Shown here in pieces: positions 1-22,778 of a DNA stretch of 22,778 nucleotides. How positions within the stretch are numbered: the first letter of the stretch is position 1; every line of letters starts with the position of its first letter. Made by a program: the position numbers and the translations under genes. The notes under the pieces are model-generated. The model had not been told where the DNA came from. It searched no databases and saw nothing but the letters and a program-made list of their open reading frames with translations. This DNA is from a virus: the IMG/VR virus record IMGVR_UViG_3300043750_000055, positions 1 through 22,778 of that record; one strand, 5' to 3'.

Positions 1-174
1 CTCACCGACGAGATCGTCCGGGACGCCCGCAAGCAGTACCGCCAGGGCGGCGTCACCATCGCCGAACTCGCCGAGGAATACGGCTGCAAGCGCACCGCGC
101 TCAGCCGCGCCATCCACGGGAACACCTGGGCCCACCTCAAGGACTACCTTCCGGAGATCTCCGATGCAGCCTGA
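1..174 (+). CDS. HTH-domain protein, C-terminal fragment
   Basis: The reading frame is open from the window edge and ends at TGA 172-174, giving 57 visible residues; the start lies upstream. The visible part has a helix-turn-helix pattern (VTIAELAEEYGCKRTALSRAI) followed by G-N-T-W-x-H-L. That arrangement is common in actinophage proteins, both as the recognition domain of HNH-type endonucleases and as free-standing small DNA-binding proteins. Since the upstream part is missing, a nuclease domain cannot be confirmed or excluded. It overlaps the next gene by 11 bp, so it belongs to the same transcript. Confidence 0.7.
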   Translation, partial: LTDEIVRDARKQYRQGGVTIAELAEEYGCKRTALSRAIHGNTWAHLKDYLPEISDAA

Positions 175-319
175 CTCGATCCCCAACGGCATGGTGCGCC
201 TGTTCTGCCTGAACTGCCGTCAGCCGTCCGTCGTCTCCCGCAACCTGTGGCAGCGGGTCCGCCCCACGATGGCCTGCGGTCACTGCCGCAAGACCGGCAG
301 CTGGGCGGCCGGGTCGTGA
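164..319 (+). CDS. small zinc-ribbon protein (51 aa)
   Basis: ATG at 164 follows GGAG (153-156) by 7 nt, inside the end of the preceding gene. The 51-residue product has two CxxC knuckles, C15-C18 and C38-C41 (the latter as CGHC), about 20 residues apart, which is the layout of a small zinc ribbon. The role is unknown; such proteins usually bind nucleic acid or act as adaptors. The stop codon overlaps the next GTG start (GTGA), pointing to translational coupling. Confidence 0.6.
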   Translation: MQPDSIPNGMVRLFCLNCRQPSVVSRNLWQRVRPTMACGHCRKTGSWAAGS

Positions 320-837
320 CCAAGATCGGCCCCACCACGGCGATCATCCTCACCGGATCCCGCTGGCACCCGAACCCCCAGCTGGCCCTGACCGAGCTGG
401 CCCGCTACGTGCTGAACGCGCCCGGCTGGGTCATCGTCCGCCACGGCGCCTGCCCCGGTGAGAAGTCCATCGACCAGGCCGTGTCCGAGTGGGCACAGGA
501 CTGCAAGGAACTCGGGGTCATCGAAGACCCGATGCCCGCCGACTGGGACAACTGCGGCCCCGAGTGCCCGCCCGGCCTGGAACACCGGGTGATGAAGCTG
601 CCCGGCGACATCTGGCACCCCGGCAAGGAGCCGGACTACTGCCCGTACGCCGGACCGCGCCGCAACGGGGAGATGGTCCGCAGGACCGACCCGAGGGCCG
701 CCCTGGTCATCGCCGCCCCGCACGGCATGTCCAAGGGCACCCGGAACTGCATCCGGCAGGCCCGGGTACAGGGCATCCCCGTCCACACCGTCCACACCGC
801 CGTCACCTCGAACCGCCAGCAGGAGGCGATGTTCTGA
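316..837 (+). CDS. YspA/cpYpsA-like SLOG-family protein (DUF2493-like)
   Basis: I chose GTG 316 because it overlaps the preceding stop by 4 bp and places the N-terminal strand AIILTGSRW directly after the start; an ATG at 247 would add 23 unrelated residues. The 173-aa product has the SLOG (Rossmann-like) signature: strand plus G-S-R near residues 14-16, an H-G-A-C-P-G-x-x-x-x-x-D loop (about 44-54), a conserved AGPRRNGEMV segment, a hydrophobic strand ALVIAAPHG, and G-T-R-N-C in a late helix. SLOG proteins bind nucleotide-derived ligands such as nucleotides or ADP-ribose-like molecules; the phage members have no established role. It lies directly before thyX, overlapping by one base. Confidence 0.8.
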   Translation: MTKIGPTTAIILTGSRWHPNPQLALTELARYVLNAPGWVIVRHGACPGEKSIDQAVSEWAQDCKELGVIEDPMPADWDNCGPECPPGLEHRVMKLPGDIWHPGKEPDYCPYAGPRRNGEMVRRTDPRAALVIAAPHGMSKGTRNCIRQARVQGIPVHTVHTAVTSNRQQEAMF

Positions 838-1553
838 TGACCCCTGGAATCGTCTTCACCTCCGACATCACCGCCAAGCTGATCAAGCATGTCGGCGACG
901 ACGACGGCATAGCCGCCGCTGCCCGGGTGTCCACCCTCGGGGAACTCTCCCTGGACAGCGGGCACCCCACCGCCAACGCCGGACTGATCAACTTCCTGAT
1001 GCGGGACCGGCACGGCAGCCCCTTCGAGCACGCCTCCATGACCTTCCTCGTGGAAGCCCCGATCTTCGTGTTCCGCGAGTGGATGCGTCACCGGGTCGGC
1101 TGGTCCTACAACGAGGAGTCCGGCCGCTACCGCAAGCTGATGCCCAAGTTCTACCTGCCCGCCCGGGACCGCAACCTGGTGCAGGTCGGCAAGCCCGGCG
1201 CGTACGCCTTCGAACCCGGCACCGACGAGCAGCACGCCCGCATGGTCACCAACATGATGACCGCCTACGAGGACGCCTACGGGGCCTACCTGGAGATGCT
1301 GGACGCCGGGATCGCCCGCGAGGTGGCCCGGATGGTCCTGCCGGTCGGCCTGTTCAGCTCCGCCTACGTCACCTGCAACCCGCGTTCCCTGATGGCGTTC
1401 CTGAGCCTGCGCACCCACCGGGCGGACGCGGCGTTCCCCAGCTTCCCGCAGCGGGAGATTGAGATGGCGGCCGAGCAGATGGAAGAGACGTTCTCCGTCC
1501 TCTTCCCCCAGACGTGGAAGGCCTTCAACGACCACGGGCGGGTGTCTCCGTGA
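837..1553 (+). CDS. thyX: flavin-dependent thymidylate synthase ThyX
   Basis: ThyX makes dTMP from dUMP using methylene-tetrahydrofolate, with FAD/NADPH for reduction. The 238-aa product carries the signature RHRVGWSYNEESGRY (residues 84-98), preceded by FREWM, and the downstream helix with R-S-L-M-A-F-L-S-L-R-T-H (about 186-197) typical of the family. Eight residues separate RHR from the S-x-R part; classical bacterial enzymes have seven, and I recall the longer form from actinophage homologues. ATG 837 overlaps the upstream TGA by one base. It sits in a nucleotide-metabolism operon with a diphosphohydrolase-like gene, and a deaminase at 11340 could supply dUMP. The length is normal for the family and the signature is intact, so it is probably functional. 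Confidence 0.95.
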   Translation: MTPGIVFTSDITAKLIKHVGDDDGIAAAARVSTLGELSLDSGHPTANAGLINFLMRDRHGSPFEHASMTFLVEAPIFVFREWMRHRVGWSYNEESGRYRKLMPKFYLPARDRNLVQVGKPGAYAFEPGTDEQHARMVTNMMTAYEDAYGAYLEMLDAGIAREVARMVLPVGLFSSAYVTCNPRSLMAFLSLRTHRADAAFPSFPQREIEMAAEQMEETFSVLFPQTWKAFNDHGRVSP

Positions 1554-1837
1554 GGTACCTCGGTAAGCGCGTGCGCTTCGTCTCCCCGGGCATCGCCTCG
1601 GCGATCCTCCGCAGCGACGACGACGGCCCGGACGCCCTGTACCCGTGCGCGATCGGCGTCTACTGCGACGAGTGCGGGACCGTCGTCAAGGAGGACTTCT
1701 TCGTCAACGACCGGATGACCAAGCCGGAGCGGCTGGAGCTGATCCGGTCTCACGCGCGGTCCCTGGGCTGGGCCTGCGACATGCACGGCGACATGTGCCC
1801 GCCCTGCCTCAAGGCCGCCGAGGGGGAGCAGCTGTGA
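1550..1837 (+). CDS. small Zn-binding protein (95 aa), unknown function
   Basis: GTG 1550 overlaps the thyX stop by 4 bp. The product has C39-x2-C42 (CDEC) and a second cluster C76-x2-H79-x3-C83-x2-C86 (ending CPPC), enough for one or two zinc sites. It resembles small Zn-finger proteins that are common in actinophage early operons, but I do not recognise a named family. The stop overlaps the next GTG start by 4 bp, so expression is probably coupled to thyX and the following HTH gene. Confidence 0.65.
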   Translation: MRYLGKRVRFVSPGIASAILRSDDDGPDALYPCAIGVYCDECGTVVKEDFFVNDRMTKPERLELIRSHARSLGWACDMHGDMCPPCLKAAEGEQL

Positions 1838-2082
1838 GCCTCGCGGTCAAATCCTTGGGCAGCGGCCTGACGGTGCGGGAAACGCAGATTCTCCAGCTGG
1901 CTTCCACCGGCAGCACGGACGGCCAGATCTCCGTGCGGCTGGGGATCAGCATCCACACGGTCCGGGACTACTGGCGGCACGCGATCAAGCCTGCCCTCGG
2001 CGCCCAGGACCGGACGAACGCGGTGGCGCTGGCTGTCGCGATGGGTCTGGTCAACCCGCTGAAGGAGGAGGTCCCGTGCTGA
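1834..2082 (+). CDS. LuxR/GerE-type helix-turn-helix protein (82 aa)
   Basis: The product is little more than one LuxR C-terminal HTH: LTVRETQILQLASTG, then G-Q-I-S-V-R-L-G-I-S-I-H-T-V-R-D-Y (recognition helix), then an R-T-N-A-V-A-L-A-V-A-M-G-L tail as in GerE-type domains. There is no receiver or ligand-binding domain, so it is a stand-alone DNA-binding protein of GerE size. It could regulate phage or host promoters; the target is unknown. GTG 1834 overlaps the preceding stop by 4 bp. Confidence 0.8.
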   Translation: MSLAVKSLGSGLTVRETQILQLASTGSTDGQISVRLGISIHTVRDYWRHAIKPALGAQDRTNAVALAVAMGLVNPLKEEVPC

Positions 2083-2234
2083 ATTGGCTGTGGGCCCTGG
2101 AGAGGCGCTGGAAGGAGCGCAGGGAGGCCAAGCGGTACGCCCGCATGGTCGTGCACCTCACGATGTCTCCGGGCGTCCTGGAGGCCATCAAGGAGCGTCT
2201 GGCCGAGGACGACTGGACGCACCGCCGTGGATGA
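2076..2234 (+). CDS. micro-ORF, basic 52-aa protein
   Basis: GTG 2076 follows AAGGAGGAGG (about 2061-2070) at good spacing, a strong ribosome binding site, and the frame overlaps the HTH gene by 7 bp. The predicted 52-aa product is rich in Arg, Lys and Trp in its first 20 residues (LWALERRWKERREAKRYAR), suggesting an amphipathic or nucleic-acid-binding helix. No family is recognised. The strong SD supports translation even though the gene is short. Confidence 0.5.
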   Translation: MLNWLWALERRWKERREAKRYARMVVHLTMSPGVLEAIKERLAEDDWTHRRG

Positions 2235-2343
2235 GCTGATCGCGTACCTCGCGGCCGTCCTGGGGTTCGCCGCCGCTCTGTGCGGCCACCCCTTCCAGTC
2301 GGCTCCCTGGAGGGGCCTCAAGTCGAAAGTGTGGAACCGGTGA
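2227..2343 (+). CDS. micro-ORF, 38-aa hydrophobic peptide
   Basis: GTG 2227 overlaps the previous frame by 8 bp, and the stop overlaps the next start by 4 bp, so the frame bridges two genes in the coupled operon. The first 20 residues (VDELIAYLAAVLGFAAALCG) would form one short hydrophobic helix, followed by a basic tail. It may be a tiny membrane peptide, or simply a coupling ORF. The ribosome binding site is weak (GGACGACTGG upstream). Evidence is mainly the overlap geometry. Confidence 0.35.
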   Translation: MDELIAYLAAVLGFAAALCGHPFQSAPWRGLKSKVWNR

Positions 2344-2735
2344 AGGACATGGACACCGACCCGGAAGTCCACGGGACGCCCCGGCGCTTCATCACGAAGG
2401 ACTCCGGGGCGCGCGAGGAGTACTCCACCGGGATGCGGCGGGACACCCAGGAGGGCAAGGCCCGCTTCGACCTGCTGTTCCCGCTGGACGTGCCCTACCC
2501 GGAGCAGTTCATGACCCGTATCGCGGAACTGCTGTGCCGGGGCGTGGAGAAGTACGGGGAGCGGAACTGGGAGAAGGCGGGGACTGCGGAGGAGATGGAG
2601 CGCTTCCGGGCGTCCGCCATGCGCCATCTCGCGCAGTGGCTGGCCGGTGACCCGGACGAAGATCACGCGGCTGCCGTGGTGTTCAACCTGCTGGCCTACG
2701 AGACCACGTTCTACAAGATCAACAAACTGGCGTAA
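2340..2735 (+). CDS. dATP/dGTP diphosphohydrolase N-terminal-like (MazG-type) protein
   Basis: GTG 2340 keeps the 4-bp overlap pattern of the operon; a longer upstream extension lacks such a signal. The 131-aa product matches, from memory, the phage domain named dATP/dGTP diphosphohydrolase N-terminal: S-G-A-R-E-E-Y-S-T-G-M-R-R-D (about 22-35), G-K-x-R-F-D-L-L (39-46), K-Y-G-E-R-N-W (71-77), then R-H-x-x-Q-W and D-E-D-H-x-A-A-V-V-F-N (about 106-116), the acidic helix expected to bind metal in all-alpha NTP pyrophosphatases. Known members hydrolyse dNTPs in phage-modified nucleotide pathways. The exact substrate here is inference. It is the last gene of the thyX operon. Confidence 0.7.
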   Translation: MKDMDTDPEVHGTPRRFITKDSGAREEYSTGMRRDTQEGKARFDLLFPLDVPYPEQFMTRIAELLCRGVEKYGERNWEKAGTAEEMERFRASAMRHLAQWLAGDPDEDHAAAVVFNLLAYETTFYKINKLA

Positions 2736-2779
2736 GCCGACCATGGGCTATGTCAGTCCTGCGGTGTAGTCTGTTAACT

Positions 2780-2807
2780 CCCGCTGCAAGAAACGCTGCT
2801 CAGCGGG
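2780..2807 (+). terminator. stem-loop downstream of the thyX operon, possible terminator
   Basis: CCCGCTG (2780-2786) pairs perfectly with CAGCGGG (2801-2807) across a 14-nt loop. No T-tract follows, so termination would be weak or factor-dependent. It lies 45 nt after the last gene of the operon. Confidence 0.35.
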
Positions 2808-2820
2808 CCTAGGGACTCAG

Positions 2821-2855
2821 TTGACACGCTCGAACGAATGTGTCTACCGTAGCAC
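2821..2855. promoter_or_regulatory. promoter/operator region upstream of the Sak4-like gene, with a reverse copy of the repeat motif
   Basis: On the plus strand TTGACA (2821-2826) is followed after 18 nt by TACCGT (2845-2850), a plausible sigma-70-type promoter for the gene at 2916. Overlapping it, positions 2838-2855 read on the minus strand give GTGCTACGGTAGACACAT, which differs at one of 18 bases from the promoter motif at 16580-16597 (GTGCTAGGGTAGACACAT). Either a leftward promoter is present, or the motif is a protein-binding site whose orientation is flexible. Confidence 0.6.
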
Positions 2856-2915
2856 CTGCGACCCGGCGCTAATCCGGAAGAGACACGTCAAACCAGTACA
2901 AACGAAGAGAGTTAC

Positions 2916-3944
2916 ATGCCTCGCGTAGACGGCGCGCCGAAGCCTCCTCAGAAGGCCGAAGCCCCCATTCCCCAGCAGCACCAGCCCGACCCGAACGAGC
3001 CGTTCGACCCGATGGCCTTCCTGGGACTGACCTCCCTGGACGACACCAGCGAGTTCCTGCGGGTCATGCTGTTCGGCCAGCCCAGCTCGGGCAAGACCTC
3101 CTCTGCTGCCTTCGTGGCGAACCTCCCCGGTGATGGCCTGACGGTCTTCATCGACGTGGAGGGCGGCCTCAAGAAGGACGCGCTCAAGCGGCTCGGTGTC
3201 GACACCAGCAAGGTCGTCATCTGGCCCGACCGTGAGAAGGGCGAGGAGGTCTCCTACGCCAGCGTAGAGGCGCTGATCTTCCGCCTCCGTTCCACGCTCC
3301 AGCGTCAGCCCGGCGCCATCAAGGCCGTGTCGTTCGACTCCAGCACCGAAGGCGCGGCCACGCTCCTGCTGGAGATCACCACGTACGCCTACGAGAAGGA
3401 TCTCAACCTTCCCGAGGCGGCCAAGCTGAAGAAGATCGCGGACGGCAAGCAGCTGCGGGAGTCCAAGCACGCCACGCAGATCCAGGACTACGGCACCCTG
3501 ACCAACCAGGGCCGCACCCTGTTCCGGGCGCTCCGTGACCTCGGCTGCCACCTGGTCATCACCGCCCTGGAGAAGGACGACGCGGAGGGCGAGGGCGGCA
3601 CCAAGGCCATCGGCCCCGAGCTGCCGAACAAGCTGTCCGCCTCCGTCCGGGGCTACGTGGACATGGTCCTCCGTCTGACGGCGGAGACCGTGAAGACCGG
3701 CGCGGCGGAGCAGGAGACCCTGATCACCGCCGAGACGAAGCTGACGAACACCCGGCTGTGCAAGGACCGTGACGGCGTCCTCCCGATGACGCTGCTCACC
3801 CCGACGATGGAGCGCATCCACGCGTACGTCACGGGCGAGTTGACGGAGGAGACGGACCCCGAGATCGCCCGTCACGCCGCGATCCGTCAGCAGGCCGAGC
3901 AGTACCGGTCCTCGCGCAGGCCCTCCCGCGCGACCGCCGCCTGA
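2916..3944 (+). CDS. Sak4-like RecA-family recombinase (P-loop ATPase)
   Basis: The 342-aa protein has Walker A GQPSSGKT (residues 54-61), a strand-end FIDVEGG (78-84) and a Walker B-like AVSFDS (137-142), with a RecA-like core of normal Sak4 length plus short disordered tails. Sak4 proteins are phage single-strand annealing recombinases that work with a cognate SSB. The next gene encodes an SSB-like protein with an acidic tip, which supports this. ATG 2916 follows GAAGAGAG. The C-terminus (RSSRRPSRATAA) is basic and probably flexible. An alternative annotation would be AAA-family ATPase of unspecified role; no zinc-finger or DnaB features are seen. Confidence 0.75.
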   Translation: MPRVDGAPKPPQKAEAPIPQQHQPDPNEPFDPMAFLGLTSLDDTSEFLRVMLFGQPSSGKTSSAAFVANLPGDGLTVFIDVEGGLKKDALKRLGVDTSKVVIWPDREKGEEVSYASVEALIFRLRSTLQRQPGAIKAVSFDSSTEGAATLLLEITTYAYEKDLNLPEAAKLKKIADGKQLRESKHATQIQDYGTLTNQGRTLFRALRDLGCHLVITALEKDDAEGEGGTKAIGPELPNKLSASVRGYVDMVLRLTAETVKTGAAEQETLITAETKLTNTRLCKDRDGVLPMTLLTPTMERIHAYVTGELTEETDPEIARHAAIRQQAEQYRSSRRPSRATAA

Positions 3945-3984
3945 TACACCTGAACCACCAGAACACACGCGAGGAATAAGAGAC

Positions 3985-4662
3985 ATGCCGAAGCTCAACA
4001 AGGACCAGGTCGCTGCCGCCAAGGCGCAGGGGTACGAGCAGAAGTCGACCGAGCGCAAGCCGCTGCCCCTCGTGGACGGCAAGCCGTGGGTCTACAAGCT
4101 CGTGGCCTGCTCCGTGGGTGCCACCGCGAAGAACCCGAACAAGATGCAGTGGACGTGGGAACTCCAGCTGGACGCCCGCTACCACCCGGAGTACTGCAAC
4201 GGTCAGTACCTGGAGAAGGTCTGGTACTACACCCCGGTTGAGGGTGGCCAGGAGTGGGCCATCGCCAAGATGTTCCACGCCTTCGGCTACGAGCCGGAGA
4301 CCGACACCGACGAGATCATCAACGATGAGGCGCCGGTCCTGGCGTACCTGGCCACGGACGTCTACCAGGGCAAGACCAAGATGGTGGCCCGCCGCTTCGC
4401 CCAGCACTACGAGGAGGAGTACCCGCAGGCGCAGGGCGCCCAGCCCCCGTTCGGCGGGAGCGACGACCCGTACACGCCTCAGGCTGCCGCTGCGGTGGCT
4501 GCCCCGGCCGCTGCTGCCCCGGCTGCTTCGTTCGCCAAGCCTGCCGACGACCCGTGGGCGGCCGGTCCGGCGCAGGCGTCCCCGGCTGGTGGCGGGTACG
4601 GCGCGGGTGTCCCGCAGCAGGCGGCCCCGGCCGCTGCCGGGGACCCCGAGGACACGTTCTGA
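3985..4662 (+). CDS. SSB-like protein (DUF669-type) with Ala/Pro/Gly linker and acidic C-terminal tip
   Basis: Residues 1-150 form a globular domain with the pattern of phage DUF669-like proteins found next to Sak4/RecA-like genes (K-P-L-P-L-V-D-G-K-P-W-V-Y-K-L; then KMQWTWELQLDARY; then an aromatic K-V-W-Y-Y-T-P strand). Residues 150-215 are a low-complexity Ala/Pro/Gly linker, and the protein ends DPEDTF, acidic residues followed by a terminal Phe as in bacterial SSB tips. This suggests a single-stranded DNA-binding protein that recruits partners through its tail. GAGGAATAAGAG gives a good RBS before ATG 3985. Function is inferred from architecture and neighbour. Confidence 0.7.
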   Translation: MPKLNKDQVAAAKAQGYEQKSTERKPLPLVDGKPWVYKLVACSVGATAKNPNKMQWTWELQLDARYHPEYCNGQYLEKVWYYTPVEGGQEWAIAKMFHAFGYEPETDTDEIINDEAPVLAYLATDVYQGKTKMVARRFAQHYEEEYPQAQGAQPPFGGSDDPYTPQAAAAVAAPAAAAPAASFAKPADDPWAAGPAQASPAGGGYGAGVPQQAAPAAAGDPEDTF

Positions 4663-4682
4663 TCCCCGTGTGACCCTCTGAC

Positions 4683-4720
4683 ACCGGCCCTCTGCCTCCC
4701 TGGTAGAGGGCCGGTCGTCT
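4683..4720 (+). terminator. intrinsic terminator after the SSB-like gene
   Basis: ACCGGCCCTCT (4683-4693) pairs perfectly with AGAGGGCCGGT (4705-4715): 11 bp, 11-nt loop, followed by the weak T-rich CGTCTATCT. It ends the recombination transcript. Confidence 0.8.
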
Positions 4721-4743
4721 ATCTGGGGTGCTAGCCCTAGTAC

Positions 4744-4775
4744 GTGCTAAAATGGTTGTGACCTTTGACCAGCAC
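4744..4775 (+). promoter_or_regulatory. promoter with imperfect inverted repeat
   Basis: TGC-TAAAAT (4745-4753) is an extended -10 whose first base (4748) lies 48 nt before ATG 4796, within the 42-48 nt range of the leadered repeat promoters elsewhere in the window. GTGCT (4744-4748) and AGCAC (4771-4775), with inner TGGT/ACCA, form an imperfect inverted repeat that could be an operator. No clear -35 is seen. Confidence 0.4.
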
Positions 4776-4795
4776 TTATTAGGAAGTGAGACCCC

Positions 4796-5083
4796 ATGGA
4801 TCAGACCCCTACGCGGACCACGGGAGCATCCCCGTCCAAGTCAGTCCGCGAACCCGAGGAGGCCATGCAGCTGGCCCGCAAGACGCCGGGCCGCCGCGTG
4901 CTCGTCTCCGAGGGCCATGCGAAGTTCGGAGCCCGCGTCAAGGCCAACGACATCCGGTGCGGCAAGCGCAGCGGGTGGGCCCCGTACCGGGGCGAGGTCC
5001 AGACCTCAGCTCTCCAGCAGGATGACGGCTCGTACAACGTCTACGTCTACGTAGAGCCGGAAACGGTCACCGAGACCGACTGA
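4796..5083 (+). CDS. small phage protein (95 aa), unknown function
   Basis: ATG 4796 has AGGAAGTGAG upstream. The product begins with a Thr/Ser/Pro-rich tail of about 20 residues, then a basic alpha/beta-looking segment (A-R-K-T-P-G-R-R-V-L-V-S-E-G-H-A-K-F-G-A-R) and ends with a beta-rich acidic part (YNVYVYVEPETVTETD). I do not recognise a family. It forms its own transcription unit between a terminator (4683) and a long hairpin (5132), and lies directly upstream of DNA polymerase. Confidence 0.65.
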   Translation: MDQTPTRTTGASPSKSVREPEEAMQLARKTPGRRVLVSEGHAKFGARVKANDIRCGKRSGWAPYRGEVQTSALQQDDGSYNVYVYVEPETVTETD

Positions 5084-5131
5084 CGCTCCGGAGCGCGCAT
5101 GGCCCCCAAACACCCATCCCATGTCCACAGC

Positions 5132-5202
5132 CCCCAGTAGGGATCTCCACCGAAGGAGGTCCCTACTGGGGTTCACAGGCGGCTCGAACGACCAGTGGAG
5201 CC
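5132..5202 (+). promoter_or_regulatory. long hairpin enclosing a perfect Shine-Dalgarno, upstream of DNA polymerase
   Basis: CCCCAGTAGGGA (5132-5143) pairs perfectly with TCCCTACTGGGG (5160-5171), and CTCC/GGAG extend the stem inside it. The 3' part contains GAAGGAGGT (5152-5160), a near-ideal SD that would be buried in the fold, but no ATG, GTG or TTG start follows at usable distance. A second stem, GGCTC (5181-5185) with GAGCC (5198-5202), lies just before the polymerase start. No T-tract follows. It could be a terminator for the small gene upstream or a 5' control element for the polymerase. Confidence 0.5.
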
Positions 5203-5214
5203 GTTGGGAGCACC

Positions 5215-7233
5215 ATGCAGACTACGCTTACGAAGCCCGGAAAAGCCGTTGTGCACCGGGTTGACATACTTCCCTCGCAACTCCCGACCGGTCTCACCAC
5301 GCCCGTCGCCTTCGACTTCGAGACGTCCTCCCTGTACCCCGATGAGGGCGGCATCTCCACCGCCTCCGTGGCCTGGTTCGAGGACAACATCGAAGACGCG
5401 GAGCACATCCGCACCGCCGCCTTCCCGTTCGCCCAGGGTGAGGAAGGCAAGCCCGGCTGGAGCGGGCAGGACGTCCTGTTCGGATCCGCCGAGGAGATCA
5501 ACCTCCCGCTGGAGGAGTGGCAGGCGCTCACCCGCTGGCTGGCATCCAACCGGCTCATCGCCCACAACGCCCAGTTCGACGTGATCATGGCCCGCTACGG
5601 GATCATGGACTACCGCTGGGGCCACGGCTACGGCATCGACCTGCTGAAGAACCTGTACTGGGACACCATGCTCGGCAACTACGTGCTGTGGCCTCGTCAG
5701 ATGCTGGGCCTGAAGGAGACCTTCGACCGGCTGTGGCCCGATGAGGGCGGCCGGGACTCCCAGACCCGCCTCAAGGCGCACCTGAAGAACCAGAAGAAGA
5801 AGCGGGGCAACAAGGGCGGCGTCCGCTACGACCTGGCCAACTGGGAAGTCATGGAGGAGTACGCGGACGACGACGCGTACAAGGCGCTGCGGCTGTACCT
5901 GGAGCAGAAGCGGGAGTTCGGCACCCCGTCCCACCCGCAGTACCAGCACTTCCGGACGACCCTGCTGGCCGTCCTGGACCTCCTGGTGAAGGAGGAGTCC
6001 CGGGGCATGCCCTACGCCGTGGAAGCCTCCCGTGAGTGCGCACAGCGGGTTGCCGAGGCCAAGCGGAAACTTGCCGCCCAGTTGCCGTTCGAGCCGACCG
6101 GAGACCACGCCAAGGAGTACTTCTACGGCGACCCCGACCAGATCAACCGGCGCGGCCACGCCTCCCTGGGACTCGTCCCCGCCTACCGCTCCGAGAAGAC
6201 CGGCGCCCCCTCCCTGAACTCCGAGGCACTGCGGGAGCTGACGGAGCAGGAGGTGCCGTACGCCCGGGAGTGGCAGATCTACACGCTGCTGGACCGCGCG
6301 CAGTCGATGTACTACACCGGGTGGGCCGACAAGTGCGGCAAGGACAACCGGATCCGCGCCCGGGTCCGCCAGCTGGGCACCGTCTCCACCCGCTTCTCCA
6401 TCGAGCGGGCCAACCTCCAGGCCATTCCGCATGGCCACAAGCTGGAGGGTCTGGCATTCGTCGGCCTGGACACTCTGCCGACTCCGCGAGCCTTGATCCG
6501 CAAGCAGGTCGAGGACACCATGCCCGGCTGGGTGATCATGGAGTACGACCTGTCCCAGGCGGAACTGCGGCTCGGCGCGCTGCTGGCCAACTGCAAGAAG
6601 ATGCTGGAGGCCTACTGGAACGACGTGGACCTCCACACCTTCACTGCTGAGCAGCTGGGAGCCCCCCGCCAGGTCGGCAAGGTGGCGAACCTGTCCCTGG
6701 AGTACGGCGCCGGGTGGAACACGCTCGGGAACATGATGATCAAGATGACCAATGGCAAGGTCAAGATGGCCCCGCAGGAGCTGCGGGCGGTCCACGCGGG
6801 CTTCCACCGGGCCTACCCGGAGCTGAACAAGGCCCTGGAGTACTGGGAGGGCTTCGCCAAGCGCAACCAGTACGTCCCGCTGGTGGGTGGCCAGAACCGG
6901 CACATCCGCTTCGGCGAGGACACCCGGCTGGCCTGGAATCAGCGGGTACAGGGATCACTGGGCCAGTACATGCTCCACTGGCTGCTGGAGATCGAAGGGC
7001 TGACTCACCGGCTGGGCATCCACAAGCGGGCGGAGAAGGAGGGCATCGGCGGGGCCGGACTGCTGATGGAGGTCCACGACTCGGCGATCAACCTGATCCC
7101 GAGGGACCTGGAGGAAGAGTTCTCGTACCTGGTGAAGAAACAGGGCGTGGACTTGTGGCGCGACTTCTTCGGTTACATCAACGGAGGCGTGCCGATGAAG
7201 GTCGACGGCAAGGCGTTCGCGGAGGGTGAGTGA
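5215..7233 (+). CDS. family A DNA polymerase (PolA-like) with 3'-5' exonuclease
   Basis: This 672-aa replicative polymerase has an exonuclease domain: ExoI FDFETSS (D34, E36), ExoII HNAQFD (117-122, D122) and ExoIII YADDD (216-220). The polymerase domain has motif A YDLSQAELR (catalytic D445), motif B R485-x3-K489-x2-N492-L493-x3-Y497-G498, and motif C VHDS (620-623, D622). No 5'-3' exonuclease domain is present, as is usual in phage enzymes. Two differences from E. coli Pol I stand out: Leu where Phe762 sits in the O-helix, and Ser where Glu883 follows HD in motif C. GGGAG (5206-5210) precedes ATG 5215 at short spacing. The stop overlaps the HNH gene by 4 bp. Confidence 0.93.
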   Translation: MQTTLTKPGKAVVHRVDILPSQLPTGLTTPVAFDFETSSLYPDEGGISTASVAWFEDNIEDAEHIRTAAFPFAQGEEGKPGWSGQDVLFGSAEEINLPLEEWQALTRWLASNRLIAHNAQFDVIMARYGIMDYRWGHGYGIDLLKNLYWDTMLGNYVLWPRQMLGLKETFDRLWPDEGGRDSQTRLKAHLKNQKKKRGNKGGVRYDLANWEVMEEYADDDAYKALRLYLEQKREFGTPSHPQYQHFRTTLLAVLDLLVKEESRGMPYAVEASRECAQRVAEAKRKLAAQLPFEPTGDHAKEYFYGDPDQINRRGHASLGLVPAYRSEKTGAPSLNSEALRELTEQEVPYAREWQIYTLLDRAQSMYYTGWADKCGKDNRIRARVRQLGTVSTRFSIERANLQAIPHGHKLEGLAFVGLDTLPTPRALIRKQVEDTMPGWVIMEYDLSQAELRLGALLANCKKMLEAYWNDVDLHTFTAEQLGAPRQVGKVANLSLEYGAGWNTLGNMMIKMTNGKVKMAPQELRAVHAGFHRAYPELNKALEYWEGFAKRNQYVPLVGGQNRHIRFGEDTRLAWNQRVQGSLGQYMLHWLLEIEGLTHRLGIHKRAEKEGIGGAGLLMEVHDSAINLIPRDLEEEFSYLVKKQGVDLWRDFFGYINGGVPMKVDGKAFAEGE

Positions 7234-7703
7234 ACTACATACGGGGGACCCTCTGGGAGCGGTTCTGGCCCAAGGTCGATGCGGCTGGTCCGTGCTGGGA
7301 GTGGACGGCAAACACCACTGACGACGGTTATGGCCGTATCTGGTCCGGGCCCGAGGAAGACCGGCTACTCCTGGCCCACCGGGTAGCGTGGACGTTGCTC
7401 GTGGGGGAGATTCCGGAGGGTCTGGAGCTGGATCACCTCTGCCGGAATCACGCGTGCGTCAACCCGGATCATCTTGAGCCGGTGTCCGGCCTCGTGAACC
7501 AGAACCGAGGGTTCAAGCCCAAGAAGACGCACTGCCCCAAGGGGCACGCGTACACCCCGGAGAACACGTCTATCCGGAAGCGGGGGAACGGGATCTCCCG
7601 GGGTTGCCGGACGTGCGCCAGGGCCTCTGCTAAGCGGTCCAACGACAAGAAGGCTAGGGAAGTTCGCATGGCGAAGGAGCAGAAGGTGTTGGTGGGAGCA
7701 TGA
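7230..7703 (+). CDS. HNH homing-type endonuclease
   Basis: The 157-aa protein shows the free-standing HNH pattern: CWEWTANTTDDGYGRIW (22-38), a helix L-A-H-R-V-A-W-T-L, then the nuclease core LELDHLCRNHACVNPDHLE (66-83) with H69, N78 and H81, and zinc ligands C71/C76 plus the C-terminal set C102-H106 (CPKGH) and C126-C129 (CRTC). Such genes are mobile and often lie beside or inside replication genes. Here it follows the polymerase gene intact, with GTG 7230 overlapping the polymerase stop, so it looks free-standing rather than intron-borne. It may also aid packaging or compete with related phages. Confidence 0.9.
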   Translation: MNYIRGTLWERFWPKVDAAGPCWEWTANTTDDGYGRIWSGPEEDRLLLAHRVAWTLLVGEIPEGLELDHLCRNHACVNPDHLEPVSGLVNQNRGFKPKKTHCPKGHAYTPENTSIRKRGNGISRGCRTCARASAKRSNDKKAREVRMAKEQKVLVGA

Positions 7704-8269
7704 CCCCGAAGTTAGGTAGCGACGACTTACCGCAGCGGGGGAGGCCTACCCGGGAGCAGCAGGTGGCCCGGACCAAGGCGATGCAGCTGAGACGCCGCAT
7801 CCTGGACGAGAACTCCTTCGGCGGCGGGTTCGATGTGCCGGAAGACATCACGCCCACAGAGGCCGCTGTGGAGGCCTTCAGGCGCTCCCTGGGCATGGTC
7901 CGCTGGATCGAATCCCAGATGGCCCAGTGGACGCCGAACCTGCTTCCGCTGACCGACCAGAACTACGACGACAAGGGCGCCTTGCAGGTCATGCCGTCGC
8001 ACGAGGCGGCATGGTTGGACCTGTGGATGCAGGAGCGCAAGGAGCTGCGGGAGGCCATCAAGCTGTGCCACGCGATCGGCGTGGAGGAGCGGCAGCTCGC
8101 CTTGCAGGAGCAGCAGGCCGACGCCATGTTCCTGATCTTGGAGCGGGTGATCGAGTCGCTGGGACTCTCCGACGATCAGCGGCAGCTCATTCCGCAGCTG
8201 ATGCCGGAGATCATCCGCACGGTGGCCACGGCGGGCTCCGGGGGAGTCGTCCACACCCCGCAGCTGTAG
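7700..8269 (+). CDS. conserved phage protein, possibly terminase-small-subunit-like
   Basis: ATG 7700 overlaps the HNH stop. The 189-aa product starts with a basic R-G-R-P-T-R-E-Q-Q segment. Its second half is helical: W-x-x-E-R-K-E-L-R-E-A-I-K-L-C-H-A-I-G-V-E-E-R, then L-Q-E-Q-Q-A-D-A-M-F-L-I-L-E-R-V, then L-G-L-S-D-D-Q. That A-G-V-x-E-R / Q-A-D / L-G-L-x-x-D-Q order occurs in a family widespread in actinophages and actinobacterial prophages and sometimes annotated as a small terminase; I recall this only loosely and no large terminase is in view. A strong terminator follows directly. Confidence 0.55.
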   Translation: MTPKLGSDDLPQRGRPTREQQVARTKAMQLRRRILDENSFGGGFDVPEDITPTEAAVEAFRRSLGMVRWIESQMAQWTPNLLPLTDQNYDDKGALQVMPSHEAAWLDLWMQERKELREAIKLCHAIGVEERQLALQEQQADAMFLILERVIESLGLSDDQRQLIPQLMPEIIRTVATAGSGGVVHTPQL

Positions 8270-8273
8270 ACAC

Positions 8274-8320
8274 GCGAAAGCCCCTGCCAGTTCGGACCTG
8301 GCAGGGGCTTTCGCTGTTCC
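8274..8320 (+). terminator. strong intrinsic terminator closing the polymerase transcript
   Basis: GCGAAAGCCCCTGCCAG (8274-8290) pairs perfectly with 8298-8314: a 17-bp stem with a 7-nt loop, followed by TGTT. The A/T-rich stem ends would allow termination in both directions. Confidence 0.9.
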
Positions 8321-8802
8321 CGGGGGCCTCTCTACCCCGCTGCGGCGTTGATCCCCCGATGGGGCGCGGCATATATGCGGGAGGGTCCAGTCACCTGGTC
8401 CCGGCTGATCCCGGCGAACGATGCGATGGAGCGACGTCCGATAACGGATCTACGTCGCCTGCCCGGACTGAGCCCCTATGTGGGATACCGTCGTCGCTTT
8501 TCCGGGCGGAGGAACCTAGGACTTCCATCGCGGGCGGTGCCAACTCTAGCCGGAGCTAGCTTCAACCGGGCACCGCCAACTTCCCGAACCCGACAGCTCA
8601 TCGAGGTGGTGGGAAGAAGTTTGTGGGCCCGCCCGGCTGTTAACCGACTGTGCTCGGGTGCCGAGGTTTCCCAGGGCAGACGGGCGGGCCTATGCCAGCG
8701 CGGCTAGCCCGGGGGCTATGGGCCCTCGCACGCTGGATTTGTTGCAGGGCTCCCCGGCAACCTCAGGCCGGTCCTGCCCTTGCGACGCCTACTGTACATG
8801 CG
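8321..8802 (+). ncRNA. non-coding region with many nested inverted repeats; candidate structured RNA
   Basis: No frame here has a ribosome binding site or a recognisable protein. The region instead holds successive perfect stems: CCAG/CTGG extended by GGG/CCC (8383-8402); GCGACG-TCCG/CGGA-CGTCGC with an ATAA loop (8431-8458); GCCCGGA/TCCGGGC (8461-8467, 8501-8507) enclosing CCC/GGG; GGAA/TTCC (8511-8526); GGCGGTGCC/GGCACCGCC (8533-8541, 8569-8577) enclosing CTAGC/GCTAG; GGCCCGCCCG/CGGGCGGGCC (8626-8635, 8681-8690); TAGCC/GGCTA (8705-8718); and GCAGG/CCTGC enclosing CCGGC/GCCGG (8744-8777). Several are nested, as in a folded RNA. I do not recognise a known RNA class, and no tRNA T-arm is present. 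A replication or packaging site is the main alternative. Ends and strand are guesses. Confidence 0.4.
8348..8377 (+). promoter_or_regulatory. possible promoter of the structured non-coding block
   Basis: TTGATC (8348-8353) is followed after 18 nt by TATATG (8372-8377), which lies in the palindrome GCATATATGC (8369-8378). It is AT-rich in a GC-rich setting and is the only promoter-like sequence I see between the terminator at 8274 and the structured region. Confidence 0.35.
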
Positions 8803-8836
8803 TTGCAAGTGAGAGTCTAACTGCTAGGGTAGAAAC
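8803..8836 (+). promoter_or_regulatory. repeat-family promoter, leaderless type
   Basis: TTGCAA (8803-8808), 16-nt spacer, extended -10 TGC-TAGGGT (8825-8830), then AGAAAC and the ATG at 8837. The predicted transcription start falls on the start codon. Confidence 0.8.
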
Positions 8837-9040
8837 ATGCAGAAGCGCCCGATCATCCGGATTCAGCGGTGGACCCGGCCGTGGACCATCTACGGCCCGT
8901 TCACCATCTTCCGTGCCTCCAAGAGCGGCGGCCCGCTGCTCAAGGAGAACGTCCGCAGGTTCCACGACATCAACGGCTTCATGATCCAGACCCGTCGCTA
9001 CCGGATCCAGGTGGAGTTCCGTCGCCGGGGAGGGAAGTGA
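8837..9040 (+). CDS. small basic protein (67 aa), probably leaderless
   Basis: ATG 8837 lies 12 nt after the first base of TAGGGT and has no SD, so translation would start on a leaderless mRNA, a common mode in actinobacteria. The 67-aa product is basic, with alternating aromatic and hydrophobic residues (WTIYGPFTIFRASKSGG) and an arginine-rich end (YRIQVEFRRRGGK), suggesting a small beta-rich fold that may bind nucleic acid. No family is recognised. Its TGA stop directly abuts the next promoter. Confidence 0.65.
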   Translation: MQKRPIIRIQRWTRPWTIYGPFTIFRASKSGGPLLKENVRRFHDINGFMIQTRRYRIQVEFRRRGGK

Positions 9041-9083
9041 TAGGGTAGATATCACACGGACACCACGACCCGAGGAGACCCGC
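9037..9083 (+). promoter_or_regulatory. repeat-family promoter with leader
   Basis: TGA-TAGGGT (-10 at 9041-9046) followed by AGATATCACACGGACACC and CGAGGAGACC, an SD just before ATG 9084. The first TGA is also the stop codon of the upstream gene. No clear -35 is seen. Confidence 0.75.
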
Positions 9084-9380
9084 ATGACCTGGCCGCCCAA
9101 GCCCCGCAGCGTTGAAGAGATCGAAGCCGACTACGCCCAGAAGCGGGCGGACGGTCACCGGTTCAGCATCCCGGACCGCTACACCGTCGAATGCACCCGG
9201 AACCTGCTGGGCTGCAAGACGTACCACCTGTACGACCACGTAGAAGGCCACTTCCTGCCCAAGCTGACCAGCAGAGACCCGTACAAGCCGGAGGAAGCCC
9301 GGCGCGGGCTGGCACTGCTGTGGATGTACGAGCGGCACGACTACCTGGACCAGCTGCATCGCCGGAACTGCGACCTCTAG
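9084..9380 (+). CDS. small protein (98 aa), first of two tandem paralogs
   Basis: The N-terminal half reads P-x-x-R-S-V-E-E-I-E-A-D-Y-A and continues with RYTVEC, YHLYDHVEGHFL and a C-terminal helix with W-x-x-E-R. The gene at 9390 repeats the same order of motifs, so the two are tandem duplicates. The YDHV-x-G-x-F-L core looks like a beta hairpin. No known family is recognised. The good SD CGAGGAG follows the promoter leader. The stop TAG (9378-9380) overlaps the SD of its paralog (TAGGAG), which would couple translation. Confidence 0.75.
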   Translation: MTWPPKPRSVEEIEADYAQKRADGHRFSIPDRYTVECTRNLLGCKTYHLYDHVEGHFLPKLTSRDPYKPEEARRGLALLWMYERHDYLDQLHRRNCDL

Positions 9381-9389
9381 GAGACCCGA

Positions 9390-9674
9390 ATGACCCAGCT
9401 GCCCCCGCTCCGCAGCATCGAAGAGATCGAAGCCCGCTACGCGTACGCCCGGGAAAAGGGTGACCGGTACGCCGTCCACACCCGGTACACCCTGGAGTGC
9501 GTCCTGAACCGGGAGAACCAGCGGGTCTACCGCATCTACGACCACGTACACGGCCGCTTCCTGGGCAACTTGTTCCGGTACTCCCCGGAGACTCTGGAGC
9601 AGCGCAAGGACGCCATGAACCTGGTCTGGCACCGGGAGCGGAACATCCAGTACCACCGGCCTCGCAGGCGGTAG
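9390..9674 (+). CDS. small protein (94 aa), second tandem paralog
   Basis: It shares with the upstream gene the patterns RSIEEIEARYA, RYTLEC, YRIYDHVHGRFL and a W-H-R-E-R helix near the end; similarity extends to the DNA in the first 40 codons, so the duplication is not very old. The C-terminus diverges and is more basic (RPRRR). SD TAGGAGAC is 8 nt before ATG 9390. Function unknown; both copies are probably made from the promoter at 9041. Confidence 0.75.
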   Translation: MTQLPPLRSIEEIEARYAYAREKGDRYAVHTRYTLECVLNRENQRVYRIYDHVHGRFLGNLFRYSPETLEQRKDAMNLVWHRERNIQYHRPRRR

Positions 9675-9685
9675 CGCGGGGGGAG

Positions 9686-9753
9686 TTGACAGCTCCCCCT
9701 CATATGCTAGGGTAGATATAACGCAGTCGGACACCAGCCCCTAGGAGACCGCC
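9686..9753 (+). promoter_or_regulatory. repeat-family promoter with consensus -35 and leader
   Basis: TTGACA (9686-9691), 16-nt spacer, TGC-TAGGGT (-10 at 9708-9713), AGATATAACG, then GGACACC and the SD CTAGGAGACC before GTG 9754. It is the best-formed member of the family. Confidence 0.9.
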
Positions 9754-10059
9754 GTGAAGCACCGCAAGCCGCACACCAGCCTCTTCGAAACCGAAGACCA
9801 GACCTGCCCCCGAGTCAGCAACACCTCGTGGGCCTACGGGACGGCGAACGACCTGTTCGTGGGCGAGGAGCACGAGCGGTTCACTCCCTACGAGTGGCAC
9901 GAGCACAAGTACTGGGAGCAGGAGATCGCCATGGAGCAGGACATCGCGAGGCGGTACGGCGACTGCGGCGCACCCATCACCGGCACTATCACGGCCTGGG
10001 AGACCTACGAGGAAGAGGCTCGCATCGCGTGGGGCCTCCCGGCCGCCTGGGGGTTCTGA
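9754..10059 (+). CDS. small acidic phage protein (101 aa), unknown function
   Basis: GTG 9754 is preceded by AGGAGACC in the promoter leader. The 101-aa product is rich in Trp, Tyr, His and Glu (RFTPYEWHEHKYWEQEIAM) and ends G-L-P-A-A-W-G-F. It looks like a soluble, mostly helical protein. No family is recognised. Its stop overlaps the following ATG by one base (TGATG), so the next two genes are co-translated. Confidence 0.65.
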   Translation: MKHRKPHTSLFETEDQTCPRVSNTSWAYGTANDLFVGEEHERFTPYEWHEHKYWEQEIAMEQDIARRYGDCGAPITGTITAWETYEEEARIAWGLPAAWGF

Positions 10060-10262
10060 TGAGCAGGCATTCCAGCGAAGTTGAGGTCCGCGTGCGGCAG
10101 GCCAAGAAGGACCTGCTGCGCGCCGGGGCCACCTGGGAACAGATCTTCGCGCTTGAACTGGCCATCTTGAAGCAGGTCCAGAGTCACGCCGGTATCGGCG
10201 GCAACGCATCCACCTACGTCAACGCCCGTGTAACCAGCCTGGAAGGCGAGTGGCCATCATGA
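10059..10262 (+). CDS. small helical protein (67 aa), unknown function
   Basis: ATG 10059 overlaps the upstream stop. The core A-K-K-D-L-L-R-A-G-A-T-W-E-Q-I-F-A-L-E-L-A-I-L-K-Q-V looks like a helical hairpin or degenerate HTH. A similar arrangement (L-A-Q-T-G-M-T-A-D-E-I-W-A-A-E-L-P-I-R-R-Q) is seen in the product at 16073-16264, so the two may be distant paralogs. The last codons overlap the next gene by 4 bp. Confidence 0.6.
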   Translation: MSRHSSEVEVRVRQAKKDLLRAGATWEQIFALELAILKQVQSHAGIGGNASTYVNARVTSLEGEWPS

Positions 10263-10603
10263 CTGAGCCCACCATCCCGATCCTGACCCCCGACCCGCGT
10301 GAGCCCAAGCTGGCAGCGTGGGCCCGTGCCCGGATAGACGCCCTGCGCGGCAAGGTGCGGGACATGCAGGCGATCGTGGACGCCGTCCGGGGAGAGCACC
10401 CGGGCAGCAACGTCCGGATCTTCGAGAAGACCGGCCTGGGCAAGACCAACCTGCCCAAGGGGTCCATGATCGAGTTCGACTCCAACTGGGGCACGGTCAA
10501 GGTCTTCCACGACCTCAAGGGCCGCATCTGCGTCCAGGGGGACAACACCTTGCTGGTCCGGCTGGAGTCCGGGAACACACTCACGGTCGAGCTGGAGAAC
10601 TGA
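10259..10603 (+). CDS. small phage protein (114 aa), unknown function
   Basis: I chose ATG 10259 for the ATGA overlap; an in-frame GTG at 10250 is also possible, as GGAAGG lies just upstream. The N-terminal third is a proline-rich linker and helix (AAWARARIDALRGKVRDMQAIV); the C-terminal two thirds look beta-rich (SMIEFDSNWGTVKVFHDLKG, TLLVRLESGNTLTVELEN), compatible with a small barrel. No family is recognised. A terminator follows at 10616. Confidence 0.65.
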   Translation: MTEPTIPILTPDPREPKLAAWARARIDALRGKVRDMQAIVDAVRGEHPGSNVRIFEKTGLGKTNLPKGSMIEFDSNWGTVKVFHDLKGRICVQGDNTLLVRLESGNTLTVELEN

Positions 10604-10615
10604 CTGACCGTCCCT

Positions 10616-10652
10616 CGAAGCCCCCGGCAATTCCCTGCCGGGGGCTTCGCTA
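10616..10652 (+). terminator. intrinsic terminator
   Basis: CGAAGCCCCCGGCA (10616-10629) pairs perfectly with 10636-10649 (14 bp, 6-nt loop). It ends only 8 nt before the next -10 hexamer. Confidence 0.85.
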
Positions 10653-10654
10653 TC

Positions 10655-10669
10655 TGATAGGGTAGATAC
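10655..10669 (+). promoter_or_regulatory. repeat-family promoter, leaderless type
   Basis: TGA-TAGGGT (-10 at 10658-10663), AGATAC, then ATG 10670, the same 12-nt geometry as at 8825 and 14658. The -35 region would fall in the terminator stem and does not match consensus. Confidence 0.75.
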
Positions 10670-10909
10670 ATGGAGAGAGCCGTTTACCTCGTTCCCGTCT
10701 ACGGCAGCACCGGACACCGGTTCGTCGGACGCCCGGTCGGCCCCTACCTCGAAGACGACGTCTTCGGAATCAACGGCAGCGCCCGGACGCTGCGGGCCCT
10801 GTACCCGCAGATCACGGACTTGTACCGGGTCGTCGCCCGCAGCATCGACGGCGCCAAGGGGTTGGCCGCCCGGCAACTGGAGCGGGAGACCAAGAAGGCC
10901 GAGCGCTGA
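10670..10909 (+). CDS. small protein (79 aa), probably leaderless
   Basis: ATG 10670 directly follows the promoter with no room for an SD. The product starts with a beta-rich segment (ERAVYLVPVYGSTGHRFVGRPVGPYL) and ends in a charged helix (AARQLERETKKAER). No family is recognised. It is the only gene between a terminator and the next promoter, so it is expressed singly. Confidence 0.65.
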   Translation: MERAVYLVPVYGSTGHRFVGRPVGPYLEDDVFGINGSARTLRALYPQITDLYRVVARSIDGAKGLAARQLERETKKAER

Positions 10910-10912
10910 GGG

Positions 10913-10983
10913 TTGCGCTACCCCCTAGCACCTGTTAGGGTAGATATATCGAAGCACGGAACACCGAACCGAGGAGATCCGAG
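10913..10983 (+). promoter_or_regulatory. repeat-family promoter with leader
   Basis: TTGCGC (10913-10918), 17-nt spacer, TGT-TAGGGT (-10 at 10936-10941), AGATATATCG, then GGAACACCGAACC and the SD GAGGAGATCC before ATG 10984. Confidence 0.85.
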
Positions 10984-11235
10984 ATGAACCGCACCGTCAA
11001 GACCGTCGCCCTCGCCGCCCTCGTTGCCGCGACCGCCGTCAGCCTCACCGCCTGCGACCCGAGCGGCTCCGAGCCCACCGGCACGGTCGTGGCACGCACC
11101 GGAGGCGCCCCGATGAAGGCCAAGGGCGCCACGCTCATCGTGCACACCAAGGACGGCAAGACGGCCACCGTGGTCCTCCCGGCCGGGATCTACGAGAGCT
11201 GCTACATCGGGGAGCCGTACCCGAAGTGCAAGTAA
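10984..11235 (+). CDS. phage-encoded small lipoprotein (83 aa)
   Basis: The N-terminus is a lipoprotein signal peptide: basic MNRTVK, hydrophobic TVALAALVAATAVS, and lipobox LTAC with the lipidated Cys at 24. The mature part is about 60 residues, beta-rich (GATLIVHTKDGKTATVVLP), with two further cysteines near the end (ESCYIG and PKCK) that could form a disulfide outside the cell. A membrane-anchored exported protein in an early phage region suggests superinfection exclusion or envelope modification, which is inference. It has its own promoter and terminator, the layout of a moron. Confidence 0.8.
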   Translation: MNRTVKTVALAALVAATAVSLTACDPSGSEPTGTVVARTGGAPMKAKGATLIVHTKDGKTATVVLPAGIYESCYIGEPYPKCK

Positions 11236-11248
11236 CCGCCTAGCGGCC

Positions 11249-11287
11249 CAAAGCCCCGCCTGCTTCCGAGCAGGCGGGGCTTTGTCG
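11249..11287 (+). terminator. intrinsic terminator, overlapping the next -35
   Basis: CAAAGCCCCGCCTGC (11249-11263) pairs perfectly with 11270-11284 (15 bp, 6-nt loop). Its TTTG tail also forms part of the next promoter's -35. Confidence 0.9.
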
Positions 11288-11339
11288 TGAAATGGCCCCC
11301 ACCGTTAGGATAGATACCGATCATGACGGGAGGGTCTAC
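11282..11339 (+). promoter_or_regulatory. repeat-family promoter, TAGGAT variant
   Basis: TTGTCG (11282-11287), 18-nt spacer, TAGGAT (11306-11311), AGATACCGAT, then SD GGGAGGG before ATG 11340. The promoter placement argues against an upstream start at 11292. Confidence 0.75.
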
Positions 11340-11798
11340 ATGTGCCGCCACCTGCGGTTTCTTGAACTGGCAGCCCGTAATGCAGCGCTCTCAAACTGTC
11401 CGTTCAAACACGGTGCCCTCATAGTCCGGGGCGGAGCCATCCTCTCCAGCGCCCCGAACAAGCACCGCAACCCCCCGACGATCGACTACCAGGGATCCTC
11501 GGTGCACGCCGAGGTGGCCGCCCTGCGCCGCACACACGCCGCTGGAGCCACCCTCTACGTGGTCCGGCTGTCCCCGTCCGGGCTGGCCCTCTCCCGGCCC
11601 TGCCACCGCTGCTGGACGGCTATTGAGCGGTCTGGCGTGAAGGCTGTCGTCTACTCCACCGGCTCCGGTTATGCGGTGGAGCGGGTGACCCCTGGAGGCG
11701 CCATGAGCCTCGTGGAGACTCCCGCTGGACCCGGTCTGCCCTGGGCTGCGGAGAGGCCGTCAGAAGCCGTCCAGTGGCCGTCTGGAGGTGGCTACTAG
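11340..11798 (+). CDS. zinc-dependent cytidine/dCMP deaminase-like protein
   Basis: The 152-aa protein carries the deaminase signature: H56-A-E58 in SSVHAEVAAL and PCHRC (87-91, C88 and C91) as the other zinc ligands, with the preceding GALIVRGGAILSSAPNKH strand-loop seen in CMP/dCMP-type deaminases. Dcd-type activity would turn dCMP into dUMP, the ThyX substrate, but a free cytidine or other base substrate is equally possible. The C-terminal 40 residues are Gly/Pro/Ser-rich and not part of the fold. ATG 11340 is selected because GGGAGGG lies 7 nt before it and the promoter lies inside any longer frame. The stop overlaps the next GTG by one base. Confidence 0.8.
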   Translation: MCRHLRFLELAARNAALSNCPFKHGALIVRGGAILSSAPNKHRNPPTIDYQGSSVHAEVAALRRTHAAGATLYVVRLSPSGLALSRPCHRCWTAIERSGVKAVVYSTGSGYAVERVTPGGAMSLVETPAGPGLPWAAERPSEAVQWPSGGGY

Positions 11799-12124
11799 TG
11801 GGCGCCTGGCTGCATCCGGGGATGACCTCGGAAAGGGTTGAGCAGCTGCGCCAGTGGGCACTGAGGGCAGCGGAGCAGTCCCGCGAGTACGGCGAAAGCG
11901 AAGCGGTCTACTCCGGTTATTTGGACACCGCTGACCGGGCGTCTGACCTGCTGGATCGCCGGGCATTATGCGGTCGTTCATCCTGTTTCGCTGAGTGCGC
12001 GGTAATTCGGATGAGAGCTACAGAGCGTGAGCGAAATACCCGGGGCGGCTGCTTTTACCCGCTGTGCCTAATTCCAAGCCGCCGAATTCCTTCGGGGCAT
12101 ATTCAGTTCCACTACGACTCGTAG
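11798..12124 (+). CDS. small protein (108 aa) with compositionally odd C-terminus
   Basis: GTG 11798 has GGAGG (11784-11788) 9 nt upstream and overlaps the deaminase stop (TAGTG). The first 70 residues are helical (ERVEQLRQWALRAAEQSREYGESEAVYSGYLDTADRASDLLDRR). After about residue 70 the G+C content falls and residue usage changes (CFAECAVIRMRATERERN...), so the original gene may have been shorter and extended by a frameshift or junction. The TAG stop (12122-12124) overlaps the next SD, TAGGAG, which argues that this frame is used. No family is recognised. Confidence 0.55.
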   Translation: MGAWLHPGMTSERVEQLRQWALRAAEQSREYGESEAVYSGYLDTADRASDLLDRRALCGRSSCFAECAVIRMRATERERNTRGGCFYPLCLIPSRRIPSGHIQFHYDS

Positions 12125-12132
12125 GAGATGCC

Positions 12133-12315
12133 ATGCCTGCCTATTCGTACCGGTGTTCGAATAGTGACTGCCGAGACGTTCGAGACCTCACGGCTTCGGT
12201 GGAGGAGCGGGACGCCTGGCAGGGGAACCCCTGTCCGACCTGCGGTAATGGGAAGTTAAAGCGGCTGTTCAGCGCGCCGGGTTACCTCAACGTAGGCCTC
12301 GGCGACATCATTTGA
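12133..12315 (+). CDS. FmdB-like zinc-ribbon protein (60 aa)
   Basis: The 60-aa product starts MPAYSYRCSNSDC and has CPTC at 34-37, the FmdB-type zinc ribbon layout (here C8-x4-C13 instead of the usual CxxC), followed by a basic strand GKLKRLFSAPG. FmdB-like ribbons are found in bacteria and actinophages, with poorly defined roles, perhaps nucleic-acid or protein binding. TAGGAG precedes ATG 12133. It is the last gene before a long low-G+C non-coding stretch. Confidence 0.75.
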   Translation: MPAYSYRCSNSDCRDVRDLTASVEERDAWQGNPCPTCGNGKLKRLFSAPGYLNVGLGDII

Positions 12316-12652
12316 CGCAGGTTTCCTGCAAGCCTCAACTAACCCGCTTTTAGTTGCGAGTTGGTTGGGGTGTGACGTATCTTCGCCGTTACGCGCTAGT
12401 AGTAGCAGGGCTCATAAGCAAAGAGTTGTCGCGTAACAACTAACAAACATGGGTGATAGAGTTCGCAGGTGACAGTGTAGAGACATAGGCCACTCGATTT
12501 GACCCGAGCCCCAGAGTGGCGAAACATGGCGAGATGTAGCTAACGAACAGATATCGGACATACACCCCAGGCAGTATCAAGGGAGTACAGAGCCGGTCGT
12601 CTCGCCATGCGTGCCTAGCACGCCCAGACCACCACCCAGGAGACGCAAGAGC
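12316..12652. other. 337-nt non-coding, lower-G+C stretch with an inverted repeat
   Basis: No frame with an SD was found. GTTACGCG (12388-12395) is repeated inverted as CGCGTAAC (12431-12438), 35 nt apart. Around 12471-12487 a sequence ending in GTGTAGAGACAT resembles the repeat promoter at 14656 (about 13 of 16 positions), perhaps a decayed copy. The base composition is clearly more A+T-rich than the flanks. No tRNA or att site is recognised. Confidence 0.4.
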
Positions 12653-13027
12653 ATGCAAACGGAACGAGACAGCCGTCTGTCCATCGGAGACCTCGAAGAC
12701 CTGGCCACTGGTGAAACCACACTGCGTGCAGTGGACCGGTCTCGGGACCGGGATGAAGTGCAGCGGTACTTCGACAGACTCGTAACAGAGGCGTACCAGA
12801 AGTGGGTGGAGGCCAATAAGCCCTCGGTTCGCCGAGAGCGCCCCGCTTTGCGTGTGGACGCCCCAACGGAGGACGTGGCGGAGGAGGTCCGCAACCGGCT
12901 ACGTGCATCTGCGATGCACCTGGATGTCGGGATCTCGTTGGACCCAATTCACCGAGTGGGTGAGGGACGTTGGAGGGTGGCCTTCTCGGCGCAAGATAAG
13001 CGGAAGCGGTCCCCGAAGAAGCGTTAG
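12653..13027 (+). CDS. basic phage protein (124 aa), unknown function
   Basis: ATG 12653 is chosen because AGGAGACG lies 8 nt upstream; an upstream start at 12611 would place the SD inside the gene. The product has a charged helical first half (SIGDLEDLATGETTLRAVD, EVQRYFDRLVTEAYQKWVEA), a probable helix-strand section (TEDVAEEVRNRLRASAMHLDVGISL) and a strongly basic tail (DKRKRSPKKR), which suggests nucleic-acid contact. No family is recognised. Codon use is less G+C-biased than in the replication genes. Confidence 0.6.
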   Translation: MQTERDSRLSIGDLEDLATGETTLRAVDRSRDRDEVQRYFDRLVTEAYQKWVEANKPSVRRERPALRVDAPTEDVAEEVRNRLRASAMHLDVGISLDPIHRVGEGRWRVAFSAQDKRKRSPKKR

Positions 13028-13097
13028 ATGACTGCTGGTGCCACGGAGTCAGCGGAGTAGTGTGTTCTTCACAAGGTCTCCATCTGGGGGGACGGTG

Positions 13098-13120
13098 AAC
13101 GGCCACGCCGCCGTTTTTTT
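13098..13120 (+). terminator. intrinsic terminator with seven-T tract
   Basis: AACGGC (13098-13103) pairs with GCCGTT formed by 13110-13115, with a 6-nt loop, inside a T7 run (13114-13120). It separates the gene at 12653 from the one at 13136, whose SD follows at once, so some read-through or an unseen promoter is needed. Confidence 0.7.
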
Positions 13121-13135
13121 CACCAGGAGTCGTTT

Positions 13136-13303
13136 ATGCCCGTTTTCACTGCCCTCATGACCGATGCCTTCGGTGCAGAGGACCCGTTCCGTGAACTTGT
13201 CCGGAATGACCGGAGTTCGGTGGATGAAGATGTCCGGGTTCTCCCGGCTTGGGTCACGGTTCGCCTGACGGCGGACCTCCAGACCCGGCAGCTCGCGCAG
13301 TAA
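13136..13303 (+). CDS. small protein (55 aa), unknown function
   Basis: ATG 13136 follows CCAGGAGT at 6-8 nt. The translation (MPVFTALMTDAFGAEDPFRE..., ending in VTVRLTADLQTRQLAQ) shows an acidic first half and a beta-like end; it resembles no family I know. Position between two terminators makes it a one-gene unit. The short length and lack of similarity keep confidence moderate. Confidence 0.5.
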   Translation: MPVFTALMTDAFGAEDPFRELVRNDRSSVDEDVRVLPAWVTVRLTADLQTRQLAQ

Positions 13304-13325
13304 AGACGGTAACGGGGGAGTGAAC

Positions 13326-13363
13326 GGCCCGGAGAGATCCAGTCTCTCCGGGCCTCTTCTTTT
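13326..13363 (+). terminator. intrinsic terminator
   Basis: GGCCCGGAGAGA (13326-13337) pairs perfectly with TCTCTCCGGGCC (13343-13354), 5-nt loop, followed by TCTTCTTTT. It runs into the next promoter element. Confidence 0.9.
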
Positions 13364-13376
13364 GGGGTAGATACAA
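13363..13376 (+). promoter_or_regulatory. repeat-family promoter, degenerate copy (TGGGGT)
   Basis: TGGGGT (13363-13368) followed by AGATACA matches the family downstream of the -10 but lacks the consensus A at position 2 and the TGN extension. It would drive the protease gene at 13601 with a leader of about 220 nt. Confidence 0.55.
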
Positions 13377-13600
13377 CCAGCGGTACTCATCGGTAACCAC
13401 TGCTGCTACCCAGTCTGCGGGAAATCCTGCCTGAGACGATTGCCACAGAAAAAGGCCGGTTGTCTGTACAACCCTTTCGCCTGTAGTCGATCCGTTACAC
13501 AGGTTGCTCTCACCTGATCGAGATGCCCGCTTTACCTTCCTTGCTCCCGTTAGCGGGACAATTAGATGTTTACGAAGGCTGCTAGGAAGGCTGCACCGGT
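13377..13600 (+). other. long untranslated leader of the protease gene
   Basis: About 220 nt with several small stems: AAAGG/CCTTT enclosing GTTGT/ACAAC with a CTGT loop (13451-13477), AGGT/ACCT (13501-13514) and CCCG/CGGG (13545-13556). It is lower in G+C than neighbouring genes. SD AGGAAGG (13584-13590) lies 10 nt before ATG 13601. A leader this long suggests regulation at RNA or translation level. Confidence 0.4.
13523..13585 (+). CDS. possible 20-codon leader peptide upstream of the protease
   Basis: ATG 13523 opens a 20-codon frame whose TAG stop (13583-13585) overlaps the protease SD (TAGGAAGG). The same stop/SD overlap is used at two real gene junctions (9378 and 12122), which raises the chance of translational coupling. 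It has no strong SD of its own, only a weak GATCGAG, and the peptide is unremarkable. Confidence 0.2.
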   Translation: MPALPSLLPLAGQLDVYEGC

Positions 13601-14515
13601 ATGTCTCACTTACCCCTCGGGCGGTTGCACGCTCAGCCCGCTCGCCCCCAGCTCCGCTTAGAGGACCACCTCACCGGGTCGCTCCCCACGCCCCCGGCGT
13701 CCGTCGACTGGTACAGCAAGGTCACCGAATGGCCCATGTACCTCAACGACCAGCTCGGAGACTGCACCTGCGCAGCGGTGGGCCACCTCATGCAGGGCTG
13801 GACGCAGTACTCCACCGGGACCGCGTTCACCGTCGCCGACAAGGACGTCCTGGGCCTCTACGAGAAGGCGGCCGGGTACAACCCCGCTGACCCGAGCACC
13901 GACCAGGGTGCCTACATCCAGGACATCCTGGGCTACTGGCGCAAGAACGGCGTCTCCGGGCACAAGATCACCGCGTACGCCTCGGTGAAGGTCAGCAACA
14001 TGACGCTGATCAAGCAGGCTGTGGACCTCTTCGGCGCCGTCGACATCGGTTTCAACTTCCCGGCGTCCGCGATGGACCAGTTCAACCAGGGCAAGCCGTG
14101 GGACGTCGTCCGGGGCTCCCAGCTGGAGGGCGGCCACTGTGTGACCGTCGTCGGCTACAAGGCCAACGGCAACCTCGTGTGCATCACGTGGGGGGCTGTC
14201 CAGGAGATGACCCCGGCGTTCTGGACGAAGTACGTCGATGAGGCCTGGGTGATCATCACCCCGGACTGGATCGCGGCCAACGGGCAGGCTCCGGTGGGGA
14301 TCGACCTGTACTCCCTGGGGCAGGCGTTCGCCGCTCTCACCGGGCAGGCCAACCCGATCCCGGCCCCGGCGCCCGCTCCGCAGCCTTCTCCGCAGCCGCA
14401 GCCGACCCCTGTGCCGACTCCGACGCCGGTCCCGGTCCCTGCGGTCGACCCGAACACGCTGGCCGCTTACAGGGCGCTGGAGGCGTGGGCGAAGGCCAGC
14501 GGAGTCGCCGCCTGA
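13601..14515 (+). CDS. papain-like cysteine protease with Pro-rich C-terminal linker
   Basis: The 304-aa product has a papain-type core: Q51-L-G-D-C55-T-C57-A-A around the probable nucleophile, and G-G-H179-C-V-T-V-V-G-Y with the general base, followed by I-T-W-G (195-198). In papain the last motif is N-S-W-G, so the catalytic Asn is replaced by Ile here. After the core (about residue 225) comes GIDLYSLGQAFAAL, a run of some 30 Pro-alternating residues (252-283), and a final helix LAAYRALEAWAKASG. No signal peptide is seen, so it would act in the cytoplasm or with a virion. The Pro-rich linker suggests a tethered helical docking tail. Which of C55 or C57 is the nucleophile is unclear. Confidence 0.75.
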   Translation: MSHLPLGRLHAQPARPQLRLEDHLTGSLPTPPASVDWYSKVTEWPMYLNDQLGDCTCAAVGHLMQGWTQYSTGTAFTVADKDVLGLYEKAAGYNPADPSTDQGAYIQDILGYWRKNGVSGHKITAYASVKVSNMTLIKQAVDLFGAVDIGFNFPASAMDQFNQGKPWDVVRGSQLEGGHCVTVVGYKANGNLVCITWGAVQEMTPAFWTKYVDEAWVIITPDWIAANGQAPVGIDLYSLGQAFAALTGQANPIPAPAPAPQPSPQPQPTPVPTPTPVPVPAVDPNTLAAYRALEAWAKASGVAA

Positions 14516-14561
14516 CCTGCTGAAGCTGGGGTTTTGCCTGTGAGGTAAAACTCATTGTTAA

Positions 14562-14640
14562 GCGGGTGAACAAAATCGCTGTTCAGCCCGTATCTTGTGC
14601 CGGAAGCCCGGTCGATCTGACTCCATCGGCCGGGCTTCTT
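14562..14640 (+). terminator. two stem-loops, the second a likely terminator
   Basis: CGGG-T-GAAC pairs with GTTC-AG-CCCG (14563-14590). Then GAAGCCCGG (14603-14611) pairs with CCGGGCTTC (14630-14638), extended inside by CGAT/ATCG. The second ends in CTTCTT and lies 18 nt before the next -10. Confidence 0.75.
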
Positions 14641-14654
14641 CACGCCCTCAGATG

Positions 14655-14669
14655 TGCTAGGGTAGAGAC
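14655..14669 (+). promoter_or_regulatory. repeat-family promoter, leaderless type
   Basis: TGC-TAGGGT (-10 at 14658-14663), AGAGAC, then ATG 14670; TTCTTC 16 nt upstream is a poor -35. Confidence 0.8.
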
Positions 14670-14852
14670 ATGTCACTCGCTACCTTCTTCAAGAACGCCT
14701 TCCTGTGCGCGTTCTGGCTGCACGACTGGACCGACTGGGTAGCCCACGAGCCGCCCTGTGCCAACGAGGAGGTCACCGTGCACGAGACACGGCAGTGCAC
14801 CCGCTGCAAGCAGCGCCAGCACCGTATGGACGGGCAGGTGTGGTCCCTGTGA
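14670..14852 (+). CDS. small Cys/His protein (60 aa), probably leaderless
   Basis: ATG 14670 lies at the predicted transcription start with no SD. The first 18 residues (SLATFFKNAFLCAFWLHDW) are hydrophobic and aromatic; the second half has C30, then C43-x2-C46 and H51, a possible small zinc site. It resembles small Zn-binding phage proteins that carry an H/C-rich end. Its stop overlaps the following GTG by 4 bp. Confidence 0.65.
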   Translation: MSLATFFKNAFLCAFWLHDWTDWVAHEPPCANEEVTVHETRQCTRCKQRQHRMDGQVWSL

Positions 14853-15238
14853 GCCTCGTATCCGCCAACCTCATCACCCACGTCCACTGGACCGCCCGGG
14901 ACAGCGAAGAGAGCCGCCAGTTCTTCGGCTACTTCCGCATCGCCACCCGCGACGTCGGAGCCACCATCGGAGTCGGCGTCTACGCCATCCCCGGGGGACT
15001 CGGCGGCGAGAAGCTGGTCCACTCCTTCTACGCCCACACCCGGCACCCCGACTGGGCCGAGGAAATCACCCGGGACCTCATCCTGGAGACTGTGCGGGAG
15101 ATCCAGGAAGACCGGGGAGCCCGGTTCGTAGTGGACTACTTCCCCGAGAGGTTCCCGGCCCGCGCCGCCGAAGCGGGCCACGCACCACTGCCCGAGGAGT
15201 GGTTGACCAACGGCCGCCCCGAAGACGACGTCATCTGA
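14849..15238 (+). CDS. small phage protein (129 aa), unknown function
   Basis: GTG 14849 overlaps the upstream stop (GTGA). The product begins with a beta-rich section (ITHVHWTARDSEESRQFFGYFRIATRDVGATIGVGVYAIPGG), then a helix (WAEEITRDLILETVREIQED), a strand RFVVDYF and an acidic C-terminus. This alpha/beta pattern is conserved-looking but I cannot name it. It is followed after 12 nt by another gene with a strong SD. Confidence 0.65.
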   Translation: MSLVSANLITHVHWTARDSEESRQFFGYFRIATRDVGATIGVGVYAIPGGLGGEKLVHSFYAHTRHPDWAEEITRDLILETVREIQEDRGARFVVDYFPERFPARAAEAGHAPLPEEWLTNGRPEDDVI

Positions 15239-15250
15239 GGAGAGCCACCC

Positions 15251-15607
15251 ATGAGCCTCACCGTAAAGATCCAGACTGCCCCGTTCACCGACCACATCGC
15301 CAGCGACGGCACCCCGCTGAGCAAGCTGCCCTACCCGTTCTACGTCGACCCGGACGGCGGCGTCCAGCGGCAGGACGTCTGGCAGGGCAAGCCCAAGCGG
15401 GTCGTCGGCTTCCAGAAGGATCTGGCCGTCCAGCAGATCGACCTGTGGTGGCGCAAGGCCCTTGAGGACCCGCAGCAGGCTGTGGGGATGTACCTGGTCA
15501 CCGAGAACGCGGACGGCCAGTTCTGGACCCACAACACCGCCGTGGACTCCGTGGAGGTCCTGCACCACGGCATCCAGGACGGCCAGCACCGCTCCACGAG
15601 CGCCTGA
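15251..15607 (+). CDS. small phage protein (118 aa), unknown function
   Basis: GAGGAGAG lies 7 nt before ATG 15251. The product has short beta segments (SLTVKIQTAPF, YPFYVDPDGGV) and a central KRVVGFQKDLAVQQIDLWWRKAL helix. Nothing identifies a family. Its stop shares one base with the next ATG (TGATG), so the Cys-rich microprotein is co-translated. Confidence 0.65.
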   Translation: MSLTVKIQTAPFTDHIASDGTPLSKLPYPFYVDPDGGVQRQDVWQGKPKRVVGFQKDLAVQQIDLWWRKALEDPQQAVGMYLVTENADGQFWTHNTAVDSVEVLHHGIQDGQHRSTSA

Positions 15608-15735
15608 TGTGTGACGACTGCTGCCCGCACGGCCCCGAGCAGCCCTGCACCTGTGACGGGTGCTGGGCTTGCCCGGGGCACGTCGTGGGCTGTACCTGCG
15701 ATATCGCCTGGGACTGCGAACACGAGGAGAGATGA
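15607..15735 (+). CDS. cysteine-rich microprotein (42 aa, 10 Cys)
   Basis: ATG 15607 overlaps the preceding stop by one base. Cysteines at 2, 5, 6, 14, 16, 19, 22, 29, 31 and 37 make up about a quarter of the protein, spaced CxxCC, CxC-x2-C-x2-C and CxC, with two Trp and three His. The density is like that of metallothioneins or a tiny two-zinc-cluster protein; there is no signal peptide, so disulfide-rich secretion is unlikely. The last codons contain GAGGAG, the SD of the next gene, and codon use follows the neighbouring genes, which supports real coding. Confidence 0.6.
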   Translation: MCDDCCPHGPEQPCTCDGCWACPGHVVGCTCDIAWDCEHEER

Positions 15736-15737
15736 TC

Positions 15738-16076
15738 ATGGACGACAAGTTCGACTACAAGCGGCTGCTGGGCCCGATCGGACCGGACGGCGAGGAGCCG
15801 GAAGCAATCCGCATGTACAAGGCCAGTGCTGGAGCCCAGCGGCAGGCCCTGCGCGACGCCGGGCGGACGGAGGAGCAGATCGAGAACGGGATGCGGACGC
15901 ACTTCGAGTCCGCTGCCCGTGTGCTGGTGGAGCACCTGCACGGGGTGATTGCCAACACCGCCTACAGCGACCCGTTCCGGGCGGTTGCCCTCGCCCTCGT
16001 GGACAAGATCGACCCGGCCGAGAACCCGTGCGGGCGCACCTACTGCCTCACCTGCTACCCGGAGCAGACGCTCTGA
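15738..16076 (+). CDS. small phage protein (112 aa) with C-terminal Cys cluster
   Basis: Two in-frame ATGs exist (15732, 15738); 15738 is chosen because GAGGAG (15724-15729) lies 8 nt before it. The helical core reads QRQALRDAGRTEEQIENGMRTHFESAARVLVEHL; the C-terminus ends PCGRTYCLTCYPEQTL, a C-x4-C-x2-C group likely to bind metal. Function unknown. The last base of its stop is within the next presumed start (CTGA). Confidence 0.65.
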   Translation: MDDKFDYKRLLGPIGPDGEEPEAIRMYKASAGAQRQALRDAGRTEEQIENGMRTHFESAARVLVEHLHGVIANTAYSDPFRAVALALVDKIDPAENPCGRTYCLTCYPEQTL

Positions 16077-16264
16077 GCCGTGAACGGCAGCGCCTTCGCC
16101 GCCAGCTCATCCGCCAGCTCGAAGCCGCCTTGCGCCGCTGTGATGCCGTCACGGACATCCGCTGGCAGCTTGCCCAGACCGGCATGACAGCGGATGAGAT
16201 CTGGGCAGCCGAACTACCCATCCGCAGACAGATCCGCAGCGAACGCGACCCCAACAAGGAGTAG
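16073..16264 (+). CDS. small helical protein (about 63 aa), possible CTG start
   Basis: The frame is closed upstream of any ATG, GTG or TTG near the gene start, yet CTG 16073 overlaps the preceding stop in the usual 4-bp manner (CTGA) and has GGAG (16061-16064) 8 nt upstream. A TTG at 16130 is the only later alternative and has no SD. The product is basic and helical (RERQRLRRQLIRQLEAALRR), then L-A-Q-T-G-M-T-A-D-E-I-W-A-A-E-L-P-I-R-R-Q, resembling the protein at 10059-10262. The next gene follows 2 nt after the stop with SD AAGGAG. Confidence 0.5.
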   Translation: MSRERQRLRRQLIRQLEAALRRCDAVTDIRWQLAQTGMTADEIWAAELPIRRQIRSERDPNKE

Positions 16265-16266
16265 GC

Positions 16267-16578
16267 ATGCCCCGCTTGCCCCGGGAGCCCCAGGCACCCG
16301 AACCGCCGTCGCCCCGCTTGGCGGCGCTGGCCCTCAACTACCCGGAGCAGGTAGACCGGCTGCGCCGCATCACGGCTGGATGGCATCCCGACGATCCCCG
16401 CTGGAATGACCTGGTGGCCGTGATGGACTTCCACAAGCGGGACGTCCTGAAGCGGGAGGCGGAGCACCTTCGCCAGCATGCCGACGAGATCAAGCGGTTC
16501 CTGGAGCCGGGGGAGTGGACGGGTATCCGGATGGCTGCCAACGTGCTGCACCTGGATAAGCCCGCCCGTCCCCATTGA
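16267..16578 (+). CDS. small helical protein (103 aa), unknown function
   Basis: AAGGAGT precedes ATG 16267. After a Pro-rich N-terminus the product is helical and charged (YPEQVDRLRRITAGWHPDDPRWNDLVAVMDFHKRDVLKREAEHLRQHADEIKRFLE), consistent with a coiled or helical bundle. No family is recognised. The TGA stop (16576-16578) lies 5 bases before the next -10 hexamer. Confidence 0.6.
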   Translation: MPRLPREPQAPEPPSPRLAALALNYPEQVDRLRRITAGWHPDDPRWNDLVAVMDFHKRDVLKREAEHLRQHADEIKRFLEPGEWTGIRMAANVLHLDKPARPH

Positions 16579-16625
16579 TGTGCTAGGGTAGACACATCCC
16601 CAACCCCTTACCGAGGAGAACGATC
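16579..16625 (+). promoter_or_regulatory. repeat-family promoter with leader
   Basis: TGC-TAGGGT (-10 at 16584-16589), AGACACATCC, then CCGAGGAGAACG as SD before ATG 16626. The core GTGCTAGGGTAGACACAT is the closest match to the reverse copy at 2838-2855. No good -35. Confidence 0.75.
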
Positions 16626-17240
16626 ATGCACAGCACCCAGGGACCCTCCGGGCAGTGGTACGCCCACAACGGCGACTACTCCGGCAGCGTGCACGTGCAC
16701 ATCCCGGTCCGCGACCAGACCCGCTACCCCGATAAGGACCGCACGACCGCCAGCGCCGTGCACAACCTGCCCGGCGAAGAGGGCGAGTTCGTGCAGGTGC
16801 AGATCCCGTTCGAGGACATCCGCGCCCTGTACCTGGCCCACCTCCGCAGCGCAATGATCTCCCAGTTGGAGCAGCAGGACGCCACCCAGCTGGAAGAGGA
16901 GCTGATCGGGACCCACCGGATCGCCGCGCACCCGGCGCTGCGGGGCCTGAGGGACGACCAGCTGGAGAGGCTGGCAGAGTTCGCACGCGGGCTGTCCTCC
17001 CCGAAGCTGCGGGAGAAGGGCGTCTACAAGCACAAGACCGGTGTGGCCCTCGCCCGGATCGACCGGCTGACCTCGGGCGGCCACGTCCGGTTCTCCATCT
17101 GGTACCTGGAGAAGGACACCACGGAATGGATCAGCGGATCCATGCTGAGCCCCCGCGAGTTCCAGGACGCCTACCCCGACGCCTACACCGGCCCCGTACC
17201 GGTCACCCAGATCCCCGACGCCCCGGAGGGCACCGAATGA
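16626..17240 (+). CDS. phage protein (204 aa), unknown function
   Basis: The 204-aa product begins with a Gly/His-rich segment (GQWYAHNGDYSGSVHVHIPV), has strands around FVQVQIPFEDIRALYLAHL, a charged helical middle (QLEQQDATQLEEELIGTHRI), and a late domain with ARIDRLTSGGHVRFSIWYL and TEWISGSML. Two domains seem likely. I cannot assign a family. It is the first gene of a unit that continues with an overlapping gene and ends at the terminator at 17610. Confidence 0.7.
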   Translation: MHSTQGPSGQWYAHNGDYSGSVHVHIPVRDQTRYPDKDRTTASAVHNLPGEEGEFVQVQIPFEDIRALYLAHLRSAMISQLEQQDATQLEEELIGTHRIAAHPALRGLRDDQLERLAEFARGLSSPKLREKGVYKHKTGVALARIDRLTSGGHVRFSIWYLEKDTTEWISGSMLSPREFQDAYPDAYTGPVPVTQIPDAPEGTE

Positions 17241-17593
17241 GCGACCACGACACCCTGGACGAAGAGGCAGACCTCGTACACCGTCTCGCCGCGCGGGCCT
17301 GGAAGCTGCACACCCACCTGGAGTACGCGGGCGTGCCGCAGGAAGACCAGGATCTCCTGTTCATCGAGATCACCTACGCCGAAGCCAGCGCGTTCCGCCT
17401 GATCGCCCATCACGTCGGCAACCTGGACGCCCGGTTCATGTTCAAGGACCCCAACGACCGGGACGGCTCCGGCTTCGACTGGCACAAGACTGTGCACCTC
17501 ACCCACAGCATGCCGCGCGATCTGCACATGCCCCAGCCCGGCAAGGTCTGGACGGAAATGTACGGGATCCGCCTGGTCTGGCTCGGTAACTGA
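17237..17593 (+). CDS. small acidic protein (118 aa), unknown function
   Basis: ATG 17237 overlaps the upstream stop by 4 bp, with GGAGGG about 8-10 nt before it. The product begins SDHDTLDEEADLVHRLAARAWKL, then a helical part (DLLFIEITYAEASAFRLIAHHVG), then a beta/His-rich section (DWHKTVHLTHSMPRDLHMP). It ends MYGIRLVWLGN. The many His are not in an obvious metal motif. No known family. Confidence 0.65.
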   Translation: MSDHDTLDEEADLVHRLAARAWKLHTHLEYAGVPQEDQDLLFIEITYAEASAFRLIAHHVGNLDARFMFKDPNDRDGSGFDWHKTVHLTHSMPRDLHMPQPGKVWTEMYGIRLVWLGN

Positions 17594-17607
17594 GCCACCG
17601 CTACGCC

Positions 17608-17865
17608 TCAGCCCCTGGCCTCCGGGTCGGGGGCTTTCGCGTTTTCTTGATCCAGAATTTCGTGACTCTCAGAACCCCTCCGCTTCCTTGTGACGTATCC
17701 CGGCGCCGCGCTTAGGAGCGGTGCGAGCAGCCCGAGGGCGCGGCGTTCCTCATAAGCGCGGGTCCTACAAGACTGCCCGCAGTAGAGAGCGGGTCGACCC
17801 AACCGGGCTCGTAGGAAGGGTTCTCCGCAGCGGATGCAGTTGAACGACGGCTCCATCTCGACCAT
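17608..17865 (-). CDS. leftward zinc-ribbon protein (85 aa)
   Basis: On the minus strand, ATG 17865 has GAGGAG about 11 nt upstream. The product holds C10-x2-C13-G-E-P-F and, after RLGRPALY, C29-x3-C33-R-T-R-A-Y-E-E-R-R. This matches a widespread actinobacterial zinc-finger layout with a basic helix after the last Cys, typical of small nucleic-acid-binding proteins. The C-terminal 50 residues are less structured, and the last ten are encoded within a plus-strand terminator hairpin. It is the only leftward gene in its neighbourhood. Its own promoter is not evident. Confidence 0.6.
   Translation of the reverse strand: MVEMEPSFNCIRCGEPFLRARLGRPALYCGQSCRTRAYEERRALGLLAPLLSAAPGYVTRKRRGSESHEILDQENAKAPDPEARG
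17610..17645. terminator. terminator between convergent genes
   Basis: AGCCCC-T-GGCC (17610-17620) pairs with GGTC-G-GGGGCT (17625-17635) through an 11-bp stem with two wobbles and a 4-nt loop, followed by TTCGCGTTTTCTT. The same bases encode the end of the leftward gene. Confidence 0.75.
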
Positions 17866-17890
17866 GACCGGCTGTACTCCTCACCTGGGT

Positions 17891-17940
17891 TGTGCTAGGG
17901 TAGATACATCTACACGGGACACCGAAACGAGGAGACCCAC
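17891..17940 (+). promoter_or_regulatory. repeat-family promoter with leader
   Basis: TGC-TAGGGT (-10 at 17896-17901), AGATACATCT, then ACGGGACACCGAAACG and SD GAGGAGACCC before ATG 17941. It has the clearest copy of the leader motif. Confidence 0.85.
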
Positions 17941-18102
17941 ATGCAGACCCTTCGCTGGTTCGCCGCCACCGCTTGCTGGTTCATCCTGGCCTACGTCGTC
18001 GCACGCGCCTTCTACCTCACCTGGACCGTCTGGAACACCCGGAAGATCCGGGCCAACCACCTTAAGCGGATCGGCCGCCACCGTCGCCCTGGAAAGGCCT
18101 GA
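17941..18102 (+). CDS. single-pass membrane peptide (53 aa)
   Basis: The product has one hydrophobic, aromatic-rich segment (RWFAATACWFILAYVVARAF, about residues 5-24) followed by a strongly basic tail (RKIRANHLKRIGRHRRPGK), predicting a single membrane helix with a cytoplasmic positive C-terminus. The 53-residue size and early position would suit a membrane-targeting accessory factor; no family is known to me. SD GAGGAG is part of the promoter leader. Confidence 0.65.
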   Translation: MQTLRWFAATACWFILAYVVARAFYLTWTVWNTRKIRANHLKRIGRHRRPGKA

Positions 18103-18104
18103 GC

Positions 18105-18287
18105 ATGAACCCCAGAGACTTCGTAGAAGGCCTGCGCCTCGGAGGCGGCATGGAGTTCGCCGACGACGTAGACCCCGACTACTGCCCCGTGCACGCCTGG
18201 GACCACAGCTACATCGGCGGCGTCCAGTACCACGAAGACGAATGCCCGGCCTACGCCGCGCACCTCGCCAAGTTCATCAAGGAGTGA
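18105..18287 (+). CDS. small acidic Cys/His protein (60 aa)
   Basis: ATG 18105 lies 2 nt after the previous stop; GGAAAGG upstream is the probable SD. C27-P-V-H30, H34 and C47 could bind a metal, as C-x2-H with a later H and C. The N-terminal MNPRDFVEGLRLGGGMEFADD is plausible as a helix and loop. The product is acidic overall. Function unknown. Confidence 0.6.
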   Translation: MNPRDFVEGLRLGGGMEFADDVDPDYCPVHAWDHSYIGGVQYHEDECPAYAAHLAKFIKE

Positions 18288-18289
18288 CC

Positions 18290-18535
18290 GTGGCCGAATA
18301 CACCGAAGACACCACCACCCTCCGCATCCGCCGCTGGAGGGTCCCGGCCCCCGAGCCCTACGGGGCAGCAGCCGCCGAGATCGGCAAGGCCTGGTCCGTC
18401 GCCGAACGCGCCTACCGGCAGCACCACGGAATCAAGGAAAACGCGAGCGTCGCCGACAACGCCCTCACCTTCCACAACGGCGACGAAGAGATCATCATCG
18501 AGTTCCGCTACGAGATCCGGGAGACCACCGCATGA
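18290..18535 (+). CDS. small protein (81 aa), unknown function
   Basis: GTG 18290 has AAGGAG overlapping the previous stop. The product has a beta start (TTTLRIRRWRVPAPE), a helix (GAAAAEIGKAWSVAERAYRQH) and a final strand with acidic residues (NGDEEIIIEFRYEIRE), a beta-alpha-beta-like arrangement. A much longer frame extending upstream to 17834 has no signal and overlaps two real genes, so it was not used. The stop overlaps the next start by 4 bp. Confidence 0.6.
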   Translation: MAEYTEDTTTLRIRRWRVPAPEPYGAAAAEIGKAWSVAERAYRQHHGIKENASVADNALTFHNGDEEIIIEFRYEIRETTA

Positions 18536-18765
18536 CCCGCATCGACCCCAACCTCACCCCCATCCAGCAGCACCAGGAGATCCGTCTCGCGGCCCTGGAA
18601 ATGGCCGTGCGGGTAGCCATACCTGGTACACCGGCAACGGTCGTCATGGAGCGGGCCCACTGGTACGCCCACTACATCGCAGGCACACCGGCAAGCCACC
18701 ACACCCGGTGCGCGTTCAGGGACTCCACAGAGGTCGCGGGCATGACGGTCTCACTGGAGAAGTGA
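18532..18765 (+). CDS. small protein (77 aa), unknown function
   Basis: ATG 18532 overlaps the preceding stop (ATGA). The product is a mainly helical protein (IQQHQEIRLAALEMAVRVAI; TVVMERAHWYAHYIAG) with a short beta end. No motif is recognised. It closes the rightward unit begun at 17896, and a strong terminator follows 7 nt after the stop. Confidence 0.6.
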   Translation: MTRIDPNLTPIQQHQEIRLAALEMAVRVAIPGTPATVVMERAHWYAHYIAGTPASHHTRCAFRDSTEVAGMTVSLEK

Positions 18766-18772
18766 AGACAGC

Positions 18773-18812
18773 CGAGAGCCCCGGTCGATGCGTACTCGAC
18801 CGGGGCTCTCGC
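18773..18812. terminator. strong hairpin between convergent units, probably a bidirectional terminator
   Basis: CGAGAGCCCCGGTCGA (18773-18788) pairs perfectly with 18796-18811 (16 bp, 7-nt loop). It lies between the rightward operon ending at 18765 and the leftward gene ending at 18849. Confidence 0.85.
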
Positions 18813-18848
18813 GCGCCTGGGAACCTGCCGCTACAGCGGCTGTACGGG

Positions 18849-19079
18849 TCAGCGGTTGCGCGGGTAGTCCGCCATCGGGACAGCCCAGCGGGCAACCATG
18901 TTCGAGCCCTCAGGGGAGATCACAGCGTTCTTCGGGACACCGTGCGCGTAGCACTCCGCCACGAAGTCCATGACGGCCTCCAGCGTCGCCGCACCATCCA
19001 GCGGGCGCACGAACGACTTGGGGACCACCGGGTGAATGTGCCGGAGCCGTGCGGCGGTCTGCGGGTCCAAGCGAGGCAT
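18849..19079 (-). CDS. leftward small protein (76 aa), unknown function
   Basis: ATG 19079 is chosen because GGAGGACACG lies immediately upstream on the minus strand; a TTG at 19100 would add seven residues but has no SD. The product has a helix (LDPQTAARLRHIHPVVPK), a second (AATLEAVMDFVAECYAHGVPKNAVI) and a basic end. It looks like a small alpha/beta protein. It is the last gene of a leftward run, perhaps with its own promoter given the 177-nt gap upstream containing hairpins. Confidence 0.6.
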   Translation of the reverse strand: MPRLDPQTAARLRHIHPVVPKSFVRPLDGAATLEAVMDFVAECYAHGVPKNAVISPEGSNMVARWAVPMADYPRNR

Positions 19080-19183
19080 CGTGTCCTCCAGGGCGGTCAA
19101 GATAAGCGACAGGTTCAGGGAAACAATCTACCTGTCCTGCCCCGAATTTCCTATCGGCATTCGGTCAAGCGGTAGGCTGACAC

Positions 19184-19251
19184 CGGTTGGAATGAGCGCC
19201 AACCGCCCTCGCGACGGAGGACCAGGACACCTAGAGAGTCCTGGTCCTCCG
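19184..19251 (-). terminator. two adjacent hairpins in the leftward operon
   Basis: CGGTTGG/CCAACCG (19184-19190, 19199-19205; 8-nt loop) and CGGAGGACCAGGAC paired with GTCCTGGTCCTCCG (19215-19228, 19238-19251; 9-nt loop). They lie just past the end of the leftward gene ending at 19257. No T-tract follows on the minus strand, so strength is uncertain. Confidence 0.5.
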
Positions 19252-19256
19252 CTCGT

Positions 19257-19583
19257 TCACGCCGCCTTACGCGCCCGCTCAGCCGTCCGCTTCACCACGA
19301 ACAGAGCCGACGTCACCTCATCCGGATCAGGCGCCTGACCCGGCCCGTACATCCCGATCCCGTGGCGGTACGGGGACTGCTCGTTCGTGTAGCAGAGCTG
19401 ATGACTGTACGTGTCCAAGAAGAAGATCCCCACTCCCCGCTGCGGACGGCCCTCCGAGTCTGCCGACAACTCGAACGCGAACACCGGGTACACCATCACC
19501 ACCGGCTCACCCGTGTTCAGCTCCCAGTCCTCCGCCGCGTGGAACGACCAGCCTGCGGGAGCGGGGATGATGCGATCGGTCAC
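19257..19583 (-). CDS. leftward protein (108 aa), unknown function
   Basis: GTG 19583 is chosen for its 4-bp overlap with the upstream gene's stop and GGTGGAGACG 8 nt before it; an ATG at 19628 would overlap by 49 bp. The product is beta-rich with aromatic residues (GWSFHAAEDWELNTGEPVVMVYPVFAFELS), then GVGIFFLDTYSHQLCYTN, then a Pro/Gly loop and a final helix (VTSALFVVKRTAERARKAA). It looks like a compact soluble domain, but no family is recognised. Confidence 0.65.
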   Translation of the reverse strand: MTDRIIPAPAGWSFHAAEDWELNTGEPVVMVYPVFAFELSADSEGRPQRGVGIFFLDTYSHQLCYTNEQSPYRHGIGMYGPGQAPDPDEVTSALFVVKRTAERARKAA

Positions 19584-20008
19584 CGGGACGTCTCCACCTT
19601 CGGACGGTGCGGGTAGCACGTCGGGCACGACGGCGGCTGGACATCGGCATCACCGTGAACCGGGTGGCCCTGCTCACCACACTTCGCTATCCACACGGAC
19701 CGCGACCCCGAGGCCTCGTACGCCTCGTGATACGCCCCGTTCTCAGAGAAGCGGACGTTGGGCTCGTACAGCGCCACCGAGCTGGCCGACGCCTGTGCCG
19801 TGCGGATGCTTTCCGTCGTCAGGTACGCCGGAGCCTTCCCGCTCATCCCATCCCGGATGTACGCCTCCACCGCACGCAGCTGCGCACTCATATCCGCGTC
19901 CAGGTACGCCTCACTCAGCCCAGTGCTGCGGGAGTACCTGTGGGCCAGCGCCTGCCTGCCGAGCACCACCAGCGCAGCCGCTGCCCGGATCTCCTGCTCG
20001 TTCGTCAT
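19580..20008 (-). CDS. leftward protein (142 aa) with C-terminal Cys/His site
   Basis: ATG 20008 on the minus strand follows TAGGAG by 10 nt. The first part is helical (TNEQEIRAAAALVVLGRQALAHRY; AYLDADMSAQLRAVEAYIRDGM), the middle carries YHEAYEASGSRSVWIAKCGEQGH, and the C-terminus has CPTC. C-x4-H with CPTC suggests one zinc site. It is the first gene of the leftward operon and is divergent from the RHH gene, sharing a 118-nt intergenic region, so the RHH protein could control both directions. Confidence 0.65.
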   Translation of the reverse strand: MTNEQEIRAAAALVVLGRQALAHRYSRSTGLSEAYLDADMSAQLRAVEAYIRDGMSGKAPAYLTTESIRTAQASASSVALYEPNVRFSENGAYHEAYEASGSRSVWIAKCGEQGHPVHGDADVQPPSCPTCYPHRPKVETSR

Positions 20009-20048
20009 ACTAGTTCTGCTCCTAATCCTGCGGGCACCAAAAGGCCCA

Positions 20049-20112
20049 TTGACCTGGGGATTTGACGGCTTGTAACGCGGCGCGTTACGTGAGAAGATCC
20101 TAACCTTCTCAC
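20049..20112 (+). promoter_or_regulatory. promoter with palindromic operator of the RHH regulator
   Basis: GTAACGCG-G-CGCGTTAC (20072-20088) is a perfect 17-bp palindrome. Two -35 candidates, TTGACC (20049-20054) and TTGACG (20062-20067), place the palindrome either on the -10 or within the spacer before TTACGT (20085-20090), so a bound repressor would block the promoter in either case. A second inverted repeat, GTGAGAAG/CTTCTCAC (20089-20096, 20105-20112), follows at once, before SD AAAGGATC. Confidence 0.65.
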
Positions 20113-20126
20113 GAGAAAGGATCACC

Positions 20127-20309
20127 ATGGCTGCCGAACTGGATACCCCGCTCAACTGCCGCATCCCCCGCTGGATGGCGAACGGCCTCAAGGACGTTGC
20201 CAAGAAGCACCGGGTACGCGGCGTCTCGGACCCCGTCCGCTGGGCGCTCGAAGACCTCCTAGCGCGGGAGGGCATCACCGAACCCGGAGCCGACCCCGCT
20301 GCCGCCTGA
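20127..20309 (+). CDS. ribbon-helix-helix (CopG/Arc-like) regulator (60 aa)
   Basis: The 60-aa product has the RHH order: strand LNCRIPRWMANGLKD (about 9-23) with alternate basic residues, helix A-K-K-H-R-V-R-G, then SDPVRWALEDLLAREG as the second helix. RHH dimers bind short palindromes, and a perfect 17-bp palindrome lies directly upstream, consistent with autorepression. SD AAAGGATC precedes ATG 20127. The C-terminus is Pro/Ala-rich and short. No toxin-like partner is adjacent, so an antitoxin role is less likely. The helicase-like gene is 55 nt downstream and probably co-transcribed. Confidence 0.7.
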   Translation: MAAELDTPLNCRIPRWMANGLKDVAKKHRVRGVSDPVRWALEDLLAREGITEPGADPAAA

Positions 20310-20364
20310 CCGGCAACCCGCCCGACACCCGCTGAAACGTTGGACCCACTAAGAGCGGATAGCC

Positions 20365-22197
20365 GTGTCAGAGACCATGACTGAAGAAGTGTCAGCGCTG
20401 CTGCTGGCCCACACCGCAGAGACGGGATACCTCGCCTCCAAAGACGGTGTGATGCACATCGCAGCCCGTGTACCGGACCCCGAGAAGAACGGAGAGCACG
20501 TCGTCAAGGCCATCCCGTTCGCCGACTTCGACCTTGAAGCGGTGGGCATCGTGGACCCCGGCGACGGATCCGAGTGCACGTGGGTAGTGGAGGTACACCA
20601 CAAGAGCGGACGTACCCGCAGAAGCTACCTGGACCACGCCATACTGGCGGACGCCCGGAAGCTGATCGCCTGGGGTACCGCCAACCGGCTGGCACTCACA
20701 CCTCCGGATCGACCGCTGGGCGGCAAGACCCCGAGCGGCACCCGGATCATGCTGTACCTGGAGTCCCAGAACCCTCCGGTGTACACCACCGTTGACCAGG
20801 TCGGGTACCACCCCGATCTCAACCTGTTCATCACAGAAGACGGCGTCATCCACCCGTGGAAGGGTGAAGCGGACGCATCCGCCCCCTACCGGCCCTCGCC
20901 GGAGCTGTCGCACAGCGGGGACGCCCTGTACTCGTTCGGCTTCCAGACTGGCGACTGGGGCAACGAGGAGCTGGACGGCCGGACTGTCGCACTCAACGAG
21001 GTCGGCGGTGTGCTGCGGGAGATCATGACGTTCCACGACGAGTCACCGGTTGCTGTGGCCGCCTCGTGGATGGCTATGAACCTGATCCAGTCCCTGGTCA
21101 TCCAGCACGCCAGTCTCTTCCCCGCTCTGGCCGTTGAAGCACCCTCCGGGTCGGGCAAGACCTCCGGCGCCCTCGGCATGCTCATGCAGCTGCTCACCGG
21201 GTCTCTCGCCGGTCCCTCCCAGGGAACCATCCCGGACGTCCGGCAGAAGCTGGCTGCCACCCGCTCAGGGTTCGTGCACCTGGACGACCTGGACGACCCC
21301 AAGGCTGTCTACGAGATGCTGCGGTTGTCCACCGCTGACGGAACCAAGAACCTGCGGTCGGTGCGTAGCGGCTTCCAGTCGTCCCAGGGTGCCAAGCTGA
21401 CCGGTGGCATCATGATCACTGGCGAGTACCTGGGTCTGGACCGTCAGAAGGCCCTGAGGGACCGGACGCTGTCCCTGGAGCTGTCGGATCCGTCCAAGCG
21501 GAAGTCCCAGCACCCTGGTCGGGAAGGACTCTCGCAGTGGTTGGACGTCACCGCTCTGCGCCGCAAGTACCCGGCACCGCTCGGATTCACCGTGCTGACC
21601 GGCTGGGTGGTCTCCGAGATGATGATGTGGCTGGACGACCTCATGGTCTTGGTGGAGGAGGAGAAGCCGAAGGCTGGCCGTGGCGGTGACAAGTACGCCG
21701 TGGTGAAGGCTGGAGCCTGCTTCATCGATCACCTGCGTGGGGAGCGGGGAGCGTGGTCCCGCAACGGCTACACCTACAACCTGGTGTCCCAGTGGGTTGC
21801 CTCCCAGTTGGCAGAGGAGGCGGACGACTGGGAGAACTCGCTCACTCTGGAGATCCTGCCCTGGGCGCTGCGGGAGTACGGAGACTGGGAAGGCTGGGAG
21901 GACCGGGAGAAGATCCGGATCAGCGGTGTGGAGTTCAAGACCGCTCCGGCGTACTGGTTCCGTGGCGACATCGTGTTCCAGCCGGACACCCTGTCCAACG
22001 CGTGGCGTCTGTTCGCCCGCAACGGGTACGAGCAGCGTGTGCATGACAACAAGGCGTTGCTGGAGCAGGCGAAGCGGGTGGGCTTCGTAAAGTGCTCTGT
22101 GCGGCCTCGCGGGATGGCCCCCCGCACGATGTGGCGGCTGAAGGCGGACAACCCGGAGTACCTGTCCCGCATCGAGACGATCAAGGACCGGATCTGA
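20365..22197 (+). CDS. large P-loop ATPase, probable phage replicative helicase (DUF927/SF3-like)
   Basis: The 610-aa protein has an N-terminal domain of about 230 residues (with EVHHKSGRTRRSYLDHAILADARKLIAWG), then Walker A A-P-S-G-S-G-K-T (259-266), Walker B FVHLDDLDD (D307/D308), a sensor-like GGIMITGEY and a basic LDRQKALRDR segment, followed by a C-terminal region with Trp-rich helices (DWENSLTLEILPW; YGDWEGWED). The layout fits AAA+/SF3 or DUF927-type phage helicases found with primases; the primase is not in view. GTG 20365 lacks a strong SD; ATG 20377 is the alternative. The repeat array just downstream may be its loading site. Confidence 0.7.
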   Translation: MSETMTEEVSALLLAHTAETGYLASKDGVMHIAARVPDPEKNGEHVVKAIPFADFDLEAVGIVDPGDGSECTWVVEVHHKSGRTRRSYLDHAILADARKLIAWGTANRLALTPPDRPLGGKTPSGTRIMLYLESQNPPVYTTVDQVGYHPDLNLFITEDGVIHPWKGEADASAPYRPSPELSHSGDALYSFGFQTGDWGNEELDGRTVALNEVGGVLREIMTFHDESPVAVAASWMAMNLIQSLVIQHASLFPALAVEAPSGSGKTSGALGMLMQLLTGSLAGPSQGTIPDVRQKLAATRSGFVHLDDLDDPKAVYEMLRLSTADGTKNLRSVRSGFQSSQGAKLTGGIMITGEYLGLDRQKALRDRTLSLELSDPSKRKSQHPGREGLSQWLDVTALRRKYPAPLGFTVLTGWVVSEMMMWLDDLMVLVEEEKPKAGRGGDKYAVVKAGACFIDHLRGERGAWSRNGYTYNLVSQWVASQLAEEADDWENSLTLEILPWALREYGDWEGWEDREKIRISGVEFKTAPAYWFRGDIVFQPDTLSNAWRLFARNGYEQRVHDNKALLEQAKRVGFVKCSVRPRGMAPRTMWRLKADNPEYLSRIETIKDRI

Positions 22198-22208
22198 TCC
22201 ACCGCTGT

Positions 22209-22260
22209 CCGAGAGAGCCCCCGCAGACACCGAGTCTCGGGGGCTCTCTCGGCTGTCTCC
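22209..22260 (+). terminator. intrinsic terminator after the helicase-like gene
   Basis: CCGAGAGAGCCCCCG (22209-22223) pairs perfectly with 22238-22252 (15 bp, 14-nt loop), followed by CTGTCTCC. It probably also isolates the repeat array from transcription. Confidence 0.85.
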
Positions 22261-22300
22261 GGCGTAATCGCCGAGCGGGTTACGGAGCGGAACACACACC

Positions 22301-22511
22301 GGATTACACCCGGATTACAAGATCAACTTGAGCCGACACCACCCCCCTGAGACACCCCAACACCCGTGTAATCCACTGAGTAATCCACTTGTAATCTGCT
22401 TTGTAATCCACTCTGACCTGCGTAATCTCTGTAATCCATGATTTTGGGTGTGTATACGCGTGTGACCCTCCCACCATGCGAGGGGTACTCATTTCCCAGA
22501 ACCGGATTACA
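22301..22511. repeat. GTAATCC/GGATTAC repeat array (iteron-like)
   Basis: Forward GGATTACA occurs at 22301, 22312 and 22504; the reverse complement TGTAATCC at 22367, 22402 and 22430, with one-to-two-base variants at 22379, 22390 and 22421. Starts are mostly 11-12 bp apart (22301/22312; 22367/22379/22390/22402), close to one DNA turn, so bound protein would lie on one face. The region is AT-richer than the flanks and has no gene. This is the architecture of iterons at replication origins, placed here next to a helicase-like gene; a transcriptional operator array is the alternative. Confidence 0.65.
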
Positions 22512-22726
22512 AGGGCTGTGAGGGCTTGGCAAGATCATGCGCGTGCATCTACCATCCCTGACTAGGCCCCGATCTTGGGGCCACTGCTCGTTGGGGACCC
22601 GAGAAGCCAGCGGGTAACGCGAAAAACTATTTCCGAGTGGTGGAAGACTCCGAACACCTGTGGTGGTGTGTGGGGGACTGCTACGGTCGGTGCTGGTTGG
22701 TCCTCGCATGCGAGGGACTCCGGATC
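22512..22726. other. non-coding stretch beside the repeat array
   Basis: GGCCCC/GGGGCC (22565-22570, 22577-22582; 6-nt loop) forms a hairpin. GTAACGCG at 22614-22621 equals one arm of the RHH operator at 20072. GCATGCGAG elements occur at 22536 (partial) and 22706. No gene start with an SD is seen before 22727. Confidence 0.35.
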
Positions 22727-22778
22727 ATGATCATCTGGCTGCTCTGGTTGATCTTGGTCTGCCGGGCGTGCCGTGTTC
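22727..22778 (+). CDS. possible start of a small membrane protein (truncated by window end)
   Basis: ATG 22727 has GAGGG (22712-22716) 10 nt upstream. The 17 visible codons encode MIIWLLWLILVCRACRV, a hydrophobic helix followed by basic residues, as expected for a membrane-anchored protein. The frame is open to the edge; upstream GTG 22637 in another frame phase is less likely. So little is visible that it may be chance. Confidence 0.3.
   Translation, partial: MIIWLLWLILVCRACRV

Follow-up and report, generated by a model that had tools for sequence, protein, structure and literature searches.

The near-identical elements repeated through the 22,778-nt stretch of viral DNA analysed here (the window) are probably complete promoters, at which host RNA polymerase carrying a sigma factor of the HrdB/SigA type would start short transcription units. 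The ten copies in the window represent a small part of a set that spans the genome, and the phage lineage appears to use the element dozens of times per genome to drive short, often single-gene units. Recognition would rest on an extended -10 (TRTGN-TAGGGT) and on AGATAC, a discriminator of 6 bp that has G at -5, and the two combined may compensate for -35 boxes that are weak or missing; transcription is predicted to start at the A after AGATAC. In about a tenth of the copies, transcription would begin at the start codon itself, giving a leaderless mRNA, and most remaining copies would yield leaders of about 20–40 nt with a common ACACC...CCGAGGAGA ribosome-binding segment. A hairpin on or just before many copies probably ends the preceding unit, leaving small genes in insulated promoter-gene-terminator units, and selection for promoter strength may be what keeps AGATAC constant. 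The phages form a little-known, uncultured group of large viruses, whose hosts are probably Streptomyces-like soil bacteria.

Copies of the Element in the Window

All ten positions listed in an earlier note on this DNA carry TAGGGTAGATA on the + strand with 0 or 1 mismatch. Across the window, matches with at most 2 mismatches number 11, against 1.3 expected in shuffled sequences (no shuffle reached 11), and a TGN-anchored form of the motif has 12 matches against 1.07 expected. Good -35 hexamers lie only where the same note had placed them, at 8803 (TTGCAA, spacer 16), 9686 (TTGACA, spacer 16) and 10913 (TTGCGC, spacer 17), and are poor at the other copies. Three features had escaped it: at 8825, 10658 and 14658 the predicted +1 is exactly the first base of an ATG, making three candidate leaderless cases in the window; five copies have strong hairpins upstream; and relatives carry the motif throughout their genomes.

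All features described here are on the + strand. In promoter 1 (8803–8839), the -35 TTGCAA (8803–8808), TGC (8822–8824), the -10 TAGGGT (8825–8830) and AGAAAC lead to an ATG at the predicted +1 (8837), which opens the putative leaderless gene 8837–9040. The stop codon of this gene is the TGA of promoter 2 (9038–9053; TGA-TAGGGT-AGATAT), whose leader GGACACCACGACCCGAGGAGACCCGC (9054–9083), of a type enriched in relatives, precedes ATG 9084. Promoter 3 (9686–9720) reads TTGACA, 16 bp, TGC-TAGGGT-AGATAT, with a predicted +1 at about 9720 and a leader to GTG 9754; by direct reading, its TTGACA (9686–9691) lies in the loop of the inverted repeat GGGGGAG-TTGACAG-CTCCCCC (9679–9699). The hairpin GCCCCCGGCA-ATTCCC-TGCCGGGGGC (10620–10645, also read directly) is a probable terminator of the upstream unit and stands before promoter 4 (10655–10672; TGA-TAGGGT-AGATAC-ATG), which would serve the leaderless gene 10670–10909. 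Promoter 5 (10913–10948) consists of TTGCGC, 17 bp and TGT-TAGGGT-AGATAT, with +1 predicted at about 10948 and the leader GGAACACCGAACCGAGGAGA to ATG 10984.

Another probable terminator, a hairpin with a 14-bp stem (11250–11283, read directly and in part also listed by a scan), precedes the weaker promoter 6 (11303–11318; CGT-TAGGAT-AGATAC), which stands before the dCMP-deaminase-like gene 11340–11798. A terminator-like hairpin with a 13-bp stem and a T-rich tail (13326–13354) lies upstream of the variant promoter 7 (13360–13375; TTT-TGGGGT-AGATAC); the nearest confident start is at 13601, which suggests that the leader is long or the RNA non-coding. The hairpin GAAGCCCGG ... CCGGGCTTC (14603–14638), on direct reading a probable terminator too, precedes promoter 8 (14655–14672; TGC-TAGGGT-AGAGAC-ATG) and its putative leaderless gene 14670–14852. 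Promoter 9 (16581–16596; TGC-TAGGGT-AGACAC-ATC) has a leader with ACCGAGGAGA to ATG 16626, and promoter 10 (17893–17908; TGC-TAGGGT-AGATAC-ATC), the best copy with a score of 36.2, has the leader GGACACCGAAACGAGGAGA to ATG 17941. The earlier claim of one leader, with two conserved elements, in five copies proved loose: CGAGGAGA is present at 9041, 10936, 16584 and 17896 but reads CTAGGAGA at 9708, and GGACACCGA occurs in exact form at 17896 alone, as a variant at 9041, 9708 and 10936, and not at all at 16584.

A Genome-Wide Set in Related Phages

A motif search in related phages, which the earlier note had proposed as a check, returned dozens of sites per genome: 78 in a contig of 125 kb, 67 in one of 89 kb and 56 in one of 76 kb. 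Together these make about 201 sites above the score cut-off in 290 kb, against 5 in the reversed-sequence controls of all three contigs. These controls and the shuffles of the window contradict the notion, raised in that note against its own reading, that the motif is equally frequent at random places. Almost all sites in the relatives lie between genes, mostly upstream of starts and very rarely inside genes, and they are dense in small-gene regions but thinly spread across the structural region. At about 60% protein identity, orthologous promoters retain a core identity of 0.8–1.0, compared with 0.25–0.4 in their far flanks.

In 3.1 Mb of Streptomyces and Kitasatospora replicons, TANNNT-AGANAYAT does not occur, which indicates that host promoters normally look different. 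A single match to the full consensus turned up among 84,980 genomes of bacteria and archaea, in Brevibacillus and probably by chance; a BLAST search of known phages with the best copy returned nothing relevant; TGNTANNNTAGANAYA was missing from phages phiC31, R4, TM4, SV1, Zemlya and VWB; and TANNNTAGANNYA was no commoner in T5 (16) than in its reversed control (18). Rfam gave no match above threshold, and a simple promoter scan recovered none of the sites because TAGGGT is too far from TATAAT.

Core Architecture, Leaders and Hairpins

The element has a regular layout: a weak TTG -35 at 17–18 bp, TRTGN, TAGGGT, AGATAC and A at the predicted +1. Its TANNNT -10s and the position of its TTG uphold the earlier description of primary-sigma-type promoters repeated ahead of small-gene units. 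TAGGGT is the -10 in most copies, and TTG falls at spacers of 17–18 in 67 of 152 sites, a sharp peak against 0–4 at each other spacing; HrdB/SigA-type promoters, when they have TTG, have it at 16–19 bp, and TGN promoters prefer an 18-bp spacer (PMC10911233). In the relatives, all 94 TGnTAGGGT sites near gene starts continue with AGA, and 90 of the 94 with AGATA, and no TGnTAGGGT lies inside a gene; conversely, AGATAYA near starts has TANNNT directly upstream in 110 of 111. A start purine is expected about 7 nt past the -10, the very position at which ATG falls in the leaderless copies. No trade-off between -35 and core strength was seen, as TTG-bearing sites score higher, not lower.

Distances from the -10 to the start codon are bimodal, being either exactly 6 nt (to ATG) or about 25–54 nt. 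Where ATG stands at +1, a frame of 66 codons or more begins at 19 of 20 sites; where ATC stands there, the figure is 41 of 95. Leadered genes share the ACACC...CCGAGGAGA leader; in one contig, CCGAGGAGA is found in 17/45 promoter-bearing genes and in 1/127 others. Hairpins stand at or just before the site in 36 of 130 cases with a same-strand upstream gene (expected 1.0), about one quarter, often with the -35 in the loop, compared with 1 of 21 divergent cases (expected 0.2). The inverted repeats were rejected as a sequence-specific operator, since the stems differ from site to site and accompany same-strand upstream genes; terminators fit them better.

Candidate Readers of the Element

Some points speak against the host holoenzyme as a sufficient reader: at about 9 bits the discriminator carries the same information as the -10, although discriminators are usually not highly conserved (PMC10911233); the total of 23–25 bits per site exceeds the 11.5 needed in the phage alone or the 18 needed in phage plus 9-Mb host; and, as judged from the replicons searched, host promoters would not resemble the element. 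The earlier note had gone further, holding that RNA polymerase needs nothing past the -10 and that conservation there implies another reader or a spread of the whole cassette. This premise is too strong, given that sigma region 1.2 and core contact the discriminator and +1 region, and that, in discriminators of 6 bp, G at -5 is known to make a stabilising contact (PMC12464699; PMC10911233). With such contacts, conservation by itself does not imply a phage regulator; what still favours a further reader is a discriminator about as informative as the -10.

There is a modest chance that a second factor, encoded by the phage and acting as repressor or activator, recognises the invariant AGATAC at 50 or more promoters simultaneously, and if so, a whole large phage genome would be switched via its promoter cores rather than a few operators. 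More specifically, the promoter might double as a phage-regulator site, an asymmetric operator over the -10 and discriminator to which either an activator or a repressor that silences the resident phage would bind, but this seems unlikely. The excess information would fit such a site, and genes for Cro/C1-type and GntR-type HTH proteins, ParA, an integrase-family protein and an ImmA-like protease in one contig make a lysogenic state plausible. Genomes of cluster A mycobacteriophages likewise have many oriented, asymmetric sites for their repressor (PMC9283540), but these stoperators are 13-bp repressor sites, not promoter cores, and also occur in short promoter-free intergenic gaps, whereas the sites described here are nearly all in promoter position and not scattered away from starts. 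The core is also unchanged between phages of about 60% protein identity, although immunity operators tend to diverge.

The same discriminator also follows other -10s. Cluster BI Streptomyces phages carry TGGTACTRT-AGATACA, in one case ahead of a gene annotated as WhiB whose ATG falls at +1, and unrelated lower-GC phage contigs have TATAAT followed by AGATACAT, several with TTGAC upstream. This recurrence favours polymerase over a lineage-specific protein. It bears equally on the improbable case of a polymerase specificity factor that the phage encodes or alters, for instance a divergent sigma, and that would read the element as a temporal class: the element is phage-specific and unevenly spread between small-gene and structural regions, yet its geometry is that of canonical primary-sigma promoters and canonical hexamers (TATAAT and TTGAC) accompany it in other phages. 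No Sigma70_r2 domain was found in five contigs, which may be incomplete. Matches to sigma region 4 were rejected as sigma factors, being LuxR-type HTH proteins, and a search of the phage contigs for WhiB domains found none. Most proteins of these phages have no known function, and a phage-encoded factor could have been missed among them in incomplete contigs. The failure to detect a phage sigma and the TATAAT-AGATACAT pairing in unrelated contigs make the host housekeeping holoenzyme the likeliest reader.

Duplication or recombination of the whole promoter-leader cassette, with similarity due mainly to descent as in repeat-mediated module shuffling, is very improbable: leader segments are indeed common among promoter-bearing genes and rare elsewhere, and 9 breaks in the alignment of two relatives fall at the motif where 3.7 would be expected, but this excess is weak (random draws reach 10), upstream flanks of the copies have no common sequence, the 52–54 promoter-bearing genes of two contigs fall into 49–53 families, and conservation is limited to functional positions, with leader gaps of varying length and a core kept while orthologous flanks diverge.

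Implications

If the elements are promoters, the sequence by itself yields a transcription map of this group of uncultured large actinophages, with start sites, leaderless genes and unit borders callable genome-wide. The roughly 200 natural promoters and their invariant discriminator, which recurs behind different -10s in unrelated phages, offer a direct test of what makes a discriminator strong in high-GC bacteria, and their cores may provide strong, compact promoters for Streptomyces work.

Comparison With Known Systems

In S. coelicolor, promoters have a TANNNT -10, 21% of mRNAs are leaderless and the commonest leader is 30–39 nt (PMC4895711), and the -35s of HrdB promoters are weak (PMC6344877). 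The element resembles Streptomyces HrdB promoters in its TANNNT -10, weak -35, predicted leaderless mRNAs and leader length, and differs in its fixed -10 centre and AGATAC discriminator. Morons are genes of phages that have a promoter and a terminator to themselves. The units described here are likewise promoter-gene-terminator units of one or few small genes, but tens of them, with one promoter sequence, form the main layout of whole regions.

Motifs of Microbacterium phages (clusters EC, EF and EI) and of the Gordonia phage Vardy (cluster DJ), the latter a 50-bp motif with a TATAAT -10, are also short, asymmetric and placed in small intergenic gaps before starts; they have other sequences and five to twelve copies per genome, and the accessible parts of these reports describe neither a leaderless class nor hairpin overlap, both present here (PMC7302621; PMC9671010).

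The earlier likening to start-associated sequences of some mycobacteriophages was apt: the conserved discriminator and start-associated leader recall the SAS and ESAS of cluster K mycobacteriophages. ESAS contains a SigA-like promoter with -35 and -10 17–18 bp apart, SAS is an over-conserved ribosome-binding segment with AGGAG, and both are repeated, oriented and upstream of the start codons of mostly non-structural genes (PMC3203893; PMC11373665). Cluster K genomes have 7 ESAS (Adephagia) and 13–19 SAS, compared with 56–78 sites per large contig here. The ESAS promoter is surrounded by a 17-bp inverted repeat of conserved sequence, whereas the repeats here differ from site to site, and in place of the 13-bp GGGATAGGAGCCC of SAS, adjoining start codons, the leader consensus here is GGACACC-n-CCGAGGAGAC. 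The sequences are unrelated, and conservation here centres on the -10 and discriminator, with some copies leaderless. Repeated actinophage promoters such as ESAS are known already, and the sequence and layout described here are a variant of them.

Structure and Distribution of the Predicted Promoter Element

The -10 hexamer and the discriminator form a single element. Near gene starts, sites selected by the -10 side alone were followed by AGA in 94 of 94 cases, upholding an earlier note's claim of conservation past the -10, and those selected by the discriminator side alone were preceded by TANNNT in 110 of 111. Within genes, TGnTAGGGT was not found, and the four occurrences of AGATAYA all lacked TANNNT ahead; together these patterns argue for one unit. 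The consensus of aligned sites reads TTG (about 24 bases upstream of the -10), TRTGC, TAGGGT, AGATAC, ATC. The TTG -35 peaks at spacers of 17 and 18, as a primary sigma factor needs; the same note had found the -10 and its TGN extension to fit such factors in actinobacteria. For 173 of 200 sites in the three large related contigs, the first downstream gene lies on the same strand.

Ten copies had been proposed in the window (first -10 base at 8825, 9041, 9708, 10658, 10936, 11306, 13363, 14658, 16584, and 17896), and each departs from TAGGGTAGATA at one base at most, all on the plus strand (shuffled sequence, about one match). The element also occurs genome-wide in related phages and is nearly absent from reversed controls: TAGGGTAGA has 17, 45, 48, and 42 copies in four related contigs (reversed pattern, 0-1), and a weight matrix built from three of the four matched 201 sites in 290 kb of relatives vs. 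5 in reversed sequence. The core was present in thirteen further contigs, with 0 control matches. Applied to the window, the matrix returned 12 sites, namely the ten copies, a weaker one at 12473, and a weaker one at 2851 on the minus strand. The latter, TGCTACGGTAGACACA (2839-2854), opposes the plus-strand genes on either side of its gap and is a possible antisense promoter.

Predicted Transcription Units and Start Codons

About half of the predicted units contain a single gene. Of 130 sites preceded by a same-strand gene, 36 have a strong inverted repeat upstream, where 1 would be expected; for sites preceded by a divergent gene the figure is 1 of 21. Most of these repeats are centered 19-26 bases upstream of the -10, placing the -35 in the loop or 3′ arm, and their stem sequences differ between sites; we read them as putative terminators that close the unit before and are joined directly to the promoter that follows.

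Start codons lie at two kinds of distance from the -10: exactly 6, which puts them at the predicted +1, or, for the most part, 25-54. Genes were called with a simple script on contigs that are fragments, and since starts at distance 6 received a small bonus, the count was rechecked without it: ATG stood at this predicted +1 in 20 sites, 19 with open frames of at least 66 codons, compared with 41 of 95 sites with ATC there. Window copies 8825, 10658, and 14658 have a start codon at the predicted +1. Leadered genes share ACACC...CCGAGGAGA, which is rare ahead of other genes. The variant promoter at 13363 precedes approximately 225 nt lacking a gene start (13360-13600), perhaps a long leader or a small RNA; an Rfam search gave no match above threshold.

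Recognition and Maintenance of the Element

No sigma region 2 or WhiB domain was found in the contigs, which are fragments, and region-4 matches were small LuxR-type proteins whose own genes are headed by the element. LazerLemon-type phages each carry two promoters with TACTRT-AGATACA. TATAAT-AGATAYAT promoters, some behind TTGAC, are repeated in phage contigs of 36-45% GC (L204, L191, L195), with several in each of two lower-GC contigs; as these were found through the discriminator, their count is uninformative, while their canonical hexamers are informative. The discriminator is 6 bp long, and its G at -5 sits where sigma 1.2 is known to make contact (PMC12464699, PMC10911233). The lack of hits to these domains, the canonical hexamers, and G at -5 make the host housekeeping polymerase the probable reader, and the one we favor.

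The further reader suggested in the earlier note is possible but less favored than that polymerase. The element holds 23-25 bits, 9 of them in the discriminator, vs. 11.5 needed inside the phage or 18 with a 9-Mb host added, which leaves room for a second reader, and TANNNT-AGANAYAT was absent from the host-type replicons searched; selection for strength offers a simpler account. Spread by cassette duplication or recombination is not supported: between orthologous promoters of relatives with about 60% protein identity, -10 identity is 0.93-1.0 and discriminator identity 0.81-0.91, compared with only 0.25-0.4 in the far flanks, and promoter-headed genes in the two best-covered contigs comprise 49-53 families among 52-54 genes, a pattern pointing to selection on the core and not recent copying.

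Lifestyle, Gene Content, and Host

ParA-like, integrase-family, Cro/C1-type, and GntR-type proteins are among the matches listed for contig G002 (IMGVR_UViG_3300047472_000191, 124939 bp), possibly a temperate or plasmid-like phage; such genes make it conceivable that the phage can persist as a lysogen or in a plasmid-like form, with a repressor. A polymerase-like protein could be encoded beyond the matches listed. Near its C-terminus, a 1931-residue protein of this contig is similar to a phage family of ADP-ribosyltransferases. A phage WhiB protein has distant matches on two circular, non-mobilizable Streptomyces plasmids of about 89 kb, NZ_CP012383.1 (pSAM1) and NZ_CP130725.1, which may be phage-plasmids; TANNNT-AGANAYAT was absent from both.

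The window, an entire viral contig of 22,778 bases, encodes ThyX, Sak4-like, DNA polymerase, HNH endonuclease, and primase-polymerase proteins, among others. Two small neighboring paralogs (9084-9380 and 9390-9674; about 72% DNA identity in cross-matches) are headed by a single promoter. The ThyX gene (976-1486) is 75-80% identical in DNA to that of R4-type Streptomyces phages, and DNA comparison found no such match in the rest of the window, which suggests recent exchange. Protein relatives are LazerLemon-type Streptomyces phages (cluster BI); about 40% identity to their polymerase and portal points to an actinobacterial, probably Streptomyces-like, host.
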